64,000 bases of DNA from Jeotgalibaca dankookensis. GTDB lineage: Bacteria > Bacillota > Bacilli > Lactobacillales > Aerococcaceae. The stretch is from positions 372,001 to 436,000 of the forward strand of contig NZ_CP019728.1 in assembly GCF_002005405.1 (NCBI RefSeq). Reading direction: 5' to 3'. Below, one piece after another: positions 1-64,000 of the stretch (position 1 is the first letter of the stretch; each line of letters begins with the position of its first letter). A program made the translations under genes and the position numbers. The notes beneath the pieces were generated by a model. It did not search any database, had not been told where the DNA came from, and worked only from the letters and a program-made list of their open reading frames with translations.

Positions 1-1092
1 CAATATAAAGATAAAACGATTGCCGTATTGATTGTTGAAAAAGATCTTAGCAATGATATTAAGGCAAATTTTGATGTATCTAATCTAGATCGGTCCTATG
101 AAGAAGTTAGTGCAGTAATTGAAGAAATGGAAATTATTGATCAATCTATTACTAATTATATTGATGATGCTATCCTTATTTTTGATGAAAATGGTTTGTT
201 ACAACATCATAATAAAGCTGCAAATGAATACTATCAAAATTTTGGATATTTGAATGCGATTAATGGTTTGCATTATGATAACTTAGCTCTTGATTTAACA
301 ACTTTTGAACATATTCGTGAATCTGGTACTCTCGGTAAACCGGAAGCTTTCAAATCAAGAGAAATAAAGTTTGATGCTTATTATTTTAAAATTAAAACTA
401 TTTATCTTCCCTCTAAAGGAATCGTTATTCAGATTATGAAAGATATTAGTGATAAAAAAGCAAAAGAATCCCGTATTATTTCAGAATTAGTAACTATTCA
501 AGAGATACATCATCGTGTTAAAAACAATTTACAGACTGTAGTTTCACTTTTACGTCTGCAAGCAAGAAGAGCAGAAAGTCCAGAAGCTAAGAAAGTACTA
601 AATGAAAGCGTAAATCGAATCCTTTCGATCGCAGCAACACACGAACTGTTATCAAAACAAAAGGAAGACGATGTACAGCTGAAAATGGTATTGGATGTAA
701 TTATACAAAACCTAACTCGTTTTTATGCAGAAGGTCCTGATGGAATCCCTGTTCAACTAACAAGTGAAATTGACTCTTCAATCATTTTAGAGAGTAATAA
801 AGCAGTAACTATAGCACTAGCAACGAATGAACTGATCCAAAATTGTTTTGACCACGCTTTTGAAGGAATAAAACAAGAAAATGCTCATGTGAAAGTAGAA
901 GTCACTCAAGAAAACGAATTTATTCAAATTATTATTGAAGATAATGGGTCTGGATTCATTTTTGAAGAACGATCCCAACATAATTTAGGGCTACAAATTG
1001 TAACCAGTTTTGTTGAAGGAAAGTTAAATGGAATTATTAGTACAGATTCAAAATCTCAAGGGACAAGGTTCAGAATTGCTTTTAAAAATTAA
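1..1092 (+). CDS. eutW: Ethanolamine sensor histidine kinase EutW (5' end outside window)
   Basis: The frame is open from base 1, so the N-terminus lies outside the window. What remains holds a PAS-like segment with the motif DAILIFDENG and then a HisKA_2-type dimerisation helix. That helix carries the phosphoacceptor motif HHRVKNNLQ, encoded near 508-534. A HATPase domain follows, with an NELIQNCFDHAF N-box and DNGSGF G-box near the C-terminus. This is the architecture of EutW, which senses ethanolamine and phosphorylates the ANTAR RNA-binding regulator EutV. eutV would lie just upstream, outside the window. The assignment rests on the kinase family plus the eutA-B-C genes directly downstream. 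Confidence 0.85.
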   Translation, partial: QYKDKTIAVLIVEKDLSNDIKANFDVSNLDRSYEEVSAVIEEMEIIDQSITNYIDDAILIFDENGLLQHHNKAANEYYQNFGYLNAINGLHYDNLALDLTTFEHIRESGTLGKPEAFKSREIKFDAYYFKIKTIYLPSKGIVIQIMKDISDKKAKESRIISELVTIQEIHHRVKNNLQTVVSLLRLQARRAESPEAKKVLNESVNRILSIAATHELLSKQKEDDVQLKMVLDVIIQNLTRFYAEGPDGIPVQLTSEIDSSIILESNKAVTIALATNELIQNCFDHAFEGIKQENAHVKVEVTQENEFIQIIIEDNGSGFIFEERSQHNLGLQIVTSFVEGKLNGIISTDSKSQGTRFRIAFKN

Positions 1093-1101
1093 ATACAATA
1101 A

Positions 1102-1139
1102 CCCATAACGATGAAGTTATGGGGAAAGCAAAGACGCTT
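1102..1139 (+). promoter_or_regulatory. Tandem hairpin ANTAR (EutV) antiterminator target before eutA
   Basis: Two small hairpins lie back to back. P1 is 1102-1109 paired with 1116-1123 (8 bp) around the hexaloop GATGAA. P2 is 1126-1129 paired with 1136-1139 around the hexaloop AAAGAC. EutV-type ANTAR targets are paired hexaloop hairpins with conserved loop bases A1 and G4. P2 has both; P1 has G4 but G at position 1. The 3' strand of P2 is part of the 5' arm of the terminator at 1131-1181, so binding of P1-P2 would prevent terminator folding and permit eutA expression. The structures are seen in sequence; control by EutV is inferred from the family. Confidence 0.7.
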
Positions 1140-1181
1140 AATAAGGAACCCGCCAGGGTACCTTTATTAAGCGTCTTTTTT
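1131..1181 (+). terminator. Regulated intrinsic terminator in the eutA leader
   Basis: A stem pairs AAGACGC TTAATAA (1131-1144) with TTATTAAGCGTCTT (1164-1177), topped by a smaller ACCC/GGGT hairpin, and runs into a T tract. It overlaps the P2 hairpin, so it is probably an attenuator rather than an operon end. Confidence 0.8.
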
Positions 1182-1196
1182 CAAAGGAGTGATAAT

Positions 1197-2627
1197 ATGG
1201 CAGAAAAGCTACTGAGCGTTGGAATTGATATCGGGACTTCTACTACTCAATTAGTTCTATCAGAATTATATATCGAAAATATGGCATCAGCTTTTACCAT
1301 TCCAAGGATATCAATTACGGATAAAAAAGTTATTTATAAAAGTGATATTCTTTTTACGCCTATTTTAGAAAACAACCTGATTGATAGCGAGAAAATCACT
1401 AAATTTGTAGAAGAACAATATCAAAAAGCAAAGATTAGTAAGAAAGACATTCAAACAGGAGCTATTATCATTACTGGAGAGACAGTTCGTAAAGAAAATG
1501 CAAGAATTGTAGCAGAAGCTCTAAGTGGTTTTGCTGGAGATTTCGTAGTTGCAACTGCTGGTCCCGATTTAGAAAGTATTATTGCTGGTAAAGGAGCAGG
1601 GACTCATTCCTATTCTACTCGCTATCATACAACTACTGTTAATTTTGATGTAGGTGGAGGAACGACCAATATGGTTTGCTTCCATGACGGAGACATCGTT
1701 GATACAGGTTGTTTTGATATTGGTGGAAGACTCATTAAAGTGAACAAACAAGAAGAAATCACTTATATTTCTCCAAAATTAACACAAATTATTAAGAAGG
1801 AAGGATTACAGCTCCGCCTTCATAGCAAAATAGACTTGACTGATTTAAATAAGCTACTATCTATTATGGTTCAAGTTTTAGAAAATAGTTTGGGTGTAGG
1901 AAAAAAAAGTCCTTATTACGATCTTCTTATTACAAATAAAGATTTACAAACGGAACGTAAAATTGAATATATTTCCTTTTCAGGAGGTGTTGCCGATTAT
2001 ATCGAATCAGGTATAAGCCAAGATGTATTTAAATATGGTGACATTGGGATTTTATTAGGAAAAAAAATTGCTGGTTCAAAATTATACAATCAATTTGAAG
2101 TAATTCCAAGTGTGGAAACGATTCGAGCAACGGTTGTTGGAGCAGGCTCTCACACAACAGATATTAGTGGAAGCACCATTACTTATAAAGAACATGTGTT
2201 ACCTCTTCAAAATATTCCGGTATTAAAATTGTCACAAGAAGAAGAACACACAGATGATTTATCTGTATTGCCAGAAATAATTGAATCGAAATTAAACTGG
2301 TTTGAAATGGAAGGCGAACAACAAATTATTGGTTTGGCATTAGATGGGGCTAGAAATCCAAGCTACCTCTATATTCAAGATTTAGCTAATGTATTGATAA
2401 AAGGTTTACAAAAGGTGATCGATAAAAAAGATCCCCTTGTTATCTTGCTAAAGGAAGATATGGCGAAGGCCTTGGGTCATAGTTTATATGCCCAGCTTCC
2501 GAAAGATTATCCGTTTGTTTGTATCGATAGTATTCATGTAAGAAATGGTGATTATATTGACATTGGTAATCCAATTGGGGATGGTTCAGTACTCCCAATT
2601 GTTGTGAAAACTCTTGTATTTAACTAG
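1197..2627 (+). CDS. eutA: Ethanolamine ammonia-lyase reactivating factor EutA
   Basis: EutA is an actin/Hsp70-like ATPase that reactivates ethanolamine ammonia-lyase by exchanging damaged cobalamin. The N-terminal GIDIGTSTTQ phosphate loop and the internal motif FDVGGGTTN are typical of the ASKHA fold. The frame is open from 1119, but that upstream part reads through the leader terminator. The ATG at 1197 has AAGGAGT 7-8 bases upstream and gives a 476-residue protein of normal EutA size. eutB starts 20 bases after the stop. Expression should depend on the antiterminator just upstream. Confidence 0.93.
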   Translation: MAEKLLSVGIDIGTSTTQLVLSELYIENMASAFTIPRISITDKKVIYKSDILFTPILENNLIDSEKITKFVEEQYQKAKISKKDIQTGAIIITGETVRKENARIVAEALSGFAGDFVVATAGPDLESIIAGKGAGTHSYSTRYHTTTVNFDVGGGTTNMVCFHDGDIVDTGCFDIGGRLIKVNKQEEITYISPKLTQIIKKEGLQLRLHSKIDLTDLNKLLSIMVQVLENSLGVGKKSPYYDLLITNKDLQTERKIEYISFSGGVADYIESGISQDVFKYGDIGILLGKKIAGSKLYNQFEVIPSVETIRATVVGAGSHTTDISGSTITYKEHVLPLQNIPVLKLSQEEEHTDDLSVLPEIIESKLNWFEMEGEQQIIGLALDGARNPSYLYIQDLANVLIKGLQKVIDKKDPLVILLKEDMAKALGHSLYAQLPKDYPFVCIDSIHVRNGDYIDIGNPIGDGSVLPIVVKTLVFN

Positions 2628-2647
2628 ATAAAAAGGAGGATATATTT

Positions 2648-4018
2648 ATGATTCTAAAAACGAAACTTTTTGGCCGAACATATGAATTTAAATCGGTAAT
2701 GGAAGTTATGGGAAAAGCGAACGAAGAAAAATCAGGTGATCAACTTGCGGGTGTAGGAGCTGAAAACTCAGAAGAAAGAGTTGCCGCTAAAGTAGTTCTT
2801 TCTAATCTAACATTAAATGATTTATTTAATAATCCAGCTGTTCCGTATGAACAGGATGAGGTAACAAGAATTATTGTGGATAATACAAATCTTCGTACTT
2901 TTGAAAAAATAAAAAACTGGACTGTATCTGATTTAAGAGAATGGCTCTTAGATTTAAAAACAACGAACTATGATATTCACAGGATTTCTAATGGATTGAC
3001 AGCTGAAATGATTGCTGCAGTCGCAAAAATAATGGGGAACATGGATTTAATCATGGCTGCTAAAAAAATTATTGTTACTAAAACAGCAAATACAACCATT
3101 GGTGTGCCAGGAACATTTTCAGCCCGCCTCCAACCAAACCATCCGACAGATAATATTGATGGAATCATGGCAACTCTTATGGAAGGATTATCCATGGGAA
3201 TCGGTGACGCTGTTATTGGTCTAAACCCAGTAGACGATACAACAGAAAGTGTAAAACGTATCCTTCACAAATTTGATGACTTTATAAATGAATGGGAAAT
3301 TCCAACACAACACACCGTATTAGCACACGTATCTACTCAAATGGAAGCAATGGAGCAAGGTGCTCCAACTGGATTAGTTTTCCAATCGATTGCCGGATCT
3401 GAAAAAGCTAATACTGCTTTTGGTATTAGTGGTAGCATGATTCGTGAAGCTAATGATATGGCTCTAAAAATGGGTACCGCTGTTGGACCAAATGTCATGT
3501 ACTTCGAAACAGGCCAAGGTTCTGAGTTGTCTTCAGATGCAAACCACAATGTCGACCAAGTAACAATGGAAGCAAGATGTTATGGATTTGCTAAAGAATA
3601 TGATCCCTTTATGGTAAATACAGTAGTAGGATTTATCGGACCTGAATATTTATACGACTCACAACAGGTAATCCGAGCAGGGCTAGAAGATCATTTCATG
3701 GGTAAATTAAGTGGAATTTCTATGGGAGTTGACGTTTGTTATACAAACCATATGAAGGCAGACCAAAATGATGCTGAAAACTTGGCCGTTCTACTTGCTG
3801 TTGCAGGGGTAAACTTTATCATGGGTATCCCTAATGCGGATGATGTTATGTTGAACTATCAAACAACTGGATTCCATGAAACCGCTTCAATACGTCAAAT
3901 GTTGGATTTACGTCCTACAAAAGAATTTGATGAATGGATGGAAAAAATGGGTTTTAGCGAAAATGGCCGTCTGACCGAAAGAGCTGGAGATGCTTCAGCG
4001 TTCTTGAAACACAACTAA
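2648..4018 (+). CDS. eutB: Ethanolamine ammonia-lyase large subunit EutB
   Basis: This is the catalytic subunit of adenosylcobalamin-dependent ethanolamine ammonia-lyase, which converts ethanolamine to acetaldehyde and ammonia inside the microcompartment. Its 456 residues match the usual EutB length of about 453. Typical family segments include SARLQPNHPTDN, NVMYFETGQGSELS and GVDVCYTNHMKAD. The start has a strong AAAAGGAGGA site. It lies between eutA and eutC, as in other eut operons, and no damage is visible. Confidence 0.97.
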   Translation: MILKTKLFGRTYEFKSVMEVMGKANEEKSGDQLAGVGAENSEERVAAKVVLSNLTLNDLFNNPAVPYEQDEVTRIIVDNTNLRTFEKIKNWTVSDLREWLLDLKTTNYDIHRISNGLTAEMIAAVAKIMGNMDLIMAAKKIIVTKTANTTIGVPGTFSARLQPNHPTDNIDGIMATLMEGLSMGIGDAVIGLNPVDDTTESVKRILHKFDDFINEWEIPTQHTVLAHVSTQMEAMEQGAPTGLVFQSIAGSEKANTAFGISGSMIREANDMALKMGTAVGPNVMYFETGQGSELSSDANHNVDQVTMEARCYGFAKEYDPFMVNTVVGFIGPEYLYDSQQVIRAGLEDHFMGKLSGISMGVDVCYTNHMKADQNDAENLAVLLAVAGVNFIMGIPNADDVMLNYQTTGFHETASIRQMLDLRPTKEFDEWMEKMGFSENGRLTERAGDASAFLKHN

Positions 4019-4044
4019 TCATATTCTAAAAGGAGGCAAATCTA

Positions 4045-4962
4045 GTGGAAGAATTGAATTTGAAAGAAATGATCAAATCTATTTTAAGTGAAATGGTAGA
4101 AGAATCACCAGCTGCAGCACCAACTGTACCGACTCCATCAATTGCAACAACTAAAGAAAAACCAGCAGAGACGAAATCAGGTTCTGAGATAGAAGAAGGT
4201 TTTATTCCGGACATAACCGAAGTAAATATCCGAAAACAATTTTTAGTTCCGAATGCAGAAGATCCAGAAGGATATAAAAAAATGAAGACCTTCACGCCAG
4301 CCAGATTAGGTTTATGGAGAGCTGGAACACGTTATAAAACTGAACCAGCGCTTCGTTTCCGTGCAGACCACGCAGCCGCACAAGATGCCGTGTTTTCTTA
4401 TATAAATAAAGATTTAGTTAAGGAAATGAACTTCGTTGCAACAGAAACACTTTGCGGTGATAAAGATACATATATTACACGTCCTGATTTGGGTAGAAAG
4501 TTTAGTGAAGAAGAAACACAAAAAATAAAAAATACTGTTAAACCAAATTCCAAAGTAGTTGTAATAGTAGGAGACGGCTTAAGTTCTGCAGCGATTGAAG
4601 CAAATATTCCAGATATCATACCTTCTATTCGTCAAGGATTGAAAATGCATGGATTAGACTTTGGTGATATCCTTTTCGTTACACACTGTCGCGTACCAGC
4701 AGAAGATGCGATTGCTGAAATTACCGGAGCAGAAGTAGTTTGTCTACTGATTGGTGAACGTCCAGGATTAGTAACAGCTGAATCAATGAGTGCTTATCTA
4801 GCATATAAACCGACTGTAGGAATGCCAGAGTCACGCAGAACAGTAGTTTCAAATATTCATCAAGGTGGAACCCCTGCTGTTGAAGCGGGTGCTTACATAG
4901 CTGACATCATCAAAAAAATGTTGGATGTGAAGAAGTCCGGTCTTGAATTAAGAGAAAAATAA
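4045..4962 (+). CDS. eutC: Ethanolamine ammonia-lyase small subunit EutC
   Basis: EutC forms, with EutB, the cobalamin-binding part of ethanolamine ammonia-lyase. The body of the protein carries [23 protein letters not shown] and GDGLSSAA, all characteristic of EutC. The start is GTG at 4045 after AAAGGAGGC. The first 20 residues form an amphipathic helix ([15 protein letters not shown]), followed by a flexible Pro/Ala/Thr-rich linker. This layout is typical of microcompartment encapsulation peptides, so the N-terminus probably directs the enzyme into the shell. Confidence 0.96.
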
Positions 4963-4975
4963 AGGAGGATTCCAG

Positions 4976-5629
4976 ATGAAAAACGATCGTCTAGGCTCTA
5001 ATGTTCTAAGTGTCAAAATCATTCCTAATGTGGATGATGCACTAGCAAAAGAATTAAATCTAGAATCTAATCAAAAGAGTTTGGGAATTATTACGTCTGA
5101 TTGTGACGATGTGACTTATGTAGCACTCGATGAAGCAACAAAAAAAGCAGCAGTTGACGTAGTTTATGCAAAAAGTTTGTACGCAGGTGCAGCAAATGCA
5201 AATACAAAATTAGCTGGTGAAGTGATTGGGATTTTGGCTGGACCAAGTCCTGCAGAAATTCGTAGTGGACTAGATGCAGCAATTGAAGTGATTGAAAATG
5301 GTGCTAGCTTCTATAGTGCCAACGAAGACGACTCCATTGTTTACTTTGCACATTGTGTTTCCCGTACTGGGCTACATCTTTCCAAAGAAGCAAATATCTC
5401 TGAAGGTGGAGCAGTTGCTTACTTGATTGCACCTCCATTGGAAGCATTTTATGCATTGGACGCTGCTTTAAAAGCAGCTGATGTTGAAATGGGTGTTTTC
5501 TACGGACCACCTACAGAAACTAACTTTGCAGGTGCCTTGTTAACAGGTTCTCAATCAGCCTGTAATGCAGCTTGTGATGCGTTCGCAAAAGCAGTTCAAT
5601 TTGTAGCTGATAATCCAACTGGATACTAG
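4976..5629 (+). CDS. eutL: Microcompartment shell protein EutL
   Basis: A 217-residue tandem-domain BMC shell protein. EutL forms trimers whose gated pore is thought to pass large cofactors. The sequence shows two related BMC folds, with motifs such as AGEVIGILAGPSPAEIRSGL in the first half and GGAVAYLIAPPLEAFYALDAA in the second. The start follows AAAGGAGG by 8 bases. It lies between eutC and a second shell gene, so shell and enzyme are co-expressed. Confidence 0.95.
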   Translation: MKNDRLGSNVLSVKIIPNVDDALAKELNLESNQKSLGIITSDCDDVTYVALDEATKKAAVDVVYAKSLYAGAANANTKLAGEVIGILAGPSPAEIRSGLDAAIEVIENGASFYSANEDDSIVYFAHCVSRTGLHLSKEANISEGGAVAYLIAPPLEAFYALDAALKAADVEMGVFYGPPTETNFAGALLTGSQSACNAACDAFAKAVQFVADNPTGY

Positions 5630-5645
5630 TAGGCGGTGGAAATAA

Positions 5646-6182
5646 ATGGCAAATAAAGCTTTAGGTTTAATTGAAGTTAGAGGAATGCTGGGAGCTGTTT
5701 TAGCAGCAGATGCTGCCTTGAAAGCTGCAAATGTCGAGCTTCTAGGAAACTATTCTATTCGTGGTGGTTTAACCACAGTAGAATTATTGGGTGATGTTGC
5801 TGCTGTATATGCAGCTGTGGAAGCAGGTGTTGATTCAGTGAAAGATATGAATTTGTTGATATCCAGTCATGTGATTCCACGATTGGATGATCAAGTAGAA
5901 CGTATGTTGATGAAAAAAGATGAAGTCAGCAATAAAGATTCAGAAGTTGATTCGTTGGAAGAAGAGGAAAATCAGTTAGAAGATGAATCAACGAAAGAAG
6001 AACATACAGAAAATCCTCCTGAAGTACCTGAAGAAACAGAATTAGAAGAGATGAAAGTGGTAGATTTACGATCACTGGCATACAAACTGAATATTGAAAC
6101 GTTGACAAAAAAAGAAATTAAATATGCTAATAAGGCTGAATTAATCAGAGTATTAGTAAAGGAAAGGATGGAGGATAAATGA
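5646..6182 (+). CDS. eutK: BMC shell protein with C-terminal extension (EutK-like)
   Basis: Residues 1 to about 90 form a single BMC domain of the EutM/PduA type (KALGLIEVRGMLGAVLAADA). A very acidic linker of some 40 residues, rich in Glu, follows. The last 45 residues (from MKVVDLRSLAYKLNI) resemble a small SAP/Rho-N-like helix-extended-loop-helix domain. E. coli EutK likewise carries a small C-terminal nucleic-acid-binding-like domain on a BMC domain, though of a different fold; hence the name, which is tentative. The stop overlaps the eutE start (ATGA), showing tight coupling. Confidence 0.75.
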   Translation: MANKALGLIEVRGMLGAVLAADAALKAANVELLGNYSIRGGLTTVELLGDVAAVYAAVEAGVDSVKDMNLLISSHVIPRLDDQVERMLMKKDEVSNKDSEVDSLEEEENQLEDESTKEEHTENPPEVPEETELEEMKVVDLRSLAYKLNIETLTKKEIKYANKAELIRVLVKERMEDK

Positions 6183-7654
6183 ATCTAACTGATAAAGACC
6201 TTTTGTCCATTCAAGAGACGAGAGATCTCATCAAGAAGGCAAAAGAAGCACAAAAAAAATTAGCAGAGCTATCCCAAGAAGAAATTGATACAATTGTTAA
6301 AGTAATGGCAAAAGCAGCGTATGATAATCGTGTGAAATTAGCTAAAATGGCAGAAAAAGAAACAGGGTTTGGCAGATGGCAAGATAAAGTCTTAAAAAAT
6401 GCTTTTGCTTCCCGTGATGTTTTGAATGCCATTAAAGATATGAAGACCATTGGTGTGGTCAATCATGATGAAAAACTGAAAGTAATGGAAGTTGCTGTAC
6501 CAGTAGGAGTGATTGCTGGATTAATTCCTTCTACAAATCCTACTTCGACTGCCATTTACAAAGCGTTAATTTCGGTTAAAGCAGGAAATTCGATTGTATT
6601 CTCACCGCATCCAAGTGCTTTGGAATGTATTCGAGAGTCAATTCGCTTAATGGATGAAGCAGGTAGAAAAGTTGGCTTACCAGAAGGAACTTTAGGAGTA
6701 ATTACTCAAGTAACGATGCAAGCAACTCATGAATTGATGACTCATAAAGATACAAACCTTATCTTAGCAACTGGCGGATCTGCGATGGTACGTGCAGCCT
6801 ATTCTTCTGGTACACCAGCAATTGGTGTAGGACCCGGAAATGGCCCAGCATTTATTGAACGAACTGCAGATATTCCAAAAGCTGTCAAACAGATTATGGA
6901 TTCAAAAACTTTTGATAATGGAACCATTTGTGCATCTGAACAGAGCATTATTGTAGAAGAAGTTAGCAAGAAAAAAGTTGTGGATGAATTTAAACGACAA
7001 GGAGCTTATTTCCTACCTAAAGAAGATGCTGAGAAACTTGAGAAATTCATACTCCGTCCAGATGGTAGAATGAACGCTAAAATTGTTGGACAAACTCCAC
7101 AGACTATTGCAGACTTAGCTAAAATTAAAATACCAGCTAATACAAGAGTGTTGATTGCTGAAGAAACACGTGTTGGTCTCCATGCACCTTATTCAAGAGA
7201 AAAATTAGGACCAATCTTAGCATTCTATACTGCTGAAACATGGGAAGCTGCTTGCGATTTATCTATTAAGATCTTGATGCAAGAGGGTGCCGGACATACA
7301 ATGGCAATCCATTCTACAGATGATGCAGTGATACAAGAGTTTGCTCTTCGTAAACCAGTTTCACGCTTATTAGTAAATACATCAGCAACTTTAGGTGGAA
7401 TTGGTGCAACAACTAATATTTTCCCTGCATTAACATTAGGCTGTGGTGCAGTTGGTGGAAGTTCTACTTCTGACAATATTGGACCTCAAAACTTGTTCAA
7501 TATGAGAAGAATTGCTTGGGGAGTCCGTGAGTTAGAGGACCTTCGAGGAGAAGATGTATTTGAAGAAGATTCAAAAGATATCAATGAAACAGACATGGAC
7601 AAGGATCAGTTAGTAGATCTATTGGTAAAACGTGTCCTAGAAAAGTTACAATAA
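6179..7654 (+). CDS. eutE: CoA-acylating acetaldehyde dehydrogenase EutE
   Basis: EutE oxidises acetaldehyde to acetyl-CoA with NAD+ in the microcompartment lumen. The 491-residue protein has an aldehyde dehydrogenase fold with catalytic Cys251 in [10 protein letters not shown] and glycine-rich ATGGSAMV and GVGPGNGP segments. Both ends carry amphipathic helices: the N-terminal one around [17 protein letters not shown] and a C-terminal tail [18 protein letters not shown]. Either could be the encapsulation peptide. The start overlaps the upstream stop by four bases. Confidence 0.95.
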
Positions 7655-7716
7655 GCAACACTTAACAGATGGTTTCAAAAATTAAAAAAACAAACAAATA
7701 TTAGGAGGAAAATAAA

Positions 7717-8001
7717 ATGGCAAGTACAAACGCATTAGGAATGATCGAAACTAGAGGATTAGTAGCAGCAGTAGAGGCAGCAGACGCAATGGTGAAAGCA
7801 GCTAACGTAACGTTAGTTGGAAAAGAGCAAGTCGGTGGCGGACTCGTAACTGTAATGGTTCGTGGAGATGTTGGAGCAGTTAAAGCAGCAACAGATGCAG
7901 GAGCAGCAGCAGCAGAAGCAGTTGGAGAACTAATCTCTGTACACGTAATTCCACGTCCACATATGGAAGTAGACGCAATTCTACCTAAGTACGAAGGATA
8001 A
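7717..8001 (+). CDS. eutM: Major hexameric shell protein EutM
   Basis: A 94-residue single-domain BMC protein, the typical size of the main hexagonal facet subunit. It shows [22 protein letters not shown] and the Gly-rich pore region near [20 protein letters not shown] strong TTAGGAGGAAAA site precedes it, fitting a highly expressed structural protein. The 62-base gap to eutE is the longest so far in the operon, and the structured leader of eutT begins at its stop codon. Confidence 0.96.
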
Positions 8002-8113
8002 TAAGGACAAAGCAAATCGAATGTTAGAGAATGATCGTTAGGTGTAACGGTAAATGGAATGAGCCGTTCCCGAGAAAGTAGCAAGTATCGAGAAGCGAGC
8101 ACTCAGTCCTTAT
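8001..8113 (+). promoter_or_regulatory. Structured intergenic RNA of unknown class upstream of eutT
   Basis: An 8-bp perfect helix pairs ATAAGGAC (8001-8008, overlapping the eutM stop) with GTCCTTAT (8106-8113), enclosing 97 bases. Inside, ATCGTTA and TAACGGT can pair around GGTG, and AACGG can alternatively pair with CCGTT. No protein-like reading was accepted here. Together with the attenuator-like structure that follows, this looks like a cis-acting RNA. The B12-box and other cobalamin riboswitch core motifs were searched for by eye and not found, so the ligand or protein partner is unknown. Confidence 0.5.
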
Positions 8114-8117
8114 CAGG

Positions 8118-8168
8118 AGCCTAAAATAGAAGGCTGAGGCATATCTAATATGTCCCAGCCTTTTCTTT
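8118..8168 (+). terminator. Intrinsic terminator with competing hairpin before eutT
   Basis: The terminator pairs 8130-8142 (AAGGCTGAGGCAT) with 8150-8162 (ATGTCCCAGCCTT), then a T-rich run. A competing hairpin pairs AGCCT (8118-8122) with AGGCT (8131-8135), consuming the terminator's 5' arm. The two cannot form together, which is the layout of an attenuator. Confidence 0.7.
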
Positions 8169-8186
8169 AACTAAGGAAGTGAATAA

Positions 8187-8897
8187 ATGGCAATTTTAAC
8201 AGAAAGTACGATCCGAAAATTACTACGGACTACTGATTTAAAGCAAACAAAAGTGTTGCATTTAGAGCCAGGAACAATTATTACTCCTTCTGCAAAAAGT
8301 TATTTGAATGATATTACAGTGATCTATCGTAATCTATTGGAAGAAGTAGAGGAATCTGCTAAGGAAACCATTGATCAGATAGATACAAGGAAAGATTCAC
8401 TCAAATCATATAACCGACAAGGACAAGAAGTTGCCCACAATCACTTTACATTAAGTTGGAATATAAAATTGGAAAAACTATTGAGCACAGTCCTATTTGG
8501 ACAGCAACTTAGTCATACTAAAAAAGAAATCCAACTTACTGCAGAATTGGACACGATTGTCACTGTATTAGAAGATTTCCGTAGATTAATTTTTTATGAA
8601 AATTACTGGGAAAAATGTCACATAGATGAAGAAAAATTTGGAGAACAATTTGATAAGATAAAAGAACAATTTTCACCCGGAACCTTTATTCCGAAGTATA
8701 CAGATGGAGAAGTTGTCCTGATGCTTTATGGATTGTATACGGATATTCGTGAGTTAGAATTGTATGCTTCATCTTGTTTCCAAAATTACCTACTCTTCGA
8801 TGACTATTGTGGTTTAGTAGAAAGATGCCGATTTATGGCAGAATATGTTTGGTCCTTGATGATCAATCGAATAGAAGGGAATGGGAGGAGAGAATGA
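8187..8897 (+). CDS. eutT: EutT-like corrinoid adenosyltransferase
   Basis: The N-terminus (TPSAKSYLND after a Leu-rich strand) matches the start of EutT, and the helical C-terminal part fits the EutT/PduO-type cobalamin adenosyltransferase domain. The enzyme would make adenosylcobalamin for EutBC. The Cys-rich metal-binding motif of enterobacterial EutT, a CCxxC preceded by a His, is absent; the region after AHNHFTLSW contains no cysteines. Metal-free Firmicutes EutT proteins lacking this motif are known. Its place directly before eutD matches the Listeria order. The 3' end overlaps eutD (ATGA). Confidence 0.75.
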   Translation: MAILTESTIRKLLRTTDLKQTKVLHLEPGTIITPSAKSYLNDITVIYRNLLEEVEESAKETIDQIDTRKDSLKSYNRQGQEVAHNHFTLSWNIKLEKLLSTVLFGQQLSHTKKEIQLTAELDTIVTVLEDFRRLIFYENYWEKCHIDEEKFGEQFDKIKEQFSPGTFIPKYTDGEVVLMLYGLYTDIRELELYASSCFQNYLLFDDYCGLVERCRFMAEYVWSLMINRIEGNGRRE

Positions 8898-9529
8898 ATA
8901 TTTCATTTGATCAATTAGTAGAAAAAGTCGCAGAAAAAATTAAAAACAGTATGCAGCAAACATTTGAGATAGAAGCTAGTGGAAGACACGTACACCTTTC
9001 CCGTGAAGATATTGATACTTTATTTGGAAAAGGATATGAATTAAACCCAGCTAAATTCCTATCTCAACCAGGGCAATTCGCTTCGAGAGAACGAGTCACT
9101 TTGGTTGGTTCAAAAGGAGTCCTACATAACGTTATCGTACTAGGACCCGCTCGTGGTCATAGTCAAGTTGAAATTTCTTACACAGATGCAAACGTGTTGG
9201 GAGTAAGAGCACCTTTACGAAATAGTGGGAATATTGACGGAACTCCAGGAATCATGATTATGAATGGAACCAAGCAAGTTATATTGGAAAAAGGATTAAT
9301 CGTGGCTAAGCGACATGTTCATGTTCAAGATAAAGATGCAAGTATATTGGGTGTCAAAGACAAAGAAATTGTACAAGTCGAAGTGATGAGCGAGCGACCA
9401 TTGATATTTGATGATGTGACGATTCGTGTCAGTCCTCATTTTGAAACATTTATGCATATTGATTTTGACGAAGCAAATGCTTGTGGATTTAAAAAAGGTA
9501 CAAAAGGGCGCATCATAAAAAAGGACTGA
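8894..9529 (+). CDS. eutD: Phosphotransacylase EutD (PduL type)
   Basis: PduL-type phosphotransacylases convert acetyl-CoA to acetyl phosphate and recycle CoA inside the shell. The 211-residue product has the paired Zn-binding motifs ASGRHVHLSREDID near residue 30 and KRHVHVQDKDA in the second half. The frame extends upstream, but the ATG at 8894 follows GGGAGGAG and overlaps the preceding stop, so it is preferred. The N-terminal helix FDQLVEKVAEKIKNSM resembles an encapsulation peptide. It replaces the unrelated enterobacterial EutD (Pta type), as in Listeria and Enterococcus. Confidence 0.9.
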   Translation: MNISFDQLVEKVAEKIKNSMQQTFEIEASGRHVHLSREDIDTLFGKGYELNPAKFLSQPGQFASRERVTLVGSKGVLHNVIVLGPARGHSQVEISYTDANVLGVRAPLRNSGNIDGTPGIMIMNGTKQVILEKGLIVAKRHVHVQDKDASILGVKDKEIVQVEVMSERPLIFDDVTIRVSPHFETFMHIDFDEANACGFKKGTKGRIIKKD

Positions 9530-9533
9530 TGAC

Positions 9534-10169
9534 ATGGAACAAATTGAAAAAATAATCCAACTTGTCACTGATCGCTTAATGGATGAGTTATTACAAACAA
9601 AGACTCAAATTACGACAGGACCGACTTTTACGATCCTAGGTAAATCAGAGGACTATATTGTACGATACTATAAACAAGGTGGCTATCAAAACCAAGTGGG
9701 AACAGATTTTGATTCTCCAGAAGTTTTGGTAATAACAGAAATGCCATTGTTTATGTTAACAAGACTTTCTCACCTAACTCCAAATAATCCTACAGAAGAA
9801 GCAATATTAAATCGGTTATTAAAACAGCAACCGATCATTGTTCTGGAAGAAGGAATAGAATACATGCAAAAGAAATCACACATTTCCAAGAGCATGATTC
9901 CTACTTTTGAAAAAGCGAAGTTAGAACTACAAAAATGGGGCGTTAAGTTTGTTCAACCTCAATACTTTCAAAATGATGTTGTAACTGCTCGAAACGAGCA
10001 AGTGAGTACTCCACCGAAGAAAAAACAATTGATTACGGCAAGAACCATCCAAAGCTTGAATTTACATGAAGGAGATATTTTTGAAGTAACCCCTCATATG
10101 ATAGTAACGGCTTTAGCAAAGGATTACTTGAAGGATCAAAACATTTTGATTGAAAAGAGGGATGCCTAA
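9534..10169 (+). CDS. Ethanolamine utilisation protein of unknown function (TIGR02536-like)
   Basis: A 211-residue protein conserved at this position, between PduL and EutN, in Firmicutes eut operons. No enzymatic motif is visible. The N-terminus is an amphipathic helix (IEKIIQLVTDRLMDELL) of the encapsulation type. The C-terminal 50 residues (ITARTIQSLNLHEGDIFEV followed by VTALAKDYLKDQNI) resemble the N-terminal segment of EutT, a small domain recurring in several eut/pdu proteins. The stop overlaps the eutN start by one base. Function is unknown; a lumen scaffold or enzyme partner is possible. Confidence 0.7.
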   Translation: MEQIEKIIQLVTDRLMDELLQTKTQITTGPTFTILGKSEDYIVRYYKQGGYQNQVGTDFDSPEVLVITEMPLFMLTRLSHLTPNNPTEEAILNRLLKQQPIIVLEEGIEYMQKKSHISKSMIPTFEKAKLELQKWGVKFVQPQYFQNDVVTARNEQVSTPPKKKQLITARTIQSLNLHEGDIFEVTPHMIVTALAKDYLKDQNILIEKRDA

Positions 10170-10444
10170 TGTTAGTTGGAAAAGTAGTAGGAAGTCTATG
10201 GGCAACCCGAAAAGATGAAAAACTAAATGGCTTAAAATTTTTACTAGTAGAAAAACAATTGAACGAAACCGAAGTCAGCCCTGAATTAGTAGTGGCGGTA
10301 GACCATGTAGGCGCCGGTGTTGGAGAGCAAGTGCTCATCACGACCGGAAGTTCTGCACGGATTTCTTTTGAAAATCGTACACTACCTGTTGACATGGTCA
10401 TTGTTGGAATCATTGATTCCGTTGAATATCCAAAAGAAGAATAA
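10169..10444 (+). CDS. eutN: Pentameric shell vertex protein EutN
   Basis: A 91-residue EutN/CcmL-family protein that caps the vertices of the microcompartment. The opening GKVVGSLWATRKDEKLNGLK and the GAGVGEQVLITTGSSAR segment are diagnostic of the family. It overlaps the previous gene (TAATG) and sits just before the transporter gene. Confidence 0.95.
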   Translation: MLVGKVVGSLWATRKDEKLNGLKFLLVEKQLNETEVSPELVVAVDHVGAGVGEQVLITTGSSARISFENRTLPVDMVIVGIIDSVEYPKEE

Positions 10445-10477
10445 CAAATAATAGAATAGAAATGAGGGATATAAAGC

Positions 10478-11584
10478 ATGAGTATTAATGAAATAATTAT
10501 TTGGATTATGGCTATTATCATGGTTTTAGGTGCTTTTGATAAAGCATTTGGTAATAAGTTTCAGTTAGGTGAACAATTTGAAGAAGGATTAATGGCAATG
10601 GGTGCTTTAGCACTATCCATGGCCGGGATCATTGTATTAGCACCAAAACTTTCTGATTGGCTGAGCCCAATTGTTGTTCCATTGTATGAACTAGTAGGAG
10701 CAGATCCAGCGATGTTTGCGGGTACGTTACTTGCAAATGACATGGGTGGTTTCTTCTTAGCTCAACAAATGACTACAGACCCAGAAATTGTCTTATTTTC
10801 AGGTGGTATTTTAGGTGCAATGATGGGTGCAACCATTGTTTTCTCTATTCCAGTAGGACTTGGTTTAATTGAAATGAAAGACCGTCCTTATTTAGCTCAA
10901 GGAATTCTTTGTGGAATTGTAACCATTCCATTCGGAGCAATGGTATCTGGTTTGTTGATGGGAATTGGTATGGGTAAAATTTTGGTAAACTTAATCCCAA
11001 TTATTATTGTTGCAATTTTGATTGCATTAGGATTATGGAAATTCCCTAGCAAAATGATCAATGGCTTTACCATGTTTGGTAAACTGATTGTTGCTGTTGC
11101 AACACTTGGTTTAGCAGTTGGTGGTTTAGATTGGCTTGTAGGCTTCAAATTGTTCGAAAATCAAGACTCTCTAGGAGTAGCTTTTGAAACGGTAGGAAGT
11201 ATTGCTATCACATTAGCAGGTGCTTATGGATTAGTACTCATTATTACTAAACTTTTCAAAAAACCACTGATGAAGTTTGGTAATTTATTAGGAATTAACG
11301 AAATTTCTGCAGCAGGATTGATTGCTTCTTTAGCAAATAATATTGCGATGTTCCAAACCGTTAAGAACATGGATAACAAAGGGAAAGTAATTAATATTGC
11401 TTTTGCTGTTTCAGCATCCTTTGCTATTGGGGATCACTTAGGCTTTACTGCCGGTGTTGCACCTGAAATTATCATGCCAATGATTGTTGGAAAACTAGCA
11501 GGAGGAATTTCTGCAGTTCTTGTAGCTATTCTTATTACGAAAAACATGAAACAAACCGAATCTGTAGTAGAAGACGTAGCGTAA
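10478..11584 (+). CDS. eutH: Ethanolamine transporter EutH
   Basis: A hydrophobic protein of 368 residues with about ten membrane helices. It matches EutH, which brings ethanolamine into the cell. Motifs include GTLLANDMGGFFLAQQM and the repeated Gly-rich helices around GAMMGATIVFSIPVG, plus ASFAIGDHLGFTAGVAP near the end. It follows eutN by 33 bases with a GAGGGAT ribosome site. Confidence 0.95.
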   Translation: MSINEIIIWIMAIIMVLGAFDKAFGNKFQLGEQFEEGLMAMGALALSMAGIIVLAPKLSDWLSPIVVPLYELVGADPAMFAGTLLANDMGGFFLAQQMTTDPEIVLFSGGILGAMMGATIVFSIPVGLGLIEMKDRPYLAQGILCGIVTIPFGAMVSGLLMGIGMGKILVNLIPIIIVAILIALGLWKFPSKMINGFTMFGKLIVAVATLGLAVGGLDWLVGFKLFENQDSLGVAFETVGSIAITLAGAYGLVLIITKLFKKPLMKFGNLLGINEISAAGLIASLANNIAMFQTVKNMDNKGKVINIAFAVSASFAIGDHLGFTAGVAPEIIMPMIVGKLAGGISAVLVAILITKNMKQTESVVEDVA

Positions 11585-11597
11585 AGGAAGGTTTCTT

Positions 11598-12053
11598 ATG
11601 AAAGTTATAAATAGAAATGATATTGAGAGACTCGTTCGTGAAGTTATTTTAGAAGAATATTCAAGAGGGGGAGATACCGGTCGTCATCTTGATAAAGAGA
11701 GCGGTGTGATGTCCATCGAACTACCTATGTTTGATGTAACAGAAGAACATCGTTTAGATACCGGTAATCCAGAACATCAAGTCTATACAAGAGATCTAGT
11801 AACGGTAGAAGAGAGTCCACGCTTAGGGCTAGGATTAATGGTTATGAAAGATACAACCTTTGATTGGCACTTAGGATACGATGAAATCGACTATATGATA
11901 GAAGGAACCTTATCTGTTATCATTGATGGCAGAAAAGTAACCGCCGGACCGAGAGAAATCATGTATATTCCTAAAGACTCTGATATTCAATTTTCAGTTG
12001 AAGGAACAGCGCGCTTTATTTATATTACCTATCCAGCTGAGTGGAACGGATAA
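11598..12053 (+). CDS. eutQ: EutQ cupin protein, probable acetate kinase of the eut pathway
   Basis: A 151-residue EutQ with a C-terminal cupin barrel (DTTFDWHLGYDEIDYMIEG, VTAGPREIMYIPKDSDIQF). Enterobacterial EutQ has acetate kinase activity, and with EutD this would give ATP from acetyl phosphate. The N-terminus (RNDIERLVREVILEEYS) is another amphipathic, encapsulation-like helix. It is the last recognisable eut gene; a hairpin and terminator follow. Confidence 0.9.
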   Translation: MKVINRNDIERLVREVILEEYSRGGDTGRHLDKESGVMSIELPMFDVTEEHRLDTGNPEHQVYTRDLVTVEESPRLGLGLMVMKDTTFDWHLGYDEIDYMIEGTLSVIIDGRKVTAGPREIMYIPKDSDIQFSVEGTARFIYITYPAEWNG

Positions 12054-12068
12054 AAAAGTCTAGTCCTG

Positions 12069-12136
12069 CCGATGAGTTCATCGGATGAACAAGTACAAAA
12101 GCCAGGGCAGATTTGCTCTAGTTTTTGTGCTTTTTT
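12069..12136 (+). terminator. Hairpin plus long intrinsic terminator after eutQ
   Basis: A perfect small palindrome (12069-12084, CCGAT around GAGTTC) is followed by a long stem pairing GTACAAAAGCCAGGGCA (from 12093) with TTGCTCTAGTTTTTGTGC (to 12130) through G-U pairs, then six T. It ends the eut operon and lies 22 bases before the next start codon, so it may also act as a leader for the flavin oxidoreductases. Confidence 0.75.
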
Positions 12137-12157
12137 AATAAAAAAGGAAGTGACTGC

Positions 12158-13279
12158 ATGCAAAATGAAAAAATAAAGGAAGTATTTGAATTTCCTTGTG
12201 GATTGAACATTGAGAATCGGATTGTGCTTGCTCCCATGTCAACGGATAGTGGAACAGAAAAAGGTGGACTTTCTACGGAAGACGTTGATTTCATTTTAAA
12301 AAGAAGTGAAGGATTTGGAATGGTTATTTTAGGATCTCACAGTGTATCTCCAAGTGGGAATGCTTTTAAACGGGGGTGGAATATTTATAACCCTGCAAAC
12401 GCTCCTATTTTAACAAAATTAGTAGAGAAGCTACATGAGAAAAATGTAAAGGTTGTTATCCAAATATATCATGCAGGAAGATTAGCACAACCAGCTTTTA
12501 TTGAAGGAAAGCAACCAATCGCGCCTAGTCGAATACCTGCCAATCGAAAATTTGCTTCTTATCCTAGAGATATGACAGAAATTGAAATTCAACAAACCAT
12601 AAAAGACTTTCGTGTTGCTTGTGAGATTGCTATGGAAATAGGCTTTGATGGTGTTGAATTACATGGGGCTAATACCTACTTGCTTCAACAATTCTATTCT
12701 GCTCATTCAAATCGAAGACAAGATAGATGGGGTGGCAGTAGAACAAAACGGATGACCTTTTTGATTGAGGTAGTGGATGCCTGTATCAAGGCAATAAAAG
12801 AAAAAGCGAAGCGACCTTTTTTATTAGGCTACCGTTTTTCACCTGAAGAGTTAGAAACCCCAGGCATAAGAATGGCAGACACCAAAATTTTATTGACAGA
12901 ATTGACAAAATTACCATTAGATTATGTACATATCTCTTTAAGCAATTACCAAAAAAAGTCTCAAGAAGGTCTAAATATTATCGAAGAATTAAATCAAGTG
13001 ATTCCACCATCCATTCCGTTTATCGGTTGTGGAAATATTCAAACGCCCAAAGAAGTAAAGGAAATTTCTGAAATGGTTTCTTTATTTTCAGTGGGAAATG
13101 CTACCCTTTCAGATCCGTTATGGGCAAAGAAAATTTTACAAGGAAATCATGATATAAAAACTTCTATGGGAATGAAAGATCAAAAGAGTCTAGCAATCCC
13201 TCTTCCTCTATGGAAAAGTATGCTGAAAGCTCCTTTAGTATTCTTTAAAGAGGATCTAGCAAAGGAGGCTAAAAAATGA
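12158..13279 (+). CDS. Old-yellow-enzyme family NADH:flavin oxidoreductase
   Basis: A 373-residue TIM-barrel FMN oxidoreductase of the OYE/NADH oxidase family. Visible landmarks are the N-terminal NRIVLAPMSTDSG, the IQIYHAGRLAQPAF strand, and GFDGVELHGANTYLLQQF with the substrate-binding HGAN. The start chosen is the ATG at 12158 after AAAAGGAAG; the frame is open further upstream into the terminator. The stop overlaps the next gene (ATGA). The substrate is unknown. Position right after the eut operon suggests, but does not prove, a role in disposing of electrons or enals from aldehyde metabolism. Confidence 0.85.
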   Translation: MQNEKIKEVFEFPCGLNIENRIVLAPMSTDSGTEKGGLSTEDVDFILKRSEGFGMVILGSHSVSPSGNAFKRGWNIYNPANAPILTKLVEKLHEKNVKVVIQIYHAGRLAQPAFIEGKQPIAPSRIPANRKFASYPRDMTEIEIQQTIKDFRVACEIAMEIGFDGVELHGANTYLLQQFYSAHSNRRQDRWGGSRTKRMTFLIEVVDACIKAIKEKAKRPFLLGYRFSPEELETPGIRMADTKILLTELTKLPLDYVHISLSNYQKKSQEGLNIIEELNQVIPPSIPFIGCGNIQTPKEVKEISEMVSLFSVGNATLSDPLWAKKILQGNHDIKTSMGMKDQKSLAIPLPLWKSMLKAPLVFFKEDLAKEAKK

Positions 13280-14352
13280 AAAAGTGGGAAACAGCTTATG
13301 TATTTCCTGGAGGATTAGAGCTTCGTAATCGATTAGTTTTTGCACCTATTTCTACGATGTCCAGCTCCAATATTGGTCTGTTGAGTGACAAAGAAATTCA
13401 ATTTTATAAGTCACGTGCACAAAACATGGGACTAGTCATCTTAGGTTCTGCGAATGTTTCTAAAGAAGGAAAAGCTTATGATCATAATGTAACGATTTCT
13501 CATGATGCAGCCATTCCTAATTTAAAAACCTATAATAAAGAGATTCATGAAACGGGCGCCAAATCTATTATCCAACTTTATCATGGAGGAAGTGCTACCC
13601 AATTTCTTCCGAGTCAAAAGGATGTTTATACGGTTAGCACTTTTTTTGATGAGCGGTATGACAAAGAAAAGCAGTATCATGAATTGACGGAAACAGAAAT
13701 TCTGCAAACTATAAATGATTTTGGAAAGGCAATTCATCGTGCCATTCGTGCTGGCTTTGATGGGATTGAGATTCATGGGGGAAATCCTTTCTTAGTTCAA
13801 CAGTTTTTATCTCCTCGAACGAATCGAAGAAAAGATTTTTGGGGAGGAAACGCACAAAAACAGTTTCGTTTTTTAGAAGCGCTTTTAAAATTAGCAAATG
13901 AAATCAAAGAAAAAACAGCTAGTCCTTCATTCGTTATTGGAGTTCGACTAGCTACGGAAGAAAATGCAGCAGATGGAATTACTTTTCAAGAAACTTGTCG
14001 GCTTGCTGAAAAGATTTCCAAATTATCGGCAGAGTATATTCATTTTAATCAGAATGATCTATTTGAAATACAAAATGAAGAGATAAAAGTATCGGTAATA
14101 GAAAAAGGGATAGAACATTCAATTTGTTTGATTGGTAATGGCTCTGTAGATACAGAAGAAAAAATTGCGAAAGCTTTAGAGGTTGTTCCCTTAGTTTCTA
14201 TCGCAAGACCCCTTGTTCTGCATCCAACGTTCCCAGTTGATACCAATCTACCAAAGACAGTCGAAGAGCTCTCAAAAGACCAGCTACTCATCCCAGATGG
14301 ACTATGGGGAAGTATCAAAGAATCTCCAGACTGGTATTTTGGCACGCAATAA
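13276..14352 (+). CDS. Second old-yellow-enzyme family oxidoreductase
   Basis: 358 residues, same family and length class as its upstream neighbour, and probably an old paralogue: NRLVFAPISTMSS, IIQLYHGGSATQF and GFDGIEIHGGNPFLVQQF match the equivalent segments. The substrate His-Asn pair is HGGN here. The four-base overlap with the first gene implies translational coupling and possibly a hetero-oligomer. A terminator follows at once. Confidence 0.85.
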   Translation: MKKWETAYVFPGGLELRNRLVFAPISTMSSSNIGLLSDKEIQFYKSRAQNMGLVILGSANVSKEGKAYDHNVTISHDAAIPNLKTYNKEIHETGAKSIIQLYHGGSATQFLPSQKDVYTVSTFFDERYDKEKQYHELTETEILQTINDFGKAIHRAIRAGFDGIEIHGGNPFLVQQFLSPRTNRRKDFWGGNAQKQFRFLEALLKLANEIKEKTASPSFVIGVRLATEENAADGITFQETCRLAEKISKLSAEYIHFNQNDLFEIQNEEIKVSVIEKGIEHSICLIGNGSVDTEEKIAKALEVVPLVSIARPLVLHPTFPVDTNLPKTVEELSKDQLLIPDGLWGSIKESPDWYFGTQ

Positions 14353-14368
14353 TGAATCAAGATACTTT

Positions 14369-14412
14369 AAGTATAAGATAAACAGTTTTATTCTGTTTAT
14401 CTTATATTTTTT
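14369..14412 (+). terminator. Intrinsic terminator after the flavin oxidoreductase pair
   Basis: A 14-bp perfect stem (14372-14385 with 14393-14406) and a T tract close the two-gene unit. Confidence 0.9.
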
Positions 14413-15086
14413 AGTCTTATTAGACTAAAGATCTTACAATTCAAGTGTTTTATGAAAAACCATTAAAATAAACAACATTATTATTTGAGTCTAGAAATGG
14501 TTATTAATCTAATACGTAAAAACAGGATTACTGAAAGGTTATTTAGCTTCCATTTTTTTGAAGTTTGGATTGATTAACAGAGATCGTGACTGTTGTAATA
14601 GTAGGCACTCGCATCATTTTTGAAAAAAATAAGATAATAAATTAATAGTATATAGGGATTGGTAAACACTTAGGATGAAAGGGTCTTTGAAAAAGACAAA
14701 TATTGTATAAATATGTATCAATATCCTTTTGTATTGATAAAAAACACTGAAAAACAGGGGTTATTTTTTGATTTTTTTTCAAAAAATAGTATGTATTAAA
14801 GTAAAGTTATTAAATTCACAATTATCCGATACAATGACTTGCGAATAAGCATGTAATTTTTTGAATCAATATTAAATATCCAGAATGAGTAAAGCAGTGT
14901 TGTGGTACAAAATGATTAGGTTATCCAGGACAAGCAAGAAGACGTAAAAGTTTCGAATACTAGATCGACGGGACGTCTGGATGCAGCCACTTGATAAAAT
15001 ACTTATTTTGAACAAAGCGTGTTTGCAATATAAAACAGAATGATTTGCTAATTGGATAGTTGAAAACAAAAATCGGAGGAAAATTT
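14413..15086. other. 674-bp gene-free region, no recognised content
   Basis: AT-rich sequence with stop codons in all frames and no ORF that looks like a protein. Near 14940-14980 there is an inverted repeat AGACGT...ACGTCT. The stretch 14920-15000 is less AT-rich than its surroundings and could be the tail of a decayed gene, but I could not recognise one. No clear promoter for ald was identified. Confidence 0.5.
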
Positions 15087-16199
15087 ATGTTAATCGGTAT
15101 ACCAAAAGAAGTTAAAAATAATGAAAGTCGCGTAGGAATTACGCCTTTAGGAGTAGAATTACTAGTTCAAAACGGTCTCGATGTGATGGTGGAGAAGAAT
15201 GCAGGAACAGCTGCAGGTTTTGAAGATAGCGCCTATATAGAAGCAGGAGCAAAAATGGAACCATCTGCTGAAAAAGTATAGTCAGGAGATATGGTTATTA
15301 AAGTAAAAGAACCACTGGAACAAGAATTCAAGTATTTCCGTGAAGGATTAATTCTTTTCACATACTTGCACTTAGCAAACGAACCTGAACTAACAAAAGC
15401 ATTAGTTGATTCTGGTGTAACGGCAATTGGTTATGAAACGATGGTTGGAGAAACTGGCGACTTACCAATGCTGAACCCAATGAGCGCGATTGCTGGACGT
15501 TTATCAGTACAAATTGGTGCACATTTCCTAGAACACCAATATGGCGGTAAAGGTGTCTTAGTTGGTGGAGTACCTGGAGTTAAAAACGGAAAAGTTGTTA
15601 TAATTGGTGGTGGAGTTTCTGGAAGAAACGCATTACAAATTGCACTTGGTTTAGGTGCTCACGTAACTGTTCTAGATGTAAAACCAGAAGTTCTAATCGA
15701 AATTGAAGAATTATACGGTAATGAAGTTATTACGTTGATGTCTAACGAAGTAAATATTGCTAACGCAATTCAAGATGCAGACATCGTAATTGGTGCGGTA
15801 CTCATTCCTGGACGTAAAGCTCCAACTCTTGTAACCGAAGAAATGGTAAAAGGAATGGAACCTGGTTCTGTTATTGTTGATATCGCAGTAGACCAAGGTG
15901 GAATCTTCGAAACAGAAGACCACACAACGACTCATGATGATCCTGTTTACTTAAAACATGGCGTATTGCACTATGCAGTACCAAATATGCCTGGTGCAGT
16001 AGCAAGAACTTCAACGATTGCTTTAACAAATTCAACCTTGCCATATGCAGTGAAAATTGCGAATAAAGGTATTTTGGAAGCATCTGAAGGAGACGATACA
16101 ATCCTAACAGGTTTCAATACGTACAAAAATAAAGTTACGAATGAAGGTGTAGTTGAATCACTTGGATTAGACTTCGTAGACATTAATGATTTGATCTAA
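15087..16199 (+). pseudogene. ald: Alanine dehydrogenase interrupted by an in-frame amber codon
   Basis: The frame encodes a full-length NAD-dependent alanine dehydrogenase (alanine to pyruvate plus ammonia): GIPKEVKNNESRVGITP at the start, the [14 protein letters not shown] segment, and the Rossmann motif [12 protein letters not shown]. Codon 65 (15279-15281) is TAG, where B. subtilis Ald has the Trp of the sequence QVWDAEMVMKVKEPL; TGG to TAG is one base change. No other lesion is visible. As read, only a 64-residue peptide would be made, unless translation restarts at the ATG at 15291 or the codon is suppressed. The start at 15087 follows CGGAGGA. Confidence 0.88.
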
Positions 16200-16212
16200 A
16201 CTTGTATAAAGT

Positions 16213-16249
16213 AAAGCACTGCAAGGCTGAGCCCTTGTAGTGCTTTTTG
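16213..16249 (+). terminator. Intrinsic terminator after ald
   Basis: A stem of AAAGCACTGCAAGGC against GCCCTTGTAGTGCTTT with a run of T. Confidence 0.9.
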
Positions 16250-16309
16250 CTATATAAAAACAATGTATACTTTGCTACAATAAGAAGAAAGATATAAGGA
16301 AGTGAAAAA

Positions 16310-16921
16310 ATGAATAGAGTTCACCTAAAACAAAATGCTAAAGAAACAGTCAGACGTAATTATATACCTTGGTTATTAGTCGGTATTATTACAATCGTTT
16401 TATCCTATGCAAATTCTCAAAATCAAGTATCATCCGATTTCGATCCAACTTCCTATTTAGATATTCGTGTTCGTTGGTTAAATCTCTTACAACTGATTCT
16501 AACGGTGCCTTTAACAAGAGTCGCAATTGACTTAACCGATGGTGTCTATCAAAATGCCACCGATAGTCTATTCCGAAATGCACAATGGGTTCGTGATATT
16601 GGTGCTATGTTATTAGTAGGTATCTATACAACCCTATGGACTTTCTTGTTTATCATCCCTGGAATTGTTAAAGGATATGCCTACTCGATGGTTCCCTATA
16701 TTCTAGCAGATGATCCTAATATAGGAATTTCAGATGCGATCAAATTAAGCCAAGATATGACATATGGATTTAAAATAGATTTATTAATAATGGACTTTTC
16801 TTTTATCTTGTGGAATATTGCCAGCGCCTTTACATTTGGTTTAGTCGGTTTATATGCCGTCCCTTATCAAAGTGCAACTTGGGCACAGTATTATGTATTT
16901 CTATCAGAACGCAATGAGTAA
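16310..16921 (+). CDS. DUF975-family integral membrane protein
   Basis: A 203-residue protein with the N-terminal pattern LKQNAKETVRRNYIPWLLVG typical of DUF975 proteins and about four or five predicted membrane helices. One hydrophobic helix spans MLLVGIYTTLWTFLFIIPG; the following YSMVPYILADDPNI segment is conserved in the family. Function is unknown. It stands alone between two terminators. Confidence 0.75.
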   Translation: MNRVHLKQNAKETVRRNYIPWLLVGIITIVLSYANSQNQVSSDFDPTSYLDIRVRWLNLLQLILTVPLTRVAIDLTDGVYQNATDSLFRNAQWVRDIGAMLLVGIYTTLWTFLFIIPGIVKGYAYSMVPYILADDPNIGISDAIKLSQDMTYGFKIDLLIMDFSFILWNIASAFTFGLVGLYAVPYQSATWAQYYVFLSERNE

Positions 16922-16952
16922 AAAGAATTAGGGAGTTTTCCTAGTTCTTTTT
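16922..16952 (+). terminator. Intrinsic terminator after the DUF975 gene
   Basis: A short stem AGAATTAGG against CCTAGTTCT, with T-run, begins right at the stop codon. Confidence 0.8.
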
Positions 16953-16960
16953 TGTTTATT

Positions 16961-17033
16961 GGTTCAAGTAGCTGAAGATAGATGGTTCACTTGAACCGAT
17001 TAGAAATTAAAAAGCCGAATACGCATCAAGTAG
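16961..17033. repeat. Diverged copy of the palindromic repeat family
   Basis: GGTTCAAGT (16961-16969) and ACTTGAACC (16989-16997) are inverted copies. ATACGCATCAAGTAG at 17019-17033 matches 21586-21600 at 14 of 15 bases. It shares the ...TCAAGT / ACTTGA... arms with the array at 21586-21804 and lies on the other side of the beta-glucoside operon. Confidence 0.6.
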
Positions 17034-17099
17034 CTATGAGCAGCCTTCATAATCTACTTTTAAACTAAGAAAATACTCCTACAAAAAATAATGTTATCA

Positions 17100-17128
17100 T
17101 TGACAACGCTTTATAATTATGTTGTAAT
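17100..17128 (+). promoter_or_regulatory. Promoter of the beta-glucoside operon with overlapping cre site
   Basis: TTGACA (17100-17105), a 17-base spacer and TGTAAT (17123-17128) form a good sigma-A promoter. A cre-like sequence TGACAACGCTTTAT (17101-17114, 12 of 14 matches to the consensus) lies over the -35 region, so CcpA binding would repress the operon. Confidence 0.75.
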
Positions 17129-17141
17129 GAAAACTGAAGTT

Positions 17142-17170
17142 AGATTGTTACTGGTTATGCAGGCTATACT
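17142..17170 (+). promoter_or_regulatory. RAT antiterminator element upstream of licT
   Basis: AGATTGTTACTGGTTATGC and the following AGGCTATACT match the ribonucleic antiterminator bound by LicT/BglG proteins. Unlike the second copy at 18061, I see no strong terminator overlapping it, so its function is less sure. Confidence 0.65.
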
Positions 17171-17218
17171 AACAAAAATAACTGTATCTAGATGCAAGGT
17201 TCTCAAGGAGATAGAATA

Positions 17219-18052
17219 TTGAAAGTCATAAAAGTAATAAACAACAATATCGTAAAATCTTTTGATCACGAGAACAATGAAGTTTTAGTAATGGGAAAAG
17301 GGATTGGATTCCAAAAAAAACCAGGAAATTCAGTCAACCCCGAACTGATTGAGAAAGTTTATGTAAGTAGTAAAGACTTAAATTCAAATAGGTTAGCTCA
17401 ATTACTTTCCGAAATTCCAATTGAACATATTCAACTAGCAAATGAAATCATTAGTTTTGCAAAGGCTTCACTTGGTAAAAAATTAAATGATAATATATTT
17501 TTGACGCTGACCGATCATGTAAGTTATGCAATTGAACGATATAATAATAAAATTCCAATTAAAAATGCATTGCTTTGGGAAATTAAGCGTTTTTATAATC
17601 ATGAATACTTAATTGGAAAAGAAGCTCTTAGCATGATCAAAAGTAAATTAGGAATAGACTTACCCGAAGATGAAGCTGGTTTTATTGCTTTGCATATTGT
17701 TAATGCAGAGTTGGACATGGCACAAGTCAGTCAAGTAACTGAGATGACTAAAATTATCCAAGATATCACTAATATCGTTCGTCTCCATTTTCAGGTAGAT
17801 TTAGATGAATATTCATTGAATTATGAACGGTTTATCGTCCACTTAAAATTTTTTGTGCAAAGATTATTTACGGGTGTCGATTTATTAGAAGAAAATGATT
17901 CTAGCTTCTTATTCTTGATTAAAGAAAAGTATCGAGAAGAATATCTATGTGCTTTAAAAATTAGGAAGTATATCATGAATCATTTTGATCGAGACTTGCA
18001 AGAAGATGAAATAATCTATCTCACCATTCATATCAAGCGAATTACAAATTAA
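17219..18052 (+). CDS. licT: LicT/BglG-family transcription antiterminator
   Basis: A 277-residue RNA-binding antiterminator: an N-terminal CAT domain (KVIKVINNNIVKSF, LVMGKGIGFQKKPG) and two PRD domains with conserved histidines (TLTDHVSYAIERY, FIALHIVNAELD, YLTIHIKRI). TTG at 17219 is chosen as start because it follows CAAGGAGA and gives the usual MKVIKVINNN beginning; the frame runs nine codons further upstream. It should bind the RAT elements at 17142 and 18061, and PTS phosphorylation of the PRDs should tune it. Confidence 0.9.
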   Translation: MKVIKVINNNIVKSFDHENNEVLVMGKGIGFQKKPGNSVNPELIEKVYVSSKDLNSNRLAQLLSEIPIEHIQLANEIISFAKASLGKKLNDNIFLTLTDHVSYAIERYNNKIPIKNALLWEIKRFYNHEYLIGKEALSMIKSKLGIDLPEDEAGFIALHIVNAELDMAQVSQVTEMTKIIQDITNIVRLHFQVDLDEYSLNYERFIVHLKFFVQRLFTGVDLLEENDSSFLFLIKEKYREEYLCALKIRKYIMNHFDRDLQEDEIIYLTIHIKRITN

Positions 18053-18060
18053 ATATAAAC

Positions 18061-18092
18061 AGGATTGTTACTGCGAAAAGCAGGCTATACCT
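18061..18092 (+). promoter_or_regulatory. RAT antiterminator element upstream of the PTS gene
   Basis: AGGATTGTTACTGCGAAAAG and then CAGGCTATACCT match the bgl-type RAT consensus closely. Its 3' end overlaps the 5' arm of the terminator at 18087, giving mutually exclusive folds. LicT binding should permit read-through into the PTS and glucosidase genes. Confidence 0.9.
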
Positions 18093-18132
18093 AAATAAAC
18101 CTTTATGTGAAGGTTTGTTTAGGTATTTTTTT
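18087..18132 (+). terminator. Regulated terminator between licT and the PTS gene
   Basis: A 17-bp stem pairs 18087-18103 with 18110-18126 (one G-U pair) and ends in seven T. Confidence 0.92.
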
Positions 18133-18156
18133 ATGAAAAATTAGGAGGGAAATCAA

Positions 18157-21487
<3,331 letters not shown>

Positions 21488-21502
21488 GATAGATAGAAGG
21501 AG

Positions 21503-21530
21503 GCAGAACTGCTATAAGTTCTGCTTTTTT
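21503..21530 (+). terminator. Intrinsic terminator of the beta-glucoside operon
   Basis: GCAGAACT pairs with AGTTCTGC around GCTATA, then six T. Confidence 0.92.
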
Positions 21531-21585
21531 GTTTGTAATTTATAGAAAAAAGGTGAATTGACTTTTATTTAGTTTATAAATTGAA

Positions 21586-21804
21586 ATACGCATCAAATAG
21601 AGAATAAATCGACTCTCACTTGATCTGCAAACGCTTATTCGGATCAAGTAGAGAATAGATCAACGCTCACTTGATCCGCAGACGGCTCATTCGGATCAAG
21701 TAACGAAGAAACTGACGCTCACTTGATCCGCAAACGGCTCATTCGGATCAAGTAACGAAGAAACTGACGCTCACTTGATCTGCAGACGCTCATTCGGATC
21801 GAGC
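21586..21804. repeat. Tandem array of palindromic 32-33-bp units, period about 52 bp
   Basis: Four units start at 21618, 21669, 21721 and 21773. Each begins ACTTGATCYGCA and ends ATTCGGATCAAGT, so each can fold into a hairpin of ACTTGATCCG against CGGATCAAGT. A half unit (right arm only) precedes at 21586-21600. The 18-20-bp segments between units are themselves similar or identical (ACGAAGAAACTGACGCTC occurs twice). The last unit is decayed (GAGC for AAGT). The array fills most of the gap between the glucosidase terminator and the acetyltransferase gene; the rest of 21531-21926 shows no gene. Confidence 0.85.
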
Positions 21805-21926
21805 AGCACCAAAAGTGGACTAGTTTGTAGTTTGATCCATAAATTCTCTATTCAAAGAAAACATGGCTACTTTCTACTTCATTAGTAGTATCATAATAGT
21901 ATAAACAAAAAATGGAGGGAACTCAT

Positions 21927-22538
21927 ATGAATCATGAAGAAAGAATGCATACAGGAGATCTGTACTTACCGAATGACGAAGAGCTAATGAAGAAACAACT
22001 ACAACACTTGGATCGCCTTTATGATTTCAATCAAACGCGCCCAACAGAACAAGATAAAAGGCAACAGATGCTAAAAGAAATGTTTGCTGAGATTGGAGAA
22101 GGTTGCTATATTGAACCACCATTCTATTCGAATTTTGGTGGGAAACATGTCCATTTTGGGAAGAATATTTATGCCAATTTTAACTTAACATTAGTCGATG
22201 ATACACACATTTATGTAGGGGATTATACAATGTTTGGCCCTAATGTGGTTGTTGCTACTGCGGGACATCCTATCCTACCTGAGCTCCGAGAGAAATCATA
22301 TCAATATAATTCATCGGTACATATCGGTAAAAATTGCTGGATAGGTGCAGGAGTGATTATCCTTCCCGGTATCACAATTGGAGCCAATGTAGTGATTGGT
22401 GCTGGAAGCGTAGTAACCAAAGATCTACCGGACAATATTGTAGCAGTAGGAAATCCTTGTCGTATTCTTCGAAAAGTAAACCAGCATGATGAAGAATATT
22501 ATTTTAAAAACAGGAAAATAAATACTGAGAAACTATAA
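21927..22538 (+). CDS. Maltose/galactoside-type O-acetyltransferase (hexapeptide repeat)
   Basis: A 203-residue left-handed beta-helix acetyltransferase of the LacA/Maa family. An N-terminal Mac domain is followed by hexapeptide repeats (IGKNCWIGAGVIILPGITIG, ANVVIGAGSVVTKDLPDN) and the catalytic His region TAGHPI. It would transfer acetyl from acetyl-CoA to a sugar. ATG 21927 follows TGGAGGGA; five extra codons upstream are unlikely to be used. Confidence 0.88.
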   Translation: MNHEERMHTGDLYLPNDEELMKKQLQHLDRLYDFNQTRPTEQDKRQQMLKEMFAEIGEGCYIEPPFYSNFGGKHVHFGKNIYANFNLTLVDDTHIYVGDYTMFGPNVVVATAGHPILPELREKSYQYNSSVHIGKNCWIGAGVIILPGITIGANVVIGAGSVVTKDLPDNIVAVGNPCRILRKVNQHDEEYYFKNRKINTEKL

Positions 22539-22597
22539 ATCATTTCAAAAATTTGTTCTATGCGAATTAACGTGTGGTGATTCTAGCTACAATTCTG

Positions 22598-22634
22598 CTA
22601 TACTAAAAGTAGCAATAAAATGTAAGCGTTTCAA
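22598..22634 (+). promoter_or_regulatory. Promoter -10 and cre site upstream of the permease remnant
   Basis: A TATACT box at about 22598-22603 is followed by the near-perfect cre sequence TGTAAGCGTTTCAA (22621-22634, 13 of 14). The placement just downstream of the -10 fits CcpA repression of an operon that has since been largely lost. Confidence 0.55.
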
Positions 22635-22660
22635 AATTGTCAACTAAAGGGAGATCATCC

Positions 22661-23016
22661 ATGCAAAAAAAACCATTGTTGCAGCGCTTATGCAAATATC
22701 ACCATCGATAGAGGAAGCTGCAGCCAGTTTGGGGAGTGGACAAGTTAATACATTCTTCCGAATCACAGTCCCTATGATGATGACTGGAATTATCTCAGGT
22801 GCAATCCTCAGCTGGATTACTATGCTTAGCGAGCTTTCCACTTCGATTCTCCTGTATAATGTACGCACACGAACGATGACGGTTGCCATCTATACGGAAG
22901 TCATCCGTGGGAACTATGGAATTGCCGCAGCATTGTCCACCATTTTAACTCTTTTCACGGTCGTTTCTTTATTGATATTTATGAAAGTTACCAACAGCGA
23001 CGAAATTACCATGTAA
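22661..23016 (+). pseudogene. Remnant of a binding-protein-dependent ABC permease
   Basis: From 22672 on, one frame encodes TIVAALMQISPSIEEAAASL and the rest of the C-terminal third of an ABC transporter permease of the iron/Fbp type (ASLGSGQVNTFFRITVPMM). The N-terminal two thirds are missing. The only start with a good ribosome site (AAAGGGAG, ATG 22661) is in another frame and runs into a stop after 16 codons; an 8-A run lies at the switch point. This looks like an internal deletion plus frameshift. No partner ATPase or binding protein is nearby. Confidence 0.8.
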
Positions 23017-23130
23017 ATGAACTAGAAAAAGTCCTTATTTCTTTGGAAAGAGGGACTTTTATGTGTACTGGTAAATTTACTTATCAAGGAGAAGAAAAGT
23101 CTATATGAATTTAACTCGCAAAGGTCACCA

Positions 23131-24141
23131 TCAAACAAATTCATCAGGAAAATAATTTTCAATATTTTGGAAATACTTTTTTAATAAGGGATCCTGAGAA
23201 AGGGCGATTGTTTTTGCGAATTCCAACATCGCTTTTACTTTTGGTAAGGTTGATTCACAAAGGAGTACATATCCACAAGCAAAGTCTTTTGTTGGCACAA
23301 CCAAAGCAGTGGCATCAACCATATTCGCAACGCGAATCAAACCTTTTCCCGAAGACTGTTGGGAACGATTCGCTTCATATCCTAAATGTCCCAGGACAGT
23401 ATCGCCAAACCCTAGAAAATCTACTGGACCTTCTTTGGAAATCAAGAAGTCGCACTCGGATAAGTTTTCTTTTAAGAATTCAATAAGTAGTTCCCGTTCG
23501 CCAAATAGGTTAGGAGTCTGAACGATTTTTACATTTTTTGCTACATCTAAATCATCCAGAGGACCTGTTGCAAAAATCCTAGGGGAAGCAATGGTTTTTG
23601 TATCTTCCAATGGAAGCACACACTGAATTGCATGTAAAATAACTTCAAATTCTCGACTCATAAATCCGATAGAAGCGTGAAAACCAATTCCATCGGTTGA
23701 GGTTGAGGAAAATTTTTCTAAATGTTCTTGTTCAATGATCGGGCTAATAAAGCCAAATAATTGAACAGCCATCGCAGGTGCAAGTACTGAACCGCCCCCA
23801 TCTGTACCAATCCCTAAATCATTGATTCCTAATAGAACATTGATAGCTGTTCCACTCGATGAACCAGTCATTGGGCGACCACTTATTGGATTGATTAAGG
23901 ATACATCAATAGCTCGACCTCCCATACTAGCTTTGTCCAATGTATGCAAAATATAGCGAAAGGTTTCTAATTGTTCAATCAAATGACGAGGAATGTGGCT
24001 TTTATTTTTTACGCCCATGTAACGACTTCCTACTGAATACTTTTCTAAAGCGCGAGGATATACTTTCTCTACACTTTCGTAAGGGTCTTTCATAGCAATA
24101 AAGGTTTGATTTGCTGCTTGGATCCATTCATTAAGTTCCAT
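23131..24141 (-). CDS. Amidase-signature family protein
   Basis: A 336-residue protein with the core of the amidase signature: Lys70 (TLDKASMGG), the GSSSG loop at residues 93-97 and GTDGGGSVLAP with Ser118, giving a possible Lys-Ser-Ser triad. It is shorter than most amidases at the N-terminus, and the usual GTDTGGS reads GTDGGGS, so activity is likely but not certain. The start at 24141 follows GAGAGGTG; the frame extends 13 codons upstream. It is transcribed away from the serine hydrolase/yhf block, with a common intergenic region. Confidence 0.7.
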   Translation of the reverse strand: MELNEWIQAANQTFIAMKDPYESVEKVYPRALEKYSVGSRYMGVKNKSHIPRHLIEQLETFRYILHTLDKASMGGRAIDVSLINPISGRPMTGSSSGTAINVLLGINDLGIGTDGGGSVLAPAMAVQLFGFISPIIEQEHLEKFSSTSTDGIGFHASIGFMSREFEVILHAIQCVLPLEDTKTIASPRIFATGPLDDLDVAKNVKIVQTPNLFGERELLIEFLKENLSECDFLISKEGPVDFLGFGDTVLGHLGYEANRSQQSSGKGLIRVANMVDATALVVPTKDFACGYVLLCESTLPKVKAMLEFAKTIALSQDPLLKKYFQNIENYFPDEFV

Positions 24142-24215
24142 ATTTTTCACCTCTCTATTTATCTTATAACCTACTATCAACTTTTAAAAATGTTTTGTCA
24201 AATGTGTGTAAGCCC

Positions 24216-24291
24216 TTGCAATTATAACCTATGTGTTTTAGTATGAATTGTATACTACTTTACGTTTCAATGTACAAAAAAATGTAAATTG
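24216..24291 (+). promoter_or_regulatory. Promoter plus palindromic operator before the serine hydrolase
   Basis: TTGCAA (24216-24221), 17 bases, TAGTAT (24239-24244). Downstream lies a 24-bp dyad (24268-24291) of the form CAATnTACA-N6-TGTAnATTG. The same operator, differing at one base, lies before yhfU at 25879-25902. Its position after the -10 suggests repression by blocking elongation or initiation. Confidence 0.75.
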
Positions 24292-24329
24292 AAGCATAAA
24301 GTAATAAAAAATAGAAAGGAAGATAGAAT

Positions 24330-25679
24330 ATGAAATTAAGAATGGCAACAGGGGCAATTCTTGCAGGAGCTGTATTTTTATCCGGATGTCAGCCCACAGA
24401 TCAAGAAGGCGGTGAGTCGCAGAGTTCTGTGACAGAAAGTTCAGTAATGGAGAGTCAATCTTCAGAAGAACAAGTGACTGATAACCAATTGAAAGAGGGC
24501 TCAGCTGAAGAAGCAAACATGGATGAAGAAACGCTTGCTGAAATTGATCAAATTGTTGAAGCCGCTATGGAAGAAAAAATTATTCCAGGAGCAGTGGTAT
24601 TTATTGCAAAAGACAATACCATTGTAAAAGAAACGGCATATGGCTATGCTCAGAAATTTGATATGGGTGAAGAATTAAGTGAGCCAATTGAAATGACAAC
24701 TGATACCATATTTGATTTAGCATCCGTTACAAAAGTAATGGCAACTACGCAAGGAATTATGAAATTAGTTTCTGAAGGTGAAATATCTGTAGATGATCAA
24801 GTAGCTATGTACGTACCTGATTTTAGTAAAAATGGAAAAGAAGAAGTTACGATTGCCGACTTACTGACTCACACATCCGGATTGACGCCATGGGAACCTA
24901 CGTATTTAACTGCGAAAAATCGAGAAGAAGTATTGGACTACATTAATGATTTACCATTAGAATATGAAACTGGAACGGATCGAAAATATAGTGATTTCAG
25001 TTTCATGACGCTAGCCTTTATTTTGGAAAGCATTACAGATAAACGTTTGGATGAATATCTACAAGATGAGATTTATGGTCCGCTTCAAATGGAAGATACC
25101 CTATTCAATGCTGCCGAAAATACAGAGCAACCGATTGCCGCAACGTCATGGGGAAATCCTTATGAATATAAAATGATTGAAGATGATGAGTTTGGCTATA
25201 CAGTGCCAGAAGATCCAGAAATGTTTGATGGCTGGAGAGAATATACGTTAGTTGGTGAAATAAATGATGGAAATGCTTTCTACGCAAATGAAGGGATTGC
25301 TGGTCATGCAGGATTATTTTCTACTGCTAAAGATTTAGCGGTTTTAGGACAGACCATGTTAAATGGAGGAACCTACGGCGATGTAGAGTTATATAGTCAA
25401 GAAGTTCTCCAAACATTTACTAGCCCACAACGATTCGATCAAGGATATGGATGGGAATTGAATAAAGAGTGGTACATGGGTGACCAACATTCTGACCAAA
25501 CGTTTGGCCATACTGGTTTTACGGGAACTCAAGTAATCTTTGATCCAGAATATAACGTACAAATTATTATATTAACCAATAAACAAAATAACGGACAAAA
25601 AGAAGATGGCTCCTATGCTAGTACGGGACAGTTATCTCAAGACATATCCAATAAAGTATACGAATCGATAAAAAAATAA
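24330..25679 (+). CDS. Secreted lipoprotein serine hydrolase (class C beta-lactamase-like)
   Basis: A lipoprotein signal peptide ends in the lipobox LSGC with Cys20. A Ser/Glu-rich linker to about residue 65 would hold the enzyme off the membrane. The domain is of the beta-lactamase/D-aminopeptidase/esterase type: nucleophile Ser132 and Lys135 in SVTK, Tyr220-Ser-Asp, and an HTG motif in TFGHTGFTGT near residue 395. Such proteins cleave D-peptides, amides or esters. It is unlikely to be a resistance beta-lactamase given its context: it shares promoter architecture and operator with the yhf operon, so it probably processes that pathway's substrate outside the cell. Confidence 0.85.
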   Translation: MKLRMATGAILAGAVFLSGCQPTDQEGGESQSSVTESSVMESQSSEEQVTDNQLKEGSAEEANMDEETLAEIDQIVEAAMEEKIIPGAVVFIAKDNTIVKETAYGYAQKFDMGEELSEPIEMTTDTIFDLASVTKVMATTQGIMKLVSEGEISVDDQVAMYVPDFSKNGKEEVTIADLLTHTSGLTPWEPTYLTAKNREEVLDYINDLPLEYETGTDRKYSDFSFMTLAFILESITDKRLDEYLQDEIYGPLQMEDTLFNAAENTEQPIAATSWGNPYEYKMIEDDEFGYTVPEDPEMFDGWREYTLVGEINDGNAFYANEGIAGHAGLFSTAKDLAVLGQTMLNGGTYGDVELYSQEVLQTFTSPQRFDQGYGWELNKEWYMGDQHSDQTFGHTGFTGTQVIFDPEYNVQIIILTNKQNNGQKEDGSYASTGQLSQDISNKVYESIKK

Positions 25680-25693
25680 AAAATTAGCATAAG

Positions 25694-25803
25694 AAGTGTC
25701 CGAAAAATAGAGTATCATAAGCCCACTTCAAAGTAGTTTGCTTTTTACAGTTTCTACTTTGAAGGGAGTTTATCAATCAGGACCTATACGGACACTTTTT
25801 TTA
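25694..25803. repeat. 104-bp inverted-repeat element (terminator or MITE-like)
   Basis: AAGTGTCCG (25694-25702) and CGGACACTT (25789-25797) bound a nested, imperfect inverted repeat whose inner arms CTTCAAAGTAG and CTACTTTGAAG also pair. A T tract follows, so it can end transcription of the serine hydrolase gene. Its long terminal repeats are more elaborate than a normal terminator and recall a miniature transposable element. Confidence 0.65.
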
Positions 25804-25819
25804 TTTTTTTAGAAAACCC

Positions 25820-25902
25820 TTGCAATCTAAAAATACATGGGGTAAACTTACTTATAAGAAAAGGTTTTCAATATATACCAATGTACAAAAAAATGTATAT
25901 TG
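25820..25902 (+). promoter_or_regulatory. Promoter plus palindromic operator of the yhf operon
   Basis: TTGCAA (25820-25825), 17 bases, TAAACT (25843-25848), then the 24-bp dyad at 25879-25902, which is one base different from the one at 24268. Spacing from -10 to operator is similar in both (23 and 30 bases). Confidence 0.75.
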
Positions 25903-25932
25903 ATGTATCTAGAAAAAGAAAGGAAGGAAAAA

Positions 25933-26298
25933 ATGAAAAAAATTGTAGTAGGCGGTCAGATTGACAAAAAAGAAGTTGCAGAATTAGTAGAAAAGTATGC
26001 ACAAGGGAAGTTTGAAGTAGAGACCAAAAGTGATTTGGAAGCAGCGATGGCACTTAAAAATGGTACAGCTGATTATTACTTTGGCGCTTGTAATACAGGA
26101 GGAGGCGGTGCTCTAGCAATGGCAATCGCACTTGTAGGTAGACCGAAGACCGCAACCGTTTCTATGCCAGGAAAAATTATGCCCGAAGAAGAGATCCGCG
26201 AGCAAGTTACGTCAGGAAAAATTGCATTTGGTTTTACAGCACAACACAAAGAGAACGTGATTCCCATTCTAATGGATGAGTTATCGAAATTATCATAA
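25933..26298 (+). CDS. yhfU: YhfU-like protein (DUF2620)
   Basis: A 121-residue protein like E. coli YhfU. It opens with a beta strand KKIVVGGQIDK and has a glycine-rich GACNTGGGGALAMAIA segment that could bind phosphate or a nucleotide. Function is unknown. The start at 25933 follows GGAAGG; a further 11 codons upstream overlap the operator and are not used. It is the first gene of the operon and precedes the transporter gene, as a soluble partner of the transporter might. Confidence 0.8.
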   Translation: MKKIVVGGQIDKKEVAELVEKYAQGKFEVETKSDLEAAMALKNGTADYYFGACNTGGGGALAMAIALVGRPKTATVSMPGKIMPEEEIREQVTSGKIAFGFTAQHKENVIPILMDELSKLS

Positions 26299-26325
26299 TA
26301 TTATAATGTTAAGGAGTGAGTGAGT

Positions 26326-27624
26326 TTGGATATTATACAATTAGTTGTTGTAGGGGCATTAGGTGCTCTCGCTGCTATCTTATCAAATACGGGGATTGCT
26401 GTATTTAACGATGGTCTTCGTCCCGTTATGCCAGAATACTTAGACGGTGTCATTAGTAAGAAAGAATTGGCAGCAACCAGTTTCGCAGTCAGTTTTGGAT
26501 TGGTAATCGGGTTTGGTATTCCCGTTTCCATTGGAGCAAGTATTATTTTAGTTCATAGTTTATTATTGATGACCGATATTATTGGTACATGGACTCCAGA
26601 CGGTAAAAAAGGAATGATCATAGCCGGGGTCATCGGTGCCGTTTATGGTATCGCATTAACATTAGGCTTACAAGCAGTTGTTGACTTATTCGCAATGTTA
26701 CCGGTTGATGTATTAGGTGCTCTTGGAGCAGTTGGAGCCCCAATCGTTATTGGATTTGCAGTGTTCCCAGCAGTTGCAGTTGCGTATCAACATGGATTTA
26801 ATAAAGGTGCGATCACCTTAGCAACCAGTACATTGGTATTATTTATTGTAAAACGTTTCGGAACATTCCAATTAAATGAACAAACGTCTTTCACATTATC
26901 TGCAGAAGGAATGGCTCTTCTAGTAGGAATGATTTTCATGCTCATCTTTGCAGTTCAAGTAAAAGGCGAGTCAGAAGACAATCAAAACCTAGTAAGTATT
27001 TTTGTTGAACGGGTTACTCGCATTAAGAAAAACTGGATTATTCTTTCTATTGTTGGTGGTTTAGTTGCATCTGCAACCAGTTTAACCATTATTGCTGGAG
27101 ATCCAATTTCCTTGAATTTATTAAGTGAAGGTAAATTCGGTGAAGCAGCACTTGCCGCTTTTGCTAGAGGAATTGGTTTTATTCCATTAGTATTCTCTAC
27201 CGCTATTGTTACCGGTGTATACAGTCCAGCTGGAACCACATTTGTATATGTAGCAGGAATTTTGCTTCATGGAAATCCAATCTTTGCTTTCCTAGCTGGT
27301 GCAGCTATTATGTTTGTAGAAGTAAACCTATTGAATGCAGCTGCCAAAGGATTGGACCGTTTCCCAGGTGTTCGTGACATGGGTGAACATATCCGTACCG
27401 CGATGAACCGCGTCTTGGAAATTGCCCTTCTAGTAGGTGGAGCGATGGCAAGTGAACAAATCGCACCAGGTATTGGATTCTTCTGGGTATTTGGAGCCTA
27501 TCTGATGAACCGTACTGCTAAGAAACCATTAGTGGATATGGCAGTTGGCCCTGTAGCTGCAATCGCCTTAGGAATTATTGTAAATATTCTTTATGTATTG
27601 GGACTTTTTGCCCCAGTCGTTTAA
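26326..27624 (+). CDS. yhfT: YhfT-like membrane transporter
   Basis: About 432 residues with ten or more hydrophobic helices. It is clearly related to E. coli YhfT: VFNDGLRPVMPEYLDGV, LPVDVLGALG, TTFVYVAGILLHGNP and the C-terminal NILYVLGLFAP all have counterparts. It is probably the uptake system for the pathway substrate; no transport activity is established to my knowledge. TTG at 26326 (nine bases after AAGGAG) is preferred over GTG at 26320, which is too close to the ribosome site. Confidence 0.85.
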   Translation: MDIIQLVVVGALGALAAILSNTGIAVFNDGLRPVMPEYLDGVISKKELAATSFAVSFGLVIGFGIPVSIGASIILVHSLLLMTDIIGTWTPDGKKGMIIAGVIGAVYGIALTLGLQAVVDLFAMLPVDVLGALGAVGAPIVIGFAVFPAVAVAYQHGFNKGAITLATSTLVLFIVKRFGTFQLNEQTSFTLSAEGMALLVGMIFMLIFAVQVKGESEDNQNLVSIFVERVTRIKKNWIILSIVGGLVASATSLTIIAGDPISLNLLSEGKFGEAALAAFARGIGFIPLVFSTAIVTGVYSPAGTTFVYVAGILLHGNPIFAFLAGAAIMFVEVNLLNAAAKGLDRFPGVRDMGEHIRTAMNRVLEIALLVGGAMASEQIAPGIGFFWVFGAYLMNRTAKKPLVDMAVGPVAAIALGIIVNILYVLGLFAPVV

Positions 27625-27697
27625 AAATTAAACAGAGGTGCTGGACCATATTGGTTTGGCACCTTCCCTTTTTAACACAGAGAAAGGAATGAATAAA

Positions 27698-28579
27698 ATG
27701 CCTCTAGTTGAAGGAATCACCTATGCACATGAACATACAACAATCGACCTCTCATCTTTAAAACATACTGAAGATACCAATCTAAACTGTTTTGAGGAAA
27801 CGGTGAAAGAATACAAGAAGTTATACGAAAAAGGGGTTCGAAATGTAGTTGATGTTACCGTTCGAGGAATGAAACGCAATCCTGAATACGTACAACGAGT
27901 AGCCGAAGCTTCTGGAATGAATATTTTGCAATCCACTGGATGGTATCAAGATAAGTTTTTACCAGAATACATTTATGAAAAATCTGTAGAAGAATTAGCG
28001 CAGATGATGATCGACGATATCCAAAAAGGAATCGACGGAACTTCTATCAAAGCGGAACTGATTGGTGAAATTGGAACGAGTAAAAACGAAATGACAGAGC
28101 GAGAACGGAAAGTTTTTGAAGCTGCCGTCTTCGCTCAAAAAGAAACCGGAGTTCCCATCACTACTCATACGACACTAGGTACGTATGGAAAAGAACAAGT
28201 TGAATTTTTTAAAGAGCAAGGTGCAGATCTTTCTAAAATTGTCATAGGTCATGTTGACCTTACCGGAGATACCCAATATGTATTGGACCTTTTAAAAGAA
28301 GGAGTGTACGTAGAATTTGATACGGTTGGAAAAGAAAACTACATGCCCGATGCAACTCGTTTAGAAATGTTAAAATCAATCGAAAAAGCTGGCTATACCG
28401 ATAAAGTTTTTCTTTCAATGGATATTACTCGCCGATCACATTTGGAGTATAAGGATGGATTAGGTTACAGTTTCTTACTAGACTCCTTTATTCCCTTGCT
28501 ACGTGAAGGCGGATTATCAGAAGGATTTATCCAAAAAATGCTAGTTCACAATCCTCGTGCATTTTATCCATCTTATTAA
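27698..28579 (+). CDS. php: Phosphotriesterase homology protein (Php/YhfV)
   Basis: A 293-residue amidohydrolase-superfamily enzyme, the same size as E. coli Php. Metal ligands are visible in order: HEH near residue 11, Glu in ELIGEIGTS, His in PITTHTTLG, His in VIGHVDLTGD and Asp in SMDITRRS. That makes an active hydrolase likely, but the natural substrate of Php is not known to me; lactones and phosphoesters are typical for the superfamily. ATG 27698 is chosen over 27689 on spacing from AAAGGA. Confidence 0.88.
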   Translation: MPLVEGITYAHEHTTIDLSSLKHTEDTNLNCFEETVKEYKKLYEKGVRNVVDVTVRGMKRNPEYVQRVAEASGMNILQSTGWYQDKFLPEYIYEKSVEELAQMMIDDIQKGIDGTSIKAELIGEIGTSKNEMTERERKVFEAAVFAQKETGVPITTHTTLGTYGKEQVEFFKEQGADLSKIVIGHVDLTGDTQYVLDLLKEGVYVEFDTVGKENYMPDATRLEMLKSIEKAGYTDKVFLSMDITRRSHLEYKDGLGYSFLLDSFIPLLREGGLSEGFIQKMLVHNPRAFYPSY

Positions 28580-28598
28580 ATAGGAGGTATCTGACTAA

Positions 28599-29687
28599 AT
28601 GAAAACTTATCCATTAAAAAGCATTACCGTAGAAGAAGCAACAGAAAAACAATTTGGCTTAGTAGATGCCATCACGCAAGTTTTTGAAGGAAAAGATATC
28701 TTAACAAGAGGCGACTTAGGCGTCGTACCTGGATATAATCAACCGATTACTACTCATAAAGTAGAAAAAGTACTGGCTCGTTTTTTTGACGCAGAGGCTG
28801 CCATGCTCATTAGAGGAGCCGGAACGATGGCAATCCGGTTGGCTTTACATGCAGCTTTACCAAGGAATGCGACTTTATTAGTTCATGAAGCGCCCGTTTA
28901 TCCAACGACACAGGTGACATTGGATATGTTGGGAATTAAAACAGTAGTAGCAAATTTTAATGATGTAAAAGAATTACAAAAAGTATTAGAAAACGAAACG
29001 ATTGATGGTGCGTTAGTACAATTAACGAGACAAAAACCAGATGATTCTTATGATAGTCAAGCTGTTATTGAATGCATTAAAACATTTGCACCCAATCGAC
29101 CCATCATTACGGATGATAATTATGCCATCATGAAAATTTCCAAAATTGGCTGCGAGCAAGGAGCCAATCTTTCTTGCTTCTCGACCTTTAAAGTATTAGG
29201 ACCAGAAGGAGTCGGATGCATTGTAGGAGATCAGAAGTATATTGATATTCTTCGCAAAGAAAATTATTCTGGTGGTCTACAAGTTCAAGGGTTCGAAGCA
29301 CTAGACGTATTACGTGGAATGGTTTATGCTCCAGTAGCACTTGCTTTGTCTGCTAAGGTTACTGATGAAGTATGCACGCGTTTGAACGAAGGAGAAATAC
29401 CGGGTATTAAAAAAGCTTTTATTGCGAATGCACAATCAAAAGTCATTTTAGTAACCTTTAACAAGCCCATCGCACAAAAAGTATTAGAACAGGCTGAAAA
29501 ACTTGGATCTGCACCTAATCCAGTTGGCGCTGAATCAAAATATGAAATCGTACCGATGTTCTACCGAGTGTCCGGAACTTTCCGTGCTGCTATCCCTAAT
29601 GTAGAGACCAATACGATTCGTATCAACCCCATGCGTGCTGGAGCAGATACCATTATACGAATTCTCAAACAAGCAATGGAAGTGTAA
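28599..29687 (+). CDS. yhfS: YhfS-like PLP-dependent enzyme
   Basis: A 362-residue fold-type I PLP enzyme resembling E. coli YhfS. The Schiff-base Lys is probably in SCFSTFKVLGPEGVG; Asp in ITDDNYAIM would hold the pyridine nitrogen. AEAAMLIRGAGTMAIRLAL resembles the phosphate-binding loop of cystathionine lyase/selenocysteine synthase-like proteins. It could be an aminotransferase, lyase or synthase. The start follows TAGGAGG and it lies 19 bases after php. Confidence 0.85.
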   Translation: MKTYPLKSITVEEATEKQFGLVDAITQVFEGKDILTRGDLGVVPGYNQPITTHKVEKVLARFFDAEAAMLIRGAGTMAIRLALHAALPRNATLLVHEAPVYPTTQVTLDMLGIKTVVANFNDVKELQKVLENETIDGALVQLTRQKPDDSYDSQAVIECIKTFAPNRPIITDDNYAIMKISKIGCEQGANLSCFSTFKVLGPEGVGCIVGDQKYIDILRKENYSGGLQVQGFEALDVLRGMVYAPVALALSAKVTDEVCTRLNEGEIPGIKKAFIANAQSKVILVTFNKPIAQKVLEQAEKLGSAPNPVGAESKYEIVPMFYRVSGTFRAAIPNVETNTIRINPMRAGADTIIRILKQAMEV

Positions 29688-29711
29688 TATTAAACGAAAG
29701 TAGATAAAATT

Positions 29712-30635
29712 ATGAATAAACACTTTTACCAAAAAAAGGGTTTGGCAATTGAACAGATTGCTAATGAACTTTATCAATTAAAAAAAGGCGATCGGATGCC
29801 CAACATTAGCGAATTTCAAACGCAATTTTCACTATCCAGAGGAACCGTGCAGAATGCATTAAAATTTCTCAAAGAAGAGCAAGCAATCGAAACAGAAAGC
29901 AAAGGGCACTTAGGAACTTATCTCAAAATGATTAACCACCAAGTCCTATTACCATATATTTCGTCTCGCCAACTTTCTGCAACGATGCCTTTACCATATT
30001 CGCGATTATATGAAGGATTGGCCACGGGTTTATATACCGCTTTTCGCGATAAAAATATTAAGCTAAATTTAGCTTATATTCGTGGATCGGAAGAACGGAT
30101 TCGCGCCGTAGAAGAAGGCGTTTTTGATTTTGCAGTTGTATCACGATTTGCAGCACAATATGAAATCGATAAAGGCAGAGCGATTAAAATAATTATGCAG
30201 TTTGGTGAACAAACGTATTTATCTCGTCATGTTTTACTTTTCCGACAAGGGGTTGAACAAATCATGAGAGATGGATTACGAGTAGGTATTGATACGGACT
30301 CATTAGATCATAAGCTTTTAACCAATGAAATCACTGAGGGGTTTGATGTTGAGAATGTAGATTTACCAAGTAATCAATTAATTTATGGTCTACGTGAATC
30401 ACAAATTGATGCAGGAGTTTGGAATTATGATGAAATTATCGATAAACGTTTGGAAGATGTACAATTTACTGAATTACCGGTAAAGAACCATCATAAGGAA
30501 ATGAGTGAGGCGGTGATTATTTGTCAAAAAGAAAATACACTGGTTTCCTCTACCTTAAAACGTACATTAAATGTTAATCAAATTCGTGATATTCAGTCAC
30601 AAGTAAAAAATGGACACATGACCCCACGATACTAA
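29712..30635 (+). CDS. yhfZ: YhfZ-like transcriptional regulator
   Basis: 307 residues. The N-terminal 60 form a winged helix-turn-helix (MPNISEFQTQFSLSRGTVQNALKFL). The rest resembles a periplasmic-binding-protein-like ligand domain (PYSRLYEGLATGLYTAF, FDFAVVSRFAAQYE). This is the E. coli YhfZ arrangement. It is the only DNA-binding protein in the cluster, so it is the best candidate for binding the two 24-bp operators, with a pathway intermediate as effector. Confidence 0.85.
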   Translation: MNKHFYQKKGLAIEQIANELYQLKKGDRMPNISEFQTQFSLSRGTVQNALKFLKEEQAIETESKGHLGTYLKMINHQVLLPYISSRQLSATMPLPYSRLYEGLATGLYTAFRDKNIKLNLAYIRGSEERIRAVEEGVFDFAVVSRFAAQYEIDKGRAIKIIMQFGEQTYLSRHVLLFRQGVEQIMRDGLRVGIDTDSLDHKLLTNEITEGFDVENVDLPSNQLIYGLRESQIDAGVWNYDEIIDKRLEDVQFTELPVKNHHKEMSEAVIICQKENTLVSSTLKRTLNVNQIRDIQSQVKNGHMTPRY

Positions 30636-30660
30636 AACATGCGAACAAAGGAGAATTTAG

Positions 30661-31023
30661 ATGATTCAAGAAAAATTAACGATTTTAAAAGAAAATGATG
30701 TCATAGATGGGACCACTTACGAGGATATGCAAGTAGCGTTGAATTATTTGAAGCAAGAAAATGTCATTACAGAAGAAGATGAAGCGGATACGTTTATCAC
30801 GCATTTAGCGATGGCGACTTCTCGTCAGCGGAAAAATGAAGAGCAAGTAGATTCTGTTGATCCAATGATTAAACAAGAAATTGAAGCAGCGCTAGAATAT
30901 AAAAAAGCTGTTGCAGTATGGAAGCAACTATCTGAGAAAATTGACGTTGATTTTCCGAAAAATGAAGATGATTATTTTTATCTTCATTTAGTGACGCTTC
31001 TTCAAAACAAGAAAGAGAAGTGA
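30661..31023 (+). CDS. yhfY: YhfY-like PRD-domain protein
   Basis: A 120-residue, all-helical protein corresponding to E. coli YhfY, a single PRD-like domain with no DNA- or RNA-binding part. TFITHLAMATSRQRKNE and DDYFYLHLVTLL are the equivalents of the two conserved His segments of PRDs. It might let the PTS or a phosphoprotein act on the YhfZ regulator; that is inference. Confidence 0.75.
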   Translation: MIQEKLTILKENDVIDGTTYEDMQVALNYLKQENVITEEDEADTFITHLAMATSRQRKNEEQVDSVDPMIKQEIEAALEYKKAVAVWKQLSEKIDVDFPKNEDDYFYLHLVTLLQNKKEK

Positions 31024-31029
31024 TACCCT

Positions 31030-32187
31030 ATGTTTATGAAGAAAACAATAGAACGAAATCCGAACCTAATTAATACCGCTATTCAACTACATCAATTAGG
31101 AGAAATTCAACCGGATACTTATGTATTAGATGTAGATACTATTTTAAAAAATGCGCGACTTATTCTGGATGAAGCTAATAAACAAGGAGTAGAATTATAC
31201 TTCATGCTTAAACAAATTGGACGAAATCCTGATTTAGCGAAATTGCTAATCGAAGCTGGGTTCCCGGCAGCAGTCGTCGTTGATTTTCGTGAAGCAAAAA
31301 CGATGATGGCAAATCATATTCCTTTAGGAAATGTTGGGCATTTAGTGCAAATCCCTACTCATTTATTAAGAGAAATCATGGAATATGGTACCCAGTACAT
31401 TACCATTTATTCACTGGATAAATTAAAAGAAATTAATCAAGTAGCAAAAGAATTAGGAATAACTCAAAAAGTATTAGTCCGTGTAGTGGATGAAGGGGAT
31501 GCGCTATATCCAGGTCAATATGGAGGATTTGAGTTAAAGGACCTTTCTAAGTATATTGAGGATTTTAAAAAAATGAAGCATATCGAAATCGCTGGAGCAA
31601 CTTCATTCCCTTGTTTCCTTCAAAATACAAGAAAAGATATATTGGAAAAAACAAATAATGCAGATACCATCTTAAAAGCACAAAATCTATTGTTGGATGC
31701 GGGCTTTCCAGCAAGAGAATTGAACATGCCTTCCACAACTTCTGTTTATACCTTGCCTTTTATTCATGAATTAAAAGGAACACAAGGAGAACCTGGTCAT
31801 GCATTAACAGGAACCACTCCGATGCATGCAGAAAAAGATTTGCCAGAAGTTCCTGCCTATGTGTATGTGAGTGAGGTTTCCCATAATTTTAAAGGGCATG
31901 CATACTTATATGGGGGCGGATTGTATCGACGAGGAAATCTGAAACATGTTTTATTTGATCAAAAAGGAAAACGTTGGCAGTCAACTATAAAACCTTTACC
32001 GGAAGAAAACATTGATTATTACTTGGAAGTAAATGAAGAAGAGCCGGTAGGAACAACCGCCATTATGGCATTACGTACTCAGATTTTTGTAACAAGAAGT
32101 GAAGTTGCTCTTGTAAAAGGAATCCAAATAGGGATACCAAAAATAATGGGAATTTACGATAGCCAAGGGAAATACTTGAGAGGATGA
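31030..32187 (+). CDS. yhfX: YhfX-like PLP enzyme, alanine-racemase type fold
   Basis: 385 residues with an N-terminal PLP barrel like alanine racemase: strand TYVLDVDTILKNARLI, then Lys in YFMLKQIGRNPDLA as probable PLP lysine, and a Gly-rich phosphate-binding segment in the second half. A C-terminal domain follows, as in E. coli YhfX. Racemase or D-amino-acid lyase activity is plausible. ATG 31030 has a weak ribosome site; ATG 31036 is an alternative. Its end overlaps the following gene region. Confidence 0.85.
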   Translation: MFMKKTIERNPNLINTAIQLHQLGEIQPDTYVLDVDTILKNARLILDEANKQGVELYFMLKQIGRNPDLAKLLIEAGFPAAVVVDFREAKTMMANHIPLGNVGHLVQIPTHLLREIMEYGTQYITIYSLDKLKEINQVAKELGITQKVLVRVVDEGDALYPGQYGGFELKDLSKYIEDFKKMKHIEIAGATSFPCFLQNTRKDILEKTNNADTILKAQNLLLDAGFPARELNMPSTTSVYTLPFIHELKGTQGEPGHALTGTTPMHAEKDLPEVPAYVYVSEVSHNFKGHAYLYGGGLYRRGNLKHVLFDQKGKRWQSTIKPLPEENIDYYLEVNEEEPVGTTAIMALRTQIFVTRSEVALVKGIQIGIPKIMGIYDSQGKYLRG

Positions 32188-32192
32188 GAAAG

Positions 32193-33425
32193 ATGGGAAG
32201 ATTTATCGTAATTGTTCTAGATAGTTTTGGAGTAGGAGCAATGGAAGATGTTCCGGAAGTAAGACCTGCTGATATGGGTAGCAATACTGCTCTACATATC
32301 ATCGAAAGAAAACCGAATATTAAAATCGCTACTTTGGTAGAACTAGGTTTAATGAATGCGATTGGTGAAGAAACCAATCGTTTGAAATTTTCTTCCAAAG
32401 CCAATTGGGGAAAAGCAAATCTTGGACACCAAGGAGCAGACTCTTTCCTGGGACACCAAGAAATTATGGGAACAACCCCACCAATCCCACTCAACCAAGC
32501 TTTCAGCGAAATAATTGATGAAGTAGAGCATCATTTAAAAGAAGCAGGATACCATGTTCGAAGAGAAGGAGCAAAAGGTGAGCCAAAAATCTTAGTGGTA
32601 AATGACTCTGCAACAGTAGGAGATAATTTAGAAACAGATTTGGGGCAAGTTTTTAATGTATCTGCTTGTCTAGATCTTATGCCTTTTGAAGAAGTGAAGA
32701 AATTAGGAAAAGCAGTCCGAGAAGTAGTGAAAGTATCTCGTGTCATCGCTTTTGGTGGCGAAGAAATTCGTCTAAATGATTTATTAAATGCTCGCAAAGT
32801 GATAGGAAATAAGTTTGCTGGTGTGGATGCACCAGAATCAGGTGTATATAACAACGGGTATCAAGTTATTCATTTAGGATACGGCATTGATCCAGAAGTC
32901 CAGATCCCTACTATATTAGATCATGAAAATATCCCAGTTACCTTAGTTGGAAAAGTAGGAGACATCGTGCAAACGTCTAGCCCGTATGTTTTCTTAGGAG
33001 TGGATAGCGATGACCTATTCGACAGCTTGATTTCTCAAGTAAAAAAAATAAATACGGGTTTTTTCTGTTTAAATATTCAAGAAACGGATTTAGCAGGTCA
33101 CGCTGAAAATGTAGATCGGTATGCAGACCGCTTGGAAGTGAGCGACAAACGAATCAAAGAACTAATTCCACTTTTAAACGAAGAAGATATTCTTATTGTT
33201 ACAGCTGACCATGGAAATGATCCAACCATTGGACATAGTCAACATACCCGTGAATACGTGCCTTTGCTGATATATCGGAAGGGAATGGAAGGACATGAAG
33301 TTGGGATACGTAATAACATGTCCGATACGGCTGCAACAGCCGCGGCATACTTTAATGTGAAAAAACCGCAACACGGAGTTCCTTATTTAAATCTTATTCA
33401 AAATCATGAGGATTCAATAAACTAG
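32193..33425 (+). CDS. yhfW: YhfW-like phosphopentomutase-family enzyme
   Basis: About 410 residues of the alkaline phosphatase/phosphopentomutase metalloenzyme superfamily, closest to E. coli YhfW. Key parts are FIVIVLDSFGVGAM with the first metal Asp, GADSFLGHQEIMGT with the region of the phosphorylated residue, NIQETDLAGHAENVDRY and TADHGNDPTIGHSQHTRE with metal ligands. It may move or remove a phosphate on a sugar-like intermediate. ATG 32193 is preferred; ATG 32184, overlapping the yhfX stop, is possible. Confidence 0.85.
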   Translation: MGRFIVIVLDSFGVGAMEDVPEVRPADMGSNTALHIIERKPNIKIATLVELGLMNAIGEETNRLKFSSKANWGKANLGHQGADSFLGHQEIMGTTPPIPLNQAFSEIIDEVEHHLKEAGYHVRREGAKGEPKILVVNDSATVGDNLETDLGQVFNVSACLDLMPFEEVKKLGKAVREVVKVSRVIAFGGEEIRLNDLLNARKVIGNKFAGVDAPESGVYNNGYQVIHLGYGIDPEVQIPTILDHENIPVTLVGKVGDIVQTSSPYVFLGVDSDDLFDSLISQVKKINTGFFCLNIQETDLAGHAENVDRYADRLEVSDKRIKELIPLLNEEDILIVTADHGNDPTIGHSQHTREYVPLLIYRKGMEGHEVGIRNNMSDTAATAAAYFNVKKPQHGVPYLNLIQNHEDSIN

Positions 33426-33481
33426 GAACTGCAAAGTATCAATGGTAAAGTAGTAGTAAGAATAGTAAAGAGGTGTAGAAA

Positions 33482-34123
33482 ATGATTGAAGCAGTTATTT
33501 TTGATATGGATGGTGTTATTGTTGATACTGAACCTGTCTACTATAAAAGAATGCAAGATTTTTTAGCACACCATCAAGTGGACTTCGATAAACGCGAACT
33601 AACACATTTAGTGGGTTCTACAGAAGAAGATGTTTGGAAGTGGGTTCAGGGGTTGTGGGACGGCGATTTAAGCAGAGAAAAATATGATAAAGCTTATGGG
33701 GATTTATATGAAGGCGAACCAGTTTCTTATCAAGACATTGTCGACCAAGAAATTTATGACGTACTCGATTGGTTAAAAAAAGAAAATTATAAAGTTGGCC
33801 TCGCATCTTCATCTTCTTTTGCAAATATTGAGAGTGTACTCGAACAATGCCAGTTGACTCACTATTTTGATTCTATTTTAAGTGGAGAAATGTTTGAACA
33901 ATCCAAACCGCATCCAGAAATCTATTTAAATAGTGCAAAAAAACTTGATGTTCATCCTAATTATTGCCTAGCCATTGAAGATTCAACGAGGGGTATTAAA
34001 GCAGGGAAAGCAGCCGGAATGACTGTCTTTGCCAAGAAAGATAATCGGTTCAACTTCCAACAAGATTTAGCAGATAAAAAAATAAAAAGTTTAAAAGAGA
34101 TTATGGAAGAATTAAAAAAATAA
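33482..34123 (+). CDS. HAD-superfamily phosphatase/beta-phosphoglucomutase-like
   Basis: 213 residues, HAD subfamily IA: motif I FDMDGVIVDTEP, motif II ASSSS, Lys in EQSKPHPEIY and acidic motif IV AIEDSTRGIKAG. The helical cap resembles beta-phosphoglucomutase and sugar-phosphate phosphatases. It starts 56 bases after yhfW without a visible terminator between, so it may be the ninth gene of the operon. A terminator follows it. Confidence 0.85.
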   Translation: MIEAVIFDMDGVIVDTEPVYYKRMQDFLAHHQVDFDKRELTHLVGSTEEDVWKWVQGLWDGDLSREKYDKAYGDLYEGEPVSYQDIVDQEIYDVLDWLKKENYKVGLASSSSFANIESVLEQCQLTHYFDSILSGEMFEQSKPHPEIYLNSAKKLDVHPNYCLAIEDSTRGIKAGKAAGMTVFAKKDNRFNFQQDLADKKIKSLKEIMEELKK

Positions 34124-34130
34124 TTAGTTC

Positions 34131-34175
34131 AACTCTACATAGATACTCAAAAAGAGACTAGGTAGAGTTTTTTTG
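34131..34175 (+). terminator. Intrinsic terminator after the HAD gene
   Basis: AACTCTAC pairs with GTAGAGTT over a 22-base loop and runs into seven T. It probably ends the yhf operon. Confidence 0.8.
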
Positions 34176-34226
34176 TGCGTTCAACTAGTCATTCTTACTC
34201 ATAACCGTTATTATAAACGTAAAGAT

Positions 34227-34240
34227 TGAAAGCGCTGTTA
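34227..34240 (+). promoter_or_regulatory. Candidate cre site before the oxidoreductase operon
   Basis: TGAAAGCGCTGTTA matches the cre consensus at 12 of 14 positions and lies 50 bases before the start codon. A TTTACA/TATAAA pair nearby has poor spacing, so the promoter itself is uncertain. Confidence 0.5.
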
Positions 34241-34291
34241 TTTACACTGCTTTCTGTTTATAAAATCATCATTCTATAGGAGGAATACACA

Positions 34292-35263
34292 ATGAAGTGG
34301 GCCATTTTAGGAGCAGGCAATATTGCAAACGAGTTCGCGCGTTCGTTCCAATCAGAAAAATCGGAACTGTATGCGGTAGCGTCACGTTCCTTTGAAAAAG
34401 CAAAAGTATTTGCGGAGAAGTATAAAATCCCAGTCAGTTATGGTAGCTATGAAGAAATGCTGGCAGATGAATCGATTACTGCCGTTTATATTGCTACTCC
34501 ACACAGTCATCATTACGAACAAATGAAACAATGCTTAGAAGCTGGAAAGCATGTTTTTTGCGAAAAGGTAATCACGACTCGTAAAAATCAATTGGACGAA
34601 GTTCTTAACTTGGCTAATTCAAAAGGGTTGTATGTAGCAGAGGCCATGACGATTTTTCACGTGCCCTTGTATCCAAAATTGAAAAAATGGCTGAGTGAAA
34701 ATCACGTAGGGAAGTTAAAGATGATTCATGCGCCCTTTGGTGCTCAAAAACCAACCGATTCCCCGATGTATTTTTATAAAATGGAATTAGCAGGAGGGGC
34801 TTTGTTCGATATTGGAACATACGCATTAACGTTCGTGCTTGAATTTATGAGTAGTAACCCAACAGAAATTCTCACGATGGGAAATATTCATGAGAGCGGT
34901 GTGGATGAATCATCGGTTATTTTGATGCGGAATAAAGAACAAGAATTGGCTACGGTCGAGCTTTCTTTTGGAGCCAATCTTCCTCATATCGGTGTGATAG
35001 CTTTTGAGAAAGGATACCTAGAAATTGAAAATTATCCGCGAGCCAGTAAAGCTGTCTTTACTTTCTTAGATGGCAAGCAAGTAATGGTTGAAGTAGAAGA
35101 TCAAACTCCTGCGTTTACACATGAAATCAATCATTTTACGGATATGGTCCTTACAAATGGGGAGAATCCTACTATAGGGAGAACCCAAAATGTATTGAAA
35201 ATCATGGATGTGGTGCGTAAAAAATGGAATCTCGTTTATCCTTTTGAAGAAATGAATAAGTAA
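34292..35263 (+). CDS. Gfo/Idh/MocA-family oxidoreductase
   Basis: 323 residues with an N-terminal Rossmann fold (AILGAGNIANEFARSF), TPHSHHYEQM and the family Glu-Lys motif in HVFCEKVITTR. The C-terminal beta-sheet domain includes GGALFDIGTYAL. It would oxidise or reduce a sugar or related compound with NAD(P). First gene of a three-gene unit with the ceramidase-like and SIS genes. Confidence 0.88.
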   Translation: MKWAILGAGNIANEFARSFQSEKSELYAVASRSFEKAKVFAEKYKIPVSYGSYEEMLADESITAVYIATPHSHHYEQMKQCLEAGKHVFCEKVITTRKNQLDEVLNLANSKGLYVAEAMTIFHVPLYPKLKKWLSENHVGKLKMIHAPFGAQKPTDSPMYFYKMELAGGALFDIGTYALTFVLEFMSSNPTEILTMGNIHESGVDESSVILMRNKEQELATVELSFGANLPHIGVIAFEKGYLEIENYPRASKAVFTFLDGKQVMVEVEDQTPAFTHEINHFTDMVLTNGENPTIGRTQNVLKIMDVVRKKWNLVYPFEEMNK

Positions 35264-35291
35264 AGACAAAAGGATAAAGGAGAGAGAAAAG

Positions 35292-36533
35292 ATGGGAATA
35301 AAGGAAAGACTCATCGCCGGATTTGCAAAAGAGGAAATAACACCGGCCATTCCGGTTTCCATGTCTGGATATAAAGGGACGCGAACAGCTACAGGAATTC
35401 ATGATCCATTATATGCATATGTCCTCGTAATCAAAAAGGGTGAAAATTTATTTGTCTTAACTGTTCTCGATTTATTGAGTGTAGATGTTGAATTAGTCGC
35501 TTCTATTCGTTCAAAAGCGGAAAGTCTAGGAATCAAAGGGCATCACGTTCAAATTCTAGCAACGCATACGCATTCAGGGCCAACTGGCATGAATGACACC
35601 AAAAGAGGAATCATGAAAGGTAATCAGTATTTCCTAGGCCATAAAAGTGATTCTTATATTCAAGAAGTTTCTGAAAAAATAATAAAAGCGATCCAAATGG
35701 CAATAGAAAACTTACAACCTCAATCCTTAACAATTGGAAAAACTACTGTTTCCGGAATATCGGGTAATCGCTCTAGAAAAAGTGATAAATATGATGATGT
35801 GTTGTTGGCATTAGAATTTTGCTCGGCTACCAATGAAAAGAATTTATGGATACGTTTTTCATGTCATCCAACAGTTTACAATTCTTCTAACACGTGTATT
35901 AGCGCGGATTTTCCAGCTGCTTTGTACCAACAATACGCCAATCAATACCAACACATTCTTTTTATGAACGGGGCCTGTGGAGATATCTCAACTAGATATA
36001 CAAGGAAAACCGCTGATTTTAAAGAAATCGAACGAATTGGTCATGTTTTAGAAGAAGCCGTTACCCATTCCTTAAAAGAGCCTGTTTATAAAGGTGCTTT
36101 GGATTTTTTTCATATGTACTCCAAAACTTTCAATATTCAAACGAAGACTCCCGGAAATACAAAAGAGTTAGAGGAAAATTATCACTTAGCAAAAGAAGGA
36201 ATTGAAAAAACTTCTCTCCAAGCAGAAATAGCGTACGCTAAACATCAAAAACAACAAATGGTTTCCTTGGAAGTCGGAGCGATTGACATTCAAGGCTTTA
36301 TCTTGCTTTTTCTTCCTGTTGAAATTTATTCATCGTTAGTTTTAGACCAGTTAAATGAAGATATTTTCTTTTCGGGCTTTGCGAATGGATATTACACCTA
36401 TTTACCTGATACAAAGGCGTATGAAAAAGGTGAATACGAAGCACATATGTCTCCTTTTGCTATAGGAGAGGGAGAGAGAATGATTGAACAGATAACCAGA
36501 TGGGCACAAGGGTTTAAAAAGAAAGGAGAATGA
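35292..36533 (+). CDS. Neutral/alkaline ceramidase-like hydrolase
   Basis: 413 residues resembling the N-terminal catalytic domain of neutral/alkaline ceramidases. The opening FAKEEITPAIPVSMSGYKG, the metal motif ATHTHSGP (His92, His94), SCHPT and MNGACGDIST are visible. There is no signal peptide and the C-terminal Ig-like domain of secreted ceramidases is missing, so this is a cytoplasmic short form whose true substrate may be an amide-linked sugar rather than ceramide. It is one base from the SIS gene, so the two are tightly coupled. Confidence 0.75.
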   Translation: MGIKERLIAGFAKEEITPAIPVSMSGYKGTRTATGIHDPLYAYVLVIKKGENLFVLTVLDLLSVDVELVASIRSKAESLGIKGHHVQILATHTHSGPTGMNDTKRGIMKGNQYFLGHKSDSYIQEVSEKIIKAIQMAIENLQPQSLTIGKTTVSGISGNRSRKSDKYDDVLLALEFCSATNEKNLWIRFSCHPTVYNSSNTCISADFPAALYQQYANQYQHILFMNGACGDISTRYTRKTADFKEIERIGHVLEEAVTHSLKEPVYKGALDFFHMYSKTFNIQTKTPGNTKELEENYHLAKEGIEKTSLQAEIAYAKHQKQQMVSLEVGAIDIQGFILLFLPVEIYSSLVLDQLNEDIFFSGFANGYYTYLPDTKAYEKGEYEAHMSPFAIGEGERMIEQITRWAQGFKKKGE

Positions 36534-36534
36534 A

Positions 36535-37266
36535 ATGGATTTTATTGAACAGTATAACCAGTGCGTACAGGAATGCCTGCATGCTATTTATGCTCAAAAA
36601 GAGACCATCCAACAAGCAGCAAAACTGATGAGCGAGGCTCAAAGAGAGGGTCATAATCTCTACGCCATTGGAACAGGGCACTCACACATGATTGCGGAAG
36701 AAGTCTACGCGAGAGCAGGTGGGTACGCAAAAATCTATCCCATTATTGAAGTAGAAATGACGCTTATCACTGATCCGATGAAGAGTACGTATATCGAAAG
36801 AGAAAGCAGTTATGCCAATATAATTGAGAGTCTCTATCCCTTAAAAGAAAAGGATGTCTTAATTGCCATCAGTAATTCGGGAAGGAATGCTTTTATTATT
36901 GAATATGTTCAAAGAATGAAACAAAAAGGAGTAAAGGTTATTGTCATTACGTCTAGAGCTCATACTTCAAGAGTAGAATCGAGACACGAGAGTGGGCTTC
37001 GATTATTTGAGTTGGGTGATGTCGTACTAGATAATGCAGCGCCTTACAACGATGCAGCTATTGAAATAGCAAAAGACAAACTAATGGGCCCCTTGTCCAC
37101 TATTGGAGGAACCTTTCTTATTCAAAGTCTGATGGGAGAAATGGTTACGAATTTAGTTTCCGAAGGCATGGATGTCCCCGTATTCAAAAGTAGCAATGCA
37201 GATGATGCCGACGAATATAATAAAGGGTTGTTTGATCAGTACATTTATAAGGGGAAGGGTTATTAA
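36535..37266 (+). CDS. SIS-domain sugar-phosphate-binding protein (UPF0309-like)
   Basis: 243 residues with a sugar isomerase (SIS) domain: GTGHSHMIAEEVYARAGG and AISNSGRNAFIIEYV, the latter with the Ser-rich phosphate-binding loop. Similar to UPF0309 proteins. It could isomerise or deaminate an amino-sugar phosphate. With the oxidoreductase and amide hydrolase this suggests a catabolic step for an N-acylated amino sugar, which is inference. Confidence 0.8.
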   Translation: MDFIEQYNQCVQECLHAIYAQKETIQQAAKLMSEAQREGHNLYAIGTGHSHMIAEEVYARAGGYAKIYPIIEVEMTLITDPMKSTYIERESSYANIIESLYPLKEKDVLIAISNSGRNAFIIEYVQRMKQKGVKVIVITSRAHTSRVESRHESGLRLFELGDVVLDNAAPYNDAAIEIAKDKLMGPLSTIGGTFLIQSLMGEMVTNLVSEGMDVPVFKSSNADDADEYNKGLFDQYIYKGKGY

Positions 37267-37589
37267 ATATAAGAAATCGCTTAGAAATAGCGCGCCCCCC
37301 GAAAATATCAGGTTTTTTAATTAATTAAAGATAACAGTAAGTTCTCAGAGTAATACTTCAGGGGACTCCGGTAATATTTGGCCACTTCCCTTATGCTTTT
37401 ATTCACTAATGAATATATCACCTTAAATATTCCAACAAAAGTATTTAAGCATTTATTAATCCTATTTTGAGATTATTGCAAAGAGTGATGAAATACGTTA
37501 TAATAGATAGACGTGTAGCCATTTAGTTGGTATTAACAAACTACAATTGTTACAATGTGTCTAATAGAAGGAAAAGAGGTGTAGCATTC
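37267..37589. other. Intergenic region between the SIS gene and mecA
   Basis: 323 bases with no gene. It begins with a C-rich run (GCGCGCCCCCCG) and carries the mecA promoter near its 3' end. No terminator for the SIS gene was recognised. Confidence 0.6.
37476..37504 (+). promoter_or_regulatory. mecA promoter
   Basis: TTGCAA (37476-37481), 17 bases, TATAAT (37499-37504), about 85 bases before the start codon. Confidence 0.75.
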
Positions 37590-38234
37590 ATGGAAATGGA
37601 AAATATTGACGAAAACACAATTCGCGTATTGATAGAAAGTACTGATTTAGAAGAACGGGGGATTACCTTTTTAGATTTGCTTGGTAATCAAAAGCAAATT
37701 GAAAGTTTCTTTTATAGTATTTTAGAAGAAGTAGACGTTGATAAGCAGTTTTTGGAAACAGACGCCATAACCTTCCAAGTGCTGCCAAAAGGAAGCGGAC
37801 TTGAATTGTTCATCAGTAAAGCAAATGGTGACGATCTTGATTCGGTTGATGGTGACTTTGACCCCGCGGAACATTTACTGGAAATAATGAATAATCACTC
37901 AGAAAAGACAAAAACAAAAGAGATTCTAAAAGCAGATGACGATGGTGTTCTTGGCATTATGGTTAAATTCAATGATTTCGAACACTTTATTGAATTGTCT
38001 AAACATTTCTTCATTGAAAGCGGCCAATCAAATCTTTATTACTATAAAAATGATTACTATTTAGCGATTGACTTCTATATTGATGAGATGGTTAAAACAA
38101 ATCTTGAAGTTACGATTGCAAGTATTCTTGAATTTAGTGAAGAGTCAGAGCTATCGGTTGAATTTTTAAATGAATACGGCCAACTTATTATGAGTGAGGA
38201 TGCACTAGGAACAGCGCGTCAATACTTTAAATAG
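37590..38234 (+). CDS. mecA: Adaptor protein MecA
   Basis: 214 residues. MecA brings substrates such as competence regulators to the ClpC protease. The N-terminal substrate-binding part (MEMENIDENTIRVLIESTDLEERG) and the C-terminal ClpC-binding domain (DDGVLGIMVKFNDFEHFIEL) are intact. The start at 37590 follows AAAGAGGTG; 21 further open codons upstream are ignored. coiA, its usual neighbour, is now separated by an insertion sequence. Confidence 0.93.
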   Translation: MEMENIDENTIRVLIESTDLEERGITFLDLLGNQKQIESFFYSILEEVDVDKQFLETDAITFQVLPKGSGLELFISKANGDDLDSVDGDFDPAEHLLEIMNNHSEKTKTKEILKADDDGVLGIMVKFNDFEHFIELSKHFFIESGQSNLYYYKNDYYLAIDFYIDEMVKTNLEVTIASILEFSEESELSVEFLNEYGQLIMSEDALGTARQYFK

Positions 38235-38249
38235 TCTAAAAGCAAAAAC

Positions 38250-39810
38250 TGTCCATAAATAATCTGGATCCCAAGTCAAGGACAGTTTAAAAAAGAGAGA
38301 ATCTAGGCTACTTGTTTCAAGAGCTGATCCCGGTAGGAAACCGGGGTCAGCTTTTTCAGTTTCCATTGGCCGCGCTCGTGGTTGTAGTAGTCCATATAGT
38401 TGATAATGACAGACTGTAACTCCTTCAGTGAATGACACTCCTCGTAAGGAATTTCGTCCTTTAGGTGGCCGAAGTAGCTCTCCTGTGGGGCGTTGTCCCA
38501 GCAGTTCCCACGGCGGGACATAGATTGGGTTAGGCCATTCTTCTGCACCAATTTCTGGAAGATGGGGCTAGTGTAGTGCGACCCTTGGTCGGAATGGAGG
38601 AGGGCTTGCGCAGGGAGGTCCTCTCCATGTTTTGCCACTAGATCTTTCACCGTATCGAGAGCTATGTCCAAGGTGATTCGGTCGGCGACGGCGTAGGCTA
38701 AAACCTCCTTTGTGGCGCCATCCAAGATGGTAGAGAGGTAGCCTAGGAAGCCGTCTTTTCCCCGGAGATAGGTAATATCAGTCAGGAGCACCTTCTTCGG
38801 CGCTGACTGATCAAACTGCCGCTGGAGCCGGTTCGGAACGGTGCGATGTTCTTGTGTGGCTTTTGCGATTTTTCGGTACGGGTTCGCACGGCGGATAGGA
38901 CACTGGAGTCCATACTTTCGCATGATCCGCTGGACTTTCTTGCGGTTCACTACAGTTTTCTTCGTGTTGAGGAAGTACATGACAATGGCACGGGAACCTT
39001 TCGCCACCCGTTTATAGGCCATTGCTTCCAGAACACGGTCGCGCCACCTCTGGTCCTCCTCTTCCTTCTCCTGCCTTTTGCATTGGTTCTCGGGGGAGAA
39101 ATGCGCGTAGTAGCCGGAATTGGATACTTCCAGAATCAGACAAGCTCTCCTGACGGAGAGCGAGCCGGGGCGACTCGTCACCTGTTGGATGAGGGCGAAC
39201 CGCTCCTGCTTGCTTAACTCATTTCCCCTCCTTTCTGCGAAGTCGATTTTTTTTAACAGCTCATTCTCCTGTCTGAGGAGGACATTCTCCTGCTTGGCCC
39301 GGCGGAGCTGCTCTTCGGTCGAAAGCTCCGTGAGGCGGGGGCGCCCCGATGCGCCCTTGCGCTGATCTCGTACGCCCGTGATCCCGCTCTCCTGATAGGC
39401 CTTCTTCCAGCGGTTGGCAGCGGTGTGGATTCGCCGCTCGCCTAGGACCTCCACTGGGAGACTCGCCTCCATGAAAATCTGTCGGGCAGTCTTTCCCTTT
39501 TTCCACTCCGCAAGGAAGTGGACCTTGAACTCGTCCGAGTAGGTGATGGCTTTGGGGGAGACGTTCTGAACATAGGGGTTGTGGGATAGGTCTGTAACCT
39601 GCTCGTCCGTGAATGTTCGTTTTGACATGGGTTCCTCCTCTTAAAAATGTATTTTTTGTAAGGCTCTCTTGGGGGAGCGGTCGCGGTTCCCGTTCCTTTC
39701 CTCCAGTTTATCAGGAAAGGGAGACTAATTCTCGTACAAGACATAAAAAGACCCTATAAAGGGTCTCTTTTTTAAAGAGTCTACTTTATAGGGTCCAGTT
39801 TATAAAAACA
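38250..39810 (-). mobile_element. IS3-family insertion sequence between mecA and coiA
   Basis: A GC-rich block in AT-rich surroundings with one transposase gene. Proposed ends: TGTCCATAAATAATCTGG on the left and, as reverse complement of the right end, TGTTTTTATAAACTGG, with CCC shortly after in both. Length would be about 1.56 kb. No convincing target duplication was found, so ends are tentative. Flanking arms AAAGCAAAAAC and GTCTTTGCTTT are complementary with one mismatch, which suggests insertion into the loop of the mecA terminator. Inside the right end is a long palindrome, GACCCTATAAAG with CTTTATAGGGTC. Confidence 0.75.
38303..39628 (-). CDS. IS3-family transposase, OrfA-OrfB in one frame
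   Basis: 441 residues. The N-terminal part has a helix-turn-helix and a leucine-zipper-like QENVLLRQENELLKK coiled coil (OrfA-like). The C-terminal part is the DDE integrase core: Asp in LLTDITYLRG, Asp in LLHSDQGSHY and Glu in DNAPQESYFGHLKDE. Most IS3 relatives make the fusion by frameshift; here both parts are in one uninterrupted frame. All catalytic residues are present, so it may be active. Its base composition is much more GC-rich than every neighbouring gene, indicating recent arrival from another host. Confidence 0.9.
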   Translation of the reverse strand: MSKRTFTDEQVTDLSHNPYVQNVSPKAITYSDEFKVHFLAEWKKGKTARQIFMEASLPVEVLGERRIHTAANRWKKAYQESGITGVRDQRKGASGRPRLTELSTEEQLRRAKQENVLLRQENELLKKIDFAERRGNELSKQERFALIQQVTSRPGSLSVRRACLILEVSNSGYYAHFSPENQCKRQEKEEEDQRWRDRVLEAMAYKRVAKGSRAIVMYFLNTKKTVVNRKKVQRIMRKYGLQCPIRRANPYRKIAKATQEHRTVPNRLQRQFDQSAPKKVLLTDITYLRGKDGFLGYLSTILDGATKEVLAYAVADRITLDIALDTVKDLVAKHGEDLPAQALLHSDQGSHYTSPIFQKLVQKNGLTQSMSRRGNCWDNAPQESYFGHLKDEIPYEECHSLKELQSVIINYMDYYNHERGQWKLKKLTPVSYRDQLLKQVA

Positions 39811-39886
39811 GTCTTTGCTTTTTTTTTGAGCAATAAAAAACGATTTCTACCTTCTTTTGCATATTTATAAGTAGGAGGAGATCAGG

Positions 39887-40915
39887 ATGTTTTATGCACA
39901 GACAATTGAAGGAAGGCGGGTCCATGCTAACGATTATGACAGAACGCAACCCCTTATCTGTCCTGGTTGCAGAGCTCGTGTTTATTTAAAAAGCGGAAAC
40001 AAAAATGTTACTCATTTTGCCCATTATGCAAATTCAGACTGTCAACAGTTCTCTGAAGGGGAAAGTCAGCGTCATTTACTTGGTAAACAACTGTTGTATA
40101 GTTGGATAAAGTCGCAAAATATCAAAGTAGAATTAGAAGCGTGGTTGCCGGAAATGAAACAAAGACCGGATTTGTTATTAGAGATCGACCATCGACGTAT
40201 TGCATTAGAATATCAGTGTAGTCCAATTCCTTATAAAAAATTAAAAGAGCGAACTCAAGGGTACCAGAATCATGGTTATGAAATTTATTGGATTTGTGGT
40301 ATAGACTATTTTCCTCATGAGAGGTTAAGGGATAAAACACGGATGTTTTTACAAAAGAACGGCAGTTTAGTTTGTTTAGATAGCGTTAATGGGTTAGTTT
40401 ACCAATTTGGAGACTTTCAATACAATAAATATAATAAGTTGACTTGGGTACAACAAATAAATAACATATCATTATTGAACGTAAATGAATTTGAAAAGTT
40501 ATATTGTGATTCAATAGATCGACGCGTTCTCCAAAAGACCACGATGCCTTATCCAAAACAAATTGCGCTCTTATACAAAAAAGATCAGCGCCACCGAGAC
40601 TTTCTATCTGATTTGTATGTCAATCAGCATGCACTAGCTAATTTACCAGCCTTTTTGTTTACACTTCCCAATAAAACGCTTGTCTATCAAATTCCAGCGT
40701 ATATGTGGAAGTATGCCTTTTTAAATCAACTGCAATCTAGGCTAACTTATTCTCAAGTTCAGACTTTTATAGAAAAGTTACCACGTTATGAAACACTTTT
40801 TTATAAAGAAGAACCTTTGTTAGACTTTATTAAAGAACTAGAAGCCAGAAAGATTTTAAAGCGCATAGGAAAAAAAGAATGGCAAGTAAGTTCATTTCCT
40901 CTCCGAAATAAATGA
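39887..40915 (+). CDS. coiA: Competence protein CoiA
   Basis: 342 residues. CoiA acts in recombination during transformation. The N-terminal Cys-containing segment (LICPGCRARVYLKSGN, THFAHY) is followed by a nuclease-like domain with RPDLLLEIDHRRIALEYQCS, in which Asp, Glu and Gln fit a restriction-endonuclease-like fold. The start follows AGGAGGAG. It lies between mecA and pepF, as in other lactobacilli. Confidence 0.9.
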   Translation: MFYAQTIEGRRVHANDYDRTQPLICPGCRARVYLKSGNKNVTHFAHYANSDCQQFSEGESQRHLLGKQLLYSWIKSQNIKVELEAWLPEMKQRPDLLLEIDHRRIALEYQCSPIPYKKLKERTQGYQNHGYEIYWICGIDYFPHERLRDKTRMFLQKNGSLVCLDSVNGLVYQFGDFQYNKYNKLTWVQQINNISLLNVNEFEKLYCDSIDRRVLQKTTMPYPKQIALLYKKDQRHRDFLSDLYVNQHALANLPAFLFTLPNKTLVYQIPAYMWKYAFLNQLQSRLTYSQVQTFIEKLPRYETLFYKEEPLLDFIKELEARKILKRIGKKEWQVSSFPLRNK

Positions 40916-40966
40916 GTTTATGATAAGATAATGATTATAGAAGTAAATTAATGGAGGGGTATAAGG

Positions 40967-42778
40967 ATGTCTGAAATAAAACAATTACCAAAACGTCAAG
41001 AACTCGATGAGGCCATGACTTGGGATTTAACGTCTATTTTTGAAAACGATCAAGCTTACGAACAGGCTCTGGAAGAAGTTAGTCAGTTAGCAGAAGAAGC
41101 TAAAACATTACAAGGTAGTCTGGGTGCGAGTAGTAACGCTTTGTTAACAGCTATTGAAAAGGTATTGGAAGTGAACCAGAAACTTGAGCGTGTCTACGTC
41201 TATTCGCACTTAAAAAATGACCAGGACACAGCCAATAATACATACCAAACGCTACATGATCGTTCGATGGCAGTGCTGACAAAAGCTAGCGAAGCAACTT
41301 CTTGGTTTAATCCAGAAGTTTTAGCAATTCCTGAAGAGACTTTAGCTAAATATTTAGATGAAAATGAAGGATTACAAGCGTATCGTCATTTATTAGATGA
41401 CTTAACTTCTCAACGTGAGCATGTTTTGAGTGCACGCGAAGAAGCTTTGCTTGCAGGAGCATCAGAAATTTTTTCTGCGTCTAGCCGGACTTTTTCGATT
41501 TTAAATAATGCTGATATTGAATTTCCAACGGTTAAAGATGAGGAAGGCCATGAAGTGAAGTTGTCGCATGGTTTATATGGCAAACTAATGGAAAGTTCAG
41601 ATCGAGGTGTTCGTAAAGAAGCGTATGAGGCCTTATATAAAACTTACGCGGGATTAAAAAATACATTCGCGTCCACTTTGTCATCTCATGTTAAAACACA
41701 TAATTACCAAGCAAAAGTACGTAATTTCCCATCTGCACGTGCTGCTTCTTTAGCGAATAACCATATTCCAGAAAGTGTTTATGACACTTTACTAGAAGTA
41801 GTAAATGACCATTTGCCATTGTTACATCGCTACGTTGCTTTACGTAAAAAATTGCTCAATGTAGACCATCTCTACATGTACGATATGTATACACCTTTGA
41901 CTGGTGAAGCTCCTATTCAATATTCTATTGAAGAGGCAAGAGCAACAACTCTAAAATCTTTAGAACCTCTAGGAAAAGAATACCAAGAAATTTTACAAGA
42001 AGCATTTGGAAACCGTTGGATTGACTGGTATGAAAATGAAGGGAAACGTTCAGGGGCTTACTCATCTGGTGCTTATGATACTAATCCTTACATTTTAATG
42101 AACTGGCAAAATTCTTTAAACCAGCTTTATACATTGGTTCATGAGTTAGGACATAGCGTTCATAGCTACCATACTCGTAATAACCAACCTTATGCCTATG
42201 GGGATTATTCAATTTTCCTAGCAGAAATTGCTTCCACAACAAATGAAAATATTTTAACTGATTATTTACTTAAAAATGAGACCGATCCAAATGTCCGTAT
42301 CTATGTATTAAATCATTACTTAGATGGATTTAAAGGGACTGTTTTCCGCCAATCACAATTCGCTGAATTCGAGCACTTTATTCATCAAAAAGGTCAAGAG
42401 GGTATTCCATTGACACAAGAATTCCTAACGGACTATTATGCTGATTTAAATGCACGCTATTACGGTCTAGCTGTTGAAGGCGATGATAAAATTGCACTAG
42501 AATGGTCACGTATCCCTCATTTCTACTACAATTACTATGTTTATCAATATGCAACTGGATTCGCCGCAGCAACTGCTTTATCTAAGCGCATCTTAGATGG
42601 TGAAGAAGGGGCATTAGAACAGTATTTAACTTACTTAAAATCTGGTAGCAGTGACTATCCAATAGAAGTAATGAAAAAAGCAGGCCTCGATATGACAGAT
42701 TCAGCCTATTTAACAGATGCCATGAAAGTCTTTGAAGCGCGTTTAAACGAGTTGGAATCTCTAATTGAAAATAAATAA
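40967..42778 (+). CDS. pepF: Oligoendopeptidase F
   Basis: 603-residue M3-family zinc metallopeptidase with the HExxH site in TLVHELGHSVHSYHTR and the third ligand in FLAEIASTTNE. It digests peptides of about 7-17 residues in the cytoplasm. Its length is normal for PepF, the start follows GGAGGGG, and it is followed by a bidirectional terminator shared with spxH. Confidence 0.96.
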   Translation: MSEIKQLPKRQELDEAMTWDLTSIFENDQAYEQALEEVSQLAEEAKTLQGSLGASSNALLTAIEKVLEVNQKLERVYVYSHLKNDQDTANNTYQTLHDRSMAVLTKASEATSWFNPEVLAIPEETLAKYLDENEGLQAYRHLLDDLTSQREHVLSAREEALLAGASEIFSASSRTFSILNNADIEFPTVKDEEGHEVKLSHGLYGKLMESSDRGVRKEAYEALYKTYAGLKNTFASTLSSHVKTHNYQAKVRNFPSARAASLANNHIPESVYDTLLEVVNDHLPLLHRYVALRKKLLNVDHLYMYDMYTPLTGEAPIQYSIEEARATTLKSLEPLGKEYQEILQEAFGNRWIDWYENEGKRSGAYSSGAYDTNPYILMNWQNSLNQLYTLVHELGHSVHSYHTRNNQPYAYGDYSIFLAEIASTTNENILTDYLLKNETDPNVRIYVLNHYLDGFKGTVFRQSQFAEFEHFIHQKGQEGIPLTQEFLTDYYADLNARYYGLAVEGDDKIALEWSRIPHFYYNYYVYQYATGFAAATALSKRILDGEEGALEQYLTYLKSGSSDYPIEVMKKAGLDMTDSAYLTDAMKVFEARLNELESLIENK

Positions 42779-42783
42779 AAAAA

Positions 42784-42829
42784 TAAAACTACCACGGCAT
42801 CTATACGCCATGGTAGTTTTATTTTAGAA
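42784..42829. terminator. Bidirectional terminator between pepF and spxH
   Basis: AAAACTACCACGGC pairs with GCCATGGTAGTTTT, with A tract before and T tract after, so it can serve both converging genes. Confidence 0.9.
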
Positions 42830-43505
42830 TTTGTAAATAATTTTTACTGACAGGAAGAATATTGTTACTCTGAGTAAGTTTGAGATCTGAATGGTTAAAC
42901 GCTTCTTCTAAGCGTTCGAAATTGATGATTTCTTCCAATAAAATACCAAATTGTTGGTTGTCATTTCCAAAAATGACTAGGGAAGGTGTCTGTTTAATAT
43001 TCATCTCTTGCCCAATTCGTTGGTCAGCATCATAACTACTCTTAACAAAGTCAGAATCTTTATCCTCAAAGAACATCTCGACATCTAAGTTAGCACCTTT
43101 AGCAATTTTTTTCAAAAGTTGATCCGAATACAGTGCTAAGTTAACTGTTAATTCCTTTTGCAGGAGCAAAAGAAAGTTTCTTCCACGTTTTTTCCCTTGC
43201 ATCAAAGCTGCTTTATAGGCAAGACTAGCATCATATATCGTTTGATAAACTTGGTTACGTAATTGAAGGTCGTTAACCGGTAAATCCATACGTCTCATAT
43301 AAAAGCTAACGGTATTGAAGTTATGAAAGGTCAGAAAACGAAAGTGAATTTTTACATTTTTATTATCCGCAATACTCTCGATGTAGCGAAGCACTTCCTG
43401 CTCGCTATGATAGCATTTCAAACCGATGGGATTGACGAATAAATACAAGTCAAAATGCTTAATCGCATCTTTTGAATTTTGCAATGTTTGATTGTTTGTA
43501 TGCAT
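42819..43505 (-). CDS. spxH: ClpXP adaptor SpxH (YjbH), DsbA/thioredoxin-like
   Basis: 228 residues of the SpxH family, which delivers the Spx regulator to ClpXP. A thioredoxin-like fold is suggested by FDLYLFVNPIGLKCYHSEQ at the start and KQTPSLVIFG with the cis-Pro. The usual CxxC of DsbA-like proteins is reduced to one Cys (GLKC), so it is not a redox enzyme in the classical sense. Start ATG at 43505 follows AAGAAGGG. Its position next to pepF is conserved. Confidence 0.85.
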   Translation of the reverse strand: MHTNNQTLQNSKDAIKHFDLYLFVNPIGLKCYHSEQEVLRYIESIADNKNVKIHFRFLTFHNFNTVSFYMRRMDLPVNDLQLRNQVYQTIYDASLAYKAALMQGKKRGRNFLLLLQKELTVNLALYSDQLLKKIAKGANLDVEMFFEDKDSDFVKSSYDADQRIGQEMNIKQTPSLVIFGNDNQQFGILLEEIINFERLEEAFNHSDLKLTQSNNILPVSKNYLQILK

Positions 43506-43687
43506 GATATCCCTTCTTAAAATACTATTTTCCTAATTGGTTAAAGTGAGTGATTAAATTGAAATAGGATTGACTTCTTATCTATTATAGTGTACGCACA
43601 GAAAGAAGTAAAACAAGTTGCTTTAATCAACACCTTGATTTTACTTCTATGTTCAAAATTTGGTCATATTATTTCTGAATGATTGGC

Positions 43688-44269
43688 TTATTTATTTGGA
43701 TAATTAAGTGCGCGTGCGATTTTTTGTAGTGTCTTGCGTCGATTAATCCCATGTTTAACAAGAAATTTTTCAAAAACAGGTAACCCAATTTCAACGTCGT
43801 TTGTTTCAAATTCCAATTCATAGTCATTTTGATCTTGGTAATAACTCGCATCGAGACAAAATTCACCTTCGGGAACAGGAATGATGTAGCGGAAAGTCGA
43901 TAACTGCCCCACAGGCTCTATATTTTCAATAGCAATCTCTTTTTCTTTTAATAAACGGGCAACGTCCCCATTTAACTTTAGTTGTCCATTACGAACTAAA
44001 TGATTTCCTTCTTCTAAACTTAAAGGATCTGTCGTTTCAAGCATCTCATGCTCTCCTAAAGGAGACTTTAATGTTTGTTCCGAAAAGTCATCATAAATTC
44101 GGATTCTCAGCCCCATGCCCTGGTGGCGTAATTGACCATCTGCTGTATCATAATAAACATTGATCTGGTGAACGGGCTCTTTGCCGTCTAACTCAAAAAC
44201 GGTGAGCAGTTGCTCATATTCATCTTTAGTCAATAAGTTTTTGAATTCTTTCTCAATTTGGTGACTCAT
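43688..44269 (-). CDS. CYTH-domain protein (YjbK-like)
   Basis: 193 residues with the triphosphate-tunnel fold: an opening EIEKEF motif, YYDTADGQLRHQGMGLRIR, and paired charged strands such as EFCLDASYYQDQNDYELEFE. CYTH proteins bind triphosphates and often hydrolyse them. It is divergent from relQ, as in many Firmicutes, which hints at a link with (p)ppGpp metabolism. Confidence 0.88.
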   Translation of the reverse strand: MSHQIEKEFKNLLTKDEYEQLLTVFELDGKEPVHQINVYYDTADGQLRHQGMGLRIRIYDDFSEQTLKSPLGEHEMLETTDPLSLEEGNHLVRNGQLKLNGDVARLLKEKEIAIENIEPVGQLSTFRYIIPVPEGEFCLDASYYQDQNDYELEFETNDVEIGLPVFEKFLVKHGINRRKTLQKIARALNYPNK

Positions 44270-44426
44270 ACTTGCACATCCTTTCGACTGAGGGTATAAG
44301 GTTTATAGTGAACACCCTCTTTTCATAATAACACAATCAAGAGGGGTTCGGACATTTGAAGGTACTTATAATGTGAATTATGCTAAAATATGAGTATAGT
44401 CAAAAATATTAGAGTAGGTGTAGGTT

Positions 44427-45068
44427 ATGGAAAATAATCTTATTACAAATTGGGATTCCTTCCTTGCTCCGTACGAGCAAGCTGTGGAGGAGCTAAAAAT
44501 TAAATTAAAGGGAATTCGAAAGCAATATCGTGAAGTCAATTCCCACGCACCCATAGAATTTATTACTGGACGAATAAAAACCAAAGAGAGTATTTTAGAA
44601 AAGGCTGAAATTCGAGGTATTGCTTTGGATCGTTTAGAAGAAGACATTGAAGACATAGCGGGTATTCGAATTATGTGTCAGTTTGTTGAAGATATTCATG
44701 AAGTCGTTCGTCTACTGCGAGCGCGTAATGATCTTCATATTATAATTGAACGCGATTACATTACTCATAAAAAAGAAAGTGGGTATCGCTCCTATCATTT
44801 AGTCATTGAATATCCGGTACAGCGCATTGGCGGAGAGAAGATCGTGATGTGCGAGGTGCAAATTAGAACCTTAGCAATGAACTTTTGGGCCACAATTGAG
44901 CATACATTAAATTATAAATATCAAGGAGAATACCCACAAGTTCTGCACGATCGTTTAATACGAGCAGCCGAAGCTGCTTTCCTTTTGGATACGGAAATGT
45001 CAGAAATTCGTGAGGAAATTATGGAAGCAAATTATTTCTTTTCAGATAAAAAGAAAAATGTAAATTAG
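44427..45068 (+). CDS. relQ: Small alarmone synthetase RelQ
   Basis: 213 residues, a stand-alone (p)ppGpp synthetase. Typical motifs are RGIALDRLEEDIEDIAGIR, YITHKKESGYRSYHLVIEYP (substrate loop) and EVQIRTLAMNFWATIEHTLN (catalytic Glu). It has no hydrolase domain. It lies upstream of nadK with 12 bases between, the usual relQ-nadK-rluD order. Confidence 0.93.
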   Translation: MENNLITNWDSFLAPYEQAVEELKIKLKGIRKQYREVNSHAPIEFITGRIKTKESILEKAEIRGIALDRLEEDIEDIAGIRIMCQFVEDIHEVVRLLRARNDLHIIIERDYITHKKESGYRSYHLVIEYPVQRIGGEKIVMCEVQIRTLAMNFWATIEHTLNYKYQGEYPQVLHDRLIRAAEAAFLLDTEMSEIREEIMEANYFFSDKKKNVN

Positions 45069-45080
45069 GGGTGCTTAAAT

Positions 45081-45908
45081 ATGCGTGTCGCACTGGTTAG
45101 TTATGATAAACCTCAAACCATTGCATTAGCTGAGGAATTTCTACAGAAAATTGCTGGAACAAGAATTACCATTGATGAAGAAAATCCTGAATTGATTGTG
45201 ACAATTGGCGGAGATGGTACCTTGTTATCAGCCTTTCACAAATATAATCATTTGTTAGATAAAGTACGCTTCATTGGTATCCATACCGGCCACTTAGGTT
45301 TCTATACGGATTGGCGAAGTTTTGAACTAGATGAGATGATTGAAGGGCTTCTGCAAGATGAAGGTGAAAGCGTCAGTTATCCAGTCTTAGATGTTAAAAT
45401 TAAATACCGTGATAAAAAAGAACCTTCGCACTTTATTGCTTTAAATGAAGCTGTTTTGAAAAAGATTAGCGGTACGATGGTTTGCGACATTTATGTTAAG
45501 GATGAACTGTTTGAAACCTTTCGAGGTGATGGGGTCTGTGTCGCAACACCTACTGGTTCGACTGGTATAAATAAATCGTTAGGGGGAGCTGTGATTCACC
45601 CACGAACCGAAGCGATTCAATTAACTGAGTTAGCATCTGTCAATAACCGCGTTTATCGAACCCTAATCTCACCCATGATTATTGCAAAAGATGAGTGGAT
45701 TGTCTTGAAGCCTGAACAACAAGACGGTTTGATTTTATCCATTGATAATTTGTCTTTTGATAAGCAAAATATTGAATCGATTACTTATCGAATAGCGGAT
45801 AAACGCGTTCATTTTGCGCGTTATCGTCATATGCATTTTTGGAGTCGCGTTGAAAATTCTTTTATTGGTAAAAAAGATTATTACGGAGAAAACGAAAGGG
45901 ATGTTTAA
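45081..45908 (+). CDS. nadK: NAD kinase
   Basis: 275 residues with the GGDGT motif (TIGGDGTLLSAFHKY), LNEAVL and the ATPTGSTGINKSLGG segment typical of NadK. It makes NADP from NAD and ATP. The stop at 45908 touches the start region of the following dehydrogenase, which separates it from its usual partner rlu. Confidence 0.95.
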   Translation: MRVALVSYDKPQTIALAEEFLQKIAGTRITIDEENPELIVTIGGDGTLLSAFHKYNHLLDKVRFIGIHTGHLGFYTDWRSFELDEMIEGLLQDEGESVSYPVLDVKIKYRDKKEPSHFIALNEAVLKKISGTMVCDIYVKDELFETFRGDGVCVATPTGSTGINKSLGGAVIHPRTEAIQLTELASVNNRVYRTLISPMIIAKDEWIVLKPEQQDGLILSIDNLSFDKQNIESITYRIADKRVHFARYRHMHFWSRVENSFIGKKDYYGENERDV

Positions 45909-45909
45909 G

Positions 45910-46854
45910 ATGGCTAATATTTTAATAAATGAAAAACTTAAAGAATCGCAACTTAAAACAATCGCAGAGTTATTACCGGAATATGAGATACTGACTGAAT
46001 TAGAGACAGATAAATTAAGGAATACTGAAGTAATCGTAAATTGGTCAAAAAAAATGACTGAACTATGGGAGGAAGGTAAGTTTCCGAATCTAAAATGGGT
46101 ACAAGCGACCTCAGCTGGTGTTAGCTATTTACCTTTAAAAAAATTCCAAGAAAAAGGGATTGTGTTAACAAACGCATCGGGAATCCATAAATATACAATT
46201 ACCGAACACATAGTTGGAGTCTTGTTAAGTTATTTAAGAGATTTCGATCAGTTAAAAGAAAATCAAGAAAAGAAGCATTGGACAAATGAAGTTCGTGTAA
46301 AACAGTTATATGGAAAAACAATTCTAATTTACGGTATTGGAAGCATTGGCCGTCAACTTGCTCGTGTTTGCCAAAGTTTTGGCATGCACGTGATTGGTGT
46401 AAATACTAGTGGCGACGCTGTTGATGAAGCAGATAAGACTTTGTCACAAGAAAATAGTGATACACGCATTCAAGATGCTGATATAATCGTAAATATTCTG
46501 CCAGAGACACAAGAAACAATTGGCTTTTTTAACCACCAACGTTTCCAAAAAATGAAAGCCCAAACCTTATTTGTAAACGTGGGACGTGGTAGTGCGGTTG
46601 ATACAGAAGCACTTATAGAGGCTTTAGATAATGATATTATTGCTTTTGCTGCCCTCGACGTTTTTGAAACAGAGCCACTTGATGCTGACAGCCCGTTATG
46701 GGAACATGATAAAGTATTTATATCATCACATAGTTCTGGCAAGGTTGAACATTTTAGAGATGCCTTGTTTACAGTAGTGGAACCGAATGTACGTGCTTAT
46801 GCTAAAAATGGAAAACCTTCACTTAATGTGATAGACTACGATAAAAGTTATTAA
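45910..46854 (+). CDS. D-2-hydroxyacid dehydrogenase family protein
   Basis: 314 residues. NAD-binding Rossmann domain with ILIYGIGSIGRQLARV, then NILPETQETIGFFN and LFVNVGRGSAVDTEALIEAL. The catalytic His is probably in ISSHSSGK. The substrate is unknown (a 2-ketoacid or similar). ATG 45910 with AAAGGG nine bases upstream is chosen; an upstream ATG at 45901 overlaps nadK. The gene lies inside the otherwise conserved relQ-nadK-rlu-mgtE run and ends before its own terminator. Confidence 0.85.
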   Translation: MANILINEKLKESQLKTIAELLPEYEILTELETDKLRNTEVIVNWSKKMTELWEEGKFPNLKWVQATSAGVSYLPLKKFQEKGIVLTNASGIHKYTITEHIVGVLLSYLRDFDQLKENQEKKHWTNEVRVKQLYGKTILIYGIGSIGRQLARVCQSFGMHVIGVNTSGDAVDEADKTLSQENSDTRIQDADIIVNILPETQETIGFFNHQRFQKMKAQTLFVNVGRGSAVDTEALIEALDNDIIAFAALDVFETEPLDADSPLWEHDKVFISSHSSGKVEHFRDALFTVVEPNVRAYAKNGKPSLNVIDYDKSY

Positions 46855-46862
46855 ATAGATGT

Positions 46863-46895
46863 AAAACCTGCGGAATAATTCGGCAGGTTTTCTGC
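46863..46895 (+). terminator. Intrinsic terminator after the hydroxyacid dehydrogenase
   Basis: AAAACCTGC pairs with GCAGGTTTT around an 11-base loop. It separates the dehydrogenase from the pseudouridine synthase gene. Confidence 0.8.
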
Positions 46896-46924
46896 TGAAA
46901 AAGTTAGAATTGGGGCTATGTATT

Positions 46925-47857
46925 GTGATTTATGAATGGTATTTAGAACGAGATCAAGATATATTATTACTAACATTTTTAAGAGAACAAGGGGTGTCAC
47001 GCAAATTACTGACAAAAGTTCGCCATTATGGCGGGAAGGTATGTATAAATGGTCAAGAGGCCTATATGCGGACACATTTAAAAGAGGGGGATTTTATCCA
47101 GTTATTTGTTCCTGACGAAGGCGAACATGAAACGACTGTTCCCAGTCAAATTCCTATCAAGATTTTATATGAAGATGCGCATTTCTTAGTTGTAGATAAA
47201 CCTTTTGGTGTTGCATCGATTCCTTCCAGACAACAACCCGATATGTCGATGGCGAATCGCGTGAAAGGCTACTATCAGTCGCAGAATTATCCCGACCAGA
47301 TTATCCATATTGTGACACGGTTAGATCGTGATACAACCGGGGCAATGCTGTTTGCAAAAAGTAAATATGCCCATGCTTTAATGGATAAGCAATTACAAAA
47401 TAAAACGCTGGAAAAAATATACTATACAATTTTAACGGATACTGCAATACTTCCATCTGAGCACGGCTACATTGACCAACCCATTGGTAGAACGGAAGAT
47501 TCTATTATTACGCGAATGGTTCGTGAAGATGGGAAACCAGCACTTACTGAGTATTGGGTAGAACATAGTTATCCAGATGGACAACTCGTACGCGTCAAAC
47601 TACATACCGGGCGTACACACCAGATTCGTGTTCATTTTGCTTATATGCAGGCACCTCTACTGGGAGATTCTTTATATAATGGACGCTTGGATGCCACAAT
47701 TCAACGTCAAGCCTTGCATTGTAAGGAGTTGTCCTTTATACATCCAATTACAAAAGAGCCTCTTCATATTGTTTCTGAATTTCCAGAAGACTTCCAAAAC
47801 TGGTTAGGAGAGCAAGAGGTTAAGGAAGGAAGAGAAAATGCAAGAACAACAATATGA
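46925..47857 (+). CDS. RluA-family 23S rRNA pseudouridine synthase
   Basis: About 310 residues. An N-terminal S4-like RNA-binding region (LLTKVRHYGGKVCINGQEA) precedes the synthase domain with catalytic Asp in VTRLDRDTTGAML and the KTGRTHQIR-like KLHTGRTHQIRVHFAYM. Corresponds to B. subtilis YjbO. The start is not certain: GTG 46925 with GGGG upstream gives MIYEWYLE; TTG at 46910 is also open. The 3' end overlaps mgtE by 20 bases. Confidence 0.88.
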   Translation: MIYEWYLERDQDILLLTFLREQGVSRKLLTKVRHYGGKVCINGQEAYMRTHLKEGDFIQLFVPDEGEHETTVPSQIPIKILYEDAHFLVVDKPFGVASIPSRQQPDMSMANRVKGYYQSQNYPDQIIHIVTRLDRDTTGAMLFAKSKYAHALMDKQLQNKTLEKIYYTILTDTAILPSEHGYIDQPIGRTEDSIITRMVREDGKPALTEYWVEHSYPDGQLVRVKLHTGRTHQIRVHFAYMQAPLLGDSLYNGRLDATIQRQALHCKELSFIHPITKEPLHIVSEFPEDFQNWLGEQEVKEGRENARTTI

Positions 47858-49208
47858 GTTTGAAATTGATTTGGAAACAGAGCGAATTGAACAATTATTA
47901 CAAAGTAACAATTTAGTTGATTTTCGTGAAGAATTTTTGTCTTATCCCCTTTATGAACAAGCACAAATTTATCGAAATTTAAATGAAGAAAGTCGTTTGC
48001 AAATTTATAGCTATTTATCTCCCCAAGAAATTTCAAATATGTTCGAAATACTTGAGGAAGATATTGAATCGATTGAAGAATACCTTTTAGAAATGAATAA
48101 ACAATATGCGGCTGATATGCTAGGAGAAATGTACACTGATAACGCGGTAGATATGTTGCAACAGCTACCAACTGATGAAATCCCTACTTATTTACGCTTA
48201 ATGGATGCCAAACAAGCAAAGCAAATCCGTGAGATTATCCATTATGAAGATGAAACAGCAGGGTCAATAATGACCACTGAATATGTTTCTTTAAAGGCGA
48301 ACCAAACGGTACGCTCAGCCATGGCTATTTTGAAAAGTATGGCTAAGGAAGCAGAAACAATTTATTATACGTACGTGATTAATACAGAAGGACAGCTAGT
48401 AGGTGTTTTATCTTTAAGGGATTTAATTATTTCAAATGAGGATGTCATGATTCGCGATATCATGAGTGACCGGGTTGTCACGGTCAACGTTGATGATGAC
48501 CAAGCAGATGTTGCACACGTTGCACGTGATTATGATTTCTTAGCGTTACCTGTTATTGATGAAAATAATGTTTTATTAGGTATCATTACAGTGGATGATA
48601 TCATGGATGTTATGCACGAAGAAGCAACCAGCGATTACTCTGGTTTAGCTGCGGTTGATGTTGACGAGGTAACTAATAATCCCTTTGAAGCTGCAAAAAA
48701 ACGTTTGCCTTGGTTAATTACTTTGTTATTTTTAGGAATGGGAACATCTAGTTTAATCAGTAACTACGAAGGGTTAATTTCAGAGGCAGCTATTTTATCG
48801 GTGTTTGTGACATTGATTACCGGAACTGCTGGGAATGCAGGGACACAATCGTTGGCTGTGGCCGTTCGTAAGATTGGACAACCTGAAACAGAAAAAAGAA
48901 ACTTTTCAGCGATGATTCTCCAAGAACTATTGACTGGTCTTATTTCCGGTCTGGTAACGGGTATTACGATTATGATAGTAGTAGGTATCTGGAAAGGAAA
49001 CTTTATTTTAGGGGCTATTATTGGTTTTTCTATGTTGATGGCTATTACAGTCGCTAACTTAGCAGGGAGTTTGATTCCTATTTTAATGGACCGTCTTGGT
49101 TTTGACCCAGCTGTAGCAAGCGGACCGTTTATATCAACTTTTAGTGATTTAACATCTGTCCTTATTTATTTTAGTATTGCTCAGTACTTTTTATCAAATT
49201 TCTTATAA
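47838..49208 (+). CDS. mgtE: Magnesium transporter MgtE
   Basis: 456 residues: N-terminal helical superhelix domain (to about residue 130), two CBS domains with DETAGSIMTTEYV and IRDIMSDRVVTVNVDDDQ, and a five-helix membrane domain with the pore motif GTAGNAGTQSLAVAVRKI and FDPAVASGPFISTFSD. The channel passes Mg2+ and the CBS part senses it. The start follows AAGGAAGG and overlaps the previous gene. Confidence 0.95.
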   Translation: MQEQQYEFEIDLETERIEQLLQSNNLVDFREEFLSYPLYEQAQIYRNLNEESRLQIYSYLSPQEISNMFEILEEDIESIEEYLLEMNKQYAADMLGEMYTDNAVDMLQQLPTDEIPTYLRLMDAKQAKQIREIIHYEDETAGSIMTTEYVSLKANQTVRSAMAILKSMAKEAETIYYTYVINTEGQLVGVLSLRDLIISNEDVMIRDIMSDRVVTVNVDDDQADVAHVARDYDFLALPVIDENNVLLGIITVDDIMDVMHEEATSDYSGLAAVDVDEVTNNPFEAAKKRLPWLITLLFLGMGTSSLISNYEGLISEAAILSVFVTLITGTAGNAGTQSLAVAVRKIGQPETEKRNFSAMILQELLTGLISGLVTGITIMIVVGIWKGNFILGAIIGFSMLMAITVANLAGSLIPILMDRLGFDPAVASGPFISTFSDLTSVLIYFSIAQYFLSNFL

Positions 49209-49210
49209 AA

Positions 49211-49256
49211 AAATCAGCAGTAAACGCATTTTATTAGCGTTTGCTGCTGATTTTTT
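49211..49256. terminator. Bidirectional terminator between mgtE and the acetyltransferase gene
   Basis: A 17-bp stem, AAATCAGCAGTAAACGC with GCGTTTGCTGCTGATTT, with T tracts usable on both strands. Confidence 0.93.
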
Positions 49257-49264
49257 AAAAACCT

Positions 49265-49708
49265 TTATAGTACTTTTTTCATATCATAGTGGTAGATTCC
49301 GGCTTCTTCATATTGCTCACTGCATATTTGATAGTCTAGCTTTTCATAGAACGGAAGAGCATGAACTTGGGCACCCAGAACCATTTCTGTTGCACCGAGT
49401 TGTTTTGCTTTAGCCTCCATAAAAGCCATAATTTCTTTCCCGTAGTTGTTCCCGCGTTCACGCAGAAGGACAGCCACACGCTGTAATTTGAAGGTTTGTG
49501 CATTAAGGGGATAAAGTCTAGCCGTTACTAAAGGGCGTTTTTTTTGATCATAACCGACCACGTGGATACAAGAAGATTCTTTTTCATCAATTTCGATAGC
49601 AAGCGAAACGTTTTGCTCGTCTACAAAAACACTATGACGCAAGGCTAAAGCATCTTGATAAATAGTTGATTCTATATCCGTTGATAATTCAAATGTTAGC
49701 ATAAGCAA
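49265..49708 (-). CDS. GNAT-family N-acetyltransferase (ElaA-like)
   Basis: 147 residues with the acetyl-CoA binding strand and loop KLQRVAVLLRERGNNYGKEI and GAQVHALPFYEKLDYQICSE near the end. Opening residues YQDALALRHSVFVDEQNV are typical of ElaA-type GNAT proteins. The substrate is unknown. It converges on mgtE. Confidence 0.82.
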   Translation of the reverse strand: MLMLTFELSTDIESTIYQDALALRHSVFVDEQNVSLAIEIDEKESSCIHVVGYDQKKRPLVTARLYPLNAQTFKLQRVAVLLRERGNNYGKEIMAFMEAKAKQLGATEMVLGAQVHALPFYEKLDYQICSEQYEEAGIYHYDMKKVL

Positions 49709-49795
49709 ATCTCTCTTCTATCATAATTTCTGTCTCGTCTTTTCATTCTACCAAGATAATAAGTCAAAATCAATGAAGAGTTTAGGATCAAATAG

Positions 49796-49824
49796 TTGCA
49801 ATCGTTTCGAAAAATGAGTAGAAT
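49796..49824 (+). promoter_or_regulatory. Candidate nox promoter
   Basis: TTGCAA (49796-49801), 17 bases, TAGAAT (49819-49824), leaving a leader of about 110 bases before the nox start. Confidence 0.55.
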
Positions 49825-49940
49825 ATAGCCTGTAGTGAATACTATGGTTTCGATTGTGCAATTTTTCATTAGTTAGAGAGGATTTTGCATAATCAATTTT
49901 GTTTGCAAAAAAATAATTGATATATATGGAGGCTATACAA

Positions 49941-51323
49941 ATGAAAGTAGTTGTAGTTGGATGTACACATGCGGGAACCGCAGCCGTTAAAACAATCCTA
50001 TCGGAAAACAATGATGTAGACGTTACAGTTTATGAGCGTAACGACAACGTATCCTTTTTATCATGTGGGATTGCCCTTTATGTAGGTGGCGTTGTTGAAG
50101 ATGCACAAAGCCTCTTTTACTCAAATCCTGAAGAGCTAGAATCGTTAGGTGCTAACGTTAATATGGAGCACGACGTAAAAAATATAGATACAGATAATAA
50201 GACACTTACTGTTGAAAACCTTAAAACAGGTGAAACCTTTGAAGAGTCATATGATAAATTAGTTATGACAACCGGATCATGGCCAATTATTCCGCCGATT
50301 AAAGGAATTGAAAGTAAAAATGTTGTATTGTGTAAAAATTATAACCAAGCTAAAGAACTAATTGAACGTAAAACTGACAAACAAAAAATAACAGTTGTTG
50401 GTGGCGGTTATATTGGTATTGAATTAGTAGAAGCATTTGCAAATGATGGTAAAGATGTCACATTAATCGATGGTTTAGATCGTATCTTAAACAAATATTT
50501 AGATAACGAATTTACTGATATTCTAGAAACAGAATTGAAAGATCGTGGCATTAAAATTCAACTGAATGAAATGGTACAAGGGTTTGTTGATAGCGAATCT
50601 GGAGACACGACAACGGTTGTGACAAGCGAAGGGGAATACGAATCTGAACTTGTTATTCTATGTGTAGGATTCCGCCCAAGTACGGAGCTATTAAAAGGCA
50701 AAGTTGATATGATAGGAAACGGTGCAATCATTGTTGATGATTACATGCGTACAAGTATTCCAGATGTTTACGCAGCAGGAGACAACTGTGCGGTACATTA
50801 CAATCCAAACGGCGGACATGCTTATATTCCACTTGCAACAAATGCTGTTCGAATGGGATTCCTAGTAGGTAAAAACATTAAAGATACAAAAATGAAATAC
50901 CGTGGAACACAATCGACATCAGGCTTGCACTTGTTCGGATTTAATATTGGTTCAACTGGTGTGACTGCTGCAAGTTCTGGTGCTTTCGGTTTAGAAACAA
51001 AATCTGTTCTATTTGAAGACTACTACCGTCCAGAATTTATGCCAACCAATGAAAAATTACTTATGAAACTTGTTTACGAAAAAGAAACATTGCGCATTGT
51101 CGGCGGACAAGTAATGTCTAAATATGATATTACCCAATCTGCTAATACCTTGTCACTTGCTATCCAAGGTCGTATGACAATTGAAGATTTAGCTCTAGTA
51201 GACTTCTTCTTCCAACCACACTTTGACCGTCCATGGAACTATTTAAATCTATTGGCACAAAAAGCACTTGAACAAGAAGGATTAATTAACCATGTTGAAA
51301 AAGAATCATTTGATCAAGCTTAA
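49941..51323 (+). CDS. nox: NADH oxidase (water-forming type)
   Basis: 460-residue FAD/NAD flavoprotein of the Nox/Npr/CoADR family. The FAD motif VVGCTHAGTAAV opens the protein, redox Cys42 lies in SFLSCGIALYVGG, and a second dinucleotide fold VVGGGYIGIELVEAF follows. The sequence is very similar to enterococcal Nox through PWNYLNLLAQKALEQ at the end. It regenerates NAD+ with oxygen. Npr and CoA-disulfide reductase share the active Cys, so Nox is the best but not the only name. Start chosen at ATG 49941 after GGAGG. Confidence 0.88.
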   Translation: MKVVVVGCTHAGTAAVKTILSENNDVDVTVYERNDNVSFLSCGIALYVGGVVEDAQSLFYSNPEELESLGANVNMEHDVKNIDTDNKTLTVENLKTGETFEESYDKLVMTTGSWPIIPPIKGIESKNVVLCKNYNQAKELIERKTDKQKITVVGGGYIGIELVEAFANDGKDVTLIDGLDRILNKYLDNEFTDILETELKDRGIKIQLNEMVQGFVDSESGDTTTVVTSEGEYESELVILCVGFRPSTELLKGKVDMIGNGAIIVDDYMRTSIPDVYAAGDNCAVHYNPNGGHAYIPLATNAVRMGFLVGKNIKDTKMKYRGTQSTSGLHLFGFNIGSTGVTAASSGAFGLETKSVLFEDYYRPEFMPTNEKLLMKLVYEKETLRIVGGQVMSKYDITQSANTLSLAIQGRMTIEDLALVDFFFQPHFDRPWNYLNLLAQKALEQEGLINHVEKESFDQA

Positions 51324-51340
51324 TAAGTGAGATTATGAAG

Positions 51341-51374
51341 AAAAAGACTGGAACTTAAGTTCTGGTCTTTTTTT
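51341..51374 (+). terminator. Intrinsic terminator after nox
   Basis: AAAGACTGGAAC pairs with GTTCTGGTCTTT around TTAA, followed by a T tract. Confidence 0.88.
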
Positions 51375-51488
51375 ATTCCTTATTACAATTGGTATCGTTC
51401 ACTAACTTGTAATTTTAATGATTACCAGTCATAATAGAAAAAACAAGTTGATTCATGTGAATTAAAAATAAAAGGAGAAAAGACCCAT

Positions 51489-52868
51489 ATGAACGCAGAT
51501 CCCGATAGTCAGAAGTTGATTTGGCAATTAATTTTGATAGCAGCTTTAACAGGTGTTAATGCTTTTTTTGCATCATCAGAGATGGCTTTTGTATCACTAA
51601 ATAAAAATAAAGTTGCGAATGAAGCAATTAAAGGTGATGAAAAAGCGCGCAAAGTTTTAGCATTGCTAGAAAACTCAGATGATTTTTTAGCTACCATTCA
51701 AGTTGCCATTACTTTTGCAGGTTTCCTTTCCAGTGCTTCTGCCGCAAATTCATTTGCTAATCTCTTAAAACCCTATCTTGGTAGTATATCTGGAGCAAAT
51801 GAAATTGCTATTGTGATTGTTACTTTTATTTTATCGTATATTTCATTGGTTTTTGGTGAGCTATTCCCTAAACAAGTCGCTATGCAAAGACCTGAGCAAC
51901 TTGCTTATGCAGGGGCAGGTATTATCACCACGACTCAAAAAATAATGACACCGTTCGTACGCTTGTTATCTTTTTCTACAAGAGCTTTAGAAAAAATAAC
52001 ACCTTTAGATTTTTCAGATAAAAGTGAAAGTTACTCGCGCGAAGAAGTCCGTACGATGCTCGAGCATAGCAGCACCGAAGGGTTAATCGAAGCAGCTGAG
52101 TTTAAAATGTTAAAAGGTGTATTGGCTATGGACAATAAACTTGCTCGAGAAATTATGGTGCCACGGACAAATACCTTTATGTTAGATATTAATGAAGACT
52201 CTTACGAAAATATCCAAGCAGCACTCGTTTCACCACATACCCGCATTCCTGTTTATAACGATGAAAAAGATGATGTGATTGGTCTCCTGCATTTAAAAAA
52301 CTTACTAAAAGAATCACGTTATACGCCAACTGACCAAATTGATTTGCGAAAAATTTTAAATCGGCCGCTGTTTGTTCCTGAAACGATTGTTATAGATGAA
52401 TTAATGACTGTCTTGAAGCGTACACATAATCAAATGGCGATTCTGCATGACGAGTACGGTGGAATGGTCGGGATTGTTACCTTAGAAGATATTCTAGAAG
52501 AAATAGTGGGCGAAATAGAAGATGAATATGATGAAGCCTATATACTAATTGAACGAAAAGATGATAATTACTACGAGGTAGAAGGAGCCACACCACTTTA
52601 CCGCTTTAATGAATTTTTTAATACCAACTTAGAATCGCCTTTGGTAGACACAATAGCGGGTTATCTATTGACGGAAGTGGGAATGTTACCGGAAAATGGA
52701 GAGTCAGTGGGGATTGAGATAGAAGGACTAAAAATTTATACTTTAGAATTCGATAGCAATCGCCTCTCTAAAGTGAGTGTGGTTTATAGTGATGGGTCTC
52801 CACATGAAACTCCTGAACGATTAGTTGTAGAACAAGTTCCAAAAATGTCTAAAAAAAATAAAAGTTGA
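51489..52868 (+). CDS. CNNM/CorC-type transporter with CBS domains (hemolysin-like)
   Basis: 459 residues: an N-terminal DUF21 membrane domain of three or four helices (FASSEMAFVSLNKNKV at its start), a CBS pair around residues 210-330 (MVPRTNTFMLDINED, AILHDEYGGMVGIVTLEDILEEIVGEI) and a C-terminal CorC_HlyC domain. Such proteins export Mg2+ or other cations; older annotations call them hemolysins. A strong AAAAGGAGA site lies before the start. Confidence 0.9.
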   Translation: MNADPDSQKLIWQLILIAALTGVNAFFASSEMAFVSLNKNKVANEAIKGDEKARKVLALLENSDDFLATIQVAITFAGFLSSASAANSFANLLKPYLGSISGANEIAIVIVTFILSYISLVFGELFPKQVAMQRPEQLAYAGAGIITTTQKIMTPFVRLLSFSTRALEKITPLDFSDKSESYSREEVRTMLEHSSTEGLIEAAEFKMLKGVLAMDNKLAREIMVPRTNTFMLDINEDSYENIQAALVSPHTRIPVYNDEKDDVIGLLHLKNLLKESRYTPTDQIDLRKILNRPLFVPETIVIDELMTVLKRTHNQMAILHDEYGGMVGIVTLEDILEEIVGEIEDEYDEAYILIERKDDNYYEVEGATPLYRFNEFFNTNLESPLVDTIAGYLLTEVGMLPENGESVGIEIEGLKIYTLEFDSNRLSKVSVVYSDGSPHETPERLVVEQVPKMSKKNKS

Positions 52869-52873
52869 AAGAT

Positions 52874-52904
52874 GCTCCGGCAATCTGATAAGGGTTGCCG
52901 GAGC
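52874..52904 (+). terminator. Hairpin after the CNNM gene, weak T tract
   Basis: GCTCCGGCAA pairs perfectly with TTGCCGGAGC, but the following TACTATTTA is not a clean T run, so termination may be partial. Confidence 0.55.
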
Positions 52905-52967
52905 TACTATTTACCATTATAATAACAGAGGCGCTTTATACCGATTTAAATTGAGAAAGGACTAATT

Positions 52968-54545
52968 ATGGCTCAAACATTAGCAGAAAAAGTACAGTCA
53001 AGAAAAACATTTGCCATCATCTCTCATCCCGATGCTGGTAAAACGACCATTACGGAACAACTCCTTCTTTTTGGAGGGGCAATTCGTCAAGCAGGGACCG
53101 TAAAAGGAAAAAAGTCTGGAAAATTTGCAAAATCAGACTGGATGGCAATTGAAAAACAACGGGGAATTTCCGTGACAAGTTCCGTCATGCAAGTTGACTA
53201 CGATGGTTTTCAAATCAATATACTAGATACACCGGGTCACGAGGACTTCTCCGAGGATACTTATCGAACCTTGATGGCTGTGGATAGTGCCGTCATGGTT
53301 ATTGATAGCGGTAAAGGGATTGAACCACAAACTAAAAAACTTTTTAAGGTTTGTCGTATGCGTGGGATTCCAATATTCACCTTTATCAATAAACTAGACC
53401 GGGATGGCCGTGAACCCATGGACTTAGTAGCGGAATTAGAAGAAGTGTTAGAAATAGATGCTTATCCAATGAATTGGCCTATGGGGATGGGTAAGAACTT
53501 TTTAGGAATCTATGATATTTATAATGAACGTGTTGAAGTGACGCATCCAGAACAAAATGGTGATAATGATTTCTTACCTTTAAATGATAAAGGAGAAATC
53601 GTTGGTGACTATCCAATCAAAGATTCAACTATTTATACACAGGCTCTAGATGAAGCATTGCTTTTGAAAGAGGCGGGTAATAAGTTTGATGAAGAAGCGA
53701 TTACCAACGGTGAATTAACACCAGTATTTTTTGGTTCGGCTCTAACCGGCTTTGGTGTCCACACATTCCTAGATGCTTTTATTGACTTTGCACCCCAACC
53801 AGCTAGTAAAAAAACAGCAGAAGGTGACGTTGTTCCTACAGATGCAGAAGATTTGACTGGGTTTATTTTTAAAATCCAAGCCAATATGAATCCTGCTCAT
53901 CGTGATCGAATTGCCTTTATGCGTATTTGCTCGGGTGAATTTGAACCAGGTGTCGATGTAACCATTCAACGGACCAATAAAAAGATGAAATTATCACACA
54001 CGACACAGTTTATGGCAGATTCAAGGGGAAATGTTGAAAGTGCAGTAGCTGGCGATATTATCGGTCTGTACGATACTGGAAACTTACAAATTGGTGATAC
54101 GCTTTATGAAGGTAAGGACCCGGTTCAATTTGAAGCTTTACCGCAATTTACTCCTGAACTATTCATGAAAGTAACACCTAAAAATGTTATGAAACAAAAA
54201 TCATTTTATAAAGGCGTTAAACAGCTCGTACAAGAAGGAGCGATTCAGCTCTATAAAACCTATCACACAGAAGAATTTATTATTGGAGCTGTAGGGCAGT
54301 TACAATTTGAGGTCTTTCAATATCGCTTGTTGCATGAATACAAAGCAGAAGTGGACATGACACCGATGGGTTCTAAAATCGCCCGTTGGATTGATGAAGA
54401 TGATTTGGATACCAATATGTCATCAAGTAGAAATCTCTTATGTAAGGATCGTTTTGATAACCCGGTCCTCTTGTTTGAAAATCAATTTGCAGTTCGGTGG
54501 TTTGAAGATAAATATCCGGATATAAAATTACGTTCTTTATTATAA
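52968..54545 (+). CDS. prfC: Peptide chain release factor 3
   Basis: 525-residue translational GTPase. G1 is [11 protein letters not shown]3 DTPGH and G4 [23 protein letters not shown] is the switch I region specific to RF3-like factors. RF3 removes RF1/RF2 from the ribosome. Length is normal and the gene is flanked by a terminator. Confidence 0.96.
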
Positions 54546-54550
54546 AACCA

Positions 54551-54606
54551 AAAAACACCTACAATACCGTATCTTAAAAAAATACTGTTTTGTAGGTGTT
54601 TTTTTA
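54551..54606 (+). terminator. Intrinsic terminator after prfC
   Basis: AAAAACACCTACAA pairs with TTGTAGGTGTTTTT over a large loop; the A- and T-tracts allow use from both sides. Confidence 0.88.
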
Positions 54607-54625
54607 TGTCGTGTATATAAGTAAC

Positions 54626-54925
54626 TCAATGAATCAATCGGTGGGCATCGTGTTTAACATAGGATAGTTCAACAAAGTTGTGCCCAGGTAATATTTCTAC
54701 TTCTTCGATATTACGATTTGAAAGTTTGGATAAGACAAAGTCAATTTCATTTTGTTTTACACGACGATTGCGGTTTAGTAAAATAATATCTTCGTGCGTA
54801 GGTGCACCCGTAAAAATAACAGTTGTTTGACCGAGAGAATATACCTTGACAAAATTGGCATCGGTGTTAGCTAGTTGCTCCTTGACGAGTCGTGGATGAC
54901 TATTGGTTACATCAATTAATTTCAT
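54626..54925 (-). CDS. DUF1827 family protein
   Basis: A 99-residue protein matching the lactobacillal DUF1827 family: it opens MKLIDVTNSHPRLVKEQL and ends VELSYVKHDAHRLIH. No catalytic motif is visible. The start follows AGGGAGTG. Function unknown. Confidence 0.8.
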   Translation of the reverse strand: MKLIDVTNSHPRLVKEQLANTDANFVKVYSLGQTTVIFTGAPTHEDIILLNRNRRVKQNEIDFVLSKLSNRNIEEVEILPGHNFVELSYVKHDAHRLIH

Positions 54926-55020
54926 AAGAACACACTCCCTATTCTAATGGTATTATGTCTATTATAGACGTTTTAAAACAATTAAAGTAGCTAAGAATAC
55001 AAATTCTCATAAATAATAGA

Positions 55021-55050
55021 AAAAGAGATTGGGATATGGTCCCAATCTCT
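55021..55050 (-). terminator. Intrinsic terminator of clpE
   Basis: On the minus strand AAGAGATTGGGA pairs with TCCCAATCTCTT, then TTTTTCTATT. Confidence 0.88.
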
Positions 55051-55066
55051 TCGGTTCGAAAGACTC

Positions 55067-57274
55067 TTAATCTTGTGTTTCACTTGTTACTTTACTTGTT
55101 TCTTTGACAAAAATTGTATCATCTTCGTTGACATCAAAATCAATATTTTTTACTTCAGGGTTATCAAGGTAATAGTCTGCTACGCGGTCTTCAATTTGTT
55201 CTTGAATAATACGACGAAGTGGGCGTGCACCCATTGCTGGGTTATAACCGAGATCGATTAATTTTTCTTTGGCTTTATCGCTCACTGTGATTGTAATATC
55301 TTTATCTTTTAATGCTAAGTTAACATCGTCAAGCAATAGACTTAAAATAGCTGTTAAGTTTTCTTTACTCAATGAGTTAAATTCCACTATGGCATCAAAA
55401 CGGTTGATAAACTCTGGTTTAAAGTAGTTAGATAATTTATCAATGATTGAATGTGTCTTGCCAGCTAGAGCAGCGCCAAATCCAACGCTAGCTTCTTGGT
55501 CACCTGTACCAGCATTACTCGTCATAATAATCACTGTGTCTTTAAAACTAATTGTCCGGCCTTGAGCGTCTGTTAAGCGACCATCTTCTAGAATTTGTAA
55601 GAAGAGATGCATGACGTCTGGATGGGCTTTTTCAACTTCGTCTAGTAAGACAATACTATAAGGTGTTCGACGGACACGTTCAGTTAATTGACCAGCTTCT
55701 TCGTAGCCAACATAACCTGGAGGAGAACCGATTAACTTAGATACGGCATGTTTTTCCATATATTCACTCATGTCAAAACGTATAATCGCATCTTCAGTCC
55801 CAAACATTTCTTGCGCTAATTGACGTGCTAATTCCGTTTTACCTACACCTGTTGGACCAACAAATAAGAATGATCCAATTGGACGGTTTTTACGCGAGAA
55901 TCCCACACGGTTACGGCGAATAGCTTTAGCCACACGATCAATTGCGTCATCTTGACCAATCACATGTTTCTTCAAATCTTCATCAAGATTTTTGAGTTGT
56001 GTTTGTTCTTTTTCTAATAAATCCCCAACGGGTATGTTAGTTTTTATTTCAATAATCGTTTGGATGTCTTTTTCCGTCACTAAATTATTTTGGTCTAAAG
56101 TCTGAGGGTTTTCCTTCATATGTCGTAAATTAGCAATTTGATCACGGTAATAAGCTGCTTTTTCGTAATCCTCTGCATTAGTTGCGGCTTCTTTTTCTTT
56201 TTCAGCTGTTTGAATCCGATTATCTATCTCGTTAGGATCAACAATTTTCAAGGTTAAGTTTTTCTTAGATCCAGATTCATCTAAAAGGTCGATTGCTTTA
56301 TCCGGTAAGAAACGATCTTGAATATAACGATGCGACAATTTTACAGCTGCTTCAATCGCTTCATCTGAATATTTAACTTTATGATAGTCTTCATATTTTG
56401 CTTGTAAACCTTGTAAAATAATCAAGGCTTGTTCAGGCGTTGGTTCGCTAACGCGAACGGGTTGGAAACGACGCTCAAGAGCCGCGTCTTTTTCAATTTT
56501 ACGGTATTCATTTAATGTAGTCGCACCAATCAATTGGAGTTCACCACGTGCGAGAGCTGGTTTAAGGATATTACCCGCATCCATGCTCCCTTCGGCACTA
56601 CCTGCTCCTACAATTTCATGTATTTCGTCAATGAAGAGAATAATTTTATCATCATTACGAACTTGATCCATCAATTGTTGCATACGTTCTTCAAATTGAC
56701 CGCGAATACCAGTCCCTTGAACAAGTGAAACCACATCTAAACGGATTAATTCTTTATCTATAAGTTTTTGAGGAACATCACCATCGACAATTTTTTGAGC
56801 CAGACCTTCTACAACAGAAGTTTTCCCAACACCAGCTTCACCTGTTAAAACAGGGTTATTCTTGCTGCGACGGTTTAAAATTTCAATAACCCGAGCAATT
56901 TCGCTGTCACGGCCAATAACCGGATCGATGGCACCTTGACGGGCGAGCTCTGTTAAATTAACGCCGTATTGTCCAAGTAGACCACCATCTTTATTCCCAT
57001 TTCCTTGTCCTTGGTTCGGACGTGGTTCGCTAGCTGGTTTTTGTTGTCCACGGTTTGGTTGTGGCATTTGTCTAAAAAATTGTTCGAGGTCACCAAAATC
57101 AAAGGGGTTGCCATTGGGTTGGTTTCCAAAAATATTAAAGTTTCTACTTTGTCCACGTGAAGCTTTTAATTGCTGATAGCAATTTTGACAAAGATCTATT
57201 TTTTGAGTTTGTCCATTTAATGAAGCATATAAATGGATGGATGCTTCATTAAGTCCACAATTGATACATTTCAT
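55067..57274 (-). CDS. clpE: ATP-dependent Clp protease ATP-binding subunit ClpE
   Basis: 735 residues. The N-terminal zinc finger typical of ClpE has two CxxC pairs (Cys3/Cys6 and Cys29/Cys32). There is a Gln/Asn-rich linker, AAA+ module 1 with GEAGVGKTS, a UVR-like coiled coil around residue 360, and AAA+ module 2 with [12 protein letters not shown]. It unfolds damaged proteins for ClpP. A CtsR operator lies in its promoter. Confidence 0.95.
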
Positions 57275-57322
57275 GCGATAAACATCCTTTCTTTTTTACC
57301 TATGTTATTTATTCATAATACA

Positions 57323-57351
57323 ATTATACACTGACCTATTTTGACTTTCAA
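57323..57351 (-). promoter_or_regulatory. clpE promoter with CtsR operator
   Basis: On the minus strand TTGAAA (57351-57346), 17 bases, TATAAT (57328-57323). The spacer holds AGTCAAAATAGGTCAGT (57346-57330), 15 of 17 matches to the CtsR heptad repeat, so CtsR would block RNA polymerase until heat or protein stress. Confidence 0.88.
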
Positions 57352-57408
57352 GTTATTTGATTAGAAAAAGGAATTAAGCGTCATAAACGAAATTAGCGTT
57401 TAAAATGG

Positions 57409-57437
57409 TTGTCCTAAAGTGAAATAAATGGTAATCT
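57409..57437 (+). promoter_or_regulatory. Candidate ptsHI promoter
   Basis: TTGTCC (57409-57414), 17 bases, TAATCT (57432-57437), with a leader of about 135 bases. The leader holds no ORF and only weak hairpins. Confidence 0.5.
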
Positions 57438-57575
57438 TATTTTATGAAAAGGTTACGTTTCTCGCGTAGAGTAGCTTTAACGGTAGAGGGAGTAGCAAAT
57501 AAGTTACTACTAAATAGTTAAGATTACTTGAAAAGAAACACTTTACAAATTTCATAACAAAAGGGGATAAATATA

Positions 57576-57842
57576 ATGGAGAAAAAAGACTTTCATATTA
57601 TTGCTGAAACAGGGATTCACGCACGACTTGCTACTTTATTAGTACAAGCTGCAAGTAAATTTAACTCAGATATTAACCTTGAGTATAAAGGTAAATCAGT
57701 TAACTTGAAATCAATTATGGGTGTTATGTCTCTTGGCGTAGGTCAAGGTGCAAGCGTAACAATCACAACTGATGGTGCTGACGAAGTTGAAGCAATGGAA
57801 GGAATCGTTGAAACTCTTAAAAAGGAAGGACTGGCTGAATAA
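57576..57842 (+). CDS. ptsH: PTS phosphocarrier HPr
   Basis: 88 residues with phosphohistidine His15 in [12 protein letters not shown] and the regulatory Ser46 in VNLKSIMGV, phosphorylated by HPr kinase to act as CcpA corepressor. It supplies phosphate to the beta-glucoside PTS encoded at 18157 and also links to the cre sites seen in this window. It overlaps ptsI by one base. Confidence 0.97.
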
Positions 57843-59575
57843 TGACAAACCGTTTAGTAGGTATTGCAGCTAGTGATGGCATTGCAATTGGAAAAGCCTA
57901 CCTTTTGACGGAGCCAGACTTATCTTTTGGAAAAATTTCAATCAATGATCCAGAGGGCGAAACAAATCGTCTTCTGGATTCTTTTGAAAAATCAAAAGAG
58001 GAGATTCAAGGTATCCGTGATCATGTAGCAGTAGCTGTTGGTGACGAAGAGGCCCAAGTTTTTGATGCTCATCTGATGGTTTTATCTGACCCTGAGTTAA
58101 CTGAAGGTATAAAAAATGAAATTACAAACAATAAAATAAACGCTGAGGCTGCTTTATCACAAGTTGCAAATATGTATATTAGTATGTTTGCAGCAATGGA
58201 AGATAACCCTTATATGCAAGAGCGTGCTGCTGACATCAGAGATGTTACCGAGCGCGTTATGTCGCATTTACTAGGTTTGAAGATTCCAAGTCCAGCAACT
58301 ATAAATAAAGAAGTCGTTATTGTAGCGCAAGATTTAACACCAAGTGATACTGCACAATTAAACCGCCAATTCGTAAAAGGGTTTGTAACCGATATCGGAG
58401 GGCGTACGTCTCACTCGGCCATTATGGCGCGTTCTTTGGAAATTCCAGCGATTGTTGGAACAAAAACAGTAACCCAAACGGTTTCTGAAGGAGATATGAT
58501 TATCGTTGATGGTCTTAAAGGCGACGTTATCATTAATCCGGATGAAGAAACAATTGCTTCTTATCAACAACAACGCTTAGAATTTGAAAAATTACAAGCA
58601 GAATGGCAAAAATTAAAAAATGCTAAAAGTATTACTAAAGATGGTAAACAAATTGAAATCGCAGCAAACATTGGTACACCAAAAGATTTAGTTGGTGTGA
58701 ATGATAATGGTGCGGAAGGAATCGGTCTGTATCGAACTGAATTTTTATATATGGATTCTGAAGACTTCCCTACTGAAGATGAGCAATTTGAAGCCTACAA
58801 AGAAGTTTTAGAAGGCGTCAATGGAAATGCGGTTGTTGTGCGTACCATGGATATTGGTGGCGACAAAGAACTGCCTTATCTAGATTTACCAGAAGAGATG
58901 AACCCATTCTTAGGGTACCGTGCCGTTCGGATATCTTTAGCTGAAACGGATATGTTCCGTACGCAATTGCGTGCCTTGTTACGTGCATCTCACTACGGGA
59001 AATTGCGTATCATGTTCCCAATGATTGCAACAGTAAATGAATTCCGTGATGCAAAAGCAATACTAGAAGAAGAAAAAGAAGCTTTAGTGGCTGCTGGAAC
59101 ACCCGTTTCAGACGAAATTCAAGTTGGAATTATGATAGAAATTCCTGCTGCAGCCGTTTTGGCACACCAATTTGCTAAAGAAGTTGACTTCTTTAGCATT
59201 GGAACTAACGATCTAATCCAATATACGATGGCAGCAGACCGCATGAACGAACGCGTTTCATACTTGTACCAACCGTATAATCCATCTATCTTAACGCTAC
59301 TAAAACACGTAATTGATTCTGCTCATGCAGAAGGTAAGTGGGTTGGTATGTGTGGGGAAATGGCTGGCGATCAAACAGCTGTCCCATTGTTACTTGGTCT
59401 TGGATTAGATGAGTTTTCAATGAGTGCTTCAAGTGTTTTAAAAACAAGAAGTCTAATTGCAAAACTAGACTCAAAAGAAATGGAAAAACTAGCTGATAAA
59501 GCAATCAACGAATGTTCAACTGTTCAAGAAGTGATCGCTTTAGTTAAAGAAGTAGAAGCAAGTATAGCAAAATAA
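57842..59575 (+). CDS. ptsI: PTS enzyme I
   Basis: 577 residues. The phosphohistidine is His191 in [18 protein letters not shown]. The PEP-binding barrel shows [15 protein letters not shown] and [17 protein letters not shown]. It transfers phosphate from PEP to HPr. A terminator follows immediately. Confidence 0.97.
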
Positions 59576-59582
59576 AGAGCTT

Positions 59583-59618
59583 AAAAAGTCACTAGAGAAA
59601 TTTCTAGTGACTTTTTTT
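59583..59618 (+). terminator. Intrinsic terminator of ptsHI
   Basis: AAAGTCACTAGA pairs with TCTAGTGACTTT, then seven T. Confidence 0.93.
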
Positions 59619-59710
59619 GTGCGGCTTTTAAACAATAGAAAAAGCTTGTTAATACGATTTGTTTAGATGGTTTGGTATACTAAAACAAACCGTATAGGAG
59701 GAGGGGAAAT

Positions 59711-60577
59711 ATGAGTAAGAAGATTGGTTTTATTGGGACAGGTGTCATGGGATCGTCTATGGTAGAACATCTCCTTGATGCAGGACACGAAGTTTATGTT
59801 TATAATCGAACAAAAAGTAAAACAGACCCATTAGTATCAAAGGGTGCTATTTGGCAAGGATCACCTGCTGCAGTGACAAAAAAAAGTGACATTATTATTA
59901 CAATTGTAGGGTATCCTAAAGATGTAGAGAATACTCACTTTGGTGAGGATGGTATTTTTGAAACAGCTAAACCAGGTGATATTCTTATTGATATGACAAC
60001 GAGTACACCTAGTTTAGCAGTTAAAATATATGAAGCAGCAAAGCAAAGACAAATTGAATCCTTAGACGCGCCTGTTTCGGGTGGAGATAAAGGGGCTAAG
60101 AACGGAACGCTGACTACCATGGTAGGTGGTGAACGTGCTACATTTGAAAAAGCCAAAGAAATATTAGAAGTTTTCTCCAGCAAAGTTATGTTACAAGGAC
60201 CCGCCGGTAGTGGCCAGCATACTAAGATGGCAAACCAGATTATGATTGCGAGTACCATGGTGGGAATGACTGAGTTAATGGTATATGCAAAAAAAGCAGG
60301 GTTAAATGTTGAAAGTGTCATTGAACAAGTCGGTTCAGGGGCAGCTGGTAATTGGTCGCTAACAAATTATTCTCCTCGCATTTTACAAAAGGATTATTCA
60401 CCTGGATTCTTTGTAAAACACTTTATTAAAGATTTAAACATCGCGCTTGACGAAGCTGAAAAAATGGAATTAGCGTTGCCAGGAACTAAATTGGCACGGG
60501 ATCTGTACCAACAATTAGCTGAAAGTAGGCACGCAGAAGATGGGACACAAGCACTGATTAAATTATGGTGGAATTAG
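59711..60577 (+). CDS. NAD(P)-dependent beta-hydroxyacid dehydrogenase family protein
   Basis: 288 residues of the 3-hydroxyisobutyrate/tartronate semialdehyde reductase family: dinucleotide motif GFIGTGVMGSSMVEHL, the substrate signature DAPVSGGDKGAKNGTL, and catalytic Lys in GQHTKMANQIMI. The substrate is not predictable. Monocistronic, with AGGAGGAGGGG before its start. Confidence 0.88.
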   Translation: MSKKIGFIGTGVMGSSMVEHLLDAGHEVYVYNRTKSKTDPLVSKGAIWQGSPAAVTKKSDIIITIVGYPKDVENTHFGEDGIFETAKPGDILIDMTTSTPSLAVKIYEAAKQRQIESLDAPVSGGDKGAKNGTLTTMVGGERATFEKAKEILEVFSSKVMLQGPAGSGQHTKMANQIMIASTMVGMTELMVYAKKAGLNVESVIEQVGSGAAGNWSLTNYSPRILQKDYSPGFFVKHFIKDLNIALDEAEKMELALPGTKLARDLYQQLAESRHAEDGTQALIKLWWN

Positions 60578-60656
60578 TAAAGTTTAAAAAAATAATGCGA
60601 GGCCATAGAAATAATGTTAAAATGATAAATAAGTCTGTTTCGAAAGGGGAAAAATT

Positions 60657-60887
60657 ATGAAACCTTCACAATTATCAGCAATCATTCGCCGCCTAGAAGT
60701 GATGATGGAAGACGATGGGGAAATCGAAGTTCGTCGCTTTGAGAAAGATGGGGAAGAACGATGTGTAGTAAAATATGATCGGGAAACACAAACCTTTGAG
60801 TTAGAAGAACGTGAAAGTAACCAATCCTATCAATTTGATGATTTAGATTTAGTTGCGATAGAAATTTTTGAATTAATCCAAGACTAA
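60657..60887 (+). CDS. ykuJ: YkuJ-like small protein (DUF1797)
   Basis: A 76-residue protein matching B. subtilis YkuJ: an opening helix LSAIIRRLEVMM, central strands RRFEKDGEERCVVKYD and a C-terminal DLDLVAIEIFELIQD. Function unknown. Start after AAAGGGG. Confidence 0.8.
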   Translation: MKPSQLSAIIRRLEVMMEDDGEIEVRRFEKDGEERCVVKYDRETQTFELEERESNQSYQFDDLDLVAIEIFELIQD

Positions 60888-60946
60888 AGTAAGAAGAAGG
60901 GTGGACGAGAGTCTACTCTTTTCCTATATCAAAGGGAAGTAATCAT

Positions 60947-62146
60947 ATGGTATTGACAGTAAAAGTAGCACTGTTAAGCTTTGGAACTGTTTGACGTGGC
61001 GTCTACGATATTCTTTATGAAAACGGTAAAGAGATCGTGAAACGAACAGATATAAATATAGAAATTATAAAAATATTAGCGTCCGATCAAACAGCTCACT
61101 TGGCCGCTATTGAAAAAGGGTTACCCATAACCAATCAATTTGAAACGATTGATATTGTGGTCGAGGTAATGGGAAGCCCAGAAGTTGCCAAAACCTATAT
61201 AAGCCAAGCTTTGAAATCAGGAAAAAACGTTGTTACTGCTAATAAGGATATCATAGCAGCCTATGAGAGCGAATTAGGAAAAATTGCTGAGGTAAATGGC
61301 AAGGATTTATTTTTTGAAGCGAGTGTAGCAGGCGGGGTTCCCATTACTCGTGTCTTATCAGATAGTTTTGTAGGTGATCGCATTCAAGAAATAAATGGTA
61401 TTTTAAATGGTACAACCAACTTTATTATGAGTCAGATGTATGATGACCATCAAAGTTATCAAGATGGATTGCGTTTATCTCAAGAGCTGGGGTTTGCAGA
61501 AGCGGACCCCAGTGCTGATGTTGAAGGTTTAGATCCGGCCCGTAAGTTAATTATTTTAATGAAATTAGCCTTTGGATATACAGCAAAATTATCTAATTTA
61601 ACTGTGGAAGGGAAATAAACATTGACATAAACTGATTTTCTAATAGCTGAGAAGTTAGGGTTTACACTTAAATTAATTGCACATGCAAAAAAAATAAACA
61701 CTAATTTAGTAGCAATGGTTACAGTGATGCTTGTCCCTTTGGATCATCTACTAGCAGCAGTAAAGAATGAGAATAATGCTGTGTTACTAGTAGGAGAGTC
61801 AGTAGGTGAAACTATGTTTTACGGACCTGGAGCAGGAGGGTTACCAACAGGTAATAGTATAGTAGCTGATATACTTGCCGTTTCAAGAAATATAGCTTCC
61901 CATTCGACAGGACAAACTAATCAGGGCATTTCTGAAAAATTCGATTGGTTAGAGACTAACGCTTTTTATTTTGATGTCCTACTGCGTAGTGATGATAGTC
62001 AGTTAATTGTTAATTGTTTAAAAATTAAAGGAATTTTAGGGCATAGGATTAGCGATACGCATGTATTTGTGAAACGAATATCGGAAGCTCAATTAAGCAA
62101 CTTGCGAAGAGATGTTCCCATCCATGCTGTATTTAGAAGTCTATAG
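60947..62146 (+). pseudogene. hom: Homoserine dehydrogenase with three in-frame stops
   Basis: One frame of 400 codons matches homoserine dehydrogenase end to end: the N-terminal Rossmann loop, EASVAGGVPITRVLSDSF, NGTTNFIMSQMYD, EADPSADVEGLDPARKL and a C-terminal ACT-like region (NAFYFDVLLRSDDS). It is interrupted by TGA at 60992 in place of the dinucleotide-loop Gly (GTVGRG), TAA at 61616 and TAA at 61628. No frameshift is needed to join the parts. The first stop destroys the NAD-binding loop, so the enzyme is almost surely inactive. Confidence 0.9.
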
Positions 62147-62158
62147 GGAGAAGATTAT

Positions 62159-63026
62159 ATGAAGCTAATAAGAGTACCGGCAACGTCCGCTAACTTGGGA
62201 CCAGGGTTTGATTCCTTCGGTGTAGTGATTTCTCTATACTTATGAGTTAAAGGTTCTAGCACCAAGTGAAACCTGGTTTATTGCGCACAATTTAGGTAAG
62301 GATATTCCTCATGACCACAATAACCTAATTATTCAAACAGCGCTTAAGTTAATTCCCAATCTAACTCCTCACCATTTGCAAATGACCTCTGAGATAGCAC
62401 CAGCAAGAGGTTTAGGGAGCAGCTCGGCTGCTATTGTTGCTGGTATCGAATTAGCGAATTTATTAGGTGATCTAGAATTAACAGCGGATGCAAAAATTCA
62501 ATGGGCTTCTAAAATAGAAGGACATCCAGATAATGTTACGCCTGCAATCGTTGGGGGATTTGTTGTAAGAGCAGTATTGGATGACCGTGTTTACTGGAAA
62601 AAAATTCCTTTTCTAGATGTAGCGATGGTTGTCTGTGTACCAGAACATCAATTAAAAACCATTCAAAGTCGAACCGTTTTGCCAACAAATTTGCCGTTTA
62701 AACAGGCTGTTAAAGTGAGTAGTTTAGCAAACGTTTTATTAGCATCCTTACAAAAGGGAAATTTAATAACGGCAGGTAAAATGATAGAGTCAGATATTTT
62801 TCATGAACCCTATCGAGCTAAATTAATACCAGAACTTAATCACGTTCGTTCAATTGGCCATGAGGAAGCAGCCTATGGAACATATATAAGTGGGGCAGGT
62901 ACAGCCGTTATGACAATGATTTCTCGTGAATATGCAAGGAATCTTCGAGAACGCTTACAAATAGAGCTTCCACGTTGTCGGACGCATATAACACATGTTG
63001 GTGGGAAAGAATCGGTCATTTTATAA
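62159..63026 (+). pseudogene. thrB: Homoserine kinase with a single frameshift
   Basis: The start ([17 protein letters not shown]) and, one frame over, the rest of a GHMP kinase ([17 protein letters not shown], then PARGLGSSSAAIVAG, the ATP loop) are both intact. An extra T at about 62243 turns the expected TTA GAG into TTA TGA G, stopping translation after 28 codons. It directly follows the broken hom gene, as the hom-thrB operon does in other Firmicutes. Confidence 0.9.
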
Positions 63027-63125
63027 AGGAGATAGACTTGGTAACGCTCTTCTTGTCTTTCTTTGCTATTCTCTTATAATAAGGGTACAATTAATTGCTG
63101 AAAATAAACAGAACGAGGAGAAATT

Positions 63126-63653
63126 ATGCTGGAACAATTTAAGCCTGATTGGATGATTGAAACGGTTTATCAAATCACACCGGAGATGCTAAAAAAACAT
63201 AATATTAAAGCGGTTTTTGCAGATTTGGATAACACCTTGATAGCTTGGAATAACCCCAATGGTACACCAGAATTAAGAGAGTGGATTAAAAATTTAAAAG
63301 CCCATGAAATCCCTGTTGTTATTGTTTCAAACAACAGTAATAAACGTGTTAAAATTGTAGCAGAACTTTTGGGGTTAGGTTATGTATCGCGTGCTTTTAA
63401 GCCTCTTACGGCAGGGATAAAAAGAGCTTCTAGGAAGATTGGAGTACCAATTGAGGAGTGTGTTATGATTGGTGACCAACTGATTACAGATATTCAAGGG
63501 GCAAATCGAGCTGGGGTACGTACGATTTTAGTACGACCTATCATTGACTCGGATGCTTGGAATACACGCTTGAATCGTTTTATAGAAAGATACATCATGC
63601 GGTATTTATTGAAAAAAAATCCTGACATGAAATGGAGGAATGAATGTGACTGA
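63126..63653 (+). CDS. yqeG: YqeG-family HAD IIIA-type phosphatase
   Basis: 175 residues with HAD motif I in FADLDNTLIAWN, VSNNSNKRV as motif II and MIGDQLITDIQGANRAG as motif IV. Always found with yqeH in Firmicutes, probably linked to ribosome biogenesis. The stop overlaps the yqeH start. Confidence 0.92.
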   Translation: MLEQFKPDWMIETVYQITPEMLKKHNIKAVFADLDNTLIAWNNPNGTPELREWIKNLKAHEIPVVIVSNNSNKRVKIVAELLGLGYVSRAFKPLTAGIKRASRKIGVPIEECVMIGDQLITDIQGANRAGVRTILVRPIIDSDAWNTRLNRFIERYIMRYLLKKNPDMKWRNECD

Positions 63654-64000
63654 AGAAGAACTATATTGTATTGGTTGTGGGGCTAAAATACAAACAGAAG
63701 ATAAAACATTGCGCGGGTATACACCGGCTAGTGCATTAGCCAAAGGATTAGAATCTGGGCAAGTACTCTGTCAGCGTTGCTTCCGTTTACGTCATTATAA
63801 TCAACTTGAAAAAGTATTCGCAACTGACGATGAATTCTTAGCTATGCTAGATAGTATCGGTGAAGAGAAAGCATTAGTAGTGAAGGTGGTTGATATTTTT
63901 GACGTTTATGGGAGTATGATTCCCGGCTTACATCGTTTTGTGGGAAATAATCCTGTTTTAATGGTTGGAAATAAAGTTGATGTGTTACCACGGTCTATTA
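63646..64000 (+). CDS. yqeH: Ribosome biogenesis GTPase YqeH (3' end outside window)
   Basis: 118 codons are present. An N-terminal zinc finger (LYCIGCGAKI, VLCQRCFRLRHYN) is followed by the start of a circularly permuted GTPase with VKVVDIFDVYGS (G4/G5 order reversed) and MVGNKVDVLPR. GTG 63646 with GGAGG seven bases upstream is preferred over the in-frame ATG at 63640. Confidence 0.92.
   Translation, partial: MTEEELYCIGCGAKIQTEDKTLRGYTPASALAKGLESGQVLCQRCFRLRHYNQLEKVFATDDEFLAMLDSIGEEKALVVKVVDIFDVYGSMIPGLHRFVGNNPVLMVGNKVDVLPRSI

Follow-up and report, generated by a model that had tools for sequence, protein, structure and literature searches.

Two almost identical palindromes of 24 bp lie in the leaders of neighbouring transcription units of the yhf cluster of Jeotgalibaca dankookensis, and the question they raise is which protein reads them and with what effect on transcription. 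The window analyzed here is a stretch of 64,000 nucleotides of contig NZ_CP019728.1, and all coordinates refer to it. On its forward strand the cluster comprises a gene for a lipoprotein serine hydrolase (Beta-lactamase family, PBP4B-like; 24330..25679), yhfU (DUF2620; 25933..26298) as the first gene of the yhf operon, and the remainder of that operon (26320..33425) encoding YhfT, a phosphotriesterase homologue, YhfS, YhfZ, a PRD protein, YhfX and YhfW. A divergent amidase-family gene (23131..24141, reverse strand) is also a member of the conserved cluster, and in relatives the serine hydrolase gene is found within or adjoining the yhf operon. An open reading frame at 22690-23016, compared by eye only, resembles the C-terminal part of an ABC transporter permease and is apparently a truncated remnant of such a gene.

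Two boxes in the leaders of the serine hydrolase gene and the yhf operon

Box 1, CAATGTACA-AAAAAA-TGTAAATTG (24268..24291, forward strand), is located between the amidase and serine hydrolase genes in the leader of the latter, and box 2, CAATGTACA-AAAAAA-TGTATATTG (25879..25902, forward strand), in the leader of the yhfU operon. They differ at a single base (position 20, A/T); the A6 spacer is also largely conserved, with the A6 strand corresponding to the sense strand. Promoter 1 (24216..24244, forward strand, TTGCAA-17-TAGTAT) ends 23 bp and promoter 2 (25820..25848, forward strand, TTGCAA-17-TAAACT) 30 bp 5′ of its box, both promoters being consensus matches rather than mapped starts, and the boxes precede the ribosome site. 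The preliminary description of this DNA had reported the two 24-mers, their one-base difference and their placement 23-30 bp past TTGCAA-17 bp promoters, and it was correct on each count.

Chance alone, estimated from base composition, would give 7e-5 perfect matches to the 16 fixed positions in the window and 0.002 in the 2.1 Mb genome; two are seen. The whole 2.1 Mb host genome contains no third copy at two mismatches or fewer, and three-mismatch sites occur at about the frequency found with a reversed-pattern control. A counterpart of box 1 is present 5′ of the same serine hydrolase gene in genome G054 (locus L055), where promoter and box are arranged as at promoter 1. Counterparts of box 2 are present in most relatives, many of which have a TTGCAA/TTGCAT-17-TATAAT-like promoter 5′ of the box.

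Between the serine hydrolase gene and yhfU, at 25686-25808, a long inverted repeat (AAGTGTCCG ... CGGACACTT) is followed by T-runs. Its single copy in the host genome rules out a repeated element, and it is probably a terminator dividing the two box-controlled units.

YhfZ and its relation to known regulators

Among the proteins of the cluster, Pfam recognizes a DNA-binding domain in YhfZ (29712..30635, forward strand) alone, as had been proposed from the sequence; in the PRD protein it recognizes neither an RNA- nor a DNA-binding part. YhfZ belongs to family NF041241, which it matches over its full length (residues 4-307) with 391.8 bits against the curated cut-off of 260, and it carries the Pfam domains HTH_41 and YhfZ_C by which that family is characterized. 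Its structure model (pLDDT 89.9) matches 2ozz, the structure of Shigella YhfZ, which comprises the C-terminal domain only. This domain has a type II binding-protein fold (Z 26 to 2OZZ, about 15-16 to amino acid and opine binding proteins), so that the modelled YhfZ is probably a small-molecule sensor. One of the structural alignments spans mainly the C-terminal domain and thus has no bearing on the helix-turn-helix (HTH) part. The HTH gives weak Pfam matches to both the GntR and the CodY models, and aligns with CodY structures over the recognition helix and the wing. A literature search among open-licence papers found none dealing with a YhfZ operator, the yhf regulon or the box sequence.

NCBIfam names YhfZ a GntR family regulator, and its N-terminal HTH is related to that of the family (FadR, HutC, YtrA), whose members have FCD, UTRA or MocR C-terminal domains, whereas that of YhfZ resembles periplasmic binding proteins. 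GntR operators share the consensus GT-Nx-AC, the centre of which is conserved (PMC4494728). The box, TACA-N6-TGTA, has the reversed AC..GT order and a variable A/T centre, and is not an operator of the GntR type. CodY, described as a roadblock repressor, recognizes the half-site AATTTTC (PMC10415144), which is similar to AATRTAC or AATATTC in the YhfZ boxes, and roadblock repression is also what we propose for YhfZ. In the CodY box, AATTTTCWGAAAATT, the half-sites are only 1 bp apart, whereas the 9-bp halves read by YhfZ would be 6 bp apart and contain TACA rather than TTTC; the sites are therefore not CodY boxes. The two proteins differ too in that CodY combines a GAF ligand domain with a large regulon, and YhfZ a binding-protein-like domain with a putative regulon of one cluster.

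Distribution of the box

True YhfZ is encoded in eight of the 76 genomes of the family, and in all eight the box stands at the start of the yhf operon. The scan of the order comprised 395 genomes. Of its 32 genomes with YhfZ, 13 contain the strict pattern AATNTACAAAANNNTGTANATT, always within about 5.3 kb of yhfZ, compared with a single one of the 363 lacking YhfZ (Fisher p 6e-15). Where YhfZ genomes lacked a one-mismatch site near yhfZ, a box was found in every region fetched (L061, L110, L111, L112, L113 and L115), with G284, G363 and G375 lying outside this comparison. A scan of public genomes yielded 44 YhfZ loci from Lactobacillales, Erysipelotrichia, Lachnospiraceae, Bacillaceae, Peptoniphilaceae, a Chloroflexi MAG and others; 40 have a TACA box scoring >14 bits, one more (Chloroflexi) has an altered form, and three have no clear box (L083, L099 and L104, the last on a 3 kb contig). 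An iterated symmetric matrix found 74 sites >14 bits in 50 loci, compared with 0-2 in shuffled loci. The sense-strand consensus is CAATRTACA-AAAWWW-TGTAYATTG.

Where loci differ in gene order, the site of the box tracks transcription starts: it stands 5′ of yhfU, the serine hydrolase gene or yhfZ, or in the interval from yhfZ to the following gene, and it lies upstream of yhfZ itself in several loci with yhfZ as the first gene. Such genomic specificity and phylogenetic linkage are those expected of the operator of an autoregulated local repressor; the co-occurrence of box and YhfZ is in part due to common descent of the operon. In Enterococcus and Vagococcus (L069-L080), box-like sequences inside the phosphotriesterase gene, about 110 bp from its start, were discounted because they encode a conserved peptide, EYKKLY. 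Alkalibacterium kapii (G094; L063, L064) has two complete yhf clusters, and a yhfZ and a box are present in both. In the amidase-yhfU intergenic regions of L062, L063 and L057, cre-like sequences, e.g. GAAACGCTTTCTTAT and GATAACGCTTTCTTATT, occur near the box, and possible control of these regions by CcpA is suggested by them.

Linkage of the box to yhfZ and not to the yhf enzymes

A regulator encoded elsewhere might bind the box and merely co-occur with yhf operons, and co-occurrence alone cannot separate the proteins of one cluster: YhfU and YhfZ occur together almost perfectly, which also made YhfU uninformative as a test to separate regulators. Four loci, however, have a relative of YhfZ and a box before an operon with no yhf gene set (L100, L105, L110 and L111). 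In G166 and G357 (L110/L111) a divergent YhfZ is encoded beside an operon for a galactitol-type PTS, an aldolase, a dehydrogenase and a kinase, and the box of G166 is a perfect palindrome, CAATATACA-GTATAC-TGTATATTG. In L105 (Peptoniphilaceae) the relative is encoded at the end of a GlpA/GlpB/kinase operon, and in L100 beside a mannose-type PTS, with a weaker box of 17.7 bits. In the loci compared, the box tracks yhfZ rather than the yhf enzymes. The retention of the box by YhfZ relatives in four different gene neighbourhoods, its near absence from the 363 genomes without YhfZ, and its alteration where the recognition helix of YhfZ is altered make a regulator encoded elsewhere very improbable. 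The preliminary description, which had assigned both sites to one regulator, YhfZ, is supported by the specificity to yhfZ loci, the recurrence of the box across Firmicutes and the helix-linked altered forms. Its expectation that the motif would be found only near yhf-type operons held as regards specificity to yhfZ loci, and failed in that the box also accompanies YhfZ relatives without the yhf enzymes, next to operons of the galactitol, glycerol-3-phosphate or PTS type.

L110, L111, L105 and L109 represent a second YhfZ-like branch, linked to operons for FAD oxidase/aldolase/galactitol PTS/FGGY kinase or glycerol kinase/GlpD, a gene content suggesting sugar- or polyol-linked ligands.

Altered half-sites accompany altered recognition helices

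Nearly all loci with a TACA box encode the recognition helix [SA]RGT[VI]QNA. Where its Arg is replaced by Val or Leu (in E. coli, Cetobacterium and a Chloroflexi genome), TACA is changed to TTCA in both halves. E. coli YhfZ (b3383) is of the same family, is encoded with the same gene set and is likewise accompanied by box-like palindromes, but its recognition helix is SVGLTQAA and its half-site AATATTCA. The K-12 strain has two such sequences: a perfect palindrome built in the same way, AAATATTCA-AAAAAA-TGAATATTT, between yhfY and yhfX (NC_000913.3, 3511006-3511029), and AAATATTCA-ATTTAC-TGAAAATTT directly 5′ of yhfZ. Cetobacterium has TTATTTTCA-AAAAAA-TGAAAATTA between a TTGACA/TATAAT promoter and yhfZ (recognition helix SLGTIQKA), and the Chloroflexi locus TTGTGTTCA-TTATTT-TGAACAATT between promoter and yhfZ (SVGTVQSA). 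In Vibrio halioticoli one good half only, TGAAGATTT, follows an A6 run, the Vibrio recognition helix being SVGYIATA. A simple code in which Arg43 specifies TACA is contradicted by the YhfZ proteins of L110/L111 (G166, G357), which have Thr43 and yet retain the TACA box, so that residue 43 alone does not set specificity. Among the sequences compared, the link between helix and half-site is a correlation that involves residue 43, and not a one-residue code.

Position of the boxes and proposed mode of action

Most boxes start 0-36 bp past the -10, before the ribosome site; the box overlaps the -10 in G166/G357 (L110, L111) and covers a -35 in L105, and some leaders have a second box further downstream. 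With respect to consensus-match promoters, the position is thus compatible with repression in most loci, and a box at or past the -10 fits a block of initiation or roadblock repression and not a classical upstream activator.

We propose, with a probability of about 0.83 for the whole model including repression and ligand release, that both 24-mers are operators for YhfZ, itself a product of the yhf operon. The protein would bind the 9-6-9 palindrome as a dimer whose two winged helix-turn-helix domains contact one half-site (CAATRTACA) each, on either side of the A-rich spacer. Bound 3′ of the -10 region and 5′ of the ribosome site, it would halt RNA polymerase at or just after initiation, by blocking or as a roadblock, a mode of repression that we infer from this location of the box. 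Since yhfZ lies inside the operon it would control, the regulation would be autogenous. A small molecule held in the C-terminal periplasmic-binding-protein-like domain is assumed to release YhfZ from the box. The predicted regulon in the host genome would be limited to two units, the serine hydrolase gene and the yhfU-yhfW operon. Box 1 is situated about 67 bp upstream of the probable promoter of the amidase gene, which makes direct control of that gene by this box doubtful.

YhfZ might instead bind the box and activate transcription, or switch between activation and repression. Activation is common among LysR regulators, whose ligand-binding fold is similar, and some leaders contain tandem boxes spaced by 58-127 bp. 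The boxes are mostly downstream of the -10, however, with none found consistently upstream of a -35, and we regard activation as unlikely. Helical phasing of the tandem boxes was considered and rejected, the spacings (58, 63, 67, 68, 106 and 127 bp) being not consistently in phase.

Repression by YhfZ leaves one feature unaccounted for. In 19 of 21 lineages it is the sense strand of the spacer that is rich in A (77% A among A+T, compared with 53% in the flanks), a strand bias that a symmetric homodimer does not predict and that may stem from shared ancestry or leader composition. A polar or dual DNA/RNA operator, in which the A-rich sense strand of the spacer matters in the transcript or YhfZ acts as a one-way roadblock through the oriented A-tract, appears quite improbable. 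The bias, together with the location of most boxes in transcribed leaders, would also suit an RNA element. In this view the palindrome, once transcribed, would fold into a hairpin with an A-rich loop 5′ of the ribosome site, and this hairpin would bind a protein (e.g. the PRD protein) or affect translation or the stability of the mRNA. Pairing between the halves is slightly above that of shuffled halves (421 vs 402 ± 5 of 504), but about 16% of the pairs are broken, many boxes contain one or two mismatches, the halves are often unlike (TACA on one side, TGAA on the other) and the median folding energy is only -3.0 kcal/mol, which is not the stable stem with compensatory changes of a regulatory hairpin. 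Moreover, the boxes over the -10 (L110, L111) or the -35 (L105) could not give a full RNA hairpin, and in these three loci no PRD gene was found beside yhfZ. An RNA element is accordingly rated very unlikely, and YhfZ acting on DNA remains the preferred reading.

Conclusions

The uncharacterized regulator YhfZ is encoded next to a conserved set of genes of unknown function, yhfS-X and php, in bacteria ranging from Firmicutes to E. coli K-12. As judged from the sequences, its predicted box is conserved beside yhfZ across Firmicutes and altered in E. coli, Fusobacteria and Chloroflexi, and it is unlike GntR operators although databases file YhfZ as GntR. The box ties the serine hydrolase to the yhf pathway by putative regulation, and the amidase is tied to it by conserved linkage, which constrains the role of the pathway. 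A defined candidate operator makes YhfZ binding, ligand screening and regulon mapping directly testable, including in E. coli.
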